Source: Anaerocolumna sedimenticola
Lineage (GTDB): Bacteria > Bacillota > Clostridia > Lachnospirales > Lachnospiraceae
Length of the DNA stretch: 64,000 nt
Assembly: GCF_009931695.1 (NCBI RefSeq)
Contig: NZ_CP048000.1
Coordinates: forward strand, 2,497,501 to 2,561,500
Reading direction: 5' to 3'
The position numbers and the translations under genes were made by a program. Shown here in pieces: positions 1-64,000 of this stretch. Position 1 is the first letter of the stretch; each line of letters opens with the position of its first letter. The notes under the pieces were generated by a model. It was not told the origin of the DNA. It did no database searches and saw only the letters and a program-made list of their open reading frames with translations.

Positions 1-33
1 CAGGAAAACACATTTTGAAAGGGGGATTAGGTT

Positions 34-1488
34 GTGAAATTGAAGAAATTGGTTTCACTATTACTAATTGTTACATTGATGATTGTATCGCTTATGGCAT
101 GCAAAAAAGGTGGAGATACACAAAAAACTTCATCCACACCAACACAGGAAGCTGCAGGTGAAAAAACTGCTGAAACGAAAGAGGCCGCCACGGAGGCTGA
201 TACAACACAGGAAGCTGCGACAGAAGCACAGACGGAAGCTACGGATACCGCCGGTGGCAAGTTACAGGTTCCGGATAAGGATATAACAATAACTTTATGG
301 GACATTGCGACAGAAGATCCGGCGAATGGAATTCAACAAGGTGCCGTAGACCGTTTTATGAAAGATCATCCTAATGTTAAAGTGAAAACAACACACATTC
401 AGAATGATACCTACAAAGAAAAATTAATTATCGCTATGAGTTCCGGACAATGTCCCGATATGTATATGCATTGGGGCGGAGGTCCTATGAATGAGTATAT
501 TGAATCCGGTTTTGCTGTACCGTTAACCGATTTAATGAATAATTATTGTGAAATTGATTTCTTAGATGCTGCAATTGCACAGAGTTCCTATAAAGGGGAT
601 ATTTATGCAGTCCCTTATGGCGGCATCGGTGGAAGCGGTATTTTCTATAATAAAACTATTTTCTCAAAATTAGGTTTACAGGTTCCTGCTACAATTTCTG
701 AGTTAGAAACAGTTGCAAACACGTTAAAAGAAAATGATTATATTCCTTTTTCTTTAGCAAACCAGAATAAATGGACCGGTTCCATGTATTTTATGTATTT
801 GGCAGCCCGTTATGGCGGTGTTGAAGAATTTAACGCTGCTGTTGATGGTACAGGTTCATTCGAATCTGATGCATTTCAATATGCGGCAGATACCATTCAA
901 AAATGGGTGAAAGCAGGTTATTTCCCGGATGGTGTTAACAGTCTGAATACGGATGACGGTCAGGACAGAGGATTAATGTATACGGAGGAAGCAGCAATGA
1001 TGCTTCATGGTTCCTGGCAAGCTGCATCTATGAAAAATGATAATGCAGATTGGTATACTCAGAATATTGGTTATTTTGCATTCCCTAAATTAGAAAACAG
1101 TAAAGCAGATCAAAGTATCGTAGTAGGTACCTCCATTGGTAACGGATTTTCCTTTAATACAGGAGATGACCAGGATAAGTTAAAAGCAGCTTTTGTACTT
1201 GCAACCCAATATTACAATGATGATACTTATAATAAAGCTCAATTAGCAGCCGGTACAATTCCCTCTATTAATGGAATGGGTGATACCATACAGGATCCTT
1301 GTATGCAGCAGATTTGGAAAGATTTCTCCAGTGCAAGTAACGTGCAATTATGGTATGACCAATACTTACCGCCGGCAGTCAGTGAAGCACATCAGTCAAC
1401 CTGTCAGGAATTATTTGGTCTTACTATGACACCTCAGGAAGCAAATAAGACATTACAGGATGCAATGGCAAAATATCTGGCTGAGTAG
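34..1488 (+). CDS. Sugar ABC transporter substrate-binding lipoprotein (CUT1, family 1)
   Basis: Extracellular receptor of a carbohydrate importer; it should bind a sugar or oligosaccharide and pass it to the two permeases encoded next. The 484-residue product has a lysine-rich start, a hydrophobic core and a lipobox LMAC with the lipidated Cys at residue 23. Residues about 25-80 form a Thr/Glu/Ala-rich linker, followed by the usual solute-binding fold. GTG at 34 is chosen because GGGGGAT lies about 8 bases upstream. No ATPase gene is nearby; systems of this type often share a housekeeping MsmK-like ATPase. The GH3 gene downstream suggests beta-glucoside-type substrates, which is inference. 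The window starts just upstream, so the promoter is not visible. Confidence 0.93.
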   Translation: MKLKKLVSLLLIVTLMIVSLMACKKGGDTQKTSSTPTQEAAGEKTAETKEAATEADTTQEAATEAQTEATDTAGGKLQVPDKDITITLWDIATEDPANGIQQGAVDRFMKDHPNVKVKTTHIQNDTYKEKLIIAMSSGQCPDMYMHWGGGPMNEYIESGFAVPLTDLMNNYCEIDFLDAAIAQSSYKGDIYAVPYGGIGGSGIFYNKTIFSKLGLQVPATISELETVANTLKENDYIPFSLANQNKWTGSMYFMYLAARYGGVEEFNAAVDGTGSFESDAFQYAADTIQKWVKAGYFPDGVNSLNTDDGQDRGLMYTEEAAMMLHGSWQAASMKNDNADWYTQNIGYFAFPKLENSKADQSIVVGTSIGNGFSFNTGDDQDKLKAAFVLATQYYNDDTYNKAQLAAGTIPSINGMGDTIQDPCMQQIWKDFSSASNVQLWYDQYLPPAVSEAHQSTCQELFGLTMTPQEANKTLQDAMAKYLAE

Positions 1489-1611
1489 ATTTACCCTTAC
1501 AAGCAAGTAGCGTAATGGATTGCGAAAATCCGCTTTGACGCTTAACAAAAATCTGGCATAGATTAATAGCATGTAAACAAGAAAATGGCTTAGGTAAATA
1601 ATTCTGAAACA

Positions 1612-1691
1612 GGGGCTGCTGCAAAATTTTTAAATTCGCGGGTATGTTTATTTATAGCGAGGTTTAAGAGTGTTAATTTTGCAGCAGCCCT
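1612..1691. repeat. Intergenic hairpin repeat, GGGCTGCTGCAAAA family, copy 1
   Basis: A 16-base perfect inverted repeat (1613-1628 and 1675-1690, arm GGGCTGCTGCAAAATT) encloses about 46 bases and is followed by TAAATTT. It sits between the binding-protein gene and its permeases. The same arm and the same TAAATTT right flank recur at 59342-59404, and a degenerate version at 38282-38322. There is no T-run directly after the stem, so a role as a partial terminator or processing site that lowers permease expression is possible but unproven. Confidence 0.8.
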
Positions 1692-1761
1692 AAATTTAAA
1701 AGATGAAATCTTACATGCTGCCATTTCGTGTATTGCTAAAATGTATTGGAGGTAAGTATTC

Positions 1762-2673
1762 GTGAGAAATAATCAAAATCAATCACTCTTAAGGTATAAA
1801 CAGAGAAGTACACGTGTTGCAGCAACTGTATTTCTTGCACCTGTTATATTAATGATGCTGGTATTTATTGTATACCCTATTATCTCTACTTTTAACACCA
1901 GCTTATATGAATGGAACGGGATTTCTTCCGATAAAATTTTTATTGGATTCAGTAATTGGAAAGATCTTTTTGTTGATATTAACTTTTGGGTAGCCTTTCG
2001 TAATAATCTGATCCTCATGGTATGTTCCATCTGTATTCAGATTCCGTTAGGAGTAGCTCTTGCAACTTTTTTGGATGCAGGAGGCAAGAAATTAAATGTA
2101 TTTAAAGTAATCTGGTTTTTACCTCTCTTAATGTCCTCCGTGGCAATCGGTTTTTTATTTTCCTATGCATTAGCGACTACCGGCGGTATTATTACTACCA
2201 TCTCAAAAGCTTTAGGGGGCGGCAAGATTGACTTGTTAGGCCGGGCTCCGCAGGCACTTTTCGCTGTTATCGGAGTTATTGCCTGGCAGTATACACCGTT
2301 TTATATGGTATATTTTATGGCTGGTTACAGCGGTATCGATTCTGATATTTATGAGGCGGCTATTATTGATGGAGCAACGAGAGGTAAATATTTTAAGTAT
2401 GTAGCGCTTCCTTTATTAATGCCTATCGTTCGCACAGCGTGTATCCTGTCCTTAATTGGATCCCTCAAATATTTTGATTTAATTTATGTTATGACCGGCG
2501 GCGGTCCGGGTACGGCTACGGAATTAATGGCGACCTACATGTATAAATTATCGTTTACTCACTTTAAAATGGGTTATGGGTCCACAGTAGCCGCAGGTAT
2601 GTTTATCCTGGTTACAGGGATTGCACTGATCATTCAGAAATTAATTAATAAGAAGGAAGATTATAATGGATAA
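1762..2673 (+). CDS. Sugar ABC transporter permease, MalF/UgpA type
   Basis: First of two inner-membrane subunits of the sugar importer. The 303-residue product has a short cytoplasmic N-terminus and about six hydrophobic segments. The EAA loop that contacts the ATPase is visible as YEAAIIDGATRGKYF at about residues 196-210. The GTG start has GGAGG at 1748-1752, about 9 bases upstream. The gene overlaps the next permease by 8 bases, so the two are translationally coupled. The substrate cannot be read from the permease. Confidence 0.93.
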   Translation: MRNNQNQSLLRYKQRSTRVAATVFLAPVILMMLVFIVYPIISTFNTSLYEWNGISSDKIFIGFSNWKDLFVDINFWVAFRNNLILMVCSICIQIPLGVALATFLDAGGKKLNVFKVIWFLPLLMSSVAIGFLFSYALATTGGIITTISKALGGGKIDLLGRAPQALFAVIGVIAWQYTPFYMVYFMAGYSGIDSDIYEAAIIDGATRGKYFKYVALPLLMPIVRTACILSLIGSLKYFDLIYVMTGGGPGTATELMATYMYKLSFTHFKMGYGSTVAAGMFILVTGIALIIQKLINKKEDYNG

Positions 2674-3514
2674 ATATAAGAAAGAAAAATTAAAAAGCAG
2701 AATTGCCTGGACACTGGCATTTTTATTTGCCTTAATCTGGGTTTGCATTACCGGACTTCCATTTTTGTTTATGGTACTGAATTCTTTTAAAGAACAATTT
2801 GAAATGCTGCAAAAGGGTGTATTTCAACTCCCGGATTCCTGGTATCCGGCTAACTTTATTGAGGTATTAACGAAAGGTTTTTTAAATTATTTCTTTAACA
2901 GTGTATTTGTATTGGCAATATCCCTGTCCGTCCTATTATTCATAACAGCCTGCGCATCTTATCCACTTTCCAGGATGCAGTTTAAATTAAGGAATCTGAT
3001 CTATGTATTAATTGTCGCCTGTATGTCCGTTCCTATGCATGTAACTTTGATACCCGTATTTAAGATGACTACAAAACTTAAAATTTATGATACTCTTTGG
3101 TCACTCATTGGTCCGAATATTGCATTTGGAATACCTATTTCCTGCTTTATTCTGACTACTTTTATGTCAACCATCCCGAAAGAGATTGAAGAATCTGCAG
3201 AAATAGACGGCTGCGGTAAATTTAAAAACTTTTTTACAATAATATTACCCTTATCCAAAGCGGGGATATCCACTCTTGCCATATATAACGGAGTGGGAAT
3301 CTGGAATGAGTTCTCTTTTGCCAATACCCTTACCCAGTCAAAAGCAGCCAAAACTCTGCCGTTAGCTATTTCGGCCTTTCAGGGAGAACATTCCTTAAAT
3401 ATACCGGTAATTATGGCAGTTTTAGTTTTAACTGTTCTACCTATGATTATCATGTTTATTATTTTTCAGGATAAATTAGTAAAAGGTATTATGGCAGGAG
3501 CGGTTAAAGGATAA
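2666..3514 (+). CDS. Sugar ABC transporter permease, MalG/UgpE type
   Basis: Second membrane subunit of the importer. At 282 residues with about six transmembrane segments it has normal family length. The EAA loop reads EESAEIDGCGKFKNFF at about residues 172-187. An AAGGAAG ribosome site lies inside the end of the preceding permease gene. The family works as a MalFG-like heterodimer with a cytoplasmic ATPase that is not encoded in this window. Confidence 0.93.
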   Translation: MDKYKKEKLKSRIAWTLAFLFALIWVCITGLPFLFMVLNSFKEQFEMLQKGVFQLPDSWYPANFIEVLTKGFLNYFFNSVFVLAISLSVLLFITACASYPLSRMQFKLRNLIYVLIVACMSVPMHVTLIPVFKMTTKLKIYDTLWSLIGPNIAFGIPISCFILTTFMSTIPKEIEESAEIDGCGKFKNFFTIILPLSKAGISTLAIYNGVGIWNEFSFANTLTQSKAAKTLPLAISAFQGEHSLNIPVIMAVLVLTVLPMIIMFIIFQDKLVKGIMAGAVKG

Positions 3515-3562
3515 TTACCTGAAGTAAATACAATAATTTAATTAACGATAGGAACCTGCAAT

Positions 3563-5677
3563 ATGTATTTTGGCGGTTCCGGAAAAGAGGTTGGCTTGAA
3601 AGAAAATGCGAAATGCAATAAGGAATATCGCCTGTCTTTTACGGACAGAGCAAAAGAAATTGTGGAAAGTCTGACACTAAACGAAAAGGTTTCCTTAATG
3701 GGTGGAAATTGGAGCCTGGAAAAAATGATGTCGGAAGCAACAGCCAATGAATCGGATAATCATTATAATAAGGTGCCTTATCCGGCAGGAGGTATTGAGG
3801 AGAAAGGCATTCCTCCCATGCTGTTTGTGGACGGTCCCAGAGGAGTTGTTTGCGGTACCGGAGAAAGTACCTGTTTTCCTGTATCCATGTTACGGGGTGC
3901 TACTTTTGATACCGGCCTTGAAGAACGGATAGGTCAGGCAATCGGGGAAGAAGTCAGGGCATTCGGTGGAAATACGTTTGCCGGTGTCTGCATTAATCTT
4001 CCGTATAATCCGGGATGGGGACGCAGTCAGGAGACATATGGGGAAGAATCTTTCCATTTAGGACAAATGGGTGCTTCCCTGGTCAAAGGAGTGCAAAGTA
4101 AAAATGTTGCTGCCTGTGTCAAGCATTATGCTTTTAATCAAATGGAAATATCCCGGTTCAAAGTAAGTGTAGATTGCGATAAACGTACGGAACGGGAAGT
4201 ATTTTTACCGCATTTTAAGGATTGTATCGATGCAGGGGCTGCCAGTATAATGAGTTCCTATAACCGGTATAAGGGTACCCAGTGCGGACATCATGATTAT
4301 TTATTGAACCAGGTGTTAAAAGAGGAATGGGATTTTGACGGGTTTGTAATGAGTGACTTTATTTGGGGTGTTAAAGATACGGTAGAAGCCGCCAATGGAG
4401 GACAGAATATAGAAATGTGCTGTACCCGGTATTTTGGTGATAAACTGGTTAAAGCAGTCCAGGACGGCCTGGTTCCCGAATCCAGGATTGATGATGCTGC
4501 ATTTCGAATTATCCGCACTTTGTTAGCTTTTACCGAGGCAGATAAAGAGGATTATCCCAAAGAAAAATTTGCAGGAAATAAAGAACATATTGCCCTGGCG
4601 AAAGAGGCAGCAAGAAAAGGAATTACATTACTAAAAAACGATCATCAGGTTTTACCTTTTGATAAAGCAACTGTTAAAACCATCGCTCTGATCGGCAAAC
4701 TTGGAAAGAAAGAAGTGATTGGTGACTGGGGATCCAGCCGCGTATTTCCGGCCTATGTGGTAACACCTATCGAAGGACTAAAAAATGTGGCAGCAGATAC
4801 ACAAATTTTATATTGCAATGGGAGCAATCCGGAAGAAGCAAAAGAAATTGCGAGAAAAGCAGATGCCGTTGTTTTTGTGGTAGGTTATGATCATGATGAT
4901 GAAGGTGAATATATTTCAGAGAGTGAAAACGACGGATATACCGGTGCAATAGGCGGAGACCGGTTAAATCTTGGATTACATGAGGATGAAATACGGTTAA
5001 TAAAAGAAGTAGGGCCGGTAAATTCGAATTCCGCAGCTGTTTTAATGGGCGGTAATATGATAATGATGACAGAGTGGAAAGACAGTGTCAATGCTATTCT
5101 TATGGCATATTATCCGGGGATGGAGGGAGGAAATGTAATCGCCGAAATATTATTCGGTGATGTAAATCCCAGTGGAAAGCTCCCCTTTGTGATTCCATAT
5201 AAGGAAAGTGATCTGCCGCAGGTAAATTGGGATACTGATTCTCAGTGGTATGATTATTATCATGGTTATACGAAACTTGAAAAAGAGGGTATCGAACCAT
5301 TATTTCCTTATGGTTTTGGTCTCTCTTATACGGAATTCTCCCTAACTGACGCGGTTTTCTTTGCAGATTCCGAAAATGTATTCGCAGGTTGCAAGGTAAA
5401 AAATACTGGTCTTAAAGAAGGCAGCCAGGTAGTACAGATGTATGTGGGATTTAAAAATTCTGAAGTAAACCGGCCGGTAAAAATTCTCCGTGGATTTCTC
5501 CGGGTTGATTTAAATGCGGGGGAAGAAAAAGATGTAAGGATCTCGTGCCCGGTGGAAAAATTAAAATGGTATAACCCAGATACCTCCGGTTGGGAATTAG
5601 AACATATGGAATATGAAATATATATAGGAACCAGCAGCGATCAAAAAGATTTACTGGAGGGCACAATTAAGTTGTGA
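3563..5677 (+). CDS. Glycoside hydrolase family 3 (beta-glucosidase-like)
   Basis: Retaining exo-glycosidase that probably hydrolyses the imported oligosaccharide in the cytoplasm; there is no signal peptide. The N-terminal GH3 barrel contains KHYAFNQME and the nucleophile Asp265 in VMSDF. The second alpha/beta domain follows, and the C-terminus has a fibronectin-III-like domain (NRPVKILRGF). The 704-residue length is normal for a three-domain GH3. ATG 3563 has only a weak ribosome site; TTG 3596, in the same frame with AAAAGAGG five bases upstream, gives a more typical N-terminus and may be the real start. Exact sugar specificity (glucoside, xyloside or other) is not resolved. Confidence 0.92.
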   Translation: MYFGGSGKEVGLKENAKCNKEYRLSFTDRAKEIVESLTLNEKVSLMGGNWSLEKMMSEATANESDNHYNKVPYPAGGIEEKGIPPMLFVDGPRGVVCGTGESTCFPVSMLRGATFDTGLEERIGQAIGEEVRAFGGNTFAGVCINLPYNPGWGRSQETYGEESFHLGQMGASLVKGVQSKNVAACVKHYAFNQMEISRFKVSVDCDKRTEREVFLPHFKDCIDAGAASIMSSYNRYKGTQCGHHDYLLNQVLKEEWDFDGFVMSDFIWGVKDTVEAANGGQNIEMCCTRYFGDKLVKAVQDGLVPESRIDDAAFRIIRTLLAFTEADKEDYPKEKFAGNKEHIALAKEAARKGITLLKNDHQVLPFDKATVKTIALIGKLGKKEVIGDWGSSRVFPAYVVTPIEGLKNVAADTQILYCNGSNPEEAKEIARKADAVVFVVGYDHDDEGEYISESENDGYTGAIGGDRLNLGLHEDEIRLIKEVGPVNSNSAAVLMGGNMIMMTEWKDSVNAILMAYYPGMEGGNVIAEILFGDVNPSGKLPFVIPYKESDLPQVNWDTDSQWYDYYHGYTKLEKEGIEPLFPYGFGLSYTEFSLTDAVFFADSENVFAGCKVKNTGLKEGSQVVQMYVGFKNSEVNRPVKILRGFLRVDLNAGEEKDVRISCPVEKLKWYNPDTSGWELEHMEYEIYIGTSSDQKDLLEGTIKL

Positions 5678-5771
5678 GAATTTTTCAGTCGAGTTTTGTT
5701 TAAAACACGATGCAAAAATATGGAAAATCCAGATGCCAGTTCATTTAAAATATGATACAATAAATGATAGT

Positions 5772-5814
5772 AAGAATATGGGCATGTATCCAAATAGTCA
5801 TGCCCTATATTCTT
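5772..5814 (+). terminator. Hairpin downstream of the GH3 gene
   Basis: The arms AAGAATATGGGCATG and CATGCCCTATATTCTT pair with one bulge around a 12-base loop. Only a loose T-rich stretch follows. It separates the transporter/GH3 unit from the kinase gene and probably acts as a partial terminator or mRNA 3' end. Confidence 0.6.
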
Positions 5815-5931
5815 AATCAAATATATTTTTCCTTAAAAGTTATTTTCCAAATTTGATGAAACGGATAATTAAAAATTTTATCAGTTAAAGAGGTGCCATT
5901 ATGCGGCATCATAACAGGAAGGTTGAAAATA

Positions 5932-7713
5932 ATGAAAAAATATATAAGCAGCTGGAATCTGGATAAAAAGATTTTTTTTATTATTACAAGTTTAATTTAT
6001 GGTATTTCCGTAATCATGCTCGTTTTTTTTACAGCCTTTTATATTAATTCATTTATCAGGCAATCCAATAATATAACCAAAAACCAATTATCCGCACTTG
6101 CTTCTAATTATGAAAAAACATTAGACGATTATCATGAATTTGCAATCGCTATGATTATTGATGATTCTATTCAGGAATTTTTAGAAAGCACGGGAAGAGC
6201 CGATAATGATTACTTTAATCTTGTGAATAATGCGAAACAGACCCTTTTAAATGCAATAAATATGCATTCCAGTATGAACTACATAGCCATAATCAGTTAC
6301 AATTTTAATGATATGGTATATAAGGGGAATATCACTAAGATTGCCAAAAATTTCAATCAGGCTTATAAAACGGATTATGCTGAAAGTCTGTTCTGTTATG
6401 AATCCGGAACAATGCGAATGAGTTTTAATGATGTCTACCTGGGAAATGGCCATAATACATTAAATATCTATTTTCCTGTTTATTCCATAACTAAGATGAT
6501 TAAAGAAACCGGTCTGTTATGTATGATTTTTGAGACCAGCTTATTTGACGGACTGTCAGAAAACAGTATTACAGAATTTGATTCGGAAGTATTTATGGTA
6601 GACAGTGACTATGTGGTGGTATCCAGTACGGATGATTCTTCGATTGGAACCAGGTTTACCTATGCAGACAGATTAGACGGAGATAATGCTAATTTTAGGG
6701 TTTTGAATAACTTATACAGTTATCAGAAAATCGGAAAATGGAATTATTATCTGGTCAGCAGGATTCCATTAATAAATATGTACAGGGATAATATCATCGT
6801 AGTAGTTCTGTTATTTTTTATGACTGTGGCGATTACCTTCTTTGGACTGGCAATCTGTAAGAAAATATTGAAAAAGACTTATGAACCCTTAGATTATGTG
6901 GTAAAGGAAATGAAATATGCAGCTGAGGGTAAATTAGATGTAAGAATTAATATGGAAAATGTGGGAACCGATTTCAAGCAATTAGCGTATGGATTTAACT
7001 ATATGATGAAGGAAATTAATTCCCTTATGGAGCAGGTAAAGCTGGAACAGCAGCAAATGAACCAGATTCGTTTCAATGCACTCCAATCACAGATTCAGCC
7101 GCATTTTCTGTATAATACTCTGGATTGCATTCACTGGCAGGCGATGGCTGAGGGTAATAAAGAAATATCAGTACTGGTAAAAGCATTGGCGCAATACTAT
7201 CGGTTGTGTTTGAGCAGAGGAAAAGATGTAATACATTTGGAACAGGAGATGGAGCACGTTAAGAACTACCTTATTATCCAGAATATCCGTTATGACAATA
7301 TTATTGAAAGTGATATCAGAGTGGATGATTCGTGCAGGAACATTCTTATACCCAAGATTACTCTGCAGCCCCTTGTGGAAAACTCGATTTATCATGGGAT
7401 TAAAGTAAAGGAAGGAAAAAAAGGAAAACTTTGGATTACGGTTGAGAAGATAGAGGATGAGGTATTTATTACGGTTTCGGATAATGGAACCGGAATGACG
7501 GAAGAAGCGATTCAGGAAATGAATAATTCCATATCAGAGTATGATAAGGATTTTGGTTATGGAATCAGGAATGTAAATAAAAGAATTGAGATATTATTTG
7601 GAAAAGAATATGGAATTCATTATGAAAAAAACGACCTGGGTGGTGTTACGGTTATCATACATCTGCCATGCCGGGTTGTAATGGACTATGAAGAAGTTCT
7701 GAATTGTAAATAA
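5932..7713 (+). CDS. Sensor histidine kinase, YesM/LytS-type (HisK family)
   Basis: Membrane sensor that should phosphorylate the response regulator encoded 25 bases downstream. An N-terminal membrane segment (about residues 14-38), a large extracytoplasmic sensor domain, a second segment (about 285-305) and a HAMP linker precede the His_kinase domain with SQIQPHFLYNTLD; the phospho-acceptor is His391. The C-terminal ATPase domain has the N-box VENSIYHGI and DNGTGM. ATG 5932 is preferred over GTG 5893 because AGGAAGG lies 9 bases upstream. Pairs of this type next to CUT1 transporters usually induce the transporter in response to its sugar. Confidence 0.93.
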   Translation: MKKYISSWNLDKKIFFIITSLIYGISVIMLVFFTAFYINSFIRQSNNITKNQLSALASNYEKTLDDYHEFAIAMIIDDSIQEFLESTGRADNDYFNLVNNAKQTLLNAINMHSSMNYIAIISYNFNDMVYKGNITKIAKNFNQAYKTDYAESLFCYESGTMRMSFNDVYLGNGHNTLNIYFPVYSITKMIKETGLLCMIFETSLFDGLSENSITEFDSEVFMVDSDYVVVSSTDDSSIGTRFTYADRLDGDNANFRVLNNLYSYQKIGKWNYYLVSRIPLINMYRDNIIVVVLLFFMTVAITFFGLAICKKILKKTYEPLDYVVKEMKYAAEGKLDVRINMENVGTDFKQLAYGFNYMMKEINSLMEQVKLEQQQMNQIRFNALQSQIQPHFLYNTLDCIHWQAMAEGNKEISVLVKALAQYYRLCLSRGKDVIHLEQEMEHVKNYLIIQNIRYDNIIESDIRVDDSCRNILIPKITLQPLVENSIYHGIKVKEGKKGKLWITVEKIEDEVFITVSDNGTGMTEEAIQEMNNSISEYDKDFGYGIRNVNKRIEILFGKEYGIHYEKNDLGGVTVIIHLPCRVVMDYEEVLNCK

Positions 7714-7738
7714 TTCGTAAGCAGGGGCGTATAAACTT

Positions 7739-9307
7739 ATGTATAAGGCGATCATAGTAGATGATGAAAAAATGATAAGAATGGGTATGAGAAAAGCAAT
7801 TCCCTGGAACACCCTGGGGATTGAGGAAGTTTATGTTGCAAAATCCGGTAAGGAAGCAATGGAGATGATAGAAGAAAATAAACCGGAGATTATGATTACG
7901 GATATTAATATGGATGAAATGTCCGGACTCGATTTAATTGACAGGGTGAAGAAGCTTTTGCCGGATATCAGAATTTTAGTATTAACCGGCTATGATAAAT
8001 TTGAATATGCCAGGCAATGTATCAAGTTAAAGGTACATGATTTTTTCCTGAAACCGATAGATGAGACTCAGTTAATTGAGGCTGTAAAAAAGCAGGTAGC
8101 TTACCTGAATGAGAAAAAGGCAGAAAAAGTAGTTAATTTTAATATAAACAGGGCTCAGGCTGTTGCAGAGCAGATGAATATAGAGAGATTTCTCAGGTGT
8201 CTCGTTCACAGAAGAGTACAAAACCTGGAAGAGCAGATAACTGTATTCTGTAATAAATATAAATATATATATACGCAGCCGATGCAGGCAGCTATACTGG
8301 TACCAACCCTGTATATGGATAACGGAAAGTATGAAGAGAATTTTATAGCCCTTTCTGTTAAAAATATCTGTATCGGTATGGTGGATGCCCTAAACCGCGG
8401 ATTGACTTTTATTGATGATTACGAGCGGATTGTTATAGCTTTTTTTCTTGATAAACAGAAAGGAAGCATTTTAGAATGGATACAGGAATTAAATGATATT
8501 TTAAGCGATGAGTATAATAAGAAACCAAAAGTGGTGGTGGGCAATCCGGTTATTGGATTTGAACACTTATATATATCTTATAATGATGCGGTTTCTTTAT
8601 TAAAATATGAAAAAGATGACTTAGGTGAAATCATACAGACCCAATATGCCAAGAATCGGGATAATTTATACCGGGAAGTATTTGTGGAAATGAAAAATGC
8701 CATGTGTGTGAATATTGGGGATTCCGATAAAGTATTATATATTTTTAACCGTTTCAGACAGGCAACGGATTCTTATAATCTTTCAGATTCGTATATACGT
8801 AAAAGCTGTTTTGAACTGGCTTCCTCTATCTATTATACCTTTATATGCAATACCGGAGAAGAAGCGGACTCTCGTCTTAGTATTCTGTTAAAAAGCCTTA
8901 TGAATGTGAAGGGGAATGAATTATTTGAACTGTCAAGACAATTCTTCATAAAATTACTTGCAAATAAAGAAGATCAAAATGTCCATGAAATTATAGATAA
9001 GGCAAAACATTATATTAAGGAAAATTTAGCCGATGAGTTATCGGTTTCTAATATTGCGGCTGTATTATATATTTCACCCAATTATTTTTCCAGGTTATTT
9101 AAGAAAGTAACGGGGGAGGGCTGTAATGAATATATAGTCCGCAAACGTATTGAAAAAGCAAAATTGCTGCTGGAAACCACTAATTTTAAAGCCAGTAAGA
9201 TTGCTATGATGGTAGGATATAGAGATACCAATTATTTTTCGCTAGCAGTGAAAAAAAATACCGGTATGTCGCCGACTAAATACAGAGAAGAGTTTCAAAA
9301 AGTTTGA
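7739..9307 (+). CDS. Response regulator, YesN-type (REC plus AraC-family HTH)
   Basis: Transcriptional activator partner of the preceding kinase. The receiver domain covers residues 1-120 (VDDEKMIRMG acidic pocket, phospho-Asp55 in ITDINMDEM, switch Lys in FLKPID). A long middle region of unknown function follows, and the last 100 residues carry a two-helix-turn-helix AraC domain (SVSNIAAVLYISPNYFSRLF and SKIAMMVGYRDTNYFS). At 522 residues the length fits this class. Its likely target is the sugar-transport operon upstream, by context only. Confidence 0.93.
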   Translation: MYKAIIVDDEKMIRMGMRKAIPWNTLGIEEVYVAKSGKEAMEMIEENKPEIMITDINMDEMSGLDLIDRVKKLLPDIRILVLTGYDKFEYARQCIKLKVHDFFLKPIDETQLIEAVKKQVAYLNEKKAEKVVNFNINRAQAVAEQMNIERFLRCLVHRRVQNLEEQITVFCNKYKYIYTQPMQAAILVPTLYMDNGKYEENFIALSVKNICIGMVDALNRGLTFIDDYERIVIAFFLDKQKGSILEWIQELNDILSDEYNKKPKVVVGNPVIGFEHLYISYNDAVSLLKYEKDDLGEIIQTQYAKNRDNLYREVFVEMKNAMCVNIGDSDKVLYIFNRFRQATDSYNLSDSYIRKSCFELASSIYYTFICNTGEEADSRLSILLKSLMNVKGNELFELSRQFFIKLLANKEDQNVHEIIDKAKHYIKENLADELSVSNIAAVLYISPNYFSRLFKKVTGEGCNEYIVRKRIEKAKLLLETTNFKASKIAMMVGYRDTNYFSLAVKKNTGMSPTKYREEFQKV

Positions 9308-9541
9308 AAATAATTTATAATTATAAGATTTTAGCATATTCTTCTCAGGTTTAAGTTTAAAATCTTTAAATTCGAAAAACTAATCATCATTTATGTAAAC
9401 CTTTATATAGAATGCTTTATTTTCTTGTTGTAATATATTGCTTTCCTATATTGCTTAAACTATATATCATGTGATAAAATTTGATTATAAGTCAAATTAT
9501 GTGGAAAAATATAACAATTAAATAAGGTGAATTAGATAATC

Positions 9542-11383
9542 ATGATGTTTAAAATATTAACCGCTATTTCCGCACTTATTAGTTTATTGCTTACAATCCA
9601 TGCTTTTTATATGAAACATTCAAAATATACGGTTATATTTGCCATGCTTATGTCAGAGATTACAATATTCACCTTAGGTTCCAATAAAGAATTAATGGTA
9701 AATGATATCACCGGAAAAGTTTTATGGAGAACAGTTAGTCAGACAGGTTTTTTATTAGTGGTACCTACCATATTAATTCTTATCATTATTTACATAGGTA
9801 AAGAAAATAATTTAAAACCGATCATAATACTGGAAATTTATTTCTTTCCGGTTTTAGCTATTTTATTAAAATGGACGGATCCATACTATCACCTGATGAG
9901 AAAATATATTTATTTAGATAAAGGCAATTTGGTAGTTATCAGTACTCCATTTGCTTTGTTTATTATGTTATTGGAGTTAAATATAATACTGATATCATTA
10001 ATTTTATTATTCCTATTTTATAAAAAAATTAATGCTCAGTATAAAAAACAAACCCTCACTATGGGAATAGGAATACTAATTCCACTAATCGCTTCTTTTA
10101 TTAAAGTCGTAAGACCTGATTTAGAATTTCATGCACCGCTTATTGCCGTTACCTTTACAATAACCGGTATCATACTTTTCTGGAGTATTTTCCGGTATCA
10201 GTTATTTTCCATTGTACCAATCGCCCGGGATAAAATATTTGAAATCGTACAGGAGGGAATTATTACTGTAGATAAATATGGTGTTATTATTGATAAAAAT
10301 AATGCAGCGGATAAGTTCATTTATGATACGACGGGTGAAAATCGAGATCTGATTGGTGAAAAACTGGAAGACTTTCTGATCAATTGGCCTAGATGGTATC
10401 AATCCTGTAAGAATATGATGAGGGATGAATTTGAAATAGATACACTGAAATGGGGCAGGATAAGATACTATTATGTAAAAGTATATCCTATATTTAAAAG
10501 TAACAGAAAAAAACGTGGTACGGTATCTGTTCTTATAGATATTACAGATCGTAAAATCAGAGAAGAAGAACTGCGTGATGTTTCGGAATTAAATAAATTA
10601 CAACTTGCCAATCTTTCCGGAGAGTTAAGCTCTCAGAAAGTGCAGATGGGTAATTTATTATCTGACACAGAACAGTTGAAATCAATGAATGCATTAAAAG
10701 ATAAACTTTTTACCGTATTTACTCATGATATAAGAAATCCGATTGCTACCATGGTAAGTCTGGTGGACATTCTGGAGCAGGATAATGATTGGTATAATAC
10801 AGATTGCAAGGAAATATTAGAAGAAGTGAAAAAGCAGATAAACTATACATATAACATTATTGAAAATTTATTGGAATGGCTGAACAGTCAAAGGGAGGGG
10901 CTGGTTATCAAACCATCACTTTGGAATCTAACTGAAATTTTAGAGGAAACTATCTCCATGTACCTGGTTAGTGCAGGGGTAAAGAAGATAAGCATATCCT
11001 GTAATGTGGATGACAAGCTGACAATATTTGCTGATAAGGAGGTACTGGAACTGGTACTCCGTAATCTATTATCTAATGCGATAAAATTTACGGAATCCGG
11101 AGGAAATATATGGGTAGAGGCGCATTTTACAACAGAAGAAACAATTATTTCAGTAAAAGACTCAGGCATTGGTATGGATAAAGATAAAGTAAGTCAACTT
11201 TTTGATGAAGGGTATGTAAATTCTACTTTAGGAACGGCGGGTGAAAAGGGAATCGGCTTGGGGCTTTTAATTTGCAAAGAGTTTATTATGAAAGGCGGAG
11301 GAAAAATATGGGCGGAGAGTAAACAAGGAGTGGGAAGCACATTTTATATTTCATTATTAAATTCCAATAAAAAATTATCGTAA
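9542..11383 (+). CDS. Sensor histidine kinase with multi-helix membrane domain and PAS
   Basis: The first ~215 residues are strongly hydrophobic, with about seven predicted helices, like the HisKA_7TM sensor module. A PAS-like domain follows (EGIITVDKYGVIIDKN, about 235-335), then a DHp domain with FTHDIRNP (phospho-acceptor His395) and a complete ATPase domain (NLLSNAIKF, DSGIGMD, GIGLGL). Nothing in the sequence shows its ligand. It is a close structural relative of the next kinase, which has lost the His. The only regulator gene nearby is the frameshifted one at 13049, so this kinase could be the true partner of that regulator. Start at ATG 9542 or 9545. Confidence 0.9.
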   Translation: MMFKILTAISALISLLLTIHAFYMKHSKYTVIFAMLMSEITIFTLGSNKELMVNDITGKVLWRTVSQTGFLLVVPTILILIIIYIGKENNLKPIIILEIYFFPVLAILLKWTDPYYHLMRKYIYLDKGNLVVISTPFALFIMLLELNIILISLILLFLFYKKINAQYKKQTLTMGIGILIPLIASFIKVVRPDLEFHAPLIAVTFTITGIILFWSIFRYQLFSIVPIARDKIFEIVQEGIITVDKYGVIIDKNNAADKFIYDTTGENRDLIGEKLEDFLINWPRWYQSCKNMMRDEFEIDTLKWGRIRYYYVKVYPIFKSNRKKRGTVSVLIDITDRKIREEELRDVSELNKLQLANLSGELSSQKVQMGNLLSDTEQLKSMNALKDKLFTVFTHDIRNPIATMVSLVDILEQDNDWYNTDCKEILEEVKKQINYTYNIIENLLEWLNSQREGLVIKPSLWNLTEILEETISMYLVSAGVKKISISCNVDDKLTIFADKEVLELVLRNLLSNAIKFTESGGNIWVEAHFTTEETIISVKDSGIGMDKDKVSQLFDEGYVNSTLGTAGEKGIGLGLLICKEFIMKGGGKIWAESKQGVGSTFYISLLNSNKKLS

Positions 11384-11417
11384 ATACTATTATATTAAGT
11401 CAGTTATTTTTTATCTA

Positions 11418-11539
11418 ATAGGAAATTACATCCTATAAGATAAAAAAGCCCTACCGGGCAGGATGCACACCTCGCGGAAAGGAAGTATATTGCTGCAGCG
11501 TCCGCTGGGGTGCAAAAGTGTCAGCGCGCTGACACTTTG
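11418..11539. repeat. Multi-stem intergenic element with a 24-bp perfect palindrome
   Basis: Four potential stems lie in order: ATAGGA/TCCTAT (11418-11436), GCCC-TACC-GGGC (11448-11459), an imperfect stem GCACACC.../...GGGGTGC (about 11465-11513) and a loop-free palindrome (11515-11538, half-site AAAGTGTCAGCG). The order TAGGA hairpin, GATGCAC motif, GCGGAAA stem and TCAG-containing stem parallels the repeat at 46215-46452, although base identity is low. It fills most of the gap between the two kinase genes. Function unknown. Confidence 0.65.
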
Positions 11540-11586
11540 TTAAATTCGATTATATATAAGTTATTTACCAACGAGGGTACATATAT

Positions 11587-13023
11587 ATGCTTAAGAATTA
11601 TTATTTAAGTACAGCTTGTTTCCTTATCATGTGTCTTATCAATAATTCCTTTATTTCGTTAGCTTCTTTAAAAATAGGACCGTGGTATATAAGTTATATC
11701 ATTTATTTTAGCTTTGTAATTGTAATTTGTTTCGTTGTTTTTTGGATAATATTTATAAAAGCGGGAAGTTTTTTACGAAAACAAATCATTGTTCTGGGTA
11801 TAGGTATAAGTAATTCCTGGATTTTAAATATTATATATATATGGAACAGTACAAAATTATCTTTAATTTTAACCCTCGTAGGTTTAACGATTACCGGTAT
11901 CTTAATCATTTGGGTGTTTTATCAGTATAAGCATAATATTTTTCATATTACACCTATAGAAATTGATAAAATACTTGAATCAATATCCGACGGGGCAGTC
12001 GTATTTAACGACAAGAATCAGATCATTTTATATAATAAGCCGGCGGGTATATTAATTCCTGAATTAAATGAAATAACACCCCGTAATAATGATATTGAAA
12101 TAATATTTACCAGTTATCCGGTAGTGATTGAAACCTTAAAAAGTAATGAATTAAAGGAGATACAATTCCATGTACCTAAGGAAGATATTGTAAAGGTTTA
12201 CAAAATGAAATTAACCTTTATTAATAACAAAAAGGCTTATTTAGGGAAAGTTCTGATATTATCAGATATAACTACAAATAAAAAGAATCTCGAAGATTTA
12301 ACTTCTACATCAGCCCAATTGGCAACCCTTAATACATTAAAAGACAGGCTGATAAACATAGTGGCAAATGATATTAGGGAGCCTTTGGATATGCTTATTA
12401 ATCTGACGGATTTTTTGGACAAGCAGCAAATAAATCAGTACGATAACAAATTATTGGTAAGGGAGATACAGAAACAGGTAAAAAATATCTTTTTAATAGT
12501 CGATAGTATGTTGGAATATTTTCAAAGCAAGCAGACCAGTAATATATTTTTGCCTATGAAATGGAAATTAGCTGTGTTGGTACAGGAAACAGTTAATAGT
12601 ATAGCAGCTAAAGCTGATAATAAAAAAATTACAATTGATACCAGTATACAGGGTGATCTTTTCGTATATGCAGATAAGGGGATGTTACAGATAGTCTTGA
12701 GGAATCTTCTTTCCAATGCAGTTAAATTTACAAATCGAAATGGAAAGATAATAATAACAGCACAAAAAGAGAACGATTCTGTAATTATATCGGTAAGAGA
12801 CACTGGGATAGGTATGAAATCAGAAAAAGTACAACTGCTTTTTCAGGATGTGGAGAGCACTCCAACCATCGGCACAGAGGGAGAATTAGGTATTGGTCTT
12901 GGATTATTATTCTGCAGGCAAATCATTCAACGTAATCATGGGGATATATGGGTGGATAGTACATTAGGTGAAGGGAGTAATTTCTACGTTTCAGTGCCTT
13001 CAGGGAATGAAGGGTACAGATAA
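11587..13023 (+). CDS. Histidine-kinase-like membrane protein lacking the phospho-acceptor His
   Basis: A 478-residue relative of the preceding kinase with a shorter membrane domain (about five helices), a PAS-like region (about 130-225), a DHp-like region and an ATPase domain. The ATPase motifs are intact (NLLSNAVKF, DTGIGMK, GIGLGL). The H-box reads VANDIREP where the neighbour has FTHDIRNP: the acceptor His is replaced by Asn261 (codon AAT at 12367). It therefore should not autophosphorylate, but might bind ATP, act as a phosphatase or heterodimerise with the 9542 kinase; that is inference. ATG 11587 has no clear Shine-Dalgarno sequence beyond ACGAGGG upstream. The gene is followed after 25 bases by the frameshifted regulator. 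Confidence 0.85.
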   Translation: MLKNYYLSTACFLIMCLINNSFISLASLKIGPWYISYIIYFSFVIVICFVVFWIIFIKAGSFLRKQIIVLGIGISNSWILNIIYIWNSTKLSLILTLVGLTITGILIIWVFYQYKHNIFHITPIEIDKILESISDGAVVFNDKNQIILYNKPAGILIPELNEITPRNNDIEIIFTSYPVVIETLKSNELKEIQFHVPKEDIVKVYKMKLTFINNKKAYLGKVLILSDITTNKKNLEDLTSTSAQLATLNTLKDRLINIVANDIREPLDMLINLTDFLDKQQINQYDNKLLVREIQKQVKNIFLIVDSMLEYFQSKQTSNIFLPMKWKLAVLVQETVNSIAAKADNKKITIDTSIQGDLFVYADKGMLQIVLRNLLSNAVKFTNRNGKIIITAQKENDSVIISVRDTGIGMKSEKVQLLFQDVESTPTIGTEGELGIGLGLLFCRQIIQRNHGDIWVDSTLGEGSNFYVSVPSGNEGYR

Positions 13024-13048
13024 GAAAGAAAAAATACAAGGTGATAAA

Positions 13049-14172
13049 ATGAAAGTAATTCTTTTAGATGATGAGAAATCAATGTTAATCATTATGAAAA
13101 AATGCTGTCAAAAATTAAAGATATCGAATTAGTAGGAAGCTTCCAAAGTCCAAGTGAAGCATATGCGTATATACAAGAAAATAAGGTGGATATGGCATTT
13201 GTAGATATTAATATGCGGGAAGAAAACGGTCTTGATTTTGTCAGAAGAGTAACAGCGCAGTATAAGGAAATTGCTATATTTTTTCTGACCGCTTATAAAG
13301 AATATGCGCTGGAAGCCTACGGAATGCATGCATTTGATTATATCGTAAAACCAATTACATTCGAGAGACTTGAAAATTCCATTCAAAAAGCAAAAGATAC
13401 TTTAATTTTTTTACAACCGTCTAACCGGAATAATAAAAATAAAATATTATTTAATTGTTTAGGTGGTTTGGATGTAAAAAGTACAAGTGGCGGCAGTATA
13501 CAATTCACCTCATCAAAAAGTTCGGAATTAATGGCTTATTTAGTAATGCACAGGGGGAGATTAGTTTCAAAATGGAGAATTATGGAGGATGTTTTTAATG
13601 GTATGGCGCAGTCAAATGCAGAAACTTATTTAAATACCACTGTATATAAGTTAAGAAAAGCTTTGGAACCCCACGGTATGAAATCGGCAATCATTTCAGC
13701 GGAAGAAAGTTATAAGATAGACTTAAACGAAGTTTACGCAGATATCATTGATTTTGAAGACCGCATCACATCCATTTATCAACTGGATGAATCCAATCTG
13801 GAAAAAGCTATTCAAACTGAAAAGCTTTATTCAGGAGAACTTTTTGGGGAAAAAGATTATAGCTGGTCATTACCGGAAAAAGAACGAATATCCGAAGTAT
13901 ATTTTAGTTTTGCAAAAAAGCTGGTAAATTATTTAATCGATAATATGAAGTTAACAGTTGCATTACACATAACAAAAAAACTAAATAATTTTAATGAATT
14001 AGATGAAGAAATCAATTATCTATTAATGAAAATTTATTCATTACAAAAAAACAGGAGCCTGTTGGAACGGCAATATGAAAGATACAAAAAAATATTAAAA
14101 AGTGAACTTGGGCTTTCACCGGATAATTCAATGGTGGAGTTATATCACCTATTGATTAAATCTTTTGGGTAA
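13049..14172 (+). pseudogene. Response regulator, REC-wHTH-BTAD (SARP type), frameshifted
   Basis: The natural start is ATG 13049 after AAGGTG, giving MKVILLDDEKSMLIIMKK with the acidic pocket of a receiver domain. After a run of six A (13097-13102) that frame stops at once (TAG near 13130), while the rest of the protein continues in the -1 frame from MLSKIKDIELVG. One missing A explains the break. Downstream all parts are intact: phospho-Asp in FVDIN, switch Lys in IVKPI, an OmpR-like winged helix (about 150-220) and a BTAD repeat domain to the end. Possibilities are a real loss-of-function mutation, an assembly error in a homopolymer, or slippage. Translation from ATG 13102 alone would lack the acidic pocket. 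Confidence 0.8.
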
Positions 14173-14186
14173 TTAGTCTCACTTTT

Positions 14187-14219
14187 ACCTGCATTAGTTA
14201 ACTTGTGCAGGTTTTTTTT
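14187..14219 (+). terminator. Intrinsic terminator after the response regulator
   Basis: ACCTGCA pairs with TGCAGGT around a 12-base loop and is followed by eight T. This is a textbook rho-independent terminator ending the kinase/regulator transcript. Confidence 0.9.
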
Positions 14220-14374
14220 GTATTTTGTCAGAATTCCGTCAGTAATGTCGTATATGATATATATAAATAATTTGTCTTTATATTATACTACTGCAGTGGT
14301 AAAGGCTTTACGAATAAAGGTAAATTAATTAACTAAAAATTTATTTTATTCATTTTTTACAAGGAGGATAAGAT

Positions 14375-14593
14375 ATGAATAACGAGAATTTGACTGAATT
14401 TTATGATTGGCAAGAGGTGGAGGGGAGAATTTCTAAGCCAAAAATACAATTATTAACTTTAGAAAAACTAAGATTAGATATAAATAAAATGATTAACAAT
14501 AGTGAGGATTTGCATATGAATCCGGGTATTGAGGAAATGGGAAAAAACTTTGATAGTCTGTTAAATACATATTACGATTTAGGAGATCTATAA
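14375..14593 (+). CDS. Small Spo0E-like protein (candidate aspartyl-phosphate phosphatase)
   Basis: A 72-residue protein with a strong ribosome site (AAGGAGGAT). The central and C-terminal part resembles Spo0E-family helical hairpins: LEKLRLDINKMI, a short linker, then an Asp-containing second helix ending FDSLLNTYY. The family signature SQxLD appears as GKNFD, keeping the Asp but not Ser-Gln. Spo0E proteins dephosphorylate Spo0A or other response regulators. Its position after a kinase/regulator cluster makes a phosphorelay role attractive but unproven. A strong terminator precedes it, so it is transcribed separately. Confidence 0.6.
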   Translation: MNNENLTEFYDWQEVEGRISKPKIQLLTLEKLRLDINKMINNSEDLHMNPGIEEMGKNFDSLLNTYYDLGDL

Positions 14594-14634
14594 GATTATA
14601 AGCTATTATCAATAAGCCCTTTCATAAATTTATA

Positions 14635-14684
14635 TAAAAAAAGCTGCTGCATTATAATTTGCATATATAATGCGCAGCTTTTTT
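14635..14684. terminator. Bidirectional terminator between the Spo0E-like gene and secF
   Basis: A-rich and T-rich flanks surround a stem of GCTGC..CATTATA and TATAATGC.GCAGC. It has a T-run in both directions and lies between convergent genes. Confidence 0.88.
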
Positions 14685-14706
14685 CTATTGTTTATTTTTT
14701 ATTCAA

Positions 14707-15642
14707 TTAACTGTTTTTAAAAGCAACATTGGTATTCTTTCTCTTCTTCCACATAACCCAAAGCGGCCCGGCAATGCAGATTGTTGAATAACATCCGCTT
14801 ATGGAACCAATCGCCATAGGGAGTGCAAAACTTTGAATAGAGTCTATACTGTTTAAGTGTGCTAAGATATAAATTAAACTGACACTTAATAATACGGCAA
14901 CGTTAGTATTGACCGATCTCGTAATGGACTGGGAAATGGAAAGGTTTGTTAAGGTATCCACAGGTGTCTTAGGATGCAGTTTTGTATTTTCACGGATACG
15001 GTCATAGATAACGATAGTATCATTTACCGAATAACCGATAATACTCAGTGTTACGGCAACAAAGGAATCCCCGATTGGAATCTGGAAAATAACGCAGGTG
15101 AAAAATACGACCAAAACGTCATGGAACAGTGCGATCAGAGCCATAACACCGGCGGAAAGACCACCCATTCTGCTGAAACGAATCCATACATAAATCATAA
15201 CTAATACAGCGGAAAGAAGAATAGCTGTAATACCGTTGGTTAAAAACTTCTTACCGAAAAATGGCTCAACCATGGAGGATTCGGAAAGATTTAATTTTGC
15301 ATCCGGAAATTTTTCTTTTAATGCTGCGTCAAATTTATCCTGATCTTTCGTATCAACTCCATAATTGCCGGAAATATTAATGATAAGCCTCTTATCACCG
15401 GTTGCGATATCGGAGGTAAGCTGTGTTGTTACCGGTCTGTTCAAAGATGTGGATACCACATCGGCAGCCGCATCGGCATCCAAATCACCAACATAAGAAT
15501 ATTTTAAGAGGGAACCACCCTTAAACTGGATATCCAATTGTACGCCGTTAATGAATGCTGATATTATGCCAATTAACATAATTGCTATGGATATTCCAAA
15601 AAATACCCAACGTTTTTTATAAAAATCAATTATTTTTCCCAT
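14707..15642 (-). CDS. secF: Protein translocase subunit SecF
   Basis: Membrane subunit that, with SecD, uses proton-motive force to help pull preproteins through SecYEG. At 311 residues it has a first membrane helix, an extracytoplasmic P1-like domain with QLDIQFKGGSLLKYSY, and five C-terminal helices with GYSVNDTIVIYDRIRE, a signature of the family. It starts at ATG 15642, sharing one base with the secD stop codon (TAATG), so the pair is translationally coupled. Confidence 0.96.
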   Translation of the reverse strand: MGKIIDFYKKRWVFFGISIAIMLIGIISAFINGVQLDIQFKGGSLLKYSYVGDLDADAAADVVSTSLNRPVTTQLTSDIATGDKRLIINISGNYGVDTKDQDKFDAALKEKFPDAKLNLSESSMVEPFFGKKFLTNGITAILLSAVLVMIYVWIRFSRMGGLSAGVMALIALFHDVLVVFFTCVIFQIPIGDSFVAVTLSIIGYSVNDTIVIYDRIRENTKLHPKTPVDTLTNLSISQSITRSVNTNVAVLLSVSLIYILAHLNSIDSIQSFALPMAIGSISGCYSTICIAGPLWVMWKKRKNTNVAFKNS

Positions 15643-16928
15643 TATAGTGTTACCCTCCTTGATCTACATTTGAAAAGCGCAGGCTGACGCAAGGCTTTAA
15701 ATTCACTTAAGGACCGGATCATCAAACGGGAAGCAGTAACACCTGCTACGAAGTTGAAGAAAATACCGGTAAGCAAGGAATATGCAAAGGATAATAACGA
15801 ACCCGAACCAAAAATCATTAATATGATTGCAACGATTAATACGGTGATATTACCATCAAATACGGATGAAAAAGCATCTTTAAAACCGGAAGAGATAGCG
15901 GATGGAATACTCTTGCCGGATTTAATTTCTTCATTGATACGTTCTGAAATAATAACGTTAGCATCCACGCCCATACCAATGGAAAGGATAATACTTGCGA
16001 TACCTGTTAAGGTAAGGGTTACCTGCGGAATGGAAAGTGCTAATAACTGGCCGGAAACCTGAATTAAAAGTGCGATGCAGGCAACAAAACCAGGTAAACG
16101 GTAATACAGAATTAAAAGTAAGCAGATAATGCAGAAAGCGATTACACCTGCTTGTACCATAACATCTAAGGCACCGGCACCAAGAGTTGGACTGATGGTA
16201 GAGTGATTTTTTGTAGTCATGGAAAATGGCAGGGAACCGGCATTGATTTTATCGGAAAGTGCTTTTGCTTCATCATACGTTCCGATGTGGTCAATCTGTG
16301 CTTTACCGCCTCCGATGTGTTCATTAACCGTAGCTCTTTGGATTAAATTTTTATCCATGTATATATCTATTTCTTTACCAATCAGTTTTTGTGTTGCTTT
16401 ACTGAAGAGTTTAGTTCCTTCTTCATCAAAGGTAAGGCTTACTGCATATTGTCCTGTAGTTCTGTCCATTTCCGGTGAGCTGTTGGTAACGTGGGAACCT
16501 TCTACTAAAACATTACCATCTGCATCCTGGAAAGTAAGCTGTGCGGTTTCACCGAGCTCCGCCATAGCTTCCTGGGGATTAAAATCTTTTTCGTCAGCTT
16601 TCCAAGGAAAACGAACGATGATATATCCGTTATCCTTATCAACAGTAACATCACGGTCTAATATGTTTTGCTGGTCAAGACGGGTTTCAATAATGGATCT
16701 TGCAGCTTCCAGCTCTTTCCCGGTAGGTTTTCTGTCAAGTCCAACGGGTTCAAATGCTGCATCAACACCTCCGCGAATATCAATACCATAACGCATTTCC
16801 GGTGCTCCGGCGATTGTAAAAGCTTTACCGGAACCAAAGGGGATAGAAACGCCAAAAATTGCGGTATATGCCATAAGCAGCGCAACAATTAAAATTATAA
16901 AAAATACTGGTTTTCTATTTTTTCTCAT
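15642..16928 (-). CDS. secD: Protein translocase subunit SecD
   Basis: Partner of SecF in the Sec accessory complex. The 428-residue protein starts MRKNRKPVFF, has one N-terminal helix, the signature MRYGIDIRGGVDAAFEP, an extracytoplasmic P1 domain and five C-terminal helices with SIGMGVDANVIISERI. ATG 16928 is preferred to GTG 16997, whose 23 extra residues are not family-like; its Shine-Dalgarno sequence is weak. A small hairpin (16947-16962) and a 19-codon upstream ORF precede it, which may influence translation. Confidence 0.95.
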   Translation of the reverse strand: MRKNRKPVFFIILIVALLMAYTAIFGVSIPFGSGKAFTIAGAPEMRYGIDIRGGVDAAFEPVGLDRKPTGKELEAARSIIETRLDQQNILDRDVTVDKDNGYIIVRFPWKADEKDFNPQEAMAELGETAQLTFQDADGNVLVEGSHVTNSSPEMDRTTGQYAVSLTFDEEGTKLFSKATQKLIGKEIDIYMDKNLIQRATVNEHIGGGKAQIDHIGTYDEAKALSDKINAGSLPFSMTTKNHSTISPTLGAGALDVMVQAGVIAFCIICLLLILYYRLPGFVACIALLIQVSGQLLALSIPQVTLTLTGIASIILSIGMGVDANVIISERINEEIKSGKSIPSAISSGFKDAFSSVFDGNITVLIVAIILMIFGSGSLLSFAYSLLTGIFFNFVAGVTASRLMIRSLSEFKALRQPALFKCRSRRVTL

Positions 16929-16953
16929 TTTTATACCAAAACATATCGCAAGA

Positions 16954-17013
16954 TTACTTGCGATACTGCCACAAATAAAGTGAAACTCGTGTCTCACAGG
17001 TTGAGAGAATCAT
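16954..17013 (-). other. Candidate 19-codon leader ORF upstream of secD
   Basis: ATG 17013 has AAAGGA about 9 bases upstream and encodes MILSTCETRVSLYLWQYRK. Its stop codon lies in the four-base loop of a perfect hairpin (CGCAAG/CTTGCG, 16947-16962) that ends about 18 bases before the secD start. secD itself has a poor ribosome site, so coupling or attenuation through this leader is conceivable. It could equally be chance. Confidence 0.3.
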
Positions 17014-17079
17014 TATGTGGCATCCTTTCTTTAATTAATATTTTCTTCAACCTTTATCTTTCTTTATTATTCGTAAAGT

Positions 17080-17141
17080 CAGGTAATAGCTAAGCAAAAT
17101 TATGGTATATTCAGAAAACTTTATAGTTTCGCAATTACCTA
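17080..17141. repeat. Small inverted-repeat element related to the element at 55225-55372
   Basis: It begins AGGTAATAGC and ends GTTTCGCAATTACCTA. The last 16 bases match the right end of the 55 kb element at 15 of 16 positions, and the left 10 bases are identical to its left end. It abuts the stop codon of the unknown membrane protein. It is probably a short or internally deleted member of a dispersed family. Confidence 0.6.
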
Positions 17142-17142
17142 A

Positions 17143-17568
17143 TTAGGAAAGCATACAGGGGGGAGCATGTCCGCCTATATGTACCGCTAATTCTGATGTA
17201 TCATTAATTTGTTTCTTAAATAGAATTAAAACCAGATAAGAAAACAGGGATACATTTAAAAGAGATAATACTGACGAATAAAGATCATAGTAAAAAAAAC
17301 GTTGGGGATATTGGAAATATCTGGTTGCAGCTCTTATAAAATGTGTTGCAACGCTTTCCTCTTCCGGAAGCAGTGCTATGGAAGTGAAATAATTCAGATA
17401 ATAGAATGGCTTATTTATATTATTGAGAGAATTAAAAGAGTTTCTATCACTATATTCATAGTTGTCTTCGGTTACAGTTGTATTTAAATTAAGGTTCAAC
17501 ACTAAAGTTGGAAGCAGAACAACCAAAATACGCAGTACATATTTATTATATTGTCTGTTGGAACTCAT
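17143..17568 (-). CDS. Unknown small membrane protein
   Basis: A 141-residue product with a strong ribosome site (AGAGGGGTGAG). One hydrophobic segment lies near the N-terminus (about residues 12-28) and one near residues 100-118, so both ends are probably cytoplasmic, with an aromatic-rich extracytoplasmic part (YYLNYFTS, RYFQYPQRFFYY) between them. No family is recognised. The last residues (HIGGHAPPCMLS) run into a dispersed repeat at 17080-17141 and may not be the original C-terminus. Confidence 0.6.
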   Translation of the reverse strand: MSSNRQYNKYVLRILVVLLPTLVLNLNLNTTVTEDNYEYSDRNSFNSLNNINKPFYYLNYFTSIALLPEEESVATHFIRAATRYFQYPQRFFYYDLYSSVLSLLNVSLFSYLVLILFKKQINDTSELAVHIGGHAPPCMLS

Positions 17569-17695
17569 ATGCTCACCCCTCTAAAAATAATCTATATTAT
17601 AACATAACATATTTTTTGATTTTTGCATATATCTATGAGTAAAATTTTATTGGAAAAATTAAAAAAGTTCTCTGATAAACGATTAGGAAATGTAA

Positions 17696-17724
17696 TTGAC
17701 ATAAAAGCCATCTAATGCTACACT
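17696..17724 (+). promoter_or_regulatory. Promoter of the cobalamin operon
   Basis: TTGACA (17696) and TACACT (17719) are separated by 17 bases. The predicted start lies a few bases before the cobalamin riboswitch, so this promoter would serve the whole operon. Confidence 0.75.
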
Positions 17725-17743
17725 TATATAACAATCTAATATG

Positions 17744-17945
17744 AAAAGGTGCTTGGAGCATTAAACAATGCAGACAAGATAATAGGGAAATGGGTGAAAA
17801 GCCCATACGGTCCCGCCGCTGTAAAGGATGAGTAACAACCAGTCAGTGAAACATTTTTTTACTAAAATGAATTGCTGCAAATCACTGTGATAAACGGGAA
17901 GAGTGGTTGTTTATTATGATACCTGAGTCAGAAGACCTGCCTTTT
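17744..17945 (+). promoter_or_regulatory. Cobalamin (B12) riboswitch
   Basis: The conserved order of cobalamin-riboswitch elements is present: GGTGC near 17748, GGGAAATGGGTGAAAAGCCC, the B12-box-like core CGGTCCCGCCGCTGTAA, and the distal GAGTCAGAAGACCTGCC. Family members bind adenosylcobalamin and shut off downstream genes. An intrinsic terminator at 18029-18090 follows, which argues for transcriptional control. The genes below it make and import B12 precursors, as expected. Confidence 0.96.
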
Positions 17946-18028
17946 GATATGAAGCTATACACAGTTACGAACGATGGCTGTGTGTATTAAGTATAGTTCC
18001 TAATAGAAGCAGGATTATATTTAGTAAG

Positions 18029-18090
18029 GCCTTTTTGTTTGCCGGAATCGTTCGTATTGTAAAGATTCCCGTTAACAAAAAGGCTTTTTT
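18029..18090 (+). terminator. Riboswitch expression-platform terminator
   Basis: GCCTTTTTGTT pairs perfectly with AACAAAAAGGC over 11 bases and is followed by TTTTTT. It lies between the riboswitch and cbiM. With B12 bound it should end transcription. Confidence 0.88.
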
Positions 18091-18095
18091 ATTTT

Positions 18096-18126
18096 GTATA
18101 GGAAAGTGCTACGAATTTTCCTATAC
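18096..18126. repeat. TATAGGAAA/TTTCCTATA hairpin in the cbiM leader
   Basis: A perfect 10-base inverted repeat, GTATAGGAAA and TTTCCTATAC, flanks an 11-base loop right after the riboswitch terminator. It resembles the first stem of the repeats at 20831 and 46255 and the stem at 11418. It is probably part of a dispersed hairpin family and not of the riboswitch. Confidence 0.55.
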
Positions 18127-18182
18127 GAAATAAAAATGTCCTCCGGGGGTATGTTCATCAGTTATAAGGAAAGGAGTCAAGT

Positions 18183-18944
18183 ATGTCAAAATTACAAAAA
18201 ATTGTAATAGTTATTTCCTTTGGTTTTTCGTTAAGCTTTGGTATTTCACCCGTAGCAGAAGCCATGCACATTATGGAAGGATATTTGCCGGTCCGTTATT
18301 GCATAACCTGGGGAGTACTTTGTGTTCCTTTTTTAATAGCAGGTTATTTATCAATCAAAAAGTCTGTTTCGGAGCATAGGAAAACATTGGTAATTCTTGC
18401 AATGTGCGGTGCTTATGCATTTGTTCTTTCAGCGCTTAAGTTACCGTCAGTAACAGGAAGCAGTTCCCATCCTACGGGTACGGGACTTGGAGCAATTTTA
18501 TTCGGACCTGGTGTCATGAGTCTCCTTGGTATGTTTGTCTTACTTTTTCAGGCAGTATTACTGGCTCACGGAGGTCTTACCACCCTTGGTGCCAATACCT
18601 TTTCCATGGCAATAGCAGGGCCTTTTATCACCTATGGGTTATATAAGCTGTCCTTAAAACTGAGAGTACCAAAAATGGGAGCAGTATTTTTGTCTGCAAT
18701 GATAGGAGATTTATTTACCTACACAGTAACTTCTTTTCAGCTTGCACTTGCCTATCCGTCTGAGGTTGGGGGCATTGGCCGCTCCATGGTTAAATTCATG
18801 GGCATTTTTGCAGTGACCCAGGTACCGATTGCCATAATTGAAGGAATCGTAACAACTATGGTGGTTATGGCACTTGAAACTTATGCGAGGACGGAACTGG
18901 CTGAAATTGGATTTATGAAAGGCGGCTTTAAGCATGACAGGTAA
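18183..18944 (+). CDS. cbiM: Cobalt ECF transporter S component CbiM
   Basis: Membrane cobalt-binding subunit of the CbiMNQO importer. At 253 residues it has a cleavable-looking signal ending AEA; mature CbiM is expected to begin MHIMEGYLP, where the family uses the N-terminal Met-His for metal binding. Further helices and the [18 protein letters not shown] motif are typical. The ribosome site is GGAAAGGAG. It is the first gene after the riboswitch and overlaps cbiN by 11 bases. Confidence 0.97.
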
Positions 18945-19242
18945 AATGAAAACAGGCATTGTCCTTTTATTGATTTGTATTCTAATTGCTGTAATACCTT
19001 TGGCGGTAATAAAAGATTCGGATTTTGGCGGTTCGGATGATGCAGCCGGTAAAACAATCAGTGAGATTTTAAATGTAGATGAATATAAACCCTGGGTATC
19101 TCCGGTTTTTGAGCCACCGGGAGGGGAGACAGAATCCCTCCTTTTTTGCCTCCAGGCTGCTTTAGGAGCCGGTGTATTTGGTTATGGAATCGGAGTATTA
19201 AAAGAGAGGAACAGGAACAGAAAAGAGAGTAAGCCGGAATGA
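18934..19242 (+). CDS. cbiN: Cobalt transport protein CbiN
   Basis: Small accessory subunit of the cobalt ECF importer, with 102 residues, two membrane helices and a short extracytoplasmic loop ([14 protein letters not shown], then [18 protein letters not shown]), the family pattern. It stabilises metal binding by CbiM. It overlaps cbiM and touches cbiQ by four bases. Confidence 0.95.
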
Positions 19243-20015
19243 GGATGATAGATCAGATTGCATACAGATCAGGATTACGATATGTAAATCCGTGCATAAA
19301 AACTTTTTTGGCAGTTGCTACATTACTTATTTGTGTTTCCGCGCATTCTGTTTTTATATCTCTTATTACTCTATTTGTGATGGGAATACTGGCAGTTTAT
19401 AAAGGAAAGGTTCCGCTTGCCTATTTTATAAAGCTGTATCGGATACCTGTGCTTTTTTTAGTGTTAAGCACATTTAGTATTGTAATCAGCCTGTCAGAGA
19501 AACCTTTGCCGGGGATAGTAATCCCTTTCTTCCACCAATATCTGATTTTTAAAGAAAATGCGATATATACAGCAGTAAATCTAATTATAACTGCTTTGGG
19601 AGCAGTTTCCTGCCTGTATTTTTTATCACTGACAACGCCGGTTATTGATTTATTATACGTTTTGGATTTTATTCATTGCCCTGCTGTTTTATCAGAATTG
19701 CTTTTATTGATTTACCGTTTTATATTTGTCCTTTATGAGATAGCTGCAGCAATTACCACATCTCAAAAAAGCAGATTGGGAAATAAGAATATTAAGACTT
19801 CCATCTTTTCCATGAGTGGTATGCTTTTTATACTTTTAATAAATGGAATAAGGAAATCTTCTGTCCTCTATGATGCTATGGAAGCAAGGTGTTATGACGG
19901 TAAAATCTTGGTACTGCGTGAAGTTACCAAAGCAACAAAACAGGAGATTGTGATGGCTGCAGCTTTTGTAACTTTTATGATAGGAATTAGCCTGCTTCAA
20001 AGGAGCTTATTTTGA
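19239..20015 (+). CDS. cbiQ: Cobalt ECF transporter T component CbiQ
   Basis: Transmembrane scaffold that couples CbiM to the CbiO ATPase. It has 258 residues and several helices. The C-terminal cytoplasmic region carries the ARCYDG motif (MEARCYDGKILVL) that contacts the ATPase. ATG 19239 overlaps the cbiN stop codon, and ATG 19245 is an alternative. Confidence 0.95.
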   Translation: MRMIDQIAYRSGLRYVNPCIKTFLAVATLLICVSAHSVFISLITLFVMGILAVYKGKVPLAYFIKLYRIPVLFLVLSTFSIVISLSEKPLPGIVIPFFHQYLIFKENAIYTAVNLIITALGAVSCLYFLSLTTPVIDLLYVLDFIHCPAVLSELLLLIYRFIFVLYEIAAAITTSQKSRLGNKNIKTSIFSMSGMLFILLINGIRKSSVLYDAMEARCYDGKILVLREVTKATKQEIVMAAAFVTFMIGISLLQRSLF

Positions 20016-20842
20016 ATGTATTAAAAACAGAAAATTTAACATATACATATGAGGATGGTACGAAGGCTTTAAATAATGTAAGTATTTCAATTGAAAAAGG
20101 GGACAAAACCGCCTTTTTAGGGGCTAATGGTTCCGGTAAATCAACTCTTTTTCTATGCTTAAACGGAATCTTAAAACCTCAGCACGGAAGAATACTATTT
20201 AAGGACCAACCGATTGAATATTCAAGAAAAGGTTTGCTTGGACTAAGAAGTAAAGTAGGTATAGTATTTCAGGATCCGGACAACCAGCTTTTTTCTGCCA
20301 GTGTATACCAGGAAATTTCCTTTGGATTAATGAATTTGGGGATATCGGGGCAGGATGCGGTAAAAAAGGTGGAAACAATTATGGAAGAAATGAAGATTCA
20401 GCCATTTCGCCATAAACCGACCCATTTATTAAGCGGCGGGCAGAAAAAACAGGTATCTCTTGCCGATATCCTGGTTATGGAGCCGGAGGTTATCATTCTG
20501 GATGAACCCTCATCCGCCCTTGACCCCAAACATACGAAAATGATTAATGACAAATTAAATTCCCTGCCGGATTCGGGAGTTACCGTAATTATTTCAACAC
20601 ATGATGTTGATTACGCTCTGGAATGGGCTGATAAGGTTATTGTATTTAAGGATGGAGAAGTGTTTGCGGAAGGAAAAACGGAAGATATTTTTATGAACAA
20701 AGAACTGTTAAAGCAAACTAATTTAAGACAGCCGTCAGTTATAAAGCTTTTTATTCATTTGTGTGAACGCGGCATTTTAAGCAGAAATCTTCCGGTGCCC
20801 CAAAATTTTGATACCTTGGAAAGATATATCATAGGAACATGA
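20012..20842 (+). CDS. cbiO: Cobalt ECF transporter ATPase CbiO
   Basis: ATP-hydrolysing subunit of the cobalt importer. In 276 residues it has Walker A GANGSGKST, the signature LSGGQKKQ and Walker B VIILDEPSSALDP. The start is TTG 20012, overlapping the cbiQ stop codon, with AAAGGAG upstream. The last codons and the TGA stop lie in the left arm of a hairpin repeat (20831-20895), so the original C-terminus may have been replaced when the repeat arrived. Confidence 0.96.
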   Translation: MNVLKTENLTYTYEDGTKALNNVSISIEKGDKTAFLGANGSGKSTLFLCLNGILKPQHGRILFKDQPIEYSRKGLLGLRSKVGIVFQDPDNQLFSASVYQEISFGLMNLGISGQDAVKKVETIMEEMKIQPFRHKPTHLLSGGQKKQVSLADILVMEPEVIILDEPSSALDPKHTKMINDKLNSLPDSGVTVIISTHDVDYALEWADKVIVFKDGEVFAEGKTEDIFMNKELLKQTNLRQPSVIKLFIHLCERGILSRNLPVPQNFDTLERYIIGT

Positions 20843-20895
20843 ACCATGTTCCTATCATCAGATGCACGGCGGAAAAGCACCGCCTTTTATCAGAA
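20831..20895. repeat. Multi-hairpin repeat at the cbiO/cbiK junction
   Basis: Stem 1 is ATAGGAACATG-AAC-CATGTTCCTAT (20831-20855). The linker CATCAGATGCAC follows, then stem 2 (GGCGG..CCGCC) and CTTTTATCAGAAG. The same order and nearly the same bases occur in tandem at 46215-46452; here the partner of the last arm is missing. It carries the cbiO stop codon and fills the space before cbiK. Confidence 0.85.
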
Positions 20896-20922
20896 GTATA
20901 TTACAGTGTCAGGAGCAGGAAT

Positions 20923-21699
20923 ATGTGTAAAAAAGCAATTCTGGTTGTCAGTTTTGGTACAAGCCATAATGAAACGAGGAAGAAAACCATTGAACAAATT
21001 GAAAAGGATATAGGTGAAACTTATCCGGAATTTAAGATATACCGTGCATTTACAAGCAATATGATAATAAATATCTTAAAAAGAAGAGACGGTATGATTG
21101 TAAATACCGTCACTGAAGCCATGGAGCAAATGTATATGGATGGAATCGATGAGGTTATTGTACAACCCACGCATATTATAAACGGTATTGAGAATGACAA
21201 TATGATTGTAGCAATACAGAATTGGAGGAGCCGATTTCGGTCCGTTAAAATCGGTACTCCTTTGTTGACCTCTATGCAAGATTACTACGAAGTGATAACA
21301 GGGCTTGTAAGTGAGCTGCCTGTTATACAAAAGGATGAGGCAGTTGTGTATATGGGGCACGGGACCACTCACTACTCCAATACCAGTTATGCGGCACTAG
21401 AATATATGTTTCGGGATTACGGACATGAGGATATTTATGTAGCTACGGTAGAGGCCTATCCGGCTTTGGAGAATGTAATAAAACAGCTAAAGAAAAAAAA
21501 TTACAAAAAGGTAATCTTAATACCATTTATGATCGTATCAGGAGATCATGCCCAAAATGATATGGCAGGAAGCGAAGAGAGTTCCTGGAAAACCAGGTTA
21601 GAGAGTCAGGGATATGAAGTTCGCTGTTCCTTAAAAGGCCTTGGTGAATACAAAAGTATCAGGAATATTTTTACCGGACATGTTGCCAAAGCTAACTAA
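20923..21699 (+). CDS. cbiK: Anaerobic sirohydrochlorin cobaltochelatase CbiK
   Basis: Inserts cobalt into sirohydrochlorin (factor II), the first step of the early-insertion B12 route; ATP is not needed. The 258-residue product begins MCKKAILVVSFGTSHNETR. The catalytic histidines of the family are visible in VYMGHGTTHYSN and in MIVSGDHAQNDMAG. The start at 20923 is set by AGGAGCAGG upstream; an in-frame ATG at 20839 would only add residues encoded by the hairpin repeat. Confidence 0.95.
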   Translation: MCKKAILVVSFGTSHNETRKKTIEQIEKDIGETYPEFKIYRAFTSNMIINILKRRDGMIVNTVTEAMEQMYMDGIDEVIVQPTHIINGIENDNMIVAIQNWRSRFRSVKIGTPLLTSMQDYYEVITGLVSELPVIQKDEAVVYMGHGTTHYSNTSYAALEYMFRDYGHEDIYVATVEAYPALENVIKQLKKKNYKKVILIPFMIVSGDHAQNDMAGSEESSWKTRLESQGYEVRCSLKGLGEYKSIRNIFTGHVAKAN

Positions 21700-21833
21700 T
21701 TAGGAAATGTCAGTAATGGTACATCTTATACAACTACAGAGCCCAAAGCGCCCACCGGAGGAATTTGAAAAAGGTGTATCAAATGGCTTTTGATGTTCGA
21801 ATCATTATATTAATTTAAATTGGAGGAATCTAC

Positions 21834-22511
21834 ATGAAAGGTATTTTGTTCGGTGTGGGAGTAGGACCGGGTGATCCGGAATTACTTACATTAAAGGCGG
21901 TCCGGATTATTAAAGAGTGTGACGTAATTGCAGTTCCGGCGAAAGATTTACAGACCTGTACGGCTTACAATATTGTAAAACAGGCTTTGCCGGAGATTGA
22001 GAATAAAGAAGTGATTACCGTTTTAATGCCTATGACCAAAGACAGAGAGAAGTTAGAAGAAAGTCACAAAAATGGTGCGGATTTAATAAGAAGCTATTTG
22101 GAAAAAGGTCTTAAGGTAGCATTTCTGACCTTGGGGGATCCGACCGTATATTCTACTTATATTTATATTCATAAACGTATTTTAGCAGAGGGTTTTGAAG
22201 CAGAAATAATTAACGGTATTCCCTCCTTTTGTGCCGTAGCCGCCAGGTTACAGGAAGGGCTTGTGGAAAATTCAGAACAGCTTCATATCATACCGGGTTC
22301 TTATTCTATTTCAGATGCTATAAATCTTCCGGGTACCAAGGTACTTATGAAAGCAGGAAAAAAATTTGGTGAAGTTAAGGAACAAATAAGAGCGCTGGGA
22401 CTTCGCGCGGCCATGATAGAAAACTGTGGAATGGAACAGGAAAAGGTTTATCCCACCCTTGATGAAATTCCGGAGGAAGCGGGATATTATTCCCTCATTA
22501 TTGTAAAGTAA
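21834..22511 (+). CDS. cbiL: Cobalt-factor II / precorrin-2 C20-methyltransferase CbiL
   Basis: SAM-dependent methylation at C-20 of the corrinoid ring. It has 225 residues with the tetrapyrrole methylase N-terminus GVGVGPGDPELLTLKA and the second glycine-rich stretch LTLGDPTVYSTY. A TTGGAGGAA ribosome site precedes the ATG. The 134-base gap after cbiK shows no clear feature. Confidence 0.96.
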   Translation: MKGILFGVGVGPGDPELLTLKAVRIIKECDVIAVPAKDLQTCTAYNIVKQALPEIENKEVITVLMPMTKDREKLEESHKNGADLIRSYLEKGLKVAFLTLGDPTVYSTYIYIHKRILAEGFEAEIINGIPSFCAVAARLQEGLVENSEQLHIIPGSYSISDAINLPGTKVLMKAGKKFGEVKEQIRALGLRAAMIENCGMEQEKVYPTLDEIPEEAGYYSLIIVK

Positions 22512-22526
22512 AAGGGACGGTCAAAT

Positions 22527-23657
22527 ATGTTAGAGCGTTATGTCTATAAAGGAAACCAGAAATTACGATGCGGTTACACTACAGGTTCCTGTGCAGCTGC
22601 CGCAGCGAAAGCAGCATCGTTCATGTTATTTACAGATAAATCTCTGGAATGGATTTCCATCACAACACCCAAAGGAATAATCCTTAATCTGGAAGTAAAA
22701 GAGATTACCCGTGGAGATGGTTTTGTTACCTGCGGAATACAAAAAGACAGCGGGGATGATGCGGATGTAACCAATGGAATATTAGTATTTGCGACAGTCA
22801 GAAAAGCGGATAAGGATATTGTGATTGATGGTGGAACCGGAGTTGGAAGGGTCACCAGATTAGGATTAAATCAGGATATCGGGCAGGCTGCCATCAATAC
22901 TGTTCCCAGAAAAATGATTTATGATGAGGTTATGGAAGTCTGTGAAGAGGCAGAATACACAGGAGGGTTATCCATTATTATTTCCATACCTCAGGGAGAA
23001 GAACTTGCAAGAAAGACTTTTAACCCAAGGCTTGGAATTGATGGCGGTCTTTCCATACTGGGAACCAGCGGTATCGTGGAACCAATGAGTGAAAGTGCTC
23101 TTATTGATACGATTAGAACGGAGATGAGTTCACTTTCGGCAGAGGGGGCCAAATACCTAATAACAGCTCCGGGAAACTATGGGGAAGCCTTTATAGGCAG
23201 CAACTTTGCCTTTTCTGAAGACAAAACGGTAAAATGCAGTAACTTTATCGGTGAAACCATTGATATGGCATTTGAATTTAAATTAAAGGGATTATTGCTG
23301 GTAGGACATATCGGTAAATTAGTTAAGCTTGGCGGTGGTATCATGAATACTCATTCCAAATGGGCGGATGGGCGGATGGAGATACTGTGCAGCTGCGGCT
23401 TGCTGGCAGGGGGAGATACTTATTTATTAAAAAGAGTTTTAGATTGTATTACCACCGATGAAGCCCTGGAATTGTTTAAAGAAGCGGGATTATTGGAAGC
23501 GGTTATGAAAGTTCTGATGGAAAAAATTGAATACCATTTGGAGCACAGAGCATATGAGGGGTTAACCATTGGGGCGGTGATATTTTCCAATAAATTTGGA
23601 ATATTAGGAGAGACTAAAAAGGTTCAGTATCTTTTAGATCAACTTAAAAACAATTGA
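22527..23657 (+). CDS. cbiD: Cobalt-precorrin-5B C1-methyltransferase CbiD
   Basis: Methylates C-1 during ring contraction. The 376-residue protein opens with LRCGYTTGSCAAAAAKAA, the family signature, and contains TAPGNYGEAF and GHIGKLVKLGGGIMNTHS. It follows cbiL by 15 bases. CbiD is diagnostic of the anaerobic pathway. Confidence 0.97.
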   Translation: MLERYVYKGNQKLRCGYTTGSCAAAAAKAASFMLFTDKSLEWISITTPKGIILNLEVKEITRGDGFVTCGIQKDSGDDADVTNGILVFATVRKADKDIVIDGGTGVGRVTRLGLNQDIGQAAINTVPRKMIYDEVMEVCEEAEYTGGLSIIISIPQGEELARKTFNPRLGIDGGLSILGTSGIVEPMSESALIDTIRTEMSSLSAEGAKYLITAPGNYGEAFIGSNFAFSEDKTVKCSNFIGETIDMAFEFKLKGLLLVGHIGKLVKLGGGIMNTHSKWADGRMEILCSCGLLAGGDTYLLKRVLDCITTDEALELFKEAGLLEAVMKVLMEKIEYHLEHRAYEGLTIGAVIFSNKFGILGETKKVQYLLDQLKNN

Positions 23658-23684
23658 TTGAAATAAATTACGATAGGAGAATAT

Positions 23685-24443
23685 ATGGTACATTTTGTAG
23701 GGGCCGGCTGCGGTGCGGTGGATTTAATTACTGTCAGAGGCCAAAAATTATTAAGTGAAGCGGATATTGTAGTGTATGCAGGTTCCCTGGTTAATCCGGA
23801 CCTGCTTAAGTATACGAAAGAAAACTGTCAAACTTTTAACAGTGCCCGTATGACACTGGAACAGGTAATGGATGTCCTGATAAAAGGCAGTAAAGACGGA
23901 AAAAATGTTGTCAGACTTCATACCGGTGATCCAAGTATCTACGGAGCCATCAGGGAACAGATGGATTGTCTGAATAAAGAAAATATCGAGTATGAGATAT
24001 GTCCCGGTGTCAGCAGTTTGTTTGGAGCAGCGGCAGCGTTAAAAGCGGAATATACCTTGCCGGGAGTATCCCAGACAGTGATTATTACACGAATGGCAGG
24101 GTTTACACCGGTACCTTTAAAGGAACAAATTGCATCCCTTGCATCGCATCAGGCTACCATGGTTATATTTTTAAGTACCGGTCTTTTAGGAGAACTGAAA
24201 GAAGAACTGCAAAATGGTGGATATAAACCCTTTACACCCTGTGCAATTGTGTATAAAGCAAGCTGGGATGATGAACAGGTGGTACGGGGTATGGTAGCTG
24301 ATCTTCCAGAAATGGCCGTTAGGAATAACATAACCAAAACCGCCCTGATCGTAGTTGGTGAATTTCTGGGAGATGATTATGAACTGTCAAAATTGTATGA
24401 TTCATCCTTTTCCACCGGCTACCGTGAAGCTTTCAAAGGCTAA
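23685..24443 (+). CDS. cbiF: Cobalt-precorrin-4 C11-methyltransferase CbiF
   Basis: SAM-dependent C-11 methylation. It has 252 residues; GAGCGAVDLITVRG and HTGDPSIYGAIREQ are the two conserved SAM/substrate loops, and VVYAGSLVN is typical of CbiF/CobM. The ribosome site is TAGGAGA. In the operon it sits between cbiD and cbiG. Confidence 0.96.
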   Translation: MVHFVGAGCGAVDLITVRGQKLLSEADIVVYAGSLVNPDLLKYTKENCQTFNSARMTLEQVMDVLIKGSKDGKNVVRLHTGDPSIYGAIREQMDCLNKENIEYEICPGVSSLFGAAAALKAEYTLPGVSQTVIITRMAGFTPVPLKEQIASLASHQATMVIFLSTGLLGELKEELQNGGYKPFTPCAIVYKASWDDEQVVRGMVADLPEMAVRNNITKTALIVVGEFLGDDYELSKLYDSSFSTGYREAFKG

Positions 24444-24499
24444 TGAAAAATAGTCTCACAGTAAGCATCAGGCACTGTAATATAACGTAAGGAGGTTTT

Positions 24500-25552
24500 A
24501 TGGAGCTTATGAGGATAGGCATCATTTCCTTTACCGTAAAGGGCGGAAATTTAAATATAAAAATCTGCCAAGGATTACAATCCGGTGGTATGACGGCGGT
24601 GGGTTATGGACTCGTCAAACATATTCAAGAAACAGAATTAAATCCTTTTCATAACCTGCATGAATTAATGAATGAATTATTCAAAAGCATGGATGGAATC
24701 ATAGTTATCGGGGCTTGTGGTATAGCAGTTCGGGCAATTGCACCTTTAATTAAAAGCAAAGGAACAGACCCGGCTGTAATCGTGATAGGGGAAGACGGGA
24801 AATATGTGATCTCTCTTTTATCTGGTCATATCGGCGGGGCAAACGAACTAAGCAGAAACATAGCAGGGCTGATTGGAGCGCAGCCGGTCATAACCACTGC
24901 AACCGATATTAATCATAAATTTGCGGTGGATAATTGGGCAGTTAAAAACAGCTTAATTATAACCGATTTGACTTTCATAAAAGAAATATCAGGTACTATA
25001 TTAGACAATAATAAAGTGGGACTTTGCAGTGAATATCCCATACATGGGGACATACCTTGCGAGCTTACGTTAAAAGCATCCGATGTAGGTATCTGTATAG
25101 CAGGAAATACGCTGGTTAATCCTTTTCCAAAGACATTGCATCTGTTGCCGCGAAATATTGTATTGGGAATCGGATGCAGAAAAGATACTAAAATAACCTC
25201 CATTATTGATGCCGTAAGGAATACCTTCCGTAAATATAATCTGGATGAAAAACGTATCTGCCGTATATGTTCCATTGACTTAAAAGCGAAGGAAGAAGGA
25301 ATCCTGAAACTCTCAGAGTATTTACAGGCGGAATATAGTACTTTTACTGCAGAAGAACTTAACAATGCTCCCGGTGATTTTAATGCATCTGAATTTGTTG
25401 AAAAAACGGTTGGTGTGGACAACGTATGTGAAAGGAGTGCCTTCCTTGGAAGCAGTTACGGAAAAATGCTGATACCAAAAACAGCTGACTCCGGTATCAC
25501 CCTTTCCGCCTATGAAAAGGATTATGCGGTAACTTTTAAATTTTCATCCTAA
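24500..25552 (+). CDS. cbiG: Cobalt-precorrin-5A hydrolase CbiG
   Basis: Opens the delta-lactone and releases acetaldehyde during ring contraction. In 350 residues it has the N-terminal CbiG fold with GACGIAVRAIAPLI and SLLSGHIGGANELS, and the C-terminal CbiG domain with VLGIGCRKDTK. ATG 24500 has TAAGGAGG five bases upstream; ATG 24509 is an in-frame alternative. Confidence 0.96.
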   Translation: MELMRIGIISFTVKGGNLNIKICQGLQSGGMTAVGYGLVKHIQETELNPFHNLHELMNELFKSMDGIIVIGACGIAVRAIAPLIKSKGTDPAVIVIGEDGKYVISLLSGHIGGANELSRNIAGLIGAQPVITTATDINHKFAVDNWAVKNSLIITDLTFIKEISGTILDNNKVGLCSEYPIHGDIPCELTLKASDVGICIAGNTLVNPFPKTLHLLPRNIVLGIGCRKDTKITSIIDAVRNTFRKYNLDEKRICRICSIDLKAKEEGILKLSEYLQAEYSTFTAEELNNAPGDFNASEFVEKTVGVDNVCERSAFLGSSYGKMLIPKTADSGITLSAYEKDYAVTFKFSS

Positions 25553-25645
25553 TGCAGCATAGCTGTCCAAATGAAAGAAGCAGCATCATGATGAAAAGGT
25601 TAAAGGAAAATATTACGAAAGAAAGGATATGCAATAGGTGTAAAC

Positions 25646-26416
25646 ATGAAATTATACATAGTAGGATTCGGAGCAGGCGGTTATCAATATATGACCATAC
25701 AGGCTAAAGAGGCATTAGAGGATAGCGAAGTGATCGTAGGTTATTCCGTTTACGTGGACTTGGTTCGGAATTATTTTATAGATAAAGAGTTTTACAGTAC
25801 TTCCATGAAAAAAGAAGAAGACCGGTGCAGGTGGGCCATTGAAAAAACTCTGCAGGGGAAAAAGGTAGCAATCATATGCAGCGGTGACAGCGGCGTCTAT
25901 GGCCTTGCCAGCTTAGTTTACGAACTGGCAGCTGATTACGAGCCTTTTGAAATAGAAGTAATATCCGGTGTAACAGCCGCATTAAGCGGCGGAGCCGTAT
26001 TAGGAGCTCCATTGACGCATGACTTTGCTGTTATCAGCCTGAGTGATTTGCTGACTCCCTGGGAGCTGATTGAGAAAAGGCTGAACTGTTCCGCCATGTG
26101 TGATATGGTAATCTGTCTTTATAACCCTTCCAGTAAAAAGAGGATTGATTATCTAAAAAAAGCCTGTGAGATCATCCTGAAATACCGGAGTGAAGCAACG
26201 GTATGCGGTTATGTCCGTAATATCGGGCGGGAAGGTGAGTATGGAAAAGTAATGAATTTGGGTGATTTAAAGGATTTATCGGTAGATATGTTTACAACTG
26301 TATTTATAGGCAATTCCACTACGAAAAACCTGAATAATAAAATGGTAACGCCCAGGGGATATAAAATTACGACAGATTTTAGCCGGAACGTTGAGCCAAG
26401 TAAAACTGACCACTAA
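25646..26416 (+). CDS. cbiH: Cobalt-factor III C17-methyltransferase CbiH
   Basis: Methylates C-17 and drives ring contraction. At 256 residues it has YIVGFGAGGYQYMTIQA at the start and CSGDSGVYGLASLVYE as the second conserved loop. VISLSDLLTPWELIEKRL is a hallmark of CbiH/CobJ. It lies between cbiG and cbiJ, matching the reaction order. Confidence 0.95.
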   Translation: MKLYIVGFGAGGYQYMTIQAKEALEDSEVIVGYSVYVDLVRNYFIDKEFYSTSMKKEEDRCRWAIEKTLQGKKVAIICSGDSGVYGLASLVYELAADYEPFEIEVISGVTAALSGGAVLGAPLTHDFAVISLSDLLTPWELIEKRLNCSAMCDMVICLYNPSSKKRIDYLKKACEIILKYRSEATVCGYVRNIGREGEYGKVMNLGDLKDLSVDMFTTVFIGNSTTKNLNNKMVTPRGYKITTDFSRNVEPSKTDH

Positions 26417-26463
26417 AACAGACTTGTCCGTTTCACTAAGCAAGATAAGAAAGGGAGAGGACA

Positions 26464-27237
26464 ATGGATAAAATACTTTTATTTGCAGGAACAACGGAGG
26501 GAAGACTTGTTTGGAATCACTGTAATGAATATAAAATTCCAGTAACAGCCGCTGTTGCAACTGAATACGGGGAAGCGTTGCTGCTCCCAAGTGAAATATC
26601 TGACATACTGGTAGGAAGAATGGAGGAACAGCAGATGGAGGAAATAATCGCAAGCCGTGAATACGGTCTTGTGATTGATGCAACCCACCCCTATGCTAAA
26701 GAAGTCACTAAAAATATAAAAACTGCCTGTAATAAGCAGAATACACCGTATATCCGGGTCCTTCGGGAAAGCTTATTTATACCGGGTGTCATACAGGTTG
26801 ATACCATAAATGAGGCTGCGGATTATCTCAAAACCCATGACGGGGTTGCCCTGATTACCACCGGAAGTAAGGAACTGCAAGTATTTACCCGGATTAAGGA
26901 TTTTACGAAAAGACTTATGGTAAGAATACTTCCGGATTATGAAAATGTGAAACAATGTATGGAATTGGGATTTACAGGCCGCAATATAATCTGTATGCAG
27001 GGACCATTTTCGGAAGAATTTAATTTAGCTCTTTTAAAGGAAATAAAGGCATCTTACCTGGTGACCAAGGAAGCCGGCTCCTATGGAGGGTTTATGGAAA
27101 AAGTACATGCGGCAGAAAAAGCAGAAGTTCAGGTTATCGTAATTAAACGGCCTGAAACAGAAGTGGGATGTACCTTACAGGAGGTTAAAGAGATGTTAAG
27201 GGAGTTTATACCGCTGCCCGTGCAGATTGAGAGGTGA
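26464..27237 (+). CDS. cbiJ: Cobalt-precorrin-6A reductase CbiJ
   Basis: NAD(P)H-dependent reduction of cobalt-precorrin-6A. It has 257 residues. ILLFAGTTEGR at the N-terminus, VIDATHPYAKEV, and TKEAGSYGGFMEKVHAAE near the end are family motifs. The ribosome site is GGGAGAGG. Its end overlaps the GTG upstream of the next gene's ATG. Confidence 0.95.
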   Translation: MDKILLFAGTTEGRLVWNHCNEYKIPVTAAVATEYGEALLLPSEISDILVGRMEEQQMEEIIASREYGLVIDATHPYAKEVTKNIKTACNKQNTPYIRVLRESLFIPGVIQVDTINEAADYLKTHDGVALITTGSKELQVFTRIKDFTKRLMVRILPDYENVKQCMELGFTGRNIICMQGPFSEEFNLALLKEIKASYLVTKEAGSYGGFMEKVHAAEKAEVQVIVIKRPETEVGCTLQEVKEMLREFIPLPVQIER

Positions 27238-27239
27238 TT

Positions 27240-28436
27240 ATGAAAGACATATTTATAGTCGGAGTAGGTATGGGAAATATAAATACCCTGACAATAGAGG
27301 GAAAAAACTATATTGATAAGGCAGAGGTGTTAATTGGTGCAAAACGTATGGTTAAAGCTGTAAATGCAGGAAATAAGCCATTCTTTCATTCCTTTGACGG
27401 TAATGAAATTGTAAACTTTATACAATCCTCGAACTATCAAAATTATGTGGTTCTCATGTCAGGTGACACCGGTTTTTACAGCGGAACAGCCTCGCTTCTT
27501 CCTATGCTGAAAGAATATGAAGTTAAGGTTATCCCAGGTATTACAACCGTATCCTATTTTTGCTCCAAGATAAAATTTTCCTGGGAGGATGCCTGCCTGT
27601 TAAGTCTTCACGGCCGGGAGGAGAATATTGTACTGGCAGTAAGACAGCATATAAAAACCTTTGCACTCACCGACGGAAGAATCGATATGATGTGCCGAAA
27701 GCTCACTCAGGCCGGACTTGGATTCGTACAGGTATATGTGGGAGAAAACCTTTCCTATGAAAATGAAAGAATCATAAAAGGAACGGCAGTAGAATTTCAG
27801 AATTCGGATTTTGCCCCCTTAAGTGCCGTTTTTATTGTAAATCCGGATTATGAAACACAATACCATATTGGAATTCCTGATGATGAATTTATACGGGGCA
27901 TGGTTCCCATGACCAAAAGTGAAATTCGTGCAATCATCCTGAGCAAATTAAAACTTAAGGAAGATTCCATCCTTTATGATATCGGGGCAGGTACCGGTTC
28001 TGTTTCTATTGAAATGGCTTTTCTTGCGAAGAAAGGGCGAGTATATGCAATTGAGCAGAAGGAAGAAGCAATCCAGCTGATTAAGAAGAATCAAGATAAG
28101 TTTCAAATAGATAACCTAAGGGTAATACCAGGAACCGCTCCGGAAGTTATGGAAAAATTAGAAAAACCGGATATGGCATTTATCGGAGGCAGCAAGGGAA
28201 ATATGGAGGATATCATACAATCGTTGCTTAATAAAAATCCTGGTATTCGTCTGGTTATAAGTGCCATTGCTTTAGAAACCCTAACGGAGGTTTTAAGGCT
28301 TATGAAAGAGTTTGAATTTGAAGAAGTTGACGTAGTACAGGCTGCCATATCAAAAACTAAGGAAGCCGGAAGTTATCATATGCTGATGGGGCAAAATCCT
28401 GTATTTATTATCAGCGGCAGGGGGAAGACATCTTGA
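27240..28436 (+). CDS. cbiET: Fused cobalt-precorrin-7 C5-methyltransferase / precorrin-6B C15-methyltransferase (decarboxylating), CbiE-CbiT
   Basis: A single 398-residue chain carries both activities. Residues 1-200 form the CbiE tetrapyrrole methylase (IVGVGMGNINTLTIEGKN, MSGDTGFYSG). Residues about 215-398 form the CbiT Rossmann methyltransferase (YDIGAGTGSVSIEMA, FIGGSKGNMEDI). This fusion equals CobL of the aerobic pathway and is common. ATG 27240 is favoured over GTG 27234 because GAGAGGTGA then sits at normal distance. Confidence 0.95.
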   Translation: MKDIFIVGVGMGNINTLTIEGKNYIDKAEVLIGAKRMVKAVNAGNKPFFHSFDGNEIVNFIQSSNYQNYVVLMSGDTGFYSGTASLLPMLKEYEVKVIPGITTVSYFCSKIKFSWEDACLLSLHGREENIVLAVRQHIKTFALTDGRIDMMCRKLTQAGLGFVQVYVGENLSYENERIIKGTAVEFQNSDFAPLSAVFIVNPDYETQYHIGIPDDEFIRGMVPMTKSEIRAIILSKLKLKEDSILYDIGAGTGSVSIEMAFLAKKGRVYAIEQKEEAIQLIKKNQDKFQIDNLRVIPGTAPEVMEKLEKPDMAFIGGSKGNMEDIIQSLLNKNPGIRLVISAIALETLTEVLRLMKEFEFEEVDVVQAAISKTKEAGSYHMLMGQNPVFIISGRGKTS

Positions 28437-29806
28437 AACAGATAAATCGGATTATGTTAGCAGGAACAAAAAGCGGTGCAGGGAAAACTACTATAACCTT
28501 AAGTATATTACAGGGTTTAGTGGACAGAGGTTACGCAGTCAGTTCTTTTAAATGCGGCCCCGATTATATAGACCCTATGTTTCACAGTAAAGTAATCGGA
28601 ACAAATTCCGGTAATCTGGACAGCTTTTTCTGTGAAGATGATATCTTAAAGAATTTGTTGTATCAAAATTCAAGGAATACGGATATCAGTGTAATGGAAG
28701 GGGTTATGGGTTATTATGATGGTATCGGTTTTTCCGATACCGGAAGCACTTATTCCATTGCGGCTATAACTAAAACTCCGGTGATTTTAATTGTGGATGC
28801 CAAGGGAATCAGCGGTTCTTTAGGAGCAATATTGCATGGCTTTTCTGACTATAAAAAAGATAGTTACATAAAAGGGGTTATCTTTAACAGGCTGCCTGAC
28901 AGATTATATGACAGTGCCAGGAAGCTTGCAGAAGATATGGGAATGCAATCAATTGGTTATGTACCTGTTTTACCAGAATGGAATCTTGAAAGCAGACATC
29001 TCGGACTGGTAACTGCGGATGAAATTAAAGATATTAAAGACAGAATAAAGAGATTAGCAGATAAACTTTCAGATACCATTGATTTTGATAAGATCCTTTT
29101 GTTGGCGGGACAGGCAGAGCCTCTTTCTGTTTCAGAAGAATCCTCCTATCTAGATAAAAAAGGGAAAATTTCCATAGCTGTGGCTCAGGATGAAGCCTTT
29201 TGTTTTATTTATAAGGATAATTTGGAACTGTTAAAAAAAGCAGGAGCAGAGCTTTATTCTTTTAGTCCTTTAAGGGACAGGTTTTTGCCTGAGAATATGG
29301 ATGGATTACTGCTTTACGGAGGATATCCGGAACTATATGCGAAGAAATTATCTCAAAATACCTCCCTGCTCTGTGATATTAAAAAGGCAATCGAGGGTGG
29401 AATGCCAACGATTGCCGAATGCGGCGGTTTTATGTATCTTCATGAAACTATGGAAGATATGGAGGGAATAGACTATCCCATGGTCGGAGTAATCCCAGGC
29501 AGATGTTTTAAAACAAAACATCTGCAGAGGTTCGGATATGTTTACTTAGAAGGCAGGGAAGAAAGCTTAATAGCCGGAAAACAAGAGGTTATTAAAGCTC
29601 ATGAATTTCATTACTGGGACAGCGAAAGCGCCGGTCAGGATTTTCATGCAGTAAAACCGGACGGCAGCAGGGAATGGGACTGTGTCCACGCAAATAAAAA
29701 TCTATATGCAGGATTTCCCCACCTTTATTTCTCAGGTAATAATTCCATTACAAAACGGTTTGTAGACCGCTGTATTCATCACAGGCTTAGCAAACATAGT
29801 AGGTAA
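28433..29806 (+). CDS. cbiA: Cobyrinate a,c-diamide synthase CbiA
   Basis: ATP- and glutamine-dependent amidation of the a and c acetates. In 457 residues the N-terminal dethiobiotin-synthetase-like domain has the P-loop AGTKSGAGKTT and FKCGPDYIDPMFH. The C-terminal class-I-type amidotransferase domain has LLYGGYPELYAKKL and the nucleophile Cys in IAECGGFMYL. It starts at TTG 28433, overlapping the previous stop codon, with CAGGGGGAAG upstream. Confidence 0.96.
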   Translation: MKQINRIMLAGTKSGAGKTTITLSILQGLVDRGYAVSSFKCGPDYIDPMFHSKVIGTNSGNLDSFFCEDDILKNLLYQNSRNTDISVMEGVMGYYDGIGFSDTGSTYSIAAITKTPVILIVDAKGISGSLGAILHGFSDYKKDSYIKGVIFNRLPDRLYDSARKLAEDMGMQSIGYVPVLPEWNLESRHLGLVTADEIKDIKDRIKRLADKLSDTIDFDKILLLAGQAEPLSVSEESSYLDKKGKISIAVAQDEAFCFIYKDNLELLKKAGAELYSFSPLRDRFLPENMDGLLLYGGYPELYAKKLSQNTSLLCDIKKAIEGGMPTIAECGGFMYLHETMEDMEGIDYPMVGVIPGRCFKTKHLQRFGYVYLEGREESLIAGKQEVIKAHEFHYWDSESAGQDFHAVKPDGSREWDCVHANKNLYAGFPHLYFSGNNSITKRFVDRCIHHRLSKHSR

Positions 29807-29886
29807 TTGGCGAATTTATTAATATTCTGAATATACTGGTGTTCCGCCATTAGCAATAATCAGGAATAAAAGAAAGGAGTGAAAGG

Positions 29887-30939
29887 ATGCTTGAAATTAG
29901 AGAACGAAATTTAGACCATTCAGCTATGATTGACAGTAAAAAACACTGGGATAATATTGCAAAACCCATAGGGAGCCTGGGAGTGTTTGAAGATTTGATC
30001 ATTAAAATAGCGGGTATTCAAGGCAGTAAAAACGTTGACATCGGCAAAAAGGCTGTTGTAATCATGTGCAGTGATAATGGAGTGGTAAAGGAAAACGTGA
30101 CCCAGACAGACAGCTCCGTTACAGCTATAGTTACTGAAAACTTTGCAAAAGGGATTGCAAGTATTAATCAGATGGCAGCGGCTGCCGGTGCCAAGGTAAT
30201 ACCGGTTGACATTGGTATTAACAGAGATTTAACAGTCCCTGGAATTATGAATAGAAAAATCAGTTATGGAACAGGAAATATTGCAAAAGAGGCGGCAATG
30301 ACCATGGAACAGGTTTTAAAGGCAGTTGAAACCGGTATGGAAATTGTCAAAGATTTAAAAGATGAGGGTTATAAAATAATCGGAACCGGCGAAATGGGGA
30401 TTGGCAATACCACTACCAGCAGCGCTGTTGCCAGTGTTCTGTTAAATCTTCCGGTAAGGGAAGTCACCGGTAAAGGAGCCGGCTTATCGGAAGTGGGGCT
30501 TAAGAATAAAATTCGTGTCATAGAAGAAGCAATCCGTTTTAACAGGCCGGATCCCGGCAAACCTTTGGAGGTTCTGGCTAAACTTGGCGGTTATGATATT
30601 GCAGGAATGGTCGGCCTTTATCTAGGAGGTTTAGAGCATAGTATTCCTGTGGTCATTGACGGGGTGATATCTTCCGTAGCAGCACTTTTAGCAGCCAGAA
30701 TTAACAGGGAAGCAGTCAATTATATGATTCCCTCCCATATGAGTAAAGAACCCGCCAGCATAAAAATTATGGAAGAATTAGGACTTACACCTGTCGTTTA
30801 CGGTAATCTGGCATTGGGAGAAGGTACGGGTGCAGCCCTTTTATTTCCTTTGTTAGATATGGTATTAAAAGTTTATCATTTTAATTCTACCTTTGAAAAT
30901 ATTAATGTTAAGGCTTATGAGCGGTTTGATACGAAATAA
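29887..30939 (+). CDS. cobT: Nicotinate-nucleotide:dimethylbenzimidazole phosphoribosyltransferase CobT
   Basis: Makes alpha-ribazole phosphate (or a related lower-ligand nucleotide) from nicotinate mononucleotide and a base. It has 350 residues with KPIGSLGVFEDL, VIMCSDNGV, GEMGIGNTTTSSA and LGEGTGAALLFPL, all conserved. The lower-ligand base pathway is not in this window, so the base used is unknown. The ribosome site is AAAGGAGTG. Confidence 0.96.
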   Translation: MLEIRERNLDHSAMIDSKKHWDNIAKPIGSLGVFEDLIIKIAGIQGSKNVDIGKKAVVIMCSDNGVVKENVTQTDSSVTAIVTENFAKGIASINQMAAAAGAKVIPVDIGINRDLTVPGIMNRKISYGTGNIAKEAAMTMEQVLKAVETGMEIVKDLKDEGYKIIGTGEMGIGNTTTSSAVASVLLNLPVREVTGKGAGLSEVGLKNKIRVIEEAIRFNRPDPGKPLEVLAKLGGYDIAGMVGLYLGGLEHSIPVVIDGVISSVAALLAARINREAVNYMIPSHMSKEPASIKIMEELGLTPVVYGNLALGEGTGAALLFPLLDMVLKVYHFNSTFENINVKAYERFDTK

Positions 30940-30983
30940 AGAACAGTCTAAAAGTATTTATTTAGTACTAGAGAGAGGTTGTT

Positions 30984-31526
30984 ATGATAATATTAGTTAC
31001 CGGCGGCAGCGGCAGCGGAAAATCAAAATTTGCGGAAAACTTGGCTGTAAAGCTTAATAAAAATGGTTTGCTTTATATCGCCACCATGATTCCTATGGAT
31101 GAGGAAAGTGTAAACAGAATAAAAAGACACCAAAACCAAAGGAAAGAAAAAGGATTTCAAACACTGGAATGTTATACGAATCTAAAGAATCTGGAGATAA
31201 AAAATTCTCCTACCGTATTATTAGAATGTATGTCCAACTTATTGGCAAATGAAATGTACAGTGATGATGGAATATTGAATTCGCCGGTAAAAGTACCCGT
31301 AAAAGAGGAAATCCTAAAGGGTATCACCCATTTAACTGCAGTATGTGAGCGAGTCATAATCGTATCCAATGAAGTATTTTCTGATAATGGATCTCTATAT
31401 GAAGAAACAACTGAATACATAAAAATTTTAGGTGAAATAAATTGCAGTATTGCCAAGATAGCTTCAAACGTTTACGAAGTCGTATGCGGTATACCGGTTC
31501 TCCAGAAAGGAGTGGCTATTGTATGA
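30984..31526 (+). CDS. cobU: Adenosylcobinamide kinase / guanylyltransferase CobU
   Basis: Phosphorylates adenosylcobinamide and transfers GMP to it. At 180 residues it has the P-loop TGGSGSGKSKFAE, ATMIPMDEES, and the nucleotidyl-transfer His in RIKRHQNQRKEKG. The C-terminus (VVCGIPVLQKG) is normal. It shares an ATGA overlap with cobS. A second, P-loop-less CobU-like gene lies at 32400. Confidence 0.93.
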   Translation: MIILVTGGSGSGKSKFAENLAVKLNKNGLLYIATMIPMDEESVNRIKRHQNQRKEKGFQTLECYTNLKNLEIKNSPTVLLECMSNLLANEMYSDDGILNSPVKVPVKEEILKGITHLTAVCERVIIVSNEVFSDNGSLYEETTEYIKILGEINCSIAKIASNVYEVVCGIPVLQKGVAIV

Positions 31527-32314
31527 CCACTTTTAAAAACAGACTAGTATCCCTATTAACTTCTATTTTGTCATCCATGATTATATCTTTTTCGACATAT
31601 TCCAAAATACCTATGCCAAGAGTGGAATGGGACGAAAAAAACAGAAAATATTCTTTGATTTTTTTCCCTTTCATTGGAGCTGTAATCGGTGGATTACTTT
31701 GCGGATGGTGGTGGCTCTCTGAGGTTTTAGGTTTTGGGATTATTATGAAATCAGCGGTTGCACTGGTTATTCCCGTCTTTATAACAGGAGGTATTCATTT
31801 AGACGGTTTTATCGATACGGTAGATGCGCTAAGTTCCTATCAGCCGAAAGAGAGAAAATTGGAAATATTAAAAGATCCCCATACGGGAGCTTTCGCATTA
31901 ATTGGCTGTTGTACCTATTTTATCCTGTATTTTGGGGCTCTTACCGAACTAAAAAGTTTGAAGGCTTATCTATTGGTCAGTTTGGGATTTATTCTGTCCA
32001 GGGCGTTAAGCGGGTTAGGCTTGGTACTGTTTCGCTCTGCCAGAAAGCAAGGTTTATTATACGCTTTTTCCTCCTCTGCCCATAGGGGGATTACAGGTTT
32101 TTCCTTAGGCGTAATTATTTTACTCTGCCTGGGTTTTTTACTTTCCGTAGATATAATCGGCGGCAGCGTACTTTTTTTCACAGCACTTCTAATTTTCTGG
32201 TATTACAGAAGGATTTCTTACAGCCAGTTTGGTGGAATTACAGGAGATCTGGCCGGATTTTTCCTGCAGATCTGCGAATTGGCTATGGTGATCGTAATAA
32301 CGGTAGTTTTGTAA
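31523..32314 (+). CDS. cobS: Adenosylcobinamide-GDP ribazoletransferase (cobalamin synthase) CobS
   Basis: Polytopic membrane enzyme that joins adenosylcobinamide-GDP and alpha-ribazole phosphate. It has 263 residues; YSKIPMPRVEW, GGIHLDGFIDTVDALSS, ILKDPHTGAFA and GGITGDLAGFFLQ are the family motifs. The start at 31523 (MTTFKNRL) uses AAAGGAGTG at the end of cobU; upstream in-frame codons are not family-like. Confidence 0.95.
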   Translation: MTTFKNRLVSLLTSILSSMIISFSTYSKIPMPRVEWDEKNRKYSLIFFPFIGAVIGGLLCGWWWLSEVLGFGIIMKSAVALVIPVFITGGIHLDGFIDTVDALSSYQPKERKLEILKDPHTGAFALIGCCTYFILYFGALTELKSLKAYLLVSLGFILSRALSGLGLVLFRSARKQGLLYAFSSSAHRGITGFSLGVIILLCLGFLLSVDIIGGSVLFFTALLIFWYYRRISYSQFGGITGDLAGFFLQICELAMVIVITVVL

Positions 32315-32399
32315 AGAAAGAATTATAAATGGTGTTTGGCAGTATATATAGGATAATACCATGAATGAATATCAGTTTACTATCCGGAGGTAGAACATA

Positions 32400-32837
32400 A
32401 TGGAATTATATATCGGCGGTATCAGCCAGGGAAAACTTCAGTTTGTCTGTAACAAAAAGAATATCTCTGAGGACAGTGTAGAAATCTGTGATGGAGCAGA
32501 TTGTTCCCCGGAGGAAGTCTTTTCCAAGCAAATTATTAACCATTTTCATTTAATGATCAAGCGTTTATGGACGGATGGAATGATGGCGGTTATAAATAAG
32601 GATAGTAAGGACACCCTGGCGGACCCGCAGGATAAAGCTGCGGCATTGATTGAAGAGCTGATTGCAAAGAATCCATCCGCCGTCATAATCTGCAATGAAG
32701 TCGGATATGGAATTGTTCCCATGGATAAAACGGACCGGATTTACCGGGAAACGGTGGGTCGTTGTTTATGCAGGCTGGCGGAATATTCCACAAGTGTAGA
32801 AAGAATAGTGTGCGGATTGGGGATGAAACTAAAATGA
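32400..32837 (+). CDS. CobU-like protein without P-loop
   Basis: A 145-residue protein whose second half (VIICNEVGYGIVPMDKTDR, then VGRCLCRLAEYSTSVERIVCGLGMKLK) closely follows the C-terminal part of CobU. The N-terminus MELYIGGISQGKLQF occupies the place of the GGxxSGKS nucleotide loop but lacks Gly-Lys-Ser, and the central His region is shortened. It may supply one of the two CobU activities, form a heteromer with the full CobU at 30984, or be regulatory. It overlaps cobC by four bases, so it is expressed in the operon. Confidence 0.8.
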   Translation: MELYIGGISQGKLQFVCNKKNISEDSVEICDGADCSPEEVFSKQIINHFHLMIKRLWTDGMMAVINKDSKDTLADPQDKAAALIEELIAKNPSAVIICNEVGYGIVPMDKTDRIYRETVGRCLCRLAEYSTSVERIVCGLGMKLK

Positions 32838-33430
32838 AGGTAGTACTAATCAGACATGGTAAGACAGAAGGAAATCTTAAAAAACGGTATATCGGAGTAA
32901 CGGATGAGCCTTTATGTGTAGAGGGTACGGAACAAATTTTAAATAATATAAAAGAAAACAGGTATCCGGCAGTTGACCTGGTTTATACAAGCCTTTTAAA
33001 ACGCTGTATTCAAACAGCAGAACGAATCTATCCGGATATAAAATATATTCCTTATGATAACTTAAGAGAGTGTGACTTTGGCGAACTGGAAAATAAAAAT
33101 TACCTGGAGTTATCGGATCATGAGAAGTATCAAAAATGGCTTGCCAGTAATGGAACGCTGGAATTTCCATCTGCGGAAAAACAAGAGGATTTTAAAAAGA
33201 GGTGCCAGGAAGCATATAAATTAATTATCCAAAAAAGTTTCAATCAGGATATCGCTTTTGTTGTCCATGGAGGTACGATTATGGCTATTTTAGAAAAATA
33301 CGGAGTACCTGAAAAAAGCTTTTATGACTGGCAGTTAAAAAATGGTGAGGGTTATCTGTGTGAATTGGAGAATGACAGAGTCACTTTAAAGGTAATTAAA
33401 AAATTAACAGGTAATTTCGAAACTATATAG
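32834..33430 (+). CDS. cobC: Alpha-ribazole phosphatase, histidine phosphatase family
   Basis: Removes phosphate from alpha-ribazole-5'-phosphate or adenosylcobalamin phosphate. The 198-residue protein opens with VVLIRHGKTEGN (catalytic RHG) and has FVVHGGTIMAIL near the end. ATG 32834 forms an ATGA overlap with the previous stop codon; upstream extension is not conserved in kind. Family members vary in substrate, but the operon context supports CobC. Confidence 0.92.
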   Translation: MKVVLIRHGKTEGNLKKRYIGVTDEPLCVEGTEQILNNIKENRYPAVDLVYTSLLKRCIQTAERIYPDIKYIPYDNLRECDFGELENKNYLELSDHEKYQKWLASNGTLEFPSAEKQEDFKKRCQEAYKLIIQKSFNQDIAFVVHGGTIMAILEKYGVPEKSFYDWQLKNGEGYLCELENDRVTLKVIKKLTGNFETI

Positions 33431-33440
33431 GAGAAAAATT

Positions 33441-34421
33441 ATGATTTATTATTCCATAACCGCATTTATAACGGGATATCTATTGGATTTACTCTTCGGC
33501 GATCCCTATTGGCTTCCCCATCCCATCCGCCTGATAGGAGCCCTGATTACTAAGACAGAAAAGCTGGTTCGAAGATTCTTAAATAAAACCCCTAAAAGTC
33601 AGCTGATAGGTGGAGGGGTACTGGTAATCCTGGTTCTGGCCTTTTCAACCCTTATCCCTTTTATCCTGTTGTATATATTGTACCATTACATTCCTCTTCT
33701 GGGGTTTTTAGCGGAAAGTATTATGTGTTATCAGATACTGGCTACCAAATGCCTTAAGGTGGAAAGTATGCGGGTCTACCAATCGCTGATAAAAGGTGAT
33801 TTAAAAGAAGCCAGATATAATATATCCATGATAGTTGGAAGAGATACTGCTGATTTAAATGAAGCGGGAGTAACCAGAGCAGCGGTTGAGACCGTTGCGG
33901 AAAACACTTCGGATGGTGTTATTGCACCTATGATTTATCTGGTAATCGGGGGTCCGGTGCTGGGTTTTTTCTATAAAGCAATTAATACCATGGATTCTAT
34001 GATCGGATATAAAAATGAAACCTACCTCTATTTTGGCAGGATCGCAGCCAAATTAGATGATTTCGTTAATTATCTGCCCTCCAGAATATCCGCTTTACTA
34101 ATGATATTAACCTGTCCATTTGTGGGATTAGATTTCAAATCGGCAATTCGGATCTACCGGAGAGATAACCGAAACCACACCAGTCCCAATTCAGCCCAGA
34201 CGGAAGCAGTATGTGCTGGGGCTATGGGCCTTCAGCTTGCAGGAGATGCTTATTATTTTGGAAAACTGTATCATAAGCCAACGATAGGGGATAATACCAG
34301 GCCGATTGAAGCAGAGGATATTAAAAAGGTGAATAAACTCCTGTATGCCGTATCTTTTCTTGCGGTTATTTTATTTACCATATTAAAATTGGCTGCAGTT
34401 TTGTTTATAAAGTTGGCTTAA
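33441..34421 (+). CDS. cbiB: Adenosylcobinamide-phosphate synthase CbiB
   Basis: Membrane enzyme that attaches the aminopropanol arm (or its phosphate) to adenosylcobyric acid. It has 326 residues and several helices, with LDLLFGDPYWLPHPIRLIG, ETVAENTSDGVIAPM and NHTSPNSAQTEAVCAGAMG as conserved blocks. It follows cobC by 10 bases. Confidence 0.96.
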   Translation: MIYYSITAFITGYLLDLLFGDPYWLPHPIRLIGALITKTEKLVRRFLNKTPKSQLIGGGVLVILVLAFSTLIPFILLYILYHYIPLLGFLAESIMCYQILATKCLKVESMRVYQSLIKGDLKEARYNISMIVGRDTADLNEAGVTRAAVETVAENTSDGVIAPMIYLVIGGPVLGFFYKAINTMDSMIGYKNETYLYFGRIAAKLDDFVNYLPSRISALLMILTCPFVGLDFKSAIRIYRRDNRNHTSPNSAQTEAVCAGAMGLQLAGDAYYFGKLYHKPTIGDNTRPIEAEDIKKVNKLLYAVSFLAVILFTILKLAAVLFIKLA

Positions 34422-34490
34422 TTTTATTAGGCTGAGGTCGATCAATATGATTTTTACCGGTTTACCGAACCGGAAGAGAAGGAGAGAAGA

Positions 34491-35537
34491 ATGGAGCAAT
34501 ACCGTCATGGCGGTGAAGTTTATGACAAAAAAATAAGGTGGGACTTTTCCGTTAATACTAACCCCCTTGGTTTACCAGAGGGTGTTAAAAAGACACTTAT
34601 TGAACAAGTAGATACTTTTACCTTGTATCCGGATAACCGCTGCAGCAGATTGATAACAGCCATAGCGGATTATGAAGAAGTTAACAGAGATACTATAATC
34701 TGCGGAAACGGCGCTTCCGATATTATATTTCGTTTGTGTTACGCTCTAAAACCAAAAAAAGCAATGGTTATGGCACCCTCCTTTTCGGAATATGAGAAAG
34801 CTTTAACGGAAGCGGGAGGTCAGATTACTTACTGTTTATTAACGGAAGGGGAAGAATTTAATGTAACGGAACTGTTGTTAAATCAATTAGATGAAACCAT
34901 AGACCTGTTATTTTTGTGTAATCCCAATAATCCGGTGGGAAACCTTATATCTCCCCCCCTTTTAGAAAAAATTATGGAACAATGTCTTAAGTATAATATT
35001 TTCCTGGTTATGGATGAATGTTTTATTGAATTTACAGACAATATGGAAAGCTATTCAATAAAAAAGTACATCATTGATAATGATAAAATTTTTCTACTAA
35101 AAGCTTTCACCAAACTATATGCTATGGCAGGTTTAAGGCTGGGGTACGGCATTTGCAGTGATCTGCAACTGGTTAACAGGATGTCTGCCATCGGACCTGC
35201 CTGGAATGTGTCCGTACCTGCCCAGCTTGCAGGAATCGAAGCCTTAAAGGAAGAAACCTACCGTCTTAAAACCAGAGATATCATAAGGGCAGAACGGGAG
35301 TATCTGTATAACAGCCTGAAAATATTAGGAATCAAGGTATTTAAACCCACTGCTAATTATATTTTCTTTAAATGCAGGGAAAACCTGTACGAATTTATGA
35401 TGGCCAGAGGAATCCTGGTGCGGCAGTGTGACAATTACAATCAGCTAAACAAAGAATACTACCGGATTGCCGTAAAAAATCATGAAGAAAATGAAATTCT
35501 GATTAAGAAAATAACTGAATTTTTAGAAAGGGTCTGA
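34491..35537 (+). CDS. cobD: L-threonine-O-3-phosphate decarboxylase CobD
   Basis: PLP enzyme that makes (R)-1-amino-2-propanol phosphate for CbiB. It is a 348-residue class-I/II aminotransferase fold: HGGEVYDKK, NGASDIIFRL, LCNPNNPVGNL, MDECFIEF, and the Schiff-base Lys in KAFTKLYAMAGLRLGYG. The threonine kinase that would feed it is not in the window. The ribosome site is GAAGGAGAG. Confidence 0.94.
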   Translation: MEQYRHGGEVYDKKIRWDFSVNTNPLGLPEGVKKTLIEQVDTFTLYPDNRCSRLITAIADYEEVNRDTIICGNGASDIIFRLCYALKPKKAMVMAPSFSEYEKALTEAGGQITYCLLTEGEEFNVTELLLNQLDETIDLLFLCNPNNPVGNLISPPLLEKIMEQCLKYNIFLVMDECFIEFTDNMESYSIKKYIIDNDKIFLLKAFTKLYAMAGLRLGYGICSDLQLVNRMSAIGPAWNVSVPAQLAGIEALKEETYRLKTRDIIRAEREYLYNSLKILGIKVFKPTANYIFFKCRENLYEFMMARGILVRQCDNYNQLNKEYYRIAVKNHEENEILIKKITEFLERV

Positions 35538-35540
35538 ATT

Positions 35541-37082
35541 ATGGCAAAAGCAATTATGATACAAGGAACCATGTCCAATGTAGGTAAAAGCCTGCTGGTG
35601 GCAGGACTTTGCAGGGTATTGAAACAGGACGGGTATAGGGTGGCTCCCTTTAAATCCCAAAATATGGCACTGAATTCCTTTATTACCGAGGAAGGTCTGG
35701 AAATGGGACGTGCCCAGGTAATGCAGGCAGAAGCCTGTGGGATTAAGCCCAGTGTGCTAATGAATCCTATCCTTTTAAAACCAACCACAGACGTAGGTTC
35801 TCAGGTTATTGTTAATGGTGAAGTATTGGGCAACATGAAAGCTATGGATTACTTTAAATATAAAAAATCCCTTATCCCGGACATAATGAAAGCGTATCAT
35901 AAACTGGAGGAAGAATATGATATTATTGTAATCGAAGGTGCCGGAAGTCCTGCGGAAATTAACTTGAAAAGTGATGACATCGTCAATATGGGTATGGCAA
36001 AACTTGTGGATGCTCCGGTACTCTTAGTTGGCGATATCGACAGGGGCGGTGTATTTGCTCAGCTAGTGGGAACTCTGATGTTATTGGAGGAAGAAGAAAA
36101 AGCAAGGGTGAAAGGCACTATAATTAATAAATTCAGGGGAGATAAAACCATACTGGAACCCGGACTTGCCATGTTAAAGGAGATAAGCGGCAAAGAAGTG
36201 GCAGGCGTAATACCTTATCTGTATCTGGATATTGACGACGAGGATAGTTTATCCGAACGTTTTATAAGCAATAAAGCTGCCGGACTGGTAGATATTGCTG
36301 TTATAAAATTACCCCGTATCTCAAACTTTACGGATTTTAATTCTCTGGAACATATGGAGGGAGTTACCCTGCGTTATGTAACGAATGCAGCTGACTTAAA
36401 AGATGCGGATATGATTATTCTGCCCGGAACCAAAAGTACTATGTCAGACCTTAACTGGATGAGGCAAAACGGTCTGGAAGCAGCAATTAAAAAACAGGCG
36501 GCAAAAGGTAAAATAATCTTCGGCATTTGCGGCGGATACCAGATGCTTGGCGAAAAATTAAGCGATCCCTATGATGTGGAAGCCTCAGGCAGTATGGAGG
36601 GGATCGGACTCCTGCCAATTGAAACCGTATTTGATAAAGAGAAGGTTCGTACCAGGGTATCGGGTAATATTGCTGATATGGATGGAATTTTTCGGTTATT
36701 AAGCGGTATCCGTATCGAAGGTTATGAAATCCATATGGGAGTATCCAATAAGACAGGGGGCGGCAGCGGTAATTATTTTTCTTTGATCACTGATAGTGTA
36801 ACAGAAAAAACGGATCAGACTTTAGAAGAAAATAATTATAAATCTGATGGTTTTGTATCTGAAAATGTACTGGGGACTTATGTACACGGAATCTTTGACA
36901 GGGAAGAATTTTTAGAGGGAATTATTAAAACCCTATTCAAGTGCAAGGGTTTGGAATATAATCAGGTTAAATCCGTTGATTTAAAAGCCTATAAGGAAAT
37001 GCAATATGATAAGTTAGCGGATTCTGTGAGAAAAAATATGGATATGGATTTTATTTATAAAATTTTGGAGGAAGCTAAATGA
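35541..37082 (+). CDS. cbiP: Cobyric acid synthase CbiP (CobQ)
   Basis: Glutamine- and ATP-dependent amidation of four side chains of adenosylcobyrinate diamide. It has 513 residues. The N-terminal P-loop-like region is [13 protein letters not shown], with [11 protein letters not shown] and [13 protein letters not shown]. The C-terminal amidotransferase has [11 protein letters not shown] and the Cys nucleophile in [11 protein letters not shown]. It lies three bases after cobD. Confidence 0.96.
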
Positions 37083-37606
37083 ATCAGGGTTTAATACATG
37101 TTTACTGCGGAGACGGAAAAGGCAAAACAACCGCAGCAATCGGGCTTGCCATACGCGCTGCCGGCAGCGGGATGAGAGTAGTATTGCTGCAGTTTCTAAA
37201 AGGAAGGCTGGTAAGTGAACTGGAAAGTTTAAAACTGATTCCGGGTATCACCGTAATACGGAATGATAAAGATTTTGGATTTTATCATACTATGTCTTCT
37301 CAGGATAAAATGGATATTACCGCATACCACAATGAAAACTTAAGAAAAGCATTAGATATGGTGGAAGATAACTCCTGCGACCTTTTGATTTTAGATGAAA
37401 TTATGGCTGCATACAAGTATCAGCTGGTAGACTGCCAGGTAATTGATAACCTTTTACAAAACAAAAAGAAAGAACTGGAACTGGTACTTACCGGACGGGA
37501 TCCTGCTCCCTTATTTCTGGAAAAGGCAGATTATATATCGGAAATAAAGAAAATAAAACATCCCTACGATAAAAATATTACAGCCAGAAAGGGAATTGAA
37601 TTATGA
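37079..37606 (+). CDS. cobO: Cob(I)yrinic acid a,c-diamide adenosyltransferase, CobO/BtuR type
   Basis: Adds the upper 5'-deoxyadenosyl ligand from ATP. It has 175 residues with the P-loop [23 protein letters not shown] and [10 protein letters not shown], all typical. It overlaps cbiP by four bases and cbiC by 11 bases. Confidence 0.95.
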
Positions 37607-38228
37607 AAATACAGGCAGATACCTTATCCCCGAGGAAATTGAAAAAAGAAGTTTTGAACTGATAGAAGCGGAATTAAAAACACAACCGGATGAAGAGCTG
37701 AAACCCATTATAAAACGGGTAATCCATACGACGGCAGACTTTGATTATGCAGAAAATCTCTGTTTTTCAGATGAGGTAGTAAAAAAAGCATTGGAAGCGA
37801 TAAAAAACGGTGCGGACATTGTAACAGATACTAATATGGCTAAGGCAGGAATCAATAAAAAATCCCTGGCCAGATTTGGCGGAGAAGTACACTGCTTTAT
37901 GGCTGATGAGGATGTTGCCTTAAAAGCGAAAGAAAGAGGGGTAACAAGAGCAGTTATCAGTATGGAAAAAGCGGCAGAACTAAATAAAAGTATTATATTT
38001 GCCATCGGCAATGCTCCCACTGCACTGATACGTTTACATGAACTCCTACAGTACAGAAAAATAAAACCGGAGCTAATTATTGGAGTTCCGGTGGGATTTG
38101 TTAATGTAGTGGAAGCCAAAGAGTTGATTATGGAAACAGAGGTACCTTATATCGTAGCCAGGGGACGAAAAGGCGGAAGTAATGTAGCGGCATGTATCTG
38201 CAACGCTCTTCTATATATGATACCGTAA
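37596..38228 (+). CDS. cbiC: Cobalt-precorrin-8X methylmutase CbiC
   Basis: Moves the C-11 methyl group to C-12 to give cobyrinate. It has 210 residues with IPEEIEKRSFELIEAEL, the catalytic-His region IKRVIHTTADFDY, and VGFVNVVEAKEL and ARGRKGGSNVAA. The frame is read from TTG 37596 inside the end of cobO; an ATG at 37603 is out of frame and leads to a short peptide. It is the last gene of the B12 operon, with hairpins following. Confidence 0.94.
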   Translation: MNYENTGRYLIPEEIEKRSFELIEAELKTQPDEELKPIIKRVIHTTADFDYAENLCFSDEVVKKALEAIKNGADIVTDTNMAKAGINKKSLARFGGEVHCFMADEDVALKAKERGVTRAVISMEKAAELNKSIIFAIGNAPTALIRLHELLQYRKIKPELIIGVPVGFVNVVEAKELIMETEVPYIVARGRKGGSNVAACICNALLYMIP

Positions 38229-38281
38229 TCATTATCAAGTAATTTAGCTAATAAGCCGCATAAAACAATAAAGAAAAATAA

Positions 38282-38422
38282 CTACTGTGCAAAAGTTCAA
38301 TAAACTTAATTTTACAGCAGCGTACATTAAAAATAGAGTTGTTATAAATTCTTAGAATACATACTTGCGGATAAAATAATAATAATATATCCGTAAGTGT
38401 ATTTTAAGGATGATATAACAAC
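38282..38422. repeat. Two hairpins after the B12 operon
   Basis: The first (38282-38322) has CTACTGTGCAAAA and TTTTACAGCAG arms, a degenerate member of the GGGCTGCTGCAAAA family. The second (38337-38422) is a two-tier stem: an outer GTTGTTATA/TATAACAAC pair and an inner ATACTTGCGGATA/TATCCGTAAGTGTAT pair. They lie between the convergent cbiC and XRE genes and probably serve as 3' ends for both. Confidence 0.6.
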
Positions 38423-38442
38423 CCTATCAGTCAGAACTTTCT

Positions 38443-38823
38443 TCATTTTTCTCCTTTATCTGATTTTAAATATAACTGAATCATTTGACCTTTAATATAA
38501 TCTTTATATTCATCCGTAAGACGGTTATAATAATTCAGTACATTCTGTTCATCTTTGGTTAAAACAGTACTGTTAGAAGAAGTGTAATCTGAATTTTCTT
38601 TTACTAACTCAAACTTATGTCTGCTGTCTTCATAATCAAACAGATAATCAACGCTGACGCCAAAATATTCGGCCAGTTTAACTAAGATATCAGGATCAGG
38701 AGTGCTATAATTTCGTTCATAATTGGACATAGTTGATTTACTAACCCCAAGGATCTGAGCTAAGTCATTCTGCGGAATATTTTTTTGCTGTCTTAAATTT
38801 CGAATTTTTTTCCCAATATCCAA
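38443..38823 (-). CDS. XRE-family transcriptional regulator
   Basis: DNA-binding repressor-type protein of 126 residues. Residues 1-65 form a Cro/C1 helix-turn-helix (IGKKIRNLRQQKNIPQNDLAQILGVS, given in two parts: IGKKIRNLRQQ and NDLAQILGVSKSTMSNYER), with the linker VDYLFDYEDS typical of small clostridial regulators. The C-terminal 55 residues are polar and unrecognised. The ribosome site is GGGAGTG. It is divergent from the promoter at 38913, whose spacer holds an inverted repeat, and may regulate it. Confidence 0.9.
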   Translation of the reverse strand: MDIGKKIRNLRQQKNIPQNDLAQILGVSKSTMSNYERNYSTPDPDILVKLAEYFGVSVDYLFDYEDSRHKFELVKENSDYTSSNSTVLTKDEQNVLNYYNRLTDEYKDYIKGQMIQLYLKSDKGEK

Positions 38824-38912
38824 GATAACACTCCCTTTTTTAAATAAATACTAACATAAATTATATTTTTTAACATATGAGTACAAAAATACTGGAAATA
38901 ATTTAAATATAT

Positions 38913-38941
38913 TTGACAAATCCAATAAAATTGGATATAAT
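38913..38941 (+). promoter_or_regulatory. Consensus sigma-A promoter with embedded inverted repeat
   Basis: TTGACA (38913-38918) and TATAAT (38936-38941) are separated by exactly 17 bases. The spacer contains ATCCAAT-AAA-ATTGGAT (38920-38936), a perfect 7-base inverted repeat, a likely operator. The divergent XRE protein is the obvious candidate ligand. Confidence 0.85.
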
Positions 38942-38947
38942 ATAGAA

Positions 38948-39107
38948 AAGTGATACAACAATAAAAAACCAGTTAAACCAGTTTGCCATATTAACTTTCA
39001 ATAAAGCATAAGGCTTTTATGAAACAAACATATAAAAATAGAATCCCCTCATATTTTTATATACCTTACGCCTTATGCTTTATTGAAAATTAATATGGTT
39101 ATTTTTT
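38948..39107 (+). ncRNA. Candidate small RNA with 29-bp hairpin
   Basis: Transcription from the promoter at 38913 would give about 160 bases. Arms 38986-39014 and 39070-39098 pair over 29 bases with one mismatch (arm starts CCATATTAACTTTCAATAAA). Inside, TATAAAAATA/TATTTTTATA forms a second stem. TTATTTTTT follows, as in an intrinsic terminator. The only ORF is 24 codons (ATG 39020) with its start buried in the hairpin. Alternatives are a small inverted-repeat mobile element or a leader RNA. Confidence 0.55.
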
Positions 39108-39259
39108 AGTCTGTCAAAGGTATTAATAATTATTGCTATAATTTAATTCTTACCCGCAATAGTACTGGTAATTCCTTAATTGATAATATTTATAGGATGA
39201 ATTGACAGTATTTTAAATTGGATAAAATAAAAATACTAATTCTTATCATATTTACTAAT

Positions 39260-39285
39260 ATTATGCAAGCATAATGTGATATAAT
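39260..39285 (+). promoter_or_regulatory. Ferritin promoter (extended -10) with upstream palindrome
   Basis: TGATATAAT (TG at 39277, TATAAT at 39280) is an extended -10. A perfect inverted repeat ATTATGC-AA-GCATAAT (39260-39275) lies directly upstream, where a -35 would be, so it is a candidate regulator site. It is not a standard Fur or PerR box (7-1-7). Confidence 0.6.
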
Positions 39286-39355
39286 AGAAGTACCAGGATA
39301 GATTAGAATCCGGCAGGAATCCTATCAGGGAAACAAATGAAAGGATAGTGAAAAT

Positions 39356-39868
39356 ATGTTAAATCAAGAAGTTGTAAAATTACTAAACGAACAGATTAAT
39401 AAAGAATTTTATTCAGCCTATCTTTATATGGATATGGCTAATTATTACGCGGATCAAAGTTTAAGTGGATTTGAAAACTGGTTTTTTGTTCAAATGCAGG
39501 AAGAAAGGGATCATGCAATGCTGTTTCGCCAATACCTGCTAAATAATAGTGAAACCGTTTTGCTGGCAGCAATTTCCGCTCCTGATAAAAAATATGAAAA
39601 TTTCCGTGAACCATTAGTATTAGCTCTGGAACATGAAGAGTTTGTGACCGCATCCATAAATACTATATATGAAGCAGCTTATAAAAATAAAGATTTCAGG
39701 ACAATGCAGTTTTTGGATTGGTTTATTAAGGAACAAGGCGAGGAAGAAAAAAATGCAGATGATAATATTAAGAAATATGATTTGTTTGCAGGAGATCCGA
39801 AAGGTTTATACATGTTGGATAATGAACTGAAAGCAAGAATCTATACGGCTCCTTCCCTGGTTTTATAA
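39356..39868 (+). CDS. ftnA: Non-heme ferritin
   Basis: Iron-storage protein forming a 24-mer cage and oxidising Fe(II). In 170 residues the four-helix bundle shows ferroxidase ligands in NKEFYSAYLYMDMANY, FVQMQEERDHAMLF and WFIKEQGEEEKN. The ribosome site is AAAGGATAG. It stands alone, with its own promoter and a terminator at 39937. Confidence 0.95.
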   Translation: MLNQEVVKLLNEQINKEFYSAYLYMDMANYYADQSLSGFENWFFVQMQEERDHAMLFRQYLLNNSETVLLAAISAPDKKYENFREPLVLALEHEEFVTASINTIYEAAYKNKDFRTMQFLDWFIKEQGEEEKNADDNIKKYDLFAGDPKGLYMLDNELKARIYTAPSLVL

Positions 39869-39936
39869 AATTTATTAAAGTCGGCCTATTAAGTTTATAT
39901 AATTTATAGAAAATAAAGAAGGCTACGCAATAAAAT

Positions 39937-39968
39937 GGGGTTGTCGCACTAAATGCGGCGCCCTTTTT
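39937..39968 (+). terminator. Intrinsic terminator after ferritin
   Basis: GGGGTTGTCGCA and TGCGGCGCCC pair, with G-T wobbles and one mismatch, around CTAAA and are followed by TTTTT. Confidence 0.8.
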
Positions 39969-40267
39969 CACTAGAGATATTTATCACATTCTGCCACAAC
40001 CTAAGTACCGATGGCGGCAAACGTCCTCTTAATGGATTAATAAACACACGCTATTCTTGTGAGAAACATTCAAGATTTCTGAGGCGCCGTCCTACTTTTT
40101 CGACAACAAACAAATCCCAAACTTCGAAAAGTAAGGGATTTAAGATAAAATATTGTATGCGATTACAAAATATATATCTTTATGACATAGGTATGTCTTT
40201 ATGGCATAGGCATATCTTTACGACACAGGGTTATATTTTATTATATAACTATACCTGGATCAGAATG
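39969..40267. other. Gene-free stretch, containing a 19-bp tandem repeat
   Basis: No supported gene is seen. An open frame on the plus strand (39953-40279) has no ribosome site and no family-like sequence. The stretch contains three tandem 19-base units at 40177-40233 (listed separately) and a GC-richer patch near 40000-40110 whose end GGCGCCG...TTTTTCGACAAC resembles the inverted form of the ferritin terminator. Confidence 0.5.
40177..40233. repeat. Three tandem copies of a 19-bp unit
   Basis: Units begin TCTTTATGACATAGGTATG, TCTTTATGGCATAGGCATA and TCTTTACGACACAGGGTTA. They diverge at a few positions, mostly transitions, so the array is old or under little constraint. Function unknown. Confidence 0.75.
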
Positions 40268-40588
40268 CTAAAAAGTTGATTTCTGCATATTAGTATAAAT
40301 TTCATTAAATGTAAAAGTCATATTTTCAAAATCTTCGTTGCTTATTAATTGGCGTTTTGCAGCATATTCGCATAAGAAACAGGTAAATGCGGTAAATTTA
40401 ATATGCTGGATTAAAACGGTAAAGTTACCGGCATCAAAATATTTTTTTATGATTTCATAATTAAATAAAGTAATTTCTATTACAATATCATCTGCTGTCT
40501 CCTCTAAAGTTACAAGTAACTCCTCTAATTTATTTTCAACAAATAATTCTTTTAAATCCGTGTTTCTATTATTCATTTCGTCTGTCAT
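40268..40588 (-). CDS. Unknown small acidic protein
   Basis: A 106-residue product with a good ribosome site (AAAGGA about 7 bases before ATG 40588). The N-terminal half is acidic (LKELFVENKLEELLVTLEET) and predicted helical; the C-terminal half has mixed hydrophobic residues and two Cys (FTCFLCEYAAK). There is no signal peptide and no recognised family. No operon partner is present. Confidence 0.6.
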   Translation of the reverse strand: MTDEMNNRNTDLKELFVENKLEELLVTLEETADDIVIEITLFNYEIIKKYFDAGNFTVLIQHIKFTAFTCFLCEYAAKRQLISNEDFENMTFTFNEIYTNMQKSTF

Positions 40589-41080
40589 GATAAATCCTTT
40601 CTTTCATGGTTTATATAGGATTGGAGTGTTAAAAGCCATACAAATAATCTACAATTCGTCAGTTAGCACATCTACACCTCTACATTAGTCTGATGTTTCA
40701 TAAGTTCGCTGGCAGCTGTATGAAGTCGTTGCTGCTTAGGTCCTGTATTTTAGAACTTATGTACCACTACGTACTTCATCTGCGCGAGAGCATACCTGGA
40801 AAGAATTACGTTCTGTATCAAGCAATTATGCAAATTAACGAACTAATTTATTAACTTAATTATTATAATTTAATAATGAATCATAGTCAATTTTTAAAAT
40901 TAATATATATTGATAATGTGAATTTTATATTTACAGGGAAAGATGGAACCAAGTGGTATAAGAAATTAGTACTAGTGTGTTTTTTGGTCAAAAAATCAAT
41001 CCCAGTAAATAAGCAGAAAAGCTTGTTTTTACAGTAAATTTAATAAGGATTTCGGCCTGGTTTCATAATGTAAAAATATG
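40589..41080. other. Gene-free stretch upstream of motA
   Basis: No convincing gene. Bases about 40660-40810 are GC-richer than the surroundings; on the minus strand a broken frame ends KQQRLHTAASELMKHQTNVEV and then stops, which looks like decayed coding sequence, although no family is assigned. The remainder is AT-rich. An open frame at 41098-41286 overlaps the motA promoter and is not credible. Confidence 0.4.
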
Positions 41081-41108
41081 TTGACAAATAAATTAATTTG
41101 TCTAAAAT
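41081..41108 (+). promoter_or_regulatory. Candidate promoter of motAB
   Basis: TTGACA (41081) and TAAAAT (41103) are 16 bases apart. The leader to motA would be about 225 bases. No sigma-28 (FliA-like) motif was recognised. Confidence 0.55.
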
Positions 41109-41339
41109 GATAGTAGATATATTGTTAAATTTTACAAGAATTATAGATAAATATGTAAATTTTTGTGCGTCTATATACTTAAATCATTCACTAAATTTCG
41201 ACAAACTTAATATGAGATTAATTGTTGGAAGGTGTATATGCATAAAAAAGATTAAACATAAAAATATTAAAAAGTTGAAGGTTTAAAGAATAGCATTATG
41301 CTTTATGTAAGTATAAGTGAATCGTAGGAGGACCTGTAT

Positions 41340-42119
41340 ATGGATATTACCATGATAATTAGTATTATATTTGCTTTCACATCCCTGATATTGGCTTTTG
41401 TTTTGGATGGTGGACATGTTCATTCCTTATTGGAACCAACAGCCGCAATGATTGTATTCGGCGGTACTTTTGGTGCGGTGGGAATATCGTTTAAGTCATC
41501 AGTTCTGGTGAAATTGCCTAAGATAATAGCGATAGCTTTTAAAAATCAAAAACAGGACAGGCAAGCAATTGTAGATACATTTTATAAAATATCCAATCTG
41601 GCCAGAACAAGTGGATTATTATCCCTGGAAACCGAAATACAGAATAATACATATGATAAATTTATTGTAGAGGGTATTCAGTTAGTTATGGATGGTACGG
41701 ATCCGGAAATTATTAAAAAGACTTTGGAGAATAAGGTTGATAATATGGAGTACCGGCATTCAAAAGGAATCGCCGTATTTGAAGCAGCAGGCGGATTTGC
41801 CCCGACAATGGGTATTATCGGTACGGTTATGGGATTGGTACATGTTTTAGGTAATTTAGGTGGTGACGCAAATTCACTGGGTCCTCAGATTGCCATAGCT
41901 TTTATAGCTACTCTTTATGGTATATCATCTGCTAACCTTTTATGGCTGCCAATCGCAAATAAATTAAAAGAGCTTGATACGGATGAAATAGTAACCAAAA
42001 ACATGATGATGGATGGAATTTTAATGGTACAGGAAGGCGGTAATCCGGCGTTAATCGTAGAAAGGCTGAAAGGGTACTTAGATGATGAAAAAGAAAAAAG
42101 AGAAGAAGGAGAACGGTGA
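41340..42119 (+). CDS. motA: Flagellar motor stator protein MotA
   Basis: Membrane half of the proton (or sodium) channel that drives the flagellar motor. It has 259 residues and four helices, with EPTAAMIVFGGTFGAV, the cytoplasmic loop with KTLENKVDNMEYRHSKG, and EAAGGFAPTMGIIGTVMGLVHVL in pieces matching MotA/TolQ signatures (AGGFAPTMGIIGTVMGL). The ribosome site is AGGAGGACC. It overlaps motB by 38 bases. Confidence 0.96.
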   Translation: MDITMIISIIFAFTSLILAFVLDGGHVHSLLEPTAAMIVFGGTFGAVGISFKSSVLVKLPKIIAIAFKNQKQDRQAIVDTFYKISNLARTSGLLSLETEIQNNTYDKFIVEGIQLVMDGTDPEIIKKTLENKVDNMEYRHSKGIAVFEAAGGFAPTMGIIGTVMGLVHVLGNLGGDANSLGPQIAIAFIATLYGISSANLLWLPIANKLKELDTDEIVTKNMMMDGILMVQEGGNPALIVERLKGYLDDEKEKREEGER

Positions 42120-42888
42120 AAGATGGCTGTTAACCTACTCGGATTTGATCACGTTATTAATGGTATTTTTTGTTATGCTTTATTCAATCAGCAATGTAAA
42201 TCAGAAAGAATATGAAGCTCTTTCCCAGTCATTAAGTGAAGCTTTCGGCACTTCAGGAAAGAGCGTAAATGGTTCTATTATACCAAAAGGTGCAGGAATT
42301 TTAGACGGTGGTACCGGCCTTACGTCTAAAGATATTAAAGAAAGTGGAGATTCCGAAACGGCACAGACCGGAGAAGGTTATAATATTGATACCAGTGACG
42401 GTATTAGTAAAGAGGAGTTTGCCACGCTAAGAAACAATCTTAATAATGCACTGAAAGACAGTAAATTAAAAGATAAACTCCGTATTACAGTGGAAGATAA
42501 AGGTATGGTTATTTCTTTGCCGAATGATATTCTATTCGATAGCGGTGAAGCGGATGTAAAACCGGAGATGAAACCAATCCTGGATCAGGTTGCAGTATTA
42601 TTAAACAGTATTGACAGCCCTATCCAAGTAGAGGGTCATACGGATAATGTACCGGTTAATAATAAGGAATACAGATCTAATTGGCAGTTATCTGCAGATA
42701 GAGCAGCCAATGTGGTACAATATTTAATCGAAAATTATAAAATTAAACCGGAACGTTTGGTTGCAATTGGATACGGTGAATATAAACCGGTAGCTTCTAA
42801 CAAAACCAATGAAGGCAGAATGAAAAACAGACGTATCAGTATAACCTTACTTTATAATGAAGAAGCAGCTCAGGCACAAAATGAATAG
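42082..42888 (+). CDS. motB: Flagellar motor stator protein MotB
   Basis: Partner of MotA that anchors the stator to peptidoglycan. It has 268 residues: a lysine-rich N-terminus, a single helix with the ion-conducting Asp in LLTYSDLITLLMVFFVM, a linker, and a C-terminal OmpA-like domain (DILFDSGEADVKPEM, VEGHTDNVPVNN, NRRISITLLY). It starts inside motA (ATG 42082 or 42085), implying coupled translation. Confidence 0.96.
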   Translation: MMKKKKEKKENGERWLLTYSDLITLLMVFFVMLYSISNVNQKEYEALSQSLSEAFGTSGKSVNGSIIPKGAGILDGGTGLTSKDIKESGDSETAQTGEGYNIDTSDGISKEEFATLRNNLNNALKDSKLKDKLRITVEDKGMVISLPNDILFDSGEADVKPEMKPILDQVAVLLNSIDSPIQVEGHTDNVPVNNKEYRSNWQLSADRAANVVQYLIENYKIKPERLVAIGYGEYKPVASNKTNEGRMKNRRISITLLYNEEAAQAQNE

Positions 42889-42905
42889 AATTGTAAATTA
42901 TGGGC

Positions 42906-42944
42906 AGGAAGCCATTGGTTTTATGAAAAAATCAGTGGCTTCCT
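42906..42944 (+). terminator. Hairpin after motB
   Basis: AGGAAGCCA pairs with TGGCTTCCT around a 21-base loop. The T-run is short, so termination may be partial. Confidence 0.55.
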
Positions 42945-42998
42945 ATTTATTGTGGTATAAAATCTTCCAAATAGTAAAATAAAGTCATAAAAAAATAA

Positions 42999-43027
42999 TT
43001 GACAAAAGTGTAAAATCAGGGTAGACT
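42999..43027 (+). promoter_or_regulatory. Promoter of the PF04392-type ABC transporter
   Basis: TTGACA (42999) and TAGACT (43022) are separated by 17 bases. The leader then holds an inverted repeat TAATGCTTTA/TAAAGCATTA (43052-43061 and 43081-43090) just ahead of the AGGAGG ribosome site, possibly a regulatory stem. Confidence 0.7.
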
Positions 43028-43110
43028 TTATCCATTAAAAGTGTTAAACTTTAATGCTTTAAAGCAATTTTGTGTTGAAGTAAAGCATTACGGTTTAAAA
43101 GGAGGAAGTT

Positions 43111-44100
43111 ATGAAAAAATCAAAAAAAGCGATCTCTATTATTTTAACCGCATTGCTAGTTACGGCGTCCTTAACCGGATGTGGTAAGAAAGACAGCGCT
43201 TCAGGAGGAGATGTATTTCGTATTGGTGTTGATCAATTAGTAGAACATGCCGCACTAGATGCTTCTTATAAGGGTTTTGTAGATGCTCTGGCGGAAGCAG
43301 GGTATGTAGACGGAGAGAAAATAACCATTGATTACCAGAATGCGCAGGGTGATCAGGCTAATGCCAATACCATTGCATCAAAATTAGTAAATGATAATGA
43401 TGATTTAATCTTAGCTATTGCGACTCCGGCCTCTCAGGCTGTTGCCAATGCAACAAAAGATATTCCTATACTGGTGACTGCAGTTACCGATCCTGCTGCT
43501 GCCGGTTTAGTAGCATCCAATGAAGCACCGGGCGGTAATGTTTCAGGAACCTCTGATTTAACTCCGGTTAAGGAACAAATTGATTTATTAAAACAATTAG
43601 TACCTGATGCGAAAAAAATCGCCATTCTTTATTGCTCCAGTGAAGTAAACTCAAAAATTCAGGCTGATATGGCTATTGAAGCTGCTACAAAATTGGGAAT
43701 AGAATCAGAGGAGGCAACGGTTTCCAATACTAATGAAATTCAGCAGGTGGTAGAATCATTAATCGGTAAAGTGGATGCAATCTATGCTCCAACCGATAAT
43801 GTTATAGCAAAAGCAATGCCAACAGTTTCCCAGGTTGCCAATGCCAACAATCTTCCTATCATCTGTGGTGAAGAGGGTATGGTGGATGCAGGTGGTTTAG
43901 CTACATATGGAATCGATTATTACGAACTTGGTAAATTAACCGGAAAACAAGCAGTAAAGATTATAGAAGGAACAGCTACTGTGGCAGAAATGCCCATTGA
44001 ATATCTTTCAGCAGATCAATGTAAATTATCCATCAATGAGGATGTTGCAGCTCAGTTAGGAATTGAAATTCCGTCTGATTTAGTAGAAGATAAAGAATAA
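43111..44100 (+). CDS. ABC transporter substrate-binding lipoprotein (PF04392, TrpX-like)
   Basis: Extracellular ligand receptor of 329 residues. The signal peptide ends in a lipobox, SLTGC, with Cys at about 26. The body has the two-lobed periplasmic fold of the ABC_sub_bind family (FRIGVDQLVEHAALDASYKG, ATPASQAVANATKDIP, YAPTDNVIAKAMPTV). Some relatives bind tryptophan or other aromatic compounds, but the ligand cannot be read here and no Trp T-box is seen. It is followed by a terminator-like hairpin before the permease, which would favour excess binding protein. Confidence 0.9.
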   Translation: MKKSKKAISIILTALLVTASLTGCGKKDSASGGDVFRIGVDQLVEHAALDASYKGFVDALAEAGYVDGEKITIDYQNAQGDQANANTIASKLVNDNDDLILAIATPASQAVANATKDIPILVTAVTDPAAAGLVASNEAPGGNVSGTSDLTPVKEQIDLLKQLVPDAKKIAILYCSSEVNSKIQADMAIEAATKLGIESEEATVSNTNEIQQVVESLIGKVDAIYAPTDNVIAKAMPTVSQVANANNLPIICGEEGMVDAGGLATYGIDYYELGKLTGKQAVKIIEGTATVAEMPIEYLSADQCKLSINEDVAAQLGIEIPSDLVEDKE

Positions 44101-44123
44101 ATTTAAGTTTTATAATAACAGAA

Positions 44124-44195
44124 AAGCTGTCCCAAAGTAGGATTCTTGCATCTGTTTACTTACATGAACAAGAATTATATAAGGGACAGTTTTTA
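44124..44195 (+). terminator. Terminator/attenuator between binding protein and permease
   Basis: AGCTGTCCC pairs with GGGACAGTT, and an inner GATTCTTG/CAAGAAT pair extends the stem. TTTTTATTTT follows. Read-through would be needed for the permease and ATPase genes. Confidence 0.8.
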
Positions 44196-44214
44196 TTTTA
44201 AGGGAAGGTAAGGA

Positions 44215-45192
44215 ATGATTATGAGTATAAAAGCAGTATTGGCAAATTTAATACTATTATTGCCGGCAATATTACTGGCTGTTGTTGGTGCCCTGTCACA
44301 AGGGCTTTTTTGGGCAATATTAGCCATTGGTGTTTATATTTCATTTCGTATATTGGATATTGCAGATATGACCAGTGAGGGAAGCTTTGCATTGGGAGGG
44401 TGTGTCAGTGCAACTGTTATTGTAGCTTTGGGATGGAATCCTTTCATAAGTCTAATCATAGCGATAATTGCTGGAATGTTATCAGGAGTTGTAACAGGCC
44501 TTTTACATACAAAACTAAAAATACCTGCGATTCTTTCCGGTATTCTATCTATGATAGCATTATACTCCGTTAATTTAAGAATAATGGGGCAGGCCAATAC
44601 TCCGCTTCTTGGACAGAAAACAGTAATATCGGAGATAAAAGGAGTGCTGCCTTCGGCACAAGAACTTGGAATGAAAGATTCTCTCTTACAGACGTTGGTT
44701 TCAATTGGTATAGGATTAGCTTTTGCTATATTAGTAATTGGCTTTTTGTATTGGTTTTTCGGCACGGAAATCGGATGTACCATTCGTGCTACGGGTAATA
44801 ATGAAGCTATGGTTAGGGCACAGGGGTCCAATACAGACTTAATGAAAATAATCGGTCTGGCGTTAGGAAATGGTTTAATTGCTTTATCCGGTGGTCTTGT
44901 AGCACAGAGTCAGGGGTATGCAGATGTAAGTATGGGTGTTGGTGCAATCGTAGTAGGCCTTGCTTCTATCGTAATTGGAGAGGTAGTATTTCACAAGAGG
45001 CGTTCTTTTGCTTATAAGCTTAGGGCAATTATAATTGGTGCCGTTATCTATCGTATCATTATCGCTATCGTATTGCAATTTGGTCTAAATACCAATGATT
45101 TAAAACTTCTGACTGCGGTTCTTGTTGCAGTTGCATTATCCGTACCGGTTTTAAAGAAACAAAAAGTGGCAATACGTAAGGAGGTGCAATAA
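44215..45192 (+). CDS. ABC transporter permease (BPD_transp_2 family)
   Basis: Membrane subunit of the same importer. It has 325 residues and about eight to nine hydrophobic helices, with DMTSEGSFALGGCV, LHTKLKIPAILSGILSM and RATGNNEAMVRAQG as conserved loops. ATG 44215 or ATG 44221 could serve as start; GGTAAGGA lies just upstream. It is one base short of touching the ATPase gene. Confidence 0.92.
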   Translation: MIMSIKAVLANLILLLPAILLAVVGALSQGLFWAILAIGVYISFRILDIADMTSEGSFALGGCVSATVIVALGWNPFISLIIAIIAGMLSGVVTGLLHTKLKIPAILSGILSMIALYSVNLRIMGQANTPLLGQKTVISEIKGVLPSAQELGMKDSLLQTLVSIGIGLAFAILVIGFLYWFFGTEIGCTIRATGNNEAMVRAQGSNTDLMKIIGLALGNGLIALSGGLVAQSQGYADVSMGVGAIVVGLASIVIGEVVFHKRRSFAYKLRAIIIGAVIYRIIIAIVLQFGLNTNDLKLLTAVLVAVALSVPVLKKQKVAIRKEVQ

Positions 45193-45193
45193 T

Positions 45194-45988
45194 ATGCTAT
45201 CATTAAATAATTTATATAAGACCTTTAACCCGGGAACGATCAATGAAAAAAGAGTATTAAACGGTCTAGAGCTTAAGTTAAATCCATCAGATTTTGTTAC
45301 TATTATCGGCGGCAACGGTGCCGGTAAATCCACCATGCTTAATATGATAGCAGGAGTACATTTTCCGGATGAAGGAACAATAACACTTGACGGTATTAAT
45401 ATAACCAGGCTGCCGGAATATGAGAGGGCAAAGTATCTTGGGAGAGTTTTTCAGGACCCTATGATGGGAACTGCAGCCGATATGGAAATTGAAGAAAATC
45501 TGGCGTTGGCATATCGAAGAGGTAAAAGGCGAGGCTTAAGCTGGGGTATCACAAAATCAGAGAAAGAGTTATATGTGGAACTTTTAAAAACCTTGGATTT
45601 AGGATTAGAAACCAGGCTAACCTCTAAAGTTGGACTTCTCTCCGGTGGTCAGAGGCAGGCACTTACTCTTCTTATGGCAACCTTAAAAAATCCTAAGCTG
45701 CTTCTTTTAGACGAACATACTGCGGCATTAGATCCCAAAACAGCCAGAAAAGTATTGGAATTGACAGAACAAATCGTAACTAAAAATTCCCTTACAGCCC
45801 TAATGGTAACCCATAATATGAAAAATGCCATCCAGTACGGAAACCGACTGATTATGATGTTTGAAGGCAAAATTATATATGATGTATCAGGAGAAGAAAA
45901 AAAGAAACTTCAGGTAAGTGATCTGTTAGCAAGATTTGAAAGTGTCAGCGGCGGTGAATTTGCTAACGACAGAATGATGCTGGCATGA
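45194..45988 (+). CDS. ABC transporter ATP-binding protein
   Basis: ATPase of the PF04392-type importer. It has 264 residues with Walker A GGNGAGKST, signature LLSGGQRQALTL, Walker B LLLLDEHTAALDPKTA and the switch His in MVTHNMK. The His after Glu in Walker B (DEHTAALD), in place of DEPT, is usual for this subfamily. The ribosome site is AAGGAGGTG. Confidence 0.95.
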   Translation: MLSLNNLYKTFNPGTINEKRVLNGLELKLNPSDFVTIIGGNGAGKSTMLNMIAGVHFPDEGTITLDGINITRLPEYERAKYLGRVFQDPMMGTAADMEIEENLALAYRRGKRRGLSWGITKSEKELYVELLKTLDLGLETRLTSKVGLLSGGQRQALTLLMATLKNPKLLLLDEHTAALDPKTARKVLELTEQIVTKNSLTALMVTHNMKNAIQYGNRLIMMFEGKIIYDVSGEEKKKLQVSDLLARFESVSGGEFANDRMMLA

Positions 45989-46054
45989 ATTGATATAATA
46001 TGATAAGTTAATACAACAAATTTTGAAATGGGTATACCAATATCTGACATAATA

Positions 46055-46063
46055 TGCTATAAT
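46055..46063 (+). promoter_or_regulatory. Extended -10 promoter candidate upstream of the repeat array
   Basis: TGCTATAAT (46055-46063) is an extended -10 with no good -35. A transcript from here would run through a hairpin (46137-46165, TATCGGAAGAT/ATCTTCCGATA) and the repeat array to the HD-GYP gene. Confidence 0.45.
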
Positions 46064-46214
46064 ATGAGCCTAGTGTATTGTATGGTAATAAAATACTATA
46101 TTTAATTTCAGGCGAATTTAACTGTAAACCGCCTTATATCGGAAGATGTACTTTATCTTCCGATAAATTTTGTAATGGAACAGCATGTCTTTCATTATAA
46201 GATTTTAGAAAGCG

Positions 46215-46452
46215 CTTTTATCAGAAGTTTAAAAAACAACTTCTGATAAATTATATTATAGGAACAAAAATCATGTTCCTATAATCAGATGCACGGCGGA
46301 AAAACATCGCCTTTTATCAGAAGTTTAAAACAACTTCTGATAAATTATATTATAGGAACAAAAATCATGTTCCTATAATCGGATGCACGGCGGAAAAACA
46401 TCGCCTTTTATCAGAAGTTTATAAGGCAACTTCTGATAAATTATATTATACA
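46215..46452. repeat. Tandem multi-hairpin repeat array (2.5 units of about 95 bp)
   Basis: Units start at 46215, 46311 and 46405 with CTTTTATCAGAAG. Each full unit holds three stems: TTTATCAGAAG/CTTCTGATAAA, TATAGGAAC/GTTCCTATA and GGCGG/ATCGCC-type, with ATGCAC between the last two. Units 1 and 2 are nearly identical. A related copy lies at 20831-20895 in the B12 operon. No ORF is present. It lies in the leader of the HD-GYP gene. Confidence 0.9.
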
Positions 46453-46472
46453 TACTTGGAGGATTCAGGGGA

Positions 46473-47504
46473 ATGAGATTTCTTACTATCGATAAAGTGG
46501 TTCCAGGTTCTCGTTTAGCAAAACCGTTATATGGTGCTCAGGGTGTAATTTTATTAAGGGAAAATGTAGAATTAACGGAAGCTATTCTTGCCAGATTAAT
46601 CTCCCATGGTTTTACCGGTCTGTACATTGAAGACGAGATATCGGAAGGTATTGTTATTCAAGATGTTGTTGACGAAGGATTACGATTACAAACTGCTTCG
46701 CGTCTGGAAACCATAGTAAACCAAAACGGAAACATCGCAGAAATGATGCCCTTAATATCTGAGATTGTGGATAATATTCTTGCAAACGGTGATGTTGAAA
46801 TTAATATGCATCATCTGTGGGGACACCATGAATATACGTATCTTCATTGTGTAAATGTAGGGATTTTAGCTGTCAGTATTGGTATAAAACTAAACTTAAG
46901 CCGTGATAACTTAATTTATTTGGGCACTGCCGGTATTCTACATGATATCGGTAAAAAGAATGTACCAATAGAGATATTAGATAAACAAGGGAAACTTTCA
47001 GGCGAAGAATATGAACTAATACAAAAGCACCCGGAAATGGGATTTCAAATCCTGGCAGAATCAATTGAACTTAATAGCGTTACCAAAGCCGGTGTGCTGC
47101 AGCATCATGAAAGGTATGACGGATCCGGGTATCCAAGAGGTTTAAAAGGAAATGAAATAACTATATTCGGACGAATCCTGGCTGTTGCGGATACTTATGA
47201 TGCCATGACTTCTGACCGGGCATACCGAAACGCTTTTTCTCCATCTGAAACAGTGGAATATTTAATGGGAACTGGTAACCAATTATATGATTCCGAAGTA
47301 ATAGAAGTTTTTATGAAATGTGTTACGATATATCCGGTAGGAACCAGTGTAGAATTAAGTGACGGAACGAAAGGAATAATTATGCAGAATCATTCGGATT
47401 GCGTCTTAAGACCGTTAATCCGCAATATTGAAACTAAGGAATTGATCGATTTAAAAAATGATCCCCAATTTTATAGTGTATGCATTTCTAAAATTATTAT
47501 GTAA
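46473..47504 (+). CDS. HD-GYP domain cyclic-di-GMP phosphodiesterase
   Basis: Probably hydrolyses c-di-GMP, linking it to motility genes nearby. It has 343 residues: an N-terminal DUF3391-like region (FLTIDKVVPGSRLAKPLYG), the HD domain with GILHDIGKKNVP, the GYP signature HHERYDGSGYPRGL, ADTYDAMTSDRAYR, and a short C-terminal beta domain. All metal-ligand motifs appear intact. The ribosome site is TTGGAGGAT; the repeat array ends 20 bases before the start. Confidence 0.94.
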   Translation: MRFLTIDKVVPGSRLAKPLYGAQGVILLRENVELTEAILARLISHGFTGLYIEDEISEGIVIQDVVDEGLRLQTASRLETIVNQNGNIAEMMPLISEIVDNILANGDVEINMHHLWGHHEYTYLHCVNVGILAVSIGIKLNLSRDNLIYLGTAGILHDIGKKNVPIEILDKQGKLSGEEYELIQKHPEMGFQILAESIELNSVTKAGVLQHHERYDGSGYPRGLKGNEITIFGRILAVADTYDAMTSDRAYRNAFSPSETVEYLMGTGNQLYDSEVIEVFMKCVTIYPVGTSVELSDGTKGIIMQNHSDCVLRPLIRNIETKELIDLKNDPQFYSVCISKIIM

Positions 47505-47687
47505 ACTTACGTATTTAAGTAGTGGATTTTAATTAAAGGGTATAAGTATATAACAATTTAATATAATAAACTGTGTTGGTAAATGGTTATGCTAATTTAT
47601 TATAAGAGCTGGAGAACGGACCAATACGGCATGTATAATCATGATTGAACATGAATTAAGAATGTGTACTATGTTATATTTAGTATA
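47505..47687. other. Intergenic stretch upstream of the glnA promoter
   Basis: AT-rich, no gene. It contains one hairpin with a six-base loop, TCATG-ATTGAA-CATGA (47639-47654), whose loop has A at position 1 and G at position 4, as ANTAR proteins prefer. A required second hexaloop was not found, and the stem lies upstream of the best glnA promoter. Confidence 0.4.
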
Positions 47688-47716
47688 TTGACAAATAATA
47701 TTCAGACTGTTATCAT
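47688..47716 (+). promoter_or_regulatory. glnA promoter
   Basis: TTGACA (47688) and TATCAT (47711) are separated by 17 bases. The predicted start (about 47723) lies only a few bases before the terminator hairpin at 47728. Confidence 0.75.
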
Positions 47717-47727
47717 GGTATCAGCGA

Positions 47728-47765
47728 GGCGAAGGTGTTCTTATGGAATGCTTTCGCCCTTTTTT
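47728..47765 (+). terminator. Leader terminator of glnA
   Basis: A 31-base hairpin (47728-47758) starting GGCGAAGG and ending CTTTCGCC pairs over up to 14 positions including wobbles, followed by C and six T. It lies between the promoter and glnA, so glnA expression needs read-through. The ANTAR protein encoded downstream is a candidate antiterminator. Confidence 0.82.
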
Positions 47766-47805
47766 GAATAAATATAGAATAATTATAAAAGGGAGAGACG
47801 AAGAT

Positions 47806-49137
47806 ATGAATCACTACACAAAACAAGATATTATCAGAATAGTTGAAGAAGAGGATGTAGAATTTATAAGACTTCAGTTTACTGATATTTTCGGAAATCT
47901 GAAAAATGTTGCTGTAACAACCAGCCAGTTGGATAAAGTATTAGCTAATAAATGTATGTTTGACGGTTCTTCCATCGAAGGTTTTGTGCGTATTGAAGAA
48001 TCAGACATGTATTTGTACCCCGATCTAGATACTTTTAAAATCTTCCCTTGGAGACCTCAGCAGGGTAAAGTTGCCAGATTTATTTGTGATGTTTACAGAC
48101 CGGATGGCACACCTTTTGAAGGCGATCCAAGATATATACTGAAAAAGGTAATTAACGAGGCAAAAGAGATGGGTTACACATTTAATGTTGGCCCCGAATG
48201 TGAATTTTTCTTATTTAATGCGGAAGATAGCGGGGAACCTACCAATACTACCTTAGAGCGCGGCGGATATTTTGATGTGGGACCTTTGGATGCAGGCGAA
48301 AATGCCAGACGTGAGATGGTTTTAACCTTGGAGGATATGGGATTTATTATCGAAGCTTCCCACCATGAGGTAGCACCGGCCCAACATGAAATTGACTTCC
48401 AATATGATAATGCCCTTACAACTGCGGATAATATTATGACCTTTAAACTGGTAGTAAGAACCATAGCAAAAAGACATGGGTTGCATGCTACTTTTATGCC
48501 GAAACCGAAATTCGGTGTAAATGGTTCCGGTATGCATATTAATATGTCCCTTAGTAAAGACGGAAAAAATATCTTTGACGACCCAAACGGTAAACTAGGG
48601 TTAAGTGAAGACGCCTACCACTTTATAGCAGGTTTAATGAAGCATATGGAGGGTATGGCAGCCGTAACCAATCCACTGGTTAATTCTTATAAGAGATTGG
48701 TGCCTGGTTATGAAGCACCCGTTTACATTGCGTGGTCAGCTACTAACAGAAGCCCGTTAATCCGTATTCCTGCAGCCAGAGGTGCCAGTGCCAGGGTCGA
48801 ACTTAGATGTCCTGATCCGGCAGCAAATCCTTATCTTGCTTTAGCCGTGTGCCTTGCGGCAGGACTTGATGGAATTAAAAATAAATTAACTCCGCCGGAT
48901 AGCGTGGATATGAATATCTTTACCATGACAGAGGAAGAAAAAGCGGATAAAGGCATTAAAAATCTCCCGAGTAATTTGAAAGAAGCTTTAGTTGCATTTG
49001 AAAAAAATGAATTAGTAAAAATTGTATTGGGAGAACATACGACCAGTAAATATTTAGAAGCCAAGAACGCAGAGTGGAATCAATATACCATACAGGTATC
49101 TCAGTGGGAATTAGATCAATACTTACATCGCATATAA
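47806..49137 (+). CDS. glnA: Glutamine synthetase type I
   Basis: ATP-dependent synthesis of glutamine from glutamate and ammonium; a dodecamer in the cytoplasm. The 443-residue protein starts [11 protein letters not shown], with a GGGAGAG ribosome site. Conserved blocks include [29 protein letters not shown] and [13 protein letters not shown] (ATP/glutamate sites). The size and lack of an extra insertion fit the GSI-alpha type of Firmicutes, regulated by feedback and not by adenylylation. An in-frame ATG at 47743 lies inside the terminator hairpin and is unlikely to be used. Confidence 0.97.
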
Positions 49138-49199
49138 GGAATCAGCATAGTGGACATATACCACTAAGTGAAATATCAAAGCGATGGAGGTGATCAGAT

Positions 49200-49742
49200 G
49201 TGCCTGATATTATTATAGCTTTTCCCAAGATAGAAGATGCAATGAGTATAAAAAATGCATTAGTCAGAAACGGTTTTGAAGTGAATGCCACCTGCACTAC
49301 AGGCGCGCAGGTAGTAGGAATAGCAAATGAATTAGATGATGGAATCGTAATATGCGGGTACCGTTTTTCGGATATGCATTATAGTGAGTTAAATAATTAT
49401 CTTCCGAAAGGGTTTGAAATGCTTTTGATTGCTTCTGCTGCGAAACTGGAAGAATGTACGGATAATAATATTGTCTGTCTTAGTATGCCGATAAAAATGC
49501 AAGACCTATTGAATACTGTGCAGATGATGAGTTATAATTATTCGAAGAAGAAGAAAAAGTTAAAAGATAAACCTAAACCAAGGTCAGAAGAGGATAAAGC
49601 TATTATCACCAAAGCAAAGCTTGTTCTAATGGAACGTAATAATATGACGGAAGAGGAAGCTCACCGGTACATACAGAAAAACAGTATGGATACCGGAACA
49701 AATATGGTTGAGATGGCGGAGATGATTTTAAGTTTAATATAA
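49200..49742 (+). CDS. ANTAR-domain RNA-binding antiterminator with pseudo-receiver (NitR-like)
   Basis: A 180-residue regulator. Residues 1-115 resemble a receiver fold, but the phospho-Asp position reads VICGYRFSD and the acidic pocket is missing, so phosphorylation is unlikely. After a basic linker (KKKKKLKDKPKPR) comes the ANTAR domain, ITKAKLVLMERNNMTEEEA through MVEMAEMILSL. ANTAR proteins bind paired hexaloop hairpins in nascent RNA and prevent termination. The gene follows glnA directly, as nitR does in Clostridium saccharobutylicum. GTG 49200 is used with GGAGGTGAT upstream. Confidence 0.88.
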   Translation: MPDIIIAFPKIEDAMSIKNALVRNGFEVNATCTTGAQVVGIANELDDGIVICGYRFSDMHYSELNNYLPKGFEMLLIASAAKLEECTDNNIVCLSMPIKMQDLLNTVQMMSYNYSKKKKKLKDKPKPRSEEDKAIITKAKLVLMERNNMTEEEAHRYIQKNSMDTGTNMVEMAEMILSLI

Positions 49743-49788
49743 AAATTATGATTTGGTTTAAAAGGGAAAGGTATTAAAGGTTGATGGT

Positions 49789-50628
49789 ATGAAGTTTACA
49801 AAAATGCAAGGTTGTGGAAATGATTATGTATACGTTAACTGTTTTAAAGAAAAAGTTGATAACGCTCCTGAGATATCTAAGCTAGTCAGTGACCGGCATT
49901 TTGGTATCGGATCGGATGGTTTAATTTTAATTAAACCATCCGATAAAGCGGATTTTTATATGGATATGTATAACTCTGACGGAACAAAATCCCAGATGTG
50001 CGGAAACGGAATCCGTTGCGTGGCAAAATATGTCTATGATTACGGCCTTACGGATAAACACAATATTTCCATAGAAACAGGAGCAGGTATAAAATATCTG
50101 GATTTAAAAATCAAGGAAAACAAAGTTTTTGAAGTAACGGTTGATATGGGAAGTCCAATCACGAAAGCCAGCCAGATACCGGTTATCAGTGACAGCGAGG
50201 AGGTTATTGCTAAACCTGTCAGAGTAATGGATACCGAATATTCAGTAACCTGCGTATCCATGGGAAACCCACATGCTATTATATTTGTTGATGATACTAA
50301 ATCAATTGATATAGAGAAAATTGGTCCGCTATTCGAATATCACAACATGTTTCCGGAAAGAACCAATACGGAATTTATACATGTAATAGATAAAAACACC
50401 ATTGATATGAGAGTATGGGAACGTGGTTCCGGTGAAACCTTAGCCTGCGGAACAGGAGCCTGCGCCAGTGTATATGCCTGCATATGGAACGGATTTACCG
50501 AGGATAATGTTACCGTGAGACTCTTAGGCGGTGAACTAAAAATAAAATATGACAGGGATAAGAATACAATCTTTATGACAGGTCCGGCAGCAACGGTTTT
50601 TGATGGAGAAATCAACTTAAACATTTGA
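49789..50628 (+). CDS. dapF: Diaminopimelate epimerase
   Basis: Converts LL- to meso-diaminopimelate for lysine and peptidoglycan. It has 279 residues; the two catalytic Cys are in SQMCGNGIRCVAKY and LACGTGACASVYA. KMQGCGNDYVY at the N-terminus and SMGNPHAIIFV are conserved. It works just after the DapL product encoded by the next gene. Confidence 0.97.
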   Translation: MKFTKMQGCGNDYVYVNCFKEKVDNAPEISKLVSDRHFGIGSDGLILIKPSDKADFYMDMYNSDGTKSQMCGNGIRCVAKYVYDYGLTDKHNISIETGAGIKYLDLKIKENKVFEVTVDMGSPITKASQIPVISDSEEVIAKPVRVMDTEYSVTCVSMGNPHAIIFVDDTKSIDIEKIGPLFEYHNMFPERTNTEFIHVIDKNTIDMRVWERGSGETLACGTGACASVYACIWNGFTEDNVTVRLLGGELKIKYDRDKNTIFMTGPAATVFDGEINLNI

Positions 50629-50795
50629 TTGTTATACGGTATTATTTAAAATATACCAGTTATTAATAAAAACGAAAGGTTAGACCTGAACGGCCAGTTT
50701 TAGCTTTTGATTTTGTATTTGAGATATGGTATATTATAACTAGAATGTAGTTTACACTTATCTAAGTGATACAAAACAAAAAAGGAGCAAAATAT

Positions 50796-52010
50796 ATGTT
50801 TAAAATTAATGAAAATTACTTGAAATTACCCGGAAGCTATTTATTTTCGGATATTGGAAAGAAAGTAAAAGCATTTACGGAAGCCAATCCGGATAAAAAA
50901 ATAATCCGTTTGGGAATCGGAGATGTTACACTGCCGTTAGCTCCCGCTGTAATCGATGCCTTGCACAAAGCAACCGATGAAATGGCTGTTAAGGAGACTT
51001 TTAAAGGTTATGCACCGGATCTTGGTTATGAGTTTTTAAGAACTGCCATAGCGGAAAATGATTATAAAACCAGAGGTGTAGACATAACAATTGATGAAAT
51101 CTTCATTAGTGACGGTGCTAAAAGTGATTCCGGTAATATCCAGGAAATTTTCGATTTAAACAATAAAATAGCAGTATGTGATCCGGTATATCCTGTTTAT
51201 GTAGACAGTAATGCCATGGCGGGAAGAACAGGGGAATTTTTACCGGAACTTGGAAGATGGAGTGAAGTAATTTACATGCCATGTACAGAAGAAAGTAATT
51301 TTGCTCCCGAATTACCAAAAGTTGAACCGGATATTATTTATTTATGTTTTCCCAATAATCCTACCGGTTCTACGATTAATAAAGCCGAACTTCAGAAATG
51401 GGTGGATTATGCCAATAAAGCAGGTGCAGTGATTATATATGACGCTGCATATGAAGCATATATATCCGAGGAGGATGTACCTCATAGTATCTATGAGTGT
51501 CAGGGTGCTAAGACCTGTGCCATAGAACTTAGAAGTTTCTCTAAAAATGCAGGTTTTACCGGTACCAGATTAGCTTTTACGGTTATTCCGAAAGAATTAA
51601 AATGCGGTGATGTAATGTTAAACAGTTTATGGGCAAGACGTCACGGAACAAAATTCAATGGTACTCCTTATATCATTCAGGCTGCCGGTGCGGCAGTATA
51701 CACGGAAGAAGGGAAAAGGCAGACTAAGGAACAGATTGCTTATTACATGAATAATGCAAAAGTAATAAGAGAAGGATTGGCAGCTGCCGGATATCACGTT
51801 TCCGGTGGTGTAAATGCACCTTATATCTGGTTAAAAACCCCTGGTAAGATGACCTCCTGGGAATTCTTTGACTATCTTTTAAAGGAAGCCAATGTAGTAG
51901 GAACTCCCGGTTCCGGTTTCGGACCTCACGGGGAGGGATATTTCCGTCTTACGGCTTTTGGTACTTACGAAAATACCCTGGAAGCAATTGAGAGAATAAA
52001 AAAATTATAA
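50796..52010 (+). CDS. dapL: LL-diaminopimelate aminotransferase
   Basis: PLP enzyme making LL-diaminopimelate directly from tetrahydrodipicolinate, bypassing succinylase or acetylase steps. It has 404 residues from [42 protein letters not shown] and the Schiff-base Lys in [17 protein letters not shown] are as expected. The start at 50796 has AAAGGAG upstream; the in-frame ATG at 50766 lacks a site. Confidence 0.97.
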
Positions 52011-52020
52011 ATTCATTAAA

Positions 52021-52065
52021 CCTTCAAACCGGACTAATAAATTTCCCGGTTTGGAGGTTTTTTTT
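52021..52065 (+). terminator. Intrinsic terminator after dapL
   Basis: CCTTCAAACCGG pairs with CCGGTTTGGAGG (one wobble) around a 13-base loop, followed by eight T. Confidence 0.93.
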
Positions 52066-52298
52066 GTAACGACCAATCAACATATTCTTGCTGATTATTT
52101 CCATTGAGGTGAGTGAGTGGGTAAGTAGAAGAAACCAGCCCTGAATGGTTTATGTTGGCTTGGAATAATAGGATACTATAGAATATATTTTATATATGAT
52201 GTATAATACTGTTATTAAATTTTTGTTAACTGAAAGAGTAATTTATTCAGTTATATAGTGGGTATAAAAACAGGAAATCAAGAAAGGAATTTTAGATT

Positions 52299-53312
52299 AT
52301 GATTTTTCCGGCATTTATAAAAAAAGGATGTACTATTGGTATTACGGCACTTTCTGACGGAAATAAAAAAGAGACGGATTTTGTTCGCTTGGATTCCGGT
52401 AAGAAACAGTTGGCAGCTAAAGGGTATAAACTTCTGGAAACAACCCATGTACGCTCCAGTAATAAGGGAAGAAGTACGGACGGAGAAACCCGGGCGGAAG
52501 AGTTTTTGGAACTTATTAAAAATGAGGATGTTATGTGGATAATTTCTGCAAAAGGTGGAGATTATCTAATGGAAATGCTTCCGTATGTGGATTTCAACGA
52601 AATTTCATTAAATCCTAAATGGATTCAGGGCTATTCGGATAATACAGGTATAACTTTTACCGTGACAACGAATTGTGATATGGCAACGGTTTATGGTTGT
52701 AATTTTAATGATTTTGGAATGGAACCCTGGCATAGGGCAATAAAAGCTAACCTTAATATGATAGAGGGAAATGATATAGTTCAGACAAGTTTTGATTTTT
52801 ATGAAGATGGGTTTTATGACAGAATTACCGGACTGGAAAGTTATAATACGGACAAAGAAGTTTATTGGAGAAATATAACCGGACAGGAAGAAATTAAGTT
52901 AAATGGCAGGCTTTTAGGTGGATGCCTGGATGTATTACTTAACCTGGTAGGAACGAAATATGATAAAACAGTCCGCTTTATAGAGAAATATAAGGATGAC
53001 GGAATCATATGGTATCTGGAAAGTTTTTCACTAAACAGTGAAGCATTGACCAGGGGGTTGTGGCAGTTAAGGGAAGCAGGATGGTTTCAGACGGCAAAAG
53101 GATTTGTATTCGGAAGACCTGCATTTTATGATGAGCAAGGTGAAATATCCTATGAAGAAGCGGTTTTATCCGTTCTTGGCGGATTGGAGGTACCGGTAAT
53201 ATTAGATGCCGATATTGGACATAAGGCCCCCGCTATGGCTGTTATTAACGGATCACTTGGTTTTATATCCTGTAAGAATGGAAAAGGTTCCTTAAAAATG
53301 ATGTTCCTGTAA
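52299..53312 (+). CDS. S66-family LD-carboxypeptidase (LdcA/MccF-like)
   Basis: Serine carboxypeptidase of 337 residues, either cutting murein tetrapeptides (LdcA) or removing toxic peptide-nucleotides (MccF). The nucleophile Ser113 is in GYSDNTG. The Glu and His partners are visible in WYLESFSLNSE and DADIGHKAP. SAKGGDYLMEMLPYVD is also conserved. There is no signal peptide. The length and the WHRAIKANL insertion lean to the MccF-like branch, but function is not decided. It has its own leader, and the T-box follows. Confidence 0.88.
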   Translation: MIFPAFIKKGCTIGITALSDGNKKETDFVRLDSGKKQLAAKGYKLLETTHVRSSNKGRSTDGETRAEEFLELIKNEDVMWIISAKGGDYLMEMLPYVDFNEISLNPKWIQGYSDNTGITFTVTTNCDMATVYGCNFNDFGMEPWHRAIKANLNMIEGNDIVQTSFDFYEDGFYDRITGLESYNTDKEVYWRNITGQEEIKLNGRLLGGCLDVLLNLVGTKYDKTVRFIEKYKDDGIIWYLESFSLNSEALTRGLWQLREAGWFQTAKGFVFGRPAFYDEQGEISYEEAVLSVLGGLEVPVILDADIGHKAPAMAVINGSLGFISCKNGKGSLKMMFL

Positions 53313-53404
53313 TTTAAAATTTACCCTTGCTATATTAAAAATTCTGTGTTAATATAAGTCAATAATGAAAAAATACACAATGTAATGTATTAATATAATT
53401 GGAA

Positions 53405-53697
53405 TAAAGCGATGAAAGAGACTAACCTGTGTGGATTGCATCGATAAACAGGAATGGCGTGTCACCGACTGAGAGCATGCCTTGGATGATAGATACGGGA
53501 AGGAACACTCCGGAGCTCATGGATTGAATGGATAATATCTTAATTTTTGGTATTGCTGTAGTAGGTTTATGCGTGACACGCGTTAAGTGTAAGAGAGGAA
53601 AGCCTAAAACTTTCAATGCGGGTGGTACCGCGGGTAAAATTCAATATCCCGTCCCGAGTATATATGATTTTGAAATCATATATGCTCGGGATTTTTT
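53405..53697 (+). promoter_or_regulatory. T-box riboswitch (tRNA-Asn type) of the aspS-gatCAB genes
   Basis: The T-box sequence GGTGGTACCGCG (53621-53632) and a terminator (53652-53697, TCCCGAG.../...CTCGGGA, six T) are clear. Stem I begins GATGAAAGAGACTA (kink-turn and S-turn). The GAG at 53418 pairs with CTC at 53508, which places the specifier at AAC (53504-53506) followed by A. AAC is an Asn codon; with the preceding G it also spells GAA (Glu). It should sense uncharged tRNA-Asn. Confidence 0.9.
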
Positions 53698-53867
53698 AAT
53701 GTATAGAAATATCATTCCATACATTAAAAAACGATCCTTAAAAACCGTTTAATTAAAACGTCTGCCACATATATAAATGGGAATGCGGACGAACCGGAGA
53801 AGATTGTATAACATTTGAGTTGAATATTTTTATAAGGAAAATTTAAGAAGTACAAGGAGGAATGTAC

Positions 53868-55208
53868 ATGGATTTTGTAAATGGTTTAAAGCAGAAAGAT
53901 ACGGTAGAAATCGGAGATATTCTTACCGGTGATTTTAAAGGGAAAGAAATAAAAATAAAAGGTGCTGTTCATACCGTCAGGGACATGAGCGAATTCTCTT
54001 TTGTTGTATTAAGAAGATACGATGGTTTAGTACAATGTGTTTATGAAGAAAGTAAAATACCGGAATTTAACAGTAAAGTTTTAAGAGAAGGCGCTACGGT
54101 AGAAGTAACCGGTACGGTAAACAGTGAAGAACGTGCACCGGGAGGATTTGAGATCCGTATTAATGCAATCCGTTTATTATCCGAACCTGCGAAGGATTCT
54201 ACTATGCCGATACCCATCAGCAAGTGGAAATTAAAGACTTCCCTGGAAACCAAATTATCCTTAAGACCCATATCCCTTAGAAATGTCAGAGAGAGAGCAA
54301 TCTTTAAAATTCAGGAAGGACTTGTAAGAGGTTTTCGTGATTTTATGTTTTCACAGCATTTTACCGAGATCAGAACTCCTAAGATTGTTGCAGGTAATGC
54401 AGAAGGCGGAGCAAATGTATTTAAACTTGAGTACTTCGGCAAAAAGGCATTTTTGGCACAAAGCCCGCAGTTTTATAAACAAACCATGGTTGGAGTATAT
54501 GACAGGGTTTTTGAAGCTTCTCCCGTATTCCGTGCAGAAAAACATAATACAACAAGACATTTAAATGAATATACAAGTCTTGATTTTGAAATGGGATACA
54601 TCGATGGTTTTGAAGATATTATGGATATGGAAGCTGCCATGTTAAAATATACGTTTCAGTTTTTAGAAGAAGAATACGCAAAAGAAATCAAACTGTTAGG
54701 AATTACACTTCCTGATGTTACAAACATCCCGGCGGTTCGTTTTGATGAAGCGAAGAGGTTAGTGTCAGAAAAATATGAACGTAAGATTCGTAATCCATAT
54801 GATTTAGAGCCGGAGGAAGAAATACTGATCGGCAGATACTTTAAAGAGGAATATAACAGCGATTTCGTATTTGTAACACATTATCCGTCAAAGAAGAGAC
54901 CTTTTTATGCAATGGATGACCCGGCAGATACAAAGTTTACCTTAAGTTTTGACTTATTATTTAAAGGTATGGAAATAACAACCGGCGGGCAAAGAATTCA
55001 TTCCTATGAAGATCAGGTTGCAAAAATGGTTGCCAGAGGTATGGATCCCAATGATTTTACTAATTTCTTAATGATTCATAAACATGGAATGCCTCCTCAC
55101 GGAGGATTGGGAATCGGTTTGGAACGACTTACCATGAGGCTTCTCGATGAACAGAACGTAAGGGAAACAACTCTCTTTCCAAGGGATGTATCCAGACTGG
55201 AACCTTAA
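53868..55208 (+). CDS. aspS: Non-discriminating aspartyl-tRNA synthetase, archaeal type (AspS2)
   Basis: Charges Asp onto tRNA-Asn (and tRNA-Asp), giving the substrate for GatCAB. The 446-residue protein is much shorter than the bacterial ~590-residue AspRS with its GAD insertion. It has an OB fold (about 25-105), motif 2 FRAEKHNTTRHLNEYTSLD, and motif 3 GIGLERLTMRLL. ATG 53868 is preferred to 53862 because AAGGAGG is then seven bases away. Control by a T-box with an Asn specifier and the adjacent gatCAB genes support the tRNA-Asn role. Confidence 0.93.
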   Translation: MDFVNGLKQKDTVEIGDILTGDFKGKEIKIKGAVHTVRDMSEFSFVVLRRYDGLVQCVYEESKIPEFNSKVLREGATVEVTGTVNSEERAPGGFEIRINAIRLLSEPAKDSTMPIPISKWKLKTSLETKLSLRPISLRNVRERAIFKIQEGLVRGFRDFMFSQHFTEIRTPKIVAGNAEGGANVFKLEYFGKKAFLAQSPQFYKQTMVGVYDRVFEASPVFRAEKHNTTRHLNEYTSLDFEMGYIDGFEDIMDMEAAMLKYTFQFLEEEYAKEIKLLGITLPDVTNIPAVRFDEAKRLVSEKYERKIRNPYDLEPEEEILIGRYFKEEYNSDFVFVTHYPSKKRPFYAMDDPADTKFTLSFDLLFKGMEITTGGQRIHSYEDQVAKMVARGMDPNDFTNFLMIHKHGMPPHGGLGIGLERLTMRLLDEQNVRETTLFPRDVSRLEP

Positions 55209-55224
55209 ATCCAATAAATAAATA

Positions 55225-55372
55225 TAGGTAATAGCGAAACACGGTTATTGTATTTATTTACCATGCAAATAATACAATTTCAGAGCTGAATCTTGCCAGG
55301 AGGGCAACTGAAGCTCTGAAATTCGTATTAATTGTATAGTGTATTCAGATTAAATAGTTTCGCAATTGCCTA
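55225..55372. repeat. Inverted-repeat element (148 bp, MITE-like)
   Basis: Terminal arms TAGGTAATAGCGAAAC (55225-55240) and GTTTCGCAATTGCCTA (55357-55372) pair with two mismatches. Inside lies a long stem AATACAATTTCAGAGCT/AGCTCTGAAATTCGTATT (55271-55329). The right end recurs at 17126-17141. It has no coding capacity and lies between aspS and gatC. No target-site duplication was confirmed. Confidence 0.7.
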
Positions 55373-55400
55373 AAACTAAACAGATTAAAAGGAGAATATT

Positions 55401-55688
55401 ATGGCGATAACCGATGAAACGATAGAATATGTAGCTGCCCTTGCTAAACTGGATTTAAGCGGGGAAGAGAAAGAAAAGGCCAAAAAAGATTTAGGCAGTA
55501 TTTTAGCTTATATGGATACCATGAACGAACTTAATACGGATCATATTGAACCTATGTCCCATGTTTTCCCGATTCGTAATGTATTTCGTGAAGATGTTGT
55601 GGTCAATGAACCAAACAGGGATATATTACTTAGCAATGCACCGGCAAGTAAAGACGGCTGTTTCATGGTTCCAAAAACTGTGGAATAA
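55401..55688 (+). CDS. gatC: Asp/Glu-tRNA amidotransferase subunit GatC
   Basis: Small subunit that holds GatA and GatB together. It has 95 residues with [20 protein letters not shown] and [20 protein letters not shown], and ends with the hallmark near-C-terminal REDVV...LLSNAP...FMVPKTVE. The ribosome site is AAAGGAGAA. Confidence 0.96.
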
Positions 55689-55845
55689 TTTGTACTTGCT
55701 TATTTTAAGAAATTGTTTAAGCTAGGTTTTACTATGGAATACACTTATTTTGTTTCTTAAATTGACGGAACTTACGGTAAAACAAGTTTTGGATAACTTA
55801 TTATTGGGTATTTGATTAACATAAATATCCAGAAAAGAGGTTGAA

Positions 55846-57294
55846 ATGGATATAACAGCATTATCCGCCCTGGAACTGGGCAGGAAAATCAAAGAAAAAG
55901 AAATATCAGTAGTTGAAGCGACAAAAGCTCAATTAGATATAATAAAAGCAAAGGATGCTTCCTATCATTGTTATATTACCGTTATGGAAAAGGAAGCACT
56001 ATTAAGAGCTGAGGAAATACAGAAACGAATCGATGCCGGGGAATTCAAAGATTCGCCCCTTGCCGGAGTTCCGGTAGCGATAAAAGATAATATTTGCACC
56101 AAAGGGGTAAAGACAACCTGCGGTTCCAAAATTTTATATAATTTTAATCCGCCTTATAACGCAACGGTTATAGATAAACTGGAAAATGCCGGAGCTGTTA
56201 TGATTGGTAAAACCAATATGGATGAGTTCGCTATGGGCAGTACCACCGAGACCTCTTATTTTGGAGTTACCAACAATCCTAAGAATACAGAACATGTACC
56301 CGGAGGTTCCAGTGGCGGTTCAGCAGCAGCAGTAGCAGCAAATGAAGCCTTTTATGCATTAGGATCGGATACAGGCGGTTCCATCCGTCAGCCAAGTTCA
56401 TTCTGCGGTGTGACAGGAATTAAACCTACTTATGGTACCGTATCCCGTTATGGGTTAGTGGCTTATGCATCCTCCCTGGATCAGATCGGGCCAATTGCAA
56501 GAACCGTATCGGATTGTGCCGTAGCCTTAGATATAATATCAGGACACGATAAAAAGGATTCTACCTCCGTTGCACAGGATAATTACCAGTATAGCAAGGC
56601 GTTGGTTGATGATGTCAAGGGTATGAAAATAGGCATTCCGAGGGGTTATTTAGGTAAAGGACTGGATGAGGAAGTCAAGAAAAGTATCTTAGCGGCAGCG
56701 AAAAGTTTAAAGAATAAGGGAGCAATTGTAGAAGAGTTTGATTTAGATGCAGTAGATTATGCAATACCTGCTTATTATGTTATCGCTTCTGCGGAAGCAA
56801 GTTCAAACTTATCCAGATATGATGGTGTAAAATATGGGTTCCGTACTGAAAACTTTGAAGGTCTTCAGGATGTATATAAGAAGAGCAGAAGTGAGGGTTT
56901 TGGCAACGAAGTAAAGCGAAGAATGATGATAGGTGCTTTCGTTTTAAGCTCCGGATATTATGATGCTTATTATAACAAAGCTCTGAAAGTAAAAGCAATT
57001 ATTAAAGAAGGTTTTGATAAGGCTTTTCAAAAGTATGATGTCCTGTTAGGGCCTACGGCTCCTTCCACAGCTCCCAAATTAGGTGAAAGTTTATCCGATC
57101 CATTAAAGATGTATCTGGGCGATATCTATACCGTATCCGTAAACCTGACAGGTTTGCCCGCAATCAGTTTACCATGCGGAACAGATTCCAAAGGATTGCC
57201 TATCGGTATGCAGTTAATCGGTAAACCTTTTGGCGAAAAAGATATTATCCGTGTTGCATACAGCTATGAACAAACCCAAGATGGCAGTCAATAG
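55846..57294 (+). CDS. gatA: Asp/Glu-tRNA amidotransferase subunit GatA
   Basis: Glutaminase (amidase-signature) subunit that releases ammonia from glutamine for GatB. It has 482 residues; the catalytic Lys lies in PVAIKDNICTKG, with the Ser-cisSer-Ser triad region PGGSSGGSAAAVAA and GSDTGGSIRQPSSFCG. A 157-base gap after gatC has no clear feature. The ribosome site is AAGAGG. Confidence 0.97.
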   Translation: MDITALSALELGRKIKEKEISVVEATKAQLDIIKAKDASYHCYITVMEKEALLRAEEIQKRIDAGEFKDSPLAGVPVAIKDNICTKGVKTTCGSKILYNFNPPYNATVIDKLENAGAVMIGKTNMDEFAMGSTTETSYFGVTNNPKNTEHVPGGSSGGSAAAVAANEAFYALGSDTGGSIRQPSSFCGVTGIKPTYGTVSRYGLVAYASSLDQIGPIARTVSDCAVALDIISGHDKKDSTSVAQDNYQYSKALVDDVKGMKIGIPRGYLGKGLDEEVKKSILAAAKSLKNKGAIVEEFDLDAVDYAIPAYYVIASAEASSNLSRYDGVKYGFRTENFEGLQDVYKKSRSEGFGNEVKRRMMIGAFVLSSGYYDAYYNKALKVKAIIKEGFDKAFQKYDVLLGPTAPSTAPKLGESLSDPLKMYLGDIYTVSVNLTGLPAISLPCGTDSKGLPIGMQLIGKPFGEKDIIRVAYSYEQTQDGSQ

Positions 57295-57312
57295 TTTGTG
57301 AAATAGATGTAT

Positions 57313-57420
57313 GCGGCTGCCGAGGCAGCCATGCCGCGAAGTGTGAAAGAAAAAGACTTTCACTCGGAAAGAACCTGAAAAAGGGCTTCATTCAACAGAT
57401 TTTATGCCGCCATTGGCGGC
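57313..57420. repeat. Three GC-rich hairpins between gatA and gatB
   Basis: GCGGCTGC.../...CATGCCGC with inner GGCTGC-CGAG-GCAGCC (57313-57337), GTGAAAG/CTTTCAC (57343-57363) and GCCGCC-ATT-GGCGGC (57406-57420). The last stem ends 16 bases before gatB. GC content is above the surroundings. It could be a repeat element or a structure tuning the gatA:gatB ratio. Confidence 0.65.
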
Positions 57421-57436
57421 GGAATGCGAGGAAAAC

Positions 57437-58864
57437 ATGAAATCATATGAAACTGTCATTGGGTTGGAAGTACATGTGGAATTAGCTACGGAAACAAAGA
57501 TATTTTGTGGATGTACCACCCAGTTCGGTGGTGAACCGAATACACATTGCTGCCCGGTATGTACCGGTATGCCGGGGACCCTTCCCGTTTTAAATAAAAA
57601 AGTAGTAGAATTTGCCATGGCCGCCGGCTTGGCAACCAATTGCACCATTACCCAGAATTGTAAATTTGACCGTAAAAATTATTTTTATCCCGATCTTCCA
57701 AAGGCTTATCAGGTTTCTCAGCTTTATCTTCCGATTTGCAGGAACGGCGGTATTGAGATAGAAGTCGGAGGACTAAAAAAAGTAATTGGTATCCATGAAA
57801 TCCATATGGAGGAAGATGCGGGTAAATTAGTTCATGATCCCTGGGAAGATTGTACACTGGTAGATTATAACCGCTGCGGTGTTCCCCTCATTGAAATTGT
57901 AAGTGAACCGGATATGAGATCTGCAGAGGAAGTAATAGCTTACCTGGAAAAATTAAAATTAATACTTCAATATCTTGGGGTATCAGACTGTAAGATGCAG
58001 GAGGGTTCCCTTCGTGCAGACATTAACCTTTCCGTAAGAGAAGTTGGTGCCAAAGAATTTGGTACCCGTACGGAGATGAAGAATATGAACTCCTTTAAAG
58101 CGATAGCCAGGGCAATTGAAGGAGAAAGAAAAAGACAGATAGAATTATTGGAATATGGAAAGGCAGTTACTCAGGAGACCAGGCGCTGGGATGATAACAA
58201 GGATACCAGTTTTGCCATGCGTTCCAAAGAAGATGCTCAGGATTACCGCTATTTTCCTGAACCGGACTTAGTCCCTATCGAAATCAGTGATGAATGGTTA
58301 GCTGAAATTAGAAGCCGTCAGCCGGAGCTGCGTGATGCGAAAATGCTTCGTTATGAAACAGAATATGATATTCCCGCATATGATGCCGGAATCATAACCG
58401 GTTCGAAGAAACTGGCTGATATATTTGAAGAGACTGTTGCTATCTGCGGTAAACCAAAAGAAGTTTCAAACTGGTTAATGGTGGAAACCATGCGCCTTTT
58501 AAAAGAAAGTGAGATGGAACCGGAGAATATAGCTTTCTCAGCGGATAATTTAGCAAAATTAATCGGATTAATCGGGGATGGTAAAATTAACAGAACCGTA
58601 GCAAAAGAAGTATTTGAAGAAGTCTTTAAGACTAACATTAATCCGGTACAATATGTGGAAGAACGCGGCTTATCCATGGTAAGTGATGAGGGTGTATTAC
58701 GCTCTACGATTGAAAAAATCCTTGCAGCAAATCAGACATCCGTGGATGATTATCACAACGGAAAAGAAAAGGCCCTTGGATTCTTAGTCGGTCAGACAAT
58801 GAAAGAAATGAAAGGCAAAGCAGATCCGGGTATGATTAACCGAATTTTAAAAGAACTCCTGTAA
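57437..58864 (+). CDS. gatB: Asp/Glu-tRNA amidotransferase subunit GatB
   Basis: Kinase/transamidase subunit that activates Asp-tRNA-Asn (and Glu-tRNA-Gln) and adds ammonia. It has 475 residues with YETVIGLEVHVEL and the zinc cysteines in IFCGCTTQFG and HCCPVCTGMPG, followed by DLPKAYQVSQ, and a C-terminal YqeY-like tail domain. ATG 57437 has GAGGAAAAC upstream; an in-frame upstream ATG at 57404 lies inside a hairpin. Confidence 0.97.
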   Translation: MKSYETVIGLEVHVELATETKIFCGCTTQFGGEPNTHCCPVCTGMPGTLPVLNKKVVEFAMAAGLATNCTITQNCKFDRKNYFYPDLPKAYQVSQLYLPICRNGGIEIEVGGLKKVIGIHEIHMEEDAGKLVHDPWEDCTLVDYNRCGVPLIEIVSEPDMRSAEEVIAYLEKLKLILQYLGVSDCKMQEGSLRADINLSVREVGAKEFGTRTEMKNMNSFKAIARAIEGERKRQIELLEYGKAVTQETRRWDDNKDTSFAMRSKEDAQDYRYFPEPDLVPIEISDEWLAEIRSRQPELRDAKMLRYETEYDIPAYDAGIITGSKKLADIFEETVAICGKPKEVSNWLMVETMRLLKESEMEPENIAFSADNLAKLIGLIGDGKINRTVAKEVFEEVFKTNINPVQYVEERGLSMVSDEGVLRSTIEKILAANQTSVDDYHNGKEKALGFLVGQTMKEMKGKADPGMINRILKELL

Positions 58865-58957
58865 AAATTAACCTTTATTATTGATTTATATCATTATTAA
58901 GAATATAATGAAAACAGTAAAAAGCAGATGAATAGTATAAACCAGGAGGAAACAGTA

Positions 58958-59308
58958 ATGGAAGATAAAAGACGCAGTAAAAGGCTGCAGGTTAACCTGA
59001 ACTTGGATATTTCCAGCCTTTTTAAGCAGGATAATGTACGTGTTGATCATATTGATGCCCCGATAGAGGTAATTAATATATCAAAAGATGGCATCGGTTT
59101 TAAATCAAAAAGTGTTTTACCGGTAGATTATTATTTTAATGCAAAACTTGAATTAGGCGACGTAAGTTCCTGTCTGTACAGTGTGGTAAAGATTATCAGA
59201 CAGGATGCAGAAAATGTCGGAACGTATACTTACGGTGCAGAATTTGTAGGAATGCCATCCGTTCTTCAATATATCTTTGATGAATATGAGGAACGGGAAT
59301 CCAAATAA
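58958..59308 (+). CDS. PilZ domain protein (cyclic-di-GMP receptor)
   Basis: A single PilZ domain of 116 residues. The c-di-GMP-binding motifs are present: RRSKRL (RxxxR) near the N-terminus and NISKDGIGF (D/NxSxxG) at about 40-48. AGGAGG precedes ATG 58958. Its target is unknown; the flagellar and HD-GYP genes in this window suggest motility control. It ends next to a hairpin repeat, convergent with the FliK-like gene. Confidence 0.88.
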   Translation: MEDKRRSKRLQVNLNLDISSLFKQDNVRVDHIDAPIEVINISKDGIGFKSKSVLPVDYYFNAKLELGDVSSCLYSVVKIIRQDAENVGTYTYGAEFVGMPSVLQYIFDEYEERESK

Positions 59309-59341
59309 GATAATATAAGTTCTTTATTATAATAGGAAGAA

Positions 59342-59404
59342 GGGGCTGCTGTAAATAAGATTGATTCCTTATAAACAAGGTTAAATCTTAATTACAGCAG
59401 CCCT
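59342..59404. repeat. Hairpin repeat, GGGCTGCTGTAAA family, copy 2
   Basis: GGGCTGCTGTAA (59343-59354) pairs with TTACAGCAGCCC (59392-59403), followed by TAAATTTT. It shares arms and the right flank with 1612-1691. Being between convergent genes it may serve as a bidirectional terminator. Confidence 0.8.
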
Positions 59405-59430
59405 AAATTTTCCATAAGAGTGGTTTTATT

Positions 59431-61392
59431 TTATGCCCGTAAATCAAAATTAAACCGGGTGTAAGAGGGTGTTGTCTGTGTTTCGGCTTTCAGAAAATCC
59501 TCAACAATATTTAGCTCTTTTTCCCGTTTCAGAATTTCAGTATGGAGGGTATAACCTTTGGATTTCAGAGCTTCTTCTAATAAATATCTATGGGATATAA
59601 GTAATTTTTCAACGTCCGAATTATCAATATAAAACTTACTGTTTAAATATTTATCATGCAAGTCCAGATAAATATCCAGTGGTCCAAGATGCTCCATATC
59701 AAGGTGGAGTAAAACACTGATACCGTCAGCGGCTGTCCTCCCTGCTTTCTTTTTGGAATAAACATATAATTCACTGTTAGCCAACTGGCTTTTTAATTTC
59801 AGTGGAAGTGGAACATAGGTTAAAAATGCATTCAGGTTATTGATAAAATTTATGTTTTCCTGAAAATGATTTGCCTGGTTTAGAATCTGGTTATTTCCCG
59901 TTTGGGCAGATTGTTCCATATATTCTTTTAGCTGAGTCAGCTGATTCAGTATGCTGTCAAAATGTTTGTTAATATCTTCATTTTTTCTTAATTCAGCAGG
60001 TTCCAGGGTCCACTGGTCTAAGAGTTCATTTTTAACCAGAAGGCGAAATTCTTTGGAGGATAATAATGCCTTATTCGATTCTTCGGAACTGTCTTTTAGA
60101 TTAGCATTTATCCAGGTTAATAAATCTTTAGCGGTTAGGGTTCCTTTCATAATATTTTCTTTTAATAAGAAAATACTCTCGTCTGTTAGAGGCTGTTTTA
60201 TGTCCATACCCTGAATGAATGTATCAATGGAATTTAAGAGGTTCATACGGGCAGAAGAGTTCAGAAAGGTTCCTATCTGACGGCCGGTATATGCGGCTTC
60301 TGCATTCCCGCTCAAGATTGTCTGGACTGCTGGGGAATTCATAAGCGCAGACTTTATACCGGGTGCTGTTAATTCTCCGGCAGGATTATTTAAGGTATTA
60401 TATAGTTTCTGCGTTATTTCCTTTAAATCAGCCGTACCTTCTAACAGGCCGTTTATTAACCTGTCTCCGAATAAGTTTCTGGTCATCGTATCGGAATTCA
60501 ATATATTAACCAGCTCCATAACCTCTGGTCCGGATAAAAGATTACCGGTTATGTTACTATTAGTAATACCTGGATTTCCATCCGTAGTCATACTATTGTT
60601 AAATGGGATGAATTCGTTGCTATACGTATTCCCAGAATCAGAAACAGCAGAAGCTGCAGCATTATTTTGCATAATATCCCCTGAAATTACTCCGTTTCGG
60701 TTTAGTAGCAGATTCAGCAGGTTCGAACAATGTGCCATATAATTGGAATCAGGTTTGTCACCTTGTATTTGAAATAAATCAGAGACGGATTCCGCTAAGG
60801 ATTTTATTTCTCCGAGAACATTTTGCCCAGAGTTTTGATAGGCACTAAACTGACGGATATTTGCTTCATTCACCGGAATATGAAATTTATTCATAAGAAC
60901 CAGAGTTTGTATATCGGTTTCTTTGTATAAAGCAGACTGTTTAATCAGCATGGATATGGTACTTTTATCAATTGACATCTGTTGTTCTAACAGTTCTTTT
61001 ACCACACTTAAGTTGCGGTTTGTTTTCCCAAAACCGGCTGCTTCTAATGCTTTTTCAATCGTATTTTTTTCGGTAGTAAAATCAGTCTTTGCAATAATTT
61101 TTAAGGCGAGGCTTTTTATTGAAACATCCTCCACGCGAAAAGTTACTTTGTCACCGATTGCAAGATTACCGGATTCCTCCAGCCTTCCGTTTAAAATCCT
61201 TCCGTCTTCTAATTTTACTGTTACCTCATTACTTCTAAGATCCGTCACTTCACCGCGAATGAGCTGCCCTTTTTCTAAACCGGCAGTTGAATTTACGGCA
61301 GATGAGGAGTTCGAACTTACGGATGATGTAACAGCAGGGTTAACGGACCCATTAATACTTGTATTTGATTGCGAGATTTTATTACTTAACAT
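59431..61392 (-). CDS. Flagellar hook-length control (FliK)-like protein
   Basis: A 653-residue protein. The N-terminus is Ser/Asn/Val-rich and unstructured (about 1-40), followed by a small beta region (KGQLIRGEVTDLRSNEVTV), a long helical Asn/Ser-rich middle, and a C-terminal domain with LLHLDMEHLGPLDIYLDLHDKY, which resembles the Flg_hook domain of FliK. FliK is secreted and acts as a molecular ruler for the hook. Other flagellar structural genes are absent here, so this may be a second, orphan FliK paralogue. The ribosome site is GGGAGAAA. Assignment rests on the C-terminus. Confidence 0.72.
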   Translation of the reverse strand: MLSNKISQSNTSINGSVNPAVTSSVSSNSSSAVNSTAGLEKGQLIRGEVTDLRSNEVTVKLEDGRILNGRLEESGNLAIGDKVTFRVEDVSIKSLALKIIAKTDFTTEKNTIEKALEAAGFGKTNRNLSVVKELLEQQMSIDKSTISMLIKQSALYKETDIQTLVLMNKFHIPVNEANIRQFSAYQNSGQNVLGEIKSLAESVSDLFQIQGDKPDSNYMAHCSNLLNLLLNRNGVISGDIMQNNAAASAVSDSGNTYSNEFIPFNNSMTTDGNPGITNSNITGNLLSGPEVMELVNILNSDTMTRNLFGDRLINGLLEGTADLKEITQKLYNTLNNPAGELTAPGIKSALMNSPAVQTILSGNAEAAYTGRQIGTFLNSSARMNLLNSIDTFIQGMDIKQPLTDESIFLLKENIMKGTLTAKDLLTWINANLKDSSEESNKALLSSKEFRLLVKNELLDQWTLEPAELRKNEDINKHFDSILNQLTQLKEYMEQSAQTGNNQILNQANHFQENINFINNLNAFLTYVPLPLKLKSQLANSELYVYSKKKAGRTAADGISVLLHLDMEHLGPLDIYLDLHDKYLNSKFYIDNSDVEKLLISHRYLLEEALKSKGYTLHTEILKREKELNIVEDFLKAETQTTPSYTRFNFDLRA

Positions 61393-61446
61393 AGTTTTCT
61401 CCCATGTTCATTTTAATTGTTATTTTGTATATTTATGTTATATGGG

Positions 61447-61545
61447 TTATTCAGCTTCTGAGGTTCCAGCACATATTGCACAGTGGTACTGTACGCGGAT
61501 TAACTTCTTATTCCACGAATTTCCCTTATATTTGAATAGTTTCAT
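61447..61545 (-). other. Candidate 32-residue ORF upstream of the FliK-like gene
   Basis: ATG 61545 opens a frame reading MKLFKYKGNSWNKKL followed by IRVQYHCAICAGTSEAE, then stop, 54 bases before the FliK-like start. The HCAIC cluster could bind zinc. There is no good ribosome site, and TATAAT overlaps the ATG, so this may simply be the promoter and leader of the gene below. Confidence 0.25.
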
Positions 61546-61697
61546 TATACTATATATATCGGTAAAAAACAGGTTTACTTTATTTAAAAAATGGCCGGTT
61601 TAGTCTTGGAATTTTAGCAATTTACCTAATTAAAGGGATAAATCGTTTTTAAAATTATACATTATCTAAAAAGAAAAAAAATCAAACAAAAAAAAGA
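61546..61697. other. AT-rich divergent regulatory gap between the FliK-like gene and gltB
   Basis: No gene. It includes TAGCAATTTACCTAATTAA (61614-61632), which resembles the end of the 17.1 kb repeat (GCAATTACCTAATTAGG), perhaps a worn copy. Confidence 0.4.
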
Positions 61698-61726
61698 TTG
61701 CCATTATAATTATTCTGTATTATAAT
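61698..61726 (+). promoter_or_regulatory. gltB promoter
   Basis: TTGCCA (61698) and TATAAT (61721) are separated by 17 bases. The predicted start is about 61733, just ahead of a terminator hairpin. Confidence 0.78.
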
Positions 61727-61737
61727 ATCAAATGAAC

Positions 61738-61783
61738 AAAGGCGTTCTTGTGTACTCTAAAAATGCACAAGAACGCCTTTTTT
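61738..61783 (+). terminator. Leader terminator of gltB
   Basis: AAAGGCGTTCTTGTG (61738-61752) pairs perfectly with CACAAGAACGCCTTT (61766-61780), and the T-run extends to 61783. It begins 11 bases after the -10, exactly as in the glnA leader. gltB starts about 95 bases later, so read-through is needed. Confidence 0.9.
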
Positions 61784-61878
61784 ATACCTAAAATTTGTAA
61801 ATAAAGTTAAGAATTATCAAATTATTTGAATTATTATACAATTTGATATGGTCAAAAATAAAGAAAAGAGGCGTGCTG

Positions 61879-64000
61879 ATGAACAAACATAGTTTAGAAG
61901 AAGCGAAACGTGTGAAACAGGGATTGTATGATCCCAGATTTGAACATGATAACTGTGGTATTGGAGCCGTTGTTAATATCAAAGGTATCAAAACACATGA
62001 GACAGTAGCAAACGCATTAAAGATTGTGGAAAATCTTGAGCATCGTGCAGGGAAAGATGCGGAAGGCAAAACCGGTGACGGTGTTGGTATTTTATTACAG
62101 ATATCTCACAAATTCTTTTCAAAAGAAGTACAGTCTTTAGGAATTACTTTAGGCGGTGAGAGAGATTATGGCATTGGCATGTTCTTCTTTCCTCAGGATG
62201 AATTAATGAGAAATCAGGCAAAGAAAATGTTTGAGATTATCGTTGAAAAAGAAGGTATGGAATTTCTTGGCTGGAGAAAGGTACCCATCAGCCCGGATAT
62301 TTTAGGACATAAAGCAGTTGAATGTATGCCTTATATTATGCAGGGGTTTGTAAAAAGACCGCAAGGCGTTAAAAAAGGATTGGAATTTGACCGTAAATTA
62401 TATATAGCAAGAAGAACCTTTGAACAAAGTAATGATAATACTTATGTGGTTTCTTTATCAAGCCGTACGATTGTGTATAAGGGTATGTTTTTGGTAAAAC
62501 AGCTTCGTATGTTTTTTGTGGATCTGCAGAATGAGAACTATGAATCCGCTATAGCGATAGTACATTCCCGTTTCAGTACCAATACCAATCCAAGCTGGCA
62601 CAGAGCACATCCGAACCGTTTAATCGTTCATAACGGTGAAATCAATACAATCCGCGGTAATGTAGATAAAATGCTTGCCAGAGAAGAGACAATGGAATCA
62701 AAGTATTTACAAGGTGAATTACACAAAGTTCTCCCTGTAATCAATACGGAGGGTTCCGATTCGGCAATGCTGGATAACGCATTGGAATTTTTAGTAATGA
62801 GTGGTATGGAACTGCCGCTGGCTGTTATGATCACAATTCCTGAACCATGGAGTAATGATCAGAATATAAGTCCGGAAAAGAGAGATTTTTATCAATATTA
62901 TGCAACCATGATGGAACCATGGGACGGACCTGCATCCATTCTCTTCAGTGATGGAGATATTATGGGTGCTGTACTTGACCGTAACGGTTTAAGACCTTCC
63001 CGTTATTATATAACGGACGATGATCACGTAATCTTATCTTCCGAAGTTGGTGTACTTGAATTTCCTGCTGAAAAGATCGTGAAAAAGGAAAGACTTCGTC
63101 CGGGTAAAATGTTATTGGTTGATACGGTAAAGGGTTGTTTAATCGATGACGAAGATCTGAAGAACAGCTATGCAAAACGCAGTCCTTATGGCGAATGGCT
63201 GGATCGTAATCTGGTTAAATTGAAGGATCTTCATATACCGAATAAGAAGGTATGGGAATATGATGATGAAGAAAGAGCAAAATTACAGAAAGCCTTTGGA
63301 TATACTTATGAGGATTATAAGACCTGCATCTTACCAATGGCTAAAACAGGAGCAGAACCGGTAGAAGCCATGGGTGTTGACAGTCCGCTTCCTATCCTGT
63401 CCAAGAGTAATCCGCCTTTATTCGGATATTTTAAACAGCTCTTTGCCCAGGTAACCAATCCTCCCATTGACGCAATCCGTGAAGAAATCGTTACTTCCAC
63501 CGATGTGTATATCGGGGAAGACGGTAATCTCTTAGAAGAACATGCGGAAAACTGCAAGGTATTGAAAATCCATAATCCTATTTTAACAAGTACGGACCTG
63601 TTAAAGATTAAATCCATGAAAATAGCGGGATTTAAGGTGGAAACCATACCGATCATCTATTATAAAAATACGTCTTTGGAACGTGCAATTGACCATATCT
63701 TCGTAGAAGCGGACCGTGCCTATAAAGAAGGAGCAAATATATTAATTCTTTCCGACCGCGGTGTGGATGAGAATCATGTTGCCATCCCTTCCCTGTTAGC
63801 GGTATCTGCAATGCAGCAGCATTTGGTAAGAACCAAGAAGAGAACAGCAGTTGCCATGATTTTGGAAAGTGCTGAACCGAGAGAAGTACATCACTTTGCA
63901 ACCCTTTTAGGTTATGGTGCCTGTGCGGTTAATCCATATCTGGCACAGGAAACCATTAAACAGTTAATTAACAACAATATGCTGGATAAAGATTATTATG
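61879..64000 (+). CDS. gltB: Glutamate synthase large subunit, 5' part (runs off the window)
   Basis: Makes two glutamates from glutamine and 2-oxoglutarate, completing the GS-GOGAT cycle with glnA. 707 codons are visible. The N-terminal Ntn amidotransferase has a short 25-residue propeptide and nucleophile Cys26 in EHDNCGIGAVVN, then HSRFSTNTNPSWHRAHP, HNGEINTIRGN and EGSDSAMLDNALE. The central domain starts near residue 490 (LFGYFKQLFAQVTNPPIDAI). The start has AAGAGGCG upstream. The C-terminal FMN-binding half lies beyond the window. Confidence 0.97.
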   Translation, partial: MNKHSLEEAKRVKQGLYDPRFEHDNCGIGAVVNIKGIKTHETVANALKIVENLEHRAGKDAEGKTGDGVGILLQISHKFFSKEVQSLGITLGGERDYGIGMFFFPQDELMRNQAKKMFEIIVEKEGMEFLGWRKVPISPDILGHKAVECMPYIMQGFVKRPQGVKKGLEFDRKLYIARRTFEQSNDNTYVVSLSSRTIVYKGMFLVKQLRMFFVDLQNENYESAIAIVHSRFSTNTNPSWHRAHPNRLIVHNGEINTIRGNVDKMLAREETMESKYLQGELHKVLPVINTEGSDSAMLDNALEFLVMSGMELPLAVMITIPEPWSNDQNISPEKRDFYQYYATMMEPWDGPASILFSDGDIMGAVLDRNGLRPSRYYITDDDHVILSSEVGVLEFPAEKIVKKERLRPGKMLLVDTVKGCLIDDEDLKNSYAKRSPYGEWLDRNLVKLKDLHIPNKKVWEYDDEERAKLQKAFGYTYEDYKTCILPMAKTGAEPVEAMGVDSPLPILSKSNPPLFGYFKQLFAQVTNPPIDAIREEIVTSTDVYIGEDGNLLEEHAENCKVLKIHNPILTSTDLLKIKSMKIAGFKVETIPIIYYKNTSLERAIDHIFVEADRAYKEGANILILSDRGVDENHVAIPSLLAVSAMQQHLVRTKKRTAVAMILESAEPREVHHFATLLGYGACAVNPYLAQETIKQLINNNMLDKDYY

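Follow-up and report, generated by a model that had tools for sequence, protein, structure and literature searches.

A conserved C-rich-loop hairpin divergent from XRE regulator genes in Anaerocolumna, a candidate anti-Shine-Dalgarno small RNA

The locus described here raises the question of what is made from a consensus promoter that stands divergent from an XRE regulator gene and is followed by a long hairpin, and of what such a product might do. With repressors of the XRE/CylR2/SinR type, a small helix-turn-helix regulator is found beside a divergent consensus promoter. The XRE gene of the 64,000-nucleotide stretch of Anaerocolumna sedimenticola DNA analysed here (the window) has the same layout, but the divergent product looks like a hairpin RNA and not like a protein. 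To our knowledge, few regulatory RNAs have been mapped in Lachnospiraceae, and a search of the available literature found nothing on an Anaerocolumna small RNA, a small RNA divergent from an XRE gene in Clostridium, or an XRE-associated hairpin noncoding RNA in Lachnospiraceae.

The locus and its predicted RNA

The features of the locus, in window positions, are as follows.

38443..38823 (-): XRE/Cro-C1 helix-turn-helix regulator gene, 126 aa, TTG start (ORF and HTH_3 match, E 9.3e-18)
38890..38897 (unstranded): TACTGGAA, conserved upstream element and candidate XRE site, from an alignment of 11 orthologous regions
38913..38941 (+): promoter of the RNA, TTGACA-N17-TATAAT (in the orthologous regions TTGACA 11/11, TATAAT 9/11, TACAAT 2/11)
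38920..38936 (unstranded): spacer palindrome ATCCAAT-AAA-ATTGGAT, candidate operator, unconserved as a palindrome in orthologues
38948..39107 (+): predicted small RNA of about 160 nt, its ends placed from the promoter position and the T-run
38985..39014 (+): 5' arm of the long stem, with core AATAAAGCATAA (fold and covariation)
39019..39093 (+): ORF of 24 codons within the hairpin, taken to be probably non-coding
39031..39061 (+): apical hairpin, TATAAAAATA-loop-TATTTTTATA (fold)
39045..39051 (+): CCCCTCA, conserved C-rich loop and presumed seed, invariant in 11/11 orthologues
39070..39099 (+): 3' arm of the long stem (fold and covariation)
39100..39107 (+): TATTTTTT, possible termination tract, absent from some relatives
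39277..39285 (+): TG-A-TATAAT, candidate extended -10 promoter from which the ferritin gene may be transcribed separately (sequence)
39356..39868 (+): ferritin gene (PF00210, E 1.3e-34), conserved neighbour, probably a separate transcript

The promoter matches the consensus at 12 of 12 positions and is the sole perfect one in the window, in agreement with a preliminary description of this DNA that had called it the best there. The match alone is not decisive, since 12 of 100 versions of the 64-kb window shuffled by dinucleotides also held at least one perfect promoter. The same description had placed a built-in operator in the spacer. The palindrome does exist there; it is the only exact match to ATCCAATNNNATTGGAT in the 5.5-Mb genome, and its score was reached by 0.85% of shuffled spacers (p 0.0085). 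In the spacers of the 10 other orthologous promoters, by contrast, a palindrome was weak or absent (shuffle p 0.08 to 1.0), which weakens the operator claim and rules the palindrome out as a conserved operator.

The XRE gene lies divergent from the RNA promoter, as had been noticed before, and the solved chains that match its protein include the ICEBs1 Xre regulator, CylR2 and SinR. The protein is presumed to repress the RNA promoter, a role suggested by the divergent arrangement and by TGGA/TCCA half-sites around the promoter. Since the spacer palindrome is weak in orthologues, the main binding of XRE may take place further upstream, at TACTGGAA...TTCCAATA. The palindrome TACTGGAA-TTA-TTCCAATA, of which TACTGGAA is one half, occurs in four relatives (G014a, G012a, G011a and G009).

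In the predicted transcript, positions 38985-39014 pair with 39070-39099 to give a long stem of 29 pairs with one C.A mismatch (38995/39089), and the T-run follows directly, so that the stem was found just as first described. A second stem nested within it (39031-39040/39052-39061) closes the loop that holds CCCCTCA. The minimum free energy of the hairpin is -44.4 kcal/mol (z -8.5), and none of 200 shuffles was equally stable. The preliminary description would have counted occurrence of the hairpin at many unrelated places against its reading; in the window genome (a 5.5-Mb contig) the hairpin is present in a single copy. Rfam gave nothing at gathering score, either at this hairpin or at the hairpins of loci L047-L056 and L104-L111. 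With regard to a prophage or plasmid origin, a DNA match to phage or plasmid was not found at the hairpin, and the XRE protein has two weak relatives in viral contigs.

Elsewhere in the window, a cobalamin riboswitch (RF00174, 90.1 bits) was found at 17730-17958 (+), and cobalamin-type genes extend beyond it as far as CbiC at 37596-38228. An ORF of 106 aa at 40268-40588 (-) gave no Pfam or NCBIfam match and is kept in genomes G007 (82%) and G008 (47%).

Conservation and covariation of the hairpin

A DNA search with the window locus over 61 genomes gave matches in six, all within Anaerocolumna, and the XRE locus is also present in the records of Anaerocolumna sp. MB42-C2 and AGMB13025. At the protein level, 15 close homologues of the XRE protein (at least 59% identity, the window's own included) were identified in 10 of the 15 genomes of the genus, and the divergent region was read at all 15. 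At 11 of them, TTGACA-N17-TATAAT or TACAAT is followed by a long hairpin; the structured small RNA with a consensus promoter that had been proposed from the window thus recurs, with compensatory changes, next to the XRE genes of relatives. At the other four (G008b, G014b, G012b and G011b) the XRE gene was seen with neither promoter nor hairpin. The last three, loci L057, L058 and L059, keep TACTGGAA-type sites and are perhaps decayed modules. Beyond the XRE gene at L052, L053, L054 and L056 (the G014/G012/G011/G009 clade) lies an ORF of 76-77 aa, which we take to resemble Spo0E-type phosphatases.

The loop CCCCTCA is the same in all 11 orthologues while its flanks vary, and these loci were reached via the XRE protein and not via the loop sequence. 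A T-run is absent directly after the hairpins of several relatives. When the hairpins of other contexts (see below) are included, 20 of 21 related hairpins hold CCCC and 17 hold the longer CCCCTC; outside the XRE orthologues this count is not fully independent, because the covariance models used also score the loop. In the shuffled centres of the 20 CCCC-bearing hairpins, CCCC appeared in 0.35 to 17%. In low-GC Gram-positives, small RNAs of the C-rich-loop (UCCC) kind are marked by a conserved, unpaired C-rich motif in a hairpin loop, an own promoter and a selected RNA structure, and the comparison finds these at the loci studied here.

Double-sided changes were observed at 11 of 35 pairs among the 11 orthologues, where four of five measures were reached by none of 500 shuffles and the fifth, further pair types, by 442. 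A second alignment (A3) comprised 16 hairpins from three contexts out of 19, the near-identical rows G012a, G011a and G011c having been dropped; it predates the finding of G011e and G012e. In it, compensatory double changes occur at 19 of 28 stem pairs and 92.4% of cells pair, and each of the five measures was beyond the reach of all 500 shuffles. Slid controls did not exceed 7 such pairs and 46% pairing. Shuffled and slid controls overstate the significance, as the sequences are related and the structure was taken from the data, and it is the size of the gap that counts. The stem ends differ between hairpins yet remain paired, and the stem core AATAARGCATA is largely retained among hairpins of different loci.

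It was also considered which strand carries the structure. At CCCC-bearing loci for which both strands were listed, the CCCC strand always outscored the opposite one, partly by construction, since the covariance model was built from the CCCC strand; in G012e, which lacks CCCC, the two strands scored alike (42.6 and 41.3). Stem cells hold 19 G.U against 9 A.C, along with 22 other mismatches. An RNA of the CCCC strand is moderately favoured over a DNA cruciform, the nine A.C cells being the reason why the evidence is no more than moderate. Comparison between relatives shows the long hairpin to be under selection, with the loop CCCCUC(A) kept while the flanks drift.

Related hairpins and control XRE genes

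A covariance model was built from the 11 orthologues, and further hairpins were found with it in the genus. Besides the 11 beside the window-type XRE (context a), four are divergent from a TPR-type HTH_3 regulator (context c1, in G012, G014, G011 and G009); one of the four proteins was scanned and gave TPR matches and a sub-threshold match to RNPP_C (19.5 bits, cut-off 26.5). Another four lie near large serine recombinases (context c2), one of which was scanned (Recombinase, E 6.9e-26). At three of these an XRE gene starts 520-598 bases off on the other side, and at the fourth, G008d, no XRE was found beside the hairpin among the listed ORFs of at least 80 aa. A fifth recombinase-side hairpin, G012e, has a stem without CCCC. 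Finally, the locus of hairpin G011e (context e) encodes a LytTR response regulator together with a histidine kinase of the GHKL type and a peptidase-C39 ABC exporter. No genome was found to hold more than three CCCC-bearing copies.

Two further observations concern these loci. At L138 (G011:C72), a short ORF (MIITNQVINSISNMEELTQVELEKLEG...) precedes the hairpin and adjoins the peptidase-C39 exporter; it is possibly a leader-type secreted peptide. At L107, L108 and L109, in three genomes, the interval between XRE and recombinase is GC-rich and carries repeated CGCCAYGACCACC-like strings about 100-500 bases before the hairpin. This region may be a further structured RNA; at L108 it gave only sub-threshold Rfam matches (pemK 24.8 bits, dinG 22.8).

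In the G014/G012/G011/G009 clade, context (a) and (c1) copies score 27-48 against each other, and the clade's (a) copies score 19.5-29.5 against that of the window. G009a is an exception, being as near to the window copy (29.5) as it is to G009d (27). As copies of the two contexts are mostly closer within the clade, this suggests that the body of the RNA gene was copied among differently regulated loci.

The restriction to the genus rests on two covariance searches with strict filters (R1, 299 genomes; R2, 397 genomes) and on a pattern search of 397 genomes, and with such filters distant relatives could be missed. R1 gave no match in the other 298 of the 299 family genomes. An R1 match in G005 lay inside a gene, presumably one resembling agrB, and was dropped as chance. 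R2 gave matches in four genomes outside the genus at E 0.0016-0.03, which were inspected and set aside; such matches are expected by chance because the E-values are per genome. Five of the 15 genus genomes had no R2 match, and three of these five are 63-81% complete. Weak R2 matches at G012:C3:1306920, G014:C1:2189662 and G006:C10:30132, as well as a pattern match in G356, were rejected as hairpins without CCCC; G009:C1:695497 is a weak R2 match (E 0.065). Locus L237, in another genus of the family, gave a weak covariance match (E 0.027) at what was judged by eye to be a candidate leader hairpin before a GntR-like gene; it carries AATACTTTGAGGGGAGTATT, the complement of the C-loop, which may be chance.

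As controls, 900 bases on the divergent side were scored for 43 XRE genes. The three XRE-bearing (c2) loci served as positives; of the remaining 40 genes, 24 belong to the genus (four of them forming a second XRE group) and 16 to other genera. The three positives were recovered with stem scores of 22.1-27.7, and none of the 40 others had a comparable stem bearing a CCCC loop. In control L030, CCCCC stands in a 91-base loop closed by a weak stem (score 15.1); L046 forms a stem of 20 that scores 21.8 and lacks CCCC. With the second group omitted, CCCCTCA was found at 40-450 bases divergent in none of 36 XREs, one of which has CCCCTCT, and a near-consensus divergent promoter was present at 12 of the 36. 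Hence, consensus promoters on the divergent side of XRE genes are common, and the C-loop RNA is not.

The second XRE group comprises four loci (G011, G009, G014 and G012) with XREs of 32-34% identity; it counts as two lineages, since three of the four loci are near-identical. Its divergent promoters are TTGACA-N17-TAAAAT in three loci and TATAAT in G009, and the spacer palindrome ATGACT-N3-AGTCAT is kept in all four (shuffle p 0.002-0.039). CCCCTCAAA is invariant downstream, and the predicted RNA carries CCCCUCAAA. A 3' hairpin followed by a T-run resembles an intrinsic terminator, and folding gave z -5.6 for G009 (0/200 shuffles as good) and a moderately stable z -2.8 for G014 (2/200). The long AATAARGCATA stem was not seen in the RNA of this group; XRE, promoter and seed are common to both RNAs. 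GTAGGAG, a Shine-Dalgarno-like string, is also invariant, so that a short coding sequence is possible in this group.

Proposed function and alternative explanations

The explanation towards which we lean, with modest confidence, is that of a repressible regulatory small RNA, controlled by XRE, which would use its C-rich loop to pair, without Hfq, with Shine-Dalgarno regions rich in G. XRE would bind the TGGA/TCCA half-sites around the promoter, shutting off its own gene and the RNA, and would let go upon a signal. The stable, Hfq-independent RNA would then expose its C-rich loop to the G-rich Shine-Dalgarno regions of target mRNAs and so block ribosome binding. Hfq (TIGR02383) was not found in the window genome by a search that was positive in 5 of 14 control genomes.

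There are published precedents for such a mode of action among low-GC bacteria. Unpaired UCCC motifs of LhrC bind Shine-Dalgarno sites and block translation, RNAIII, RsaE, SprD and FsrA being cited alongside it, and LhrC acts on lapB without Hfq (PMC4132741). RsaA binds at the Shine-Dalgarno through UCCC/C-rich sequence (PMC3961350), and RNAIII acts on coa mRNA by a C-rich motif at the Shine-Dalgarno (PMC2837412). By analogy, the loop CCCCUCA(A) fits the UCCC anti-Shine-Dalgarno kind. Listeria LhrC, which acts at an mRNA without Hfq as is proposed here, resembles the present RNAs in being a multicopy, short (111-114 nt) RNA with UCCC motifs in its loops; its five almost identical copies are under LisRK, whereas the Anaerocolumna copies differ and adjoin different regulators (PMC4132741). 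The C-rich loops of S. aureus RNAIII and RsaA likewise mask Shine-Dalgarno sites (PMC2837412, PMC3961350). RNAIII is a quorum-sensing effector, and one Anaerocolumna copy adjoins a LytTR locus; RNAIII has many hairpins, whereas the Anaerocolumna RNA has a single long stem, which reaches about 31 bp at most. The Streptococcus csRNAs are likewise a related set of small RNAs under transcriptional control, but all five are under CiaR, unlike the Anaerocolumna copies.

Targets in trans were sought in eight genomes as TTGAGGGG-N2-12-ATG. The pattern was not enriched, with 115 matches where its reversed form had 134. Among 40 sites inspected (17 in the window genome, 16 in G007, 6 in G010 and 1 in G008), no orthologous target was common to the window genome and G007. 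The one orthologous pair (G008/G010), chosen for identical matched strings, is by eye a probable transporter permease.

Several other explanations were weighed against an RNA acting in trans. A double-negative switch, in which the loop would keep the divergent XRE mRNA from being translated, is improbable: when 18 modules were compared with 252 predicted ribosome-site regions, complementarity between the loop and the Shine-Dalgarno region of XRE was present in G006a, G006b, G010 and G001 (rank fractions 0.004-0.052) but not in the window, G007, G014a, G012a, G011a, G008a and G009a (0.29-0.67). The window itself ranks at an unremarkable 0.60, and such pairing was rejected as the general mechanism. 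The hairpin might instead form the leader of a long ferritin mRNA under XRE control, for 9 of the 11 context (a) loci have ferritin downstream (with a second XRE in between in G008a) and several hairpins have no direct T-run. Against this, the two copies in G006 (G006a and G006b) have no ferritin within about 3 kb, ferritin was not recognised by eye in the other contexts, and the candidate extended -10 lies upstream of the ferritin gene; we give this explanation the same low probability. No likelier is a MITE-like or recombinase-associated mobile element with incidental XRE neighbours. Related hairpins do occur at unrelated loci, five of them beside large serine recombinases, with the stem core largely kept between them. 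Yet the low copy number is not that of a dispersed repeat, promoter, XRE and loop are retained at 11 orthologous loci, and the stem ends change with their pairing kept.

Somewhat less probable still is a decoy or aptamer that binds XRE or another protein via its stem; conservation of the core in sequence, beyond pairing, among paralogues would fit it, but hairpins with the same core adjoin unrelated regulators. A small peptide gene of 24 codons, offered as an alternative in the preliminary description, is the least credible and is very unlikely. The window ORF has an ATG with AAGG upstream, and in G001 the same hairpin frame is open for 34 codons and ends in a similar tail (YFYI...LCFIE); that common tail, however, is what a conserved 3' arm would spell in this frame, and in the nearest relative, G007 (81% identical), the ORF stops after 6 codons. 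As judged by eye, 20 hairpin regions hold no common peptide, and no common small ORF of the kind expected of a type I toxin-antitoxin system was found in these regions with 60 bases upstream. The ORF is probably non-coding.

For the repressible anti-Shine-Dalgarno RNA, the wider distribution adds a further aspect. Related RNA genes would have been copied beside a TPR-type HTH protein, other XREs and a LytTR two-component locus, and several signals may therefore feed one kind of anti-Shine-Dalgarno RNA. Only tentatively do we extend this to a genus-wide anti-Shine-Dalgarno network without Hfq, in which one CCCCUC(A) hairpin effector would have been rewired to unrelated sensors (XRE, TPR-type HTH, a LytTR peptide-signalling locus), together with the differently folded RNA of the second XRE group with its CCCCUCAAA seed. 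The window locus offers a compact and testable case of an XRE gene whose neighbour resembles an RNA and not a protein. Paralogous RNAs with one seed and different sensors may show how regulatory RNAs get rewired within a genus and how C-rich RNAs work without Hfq.
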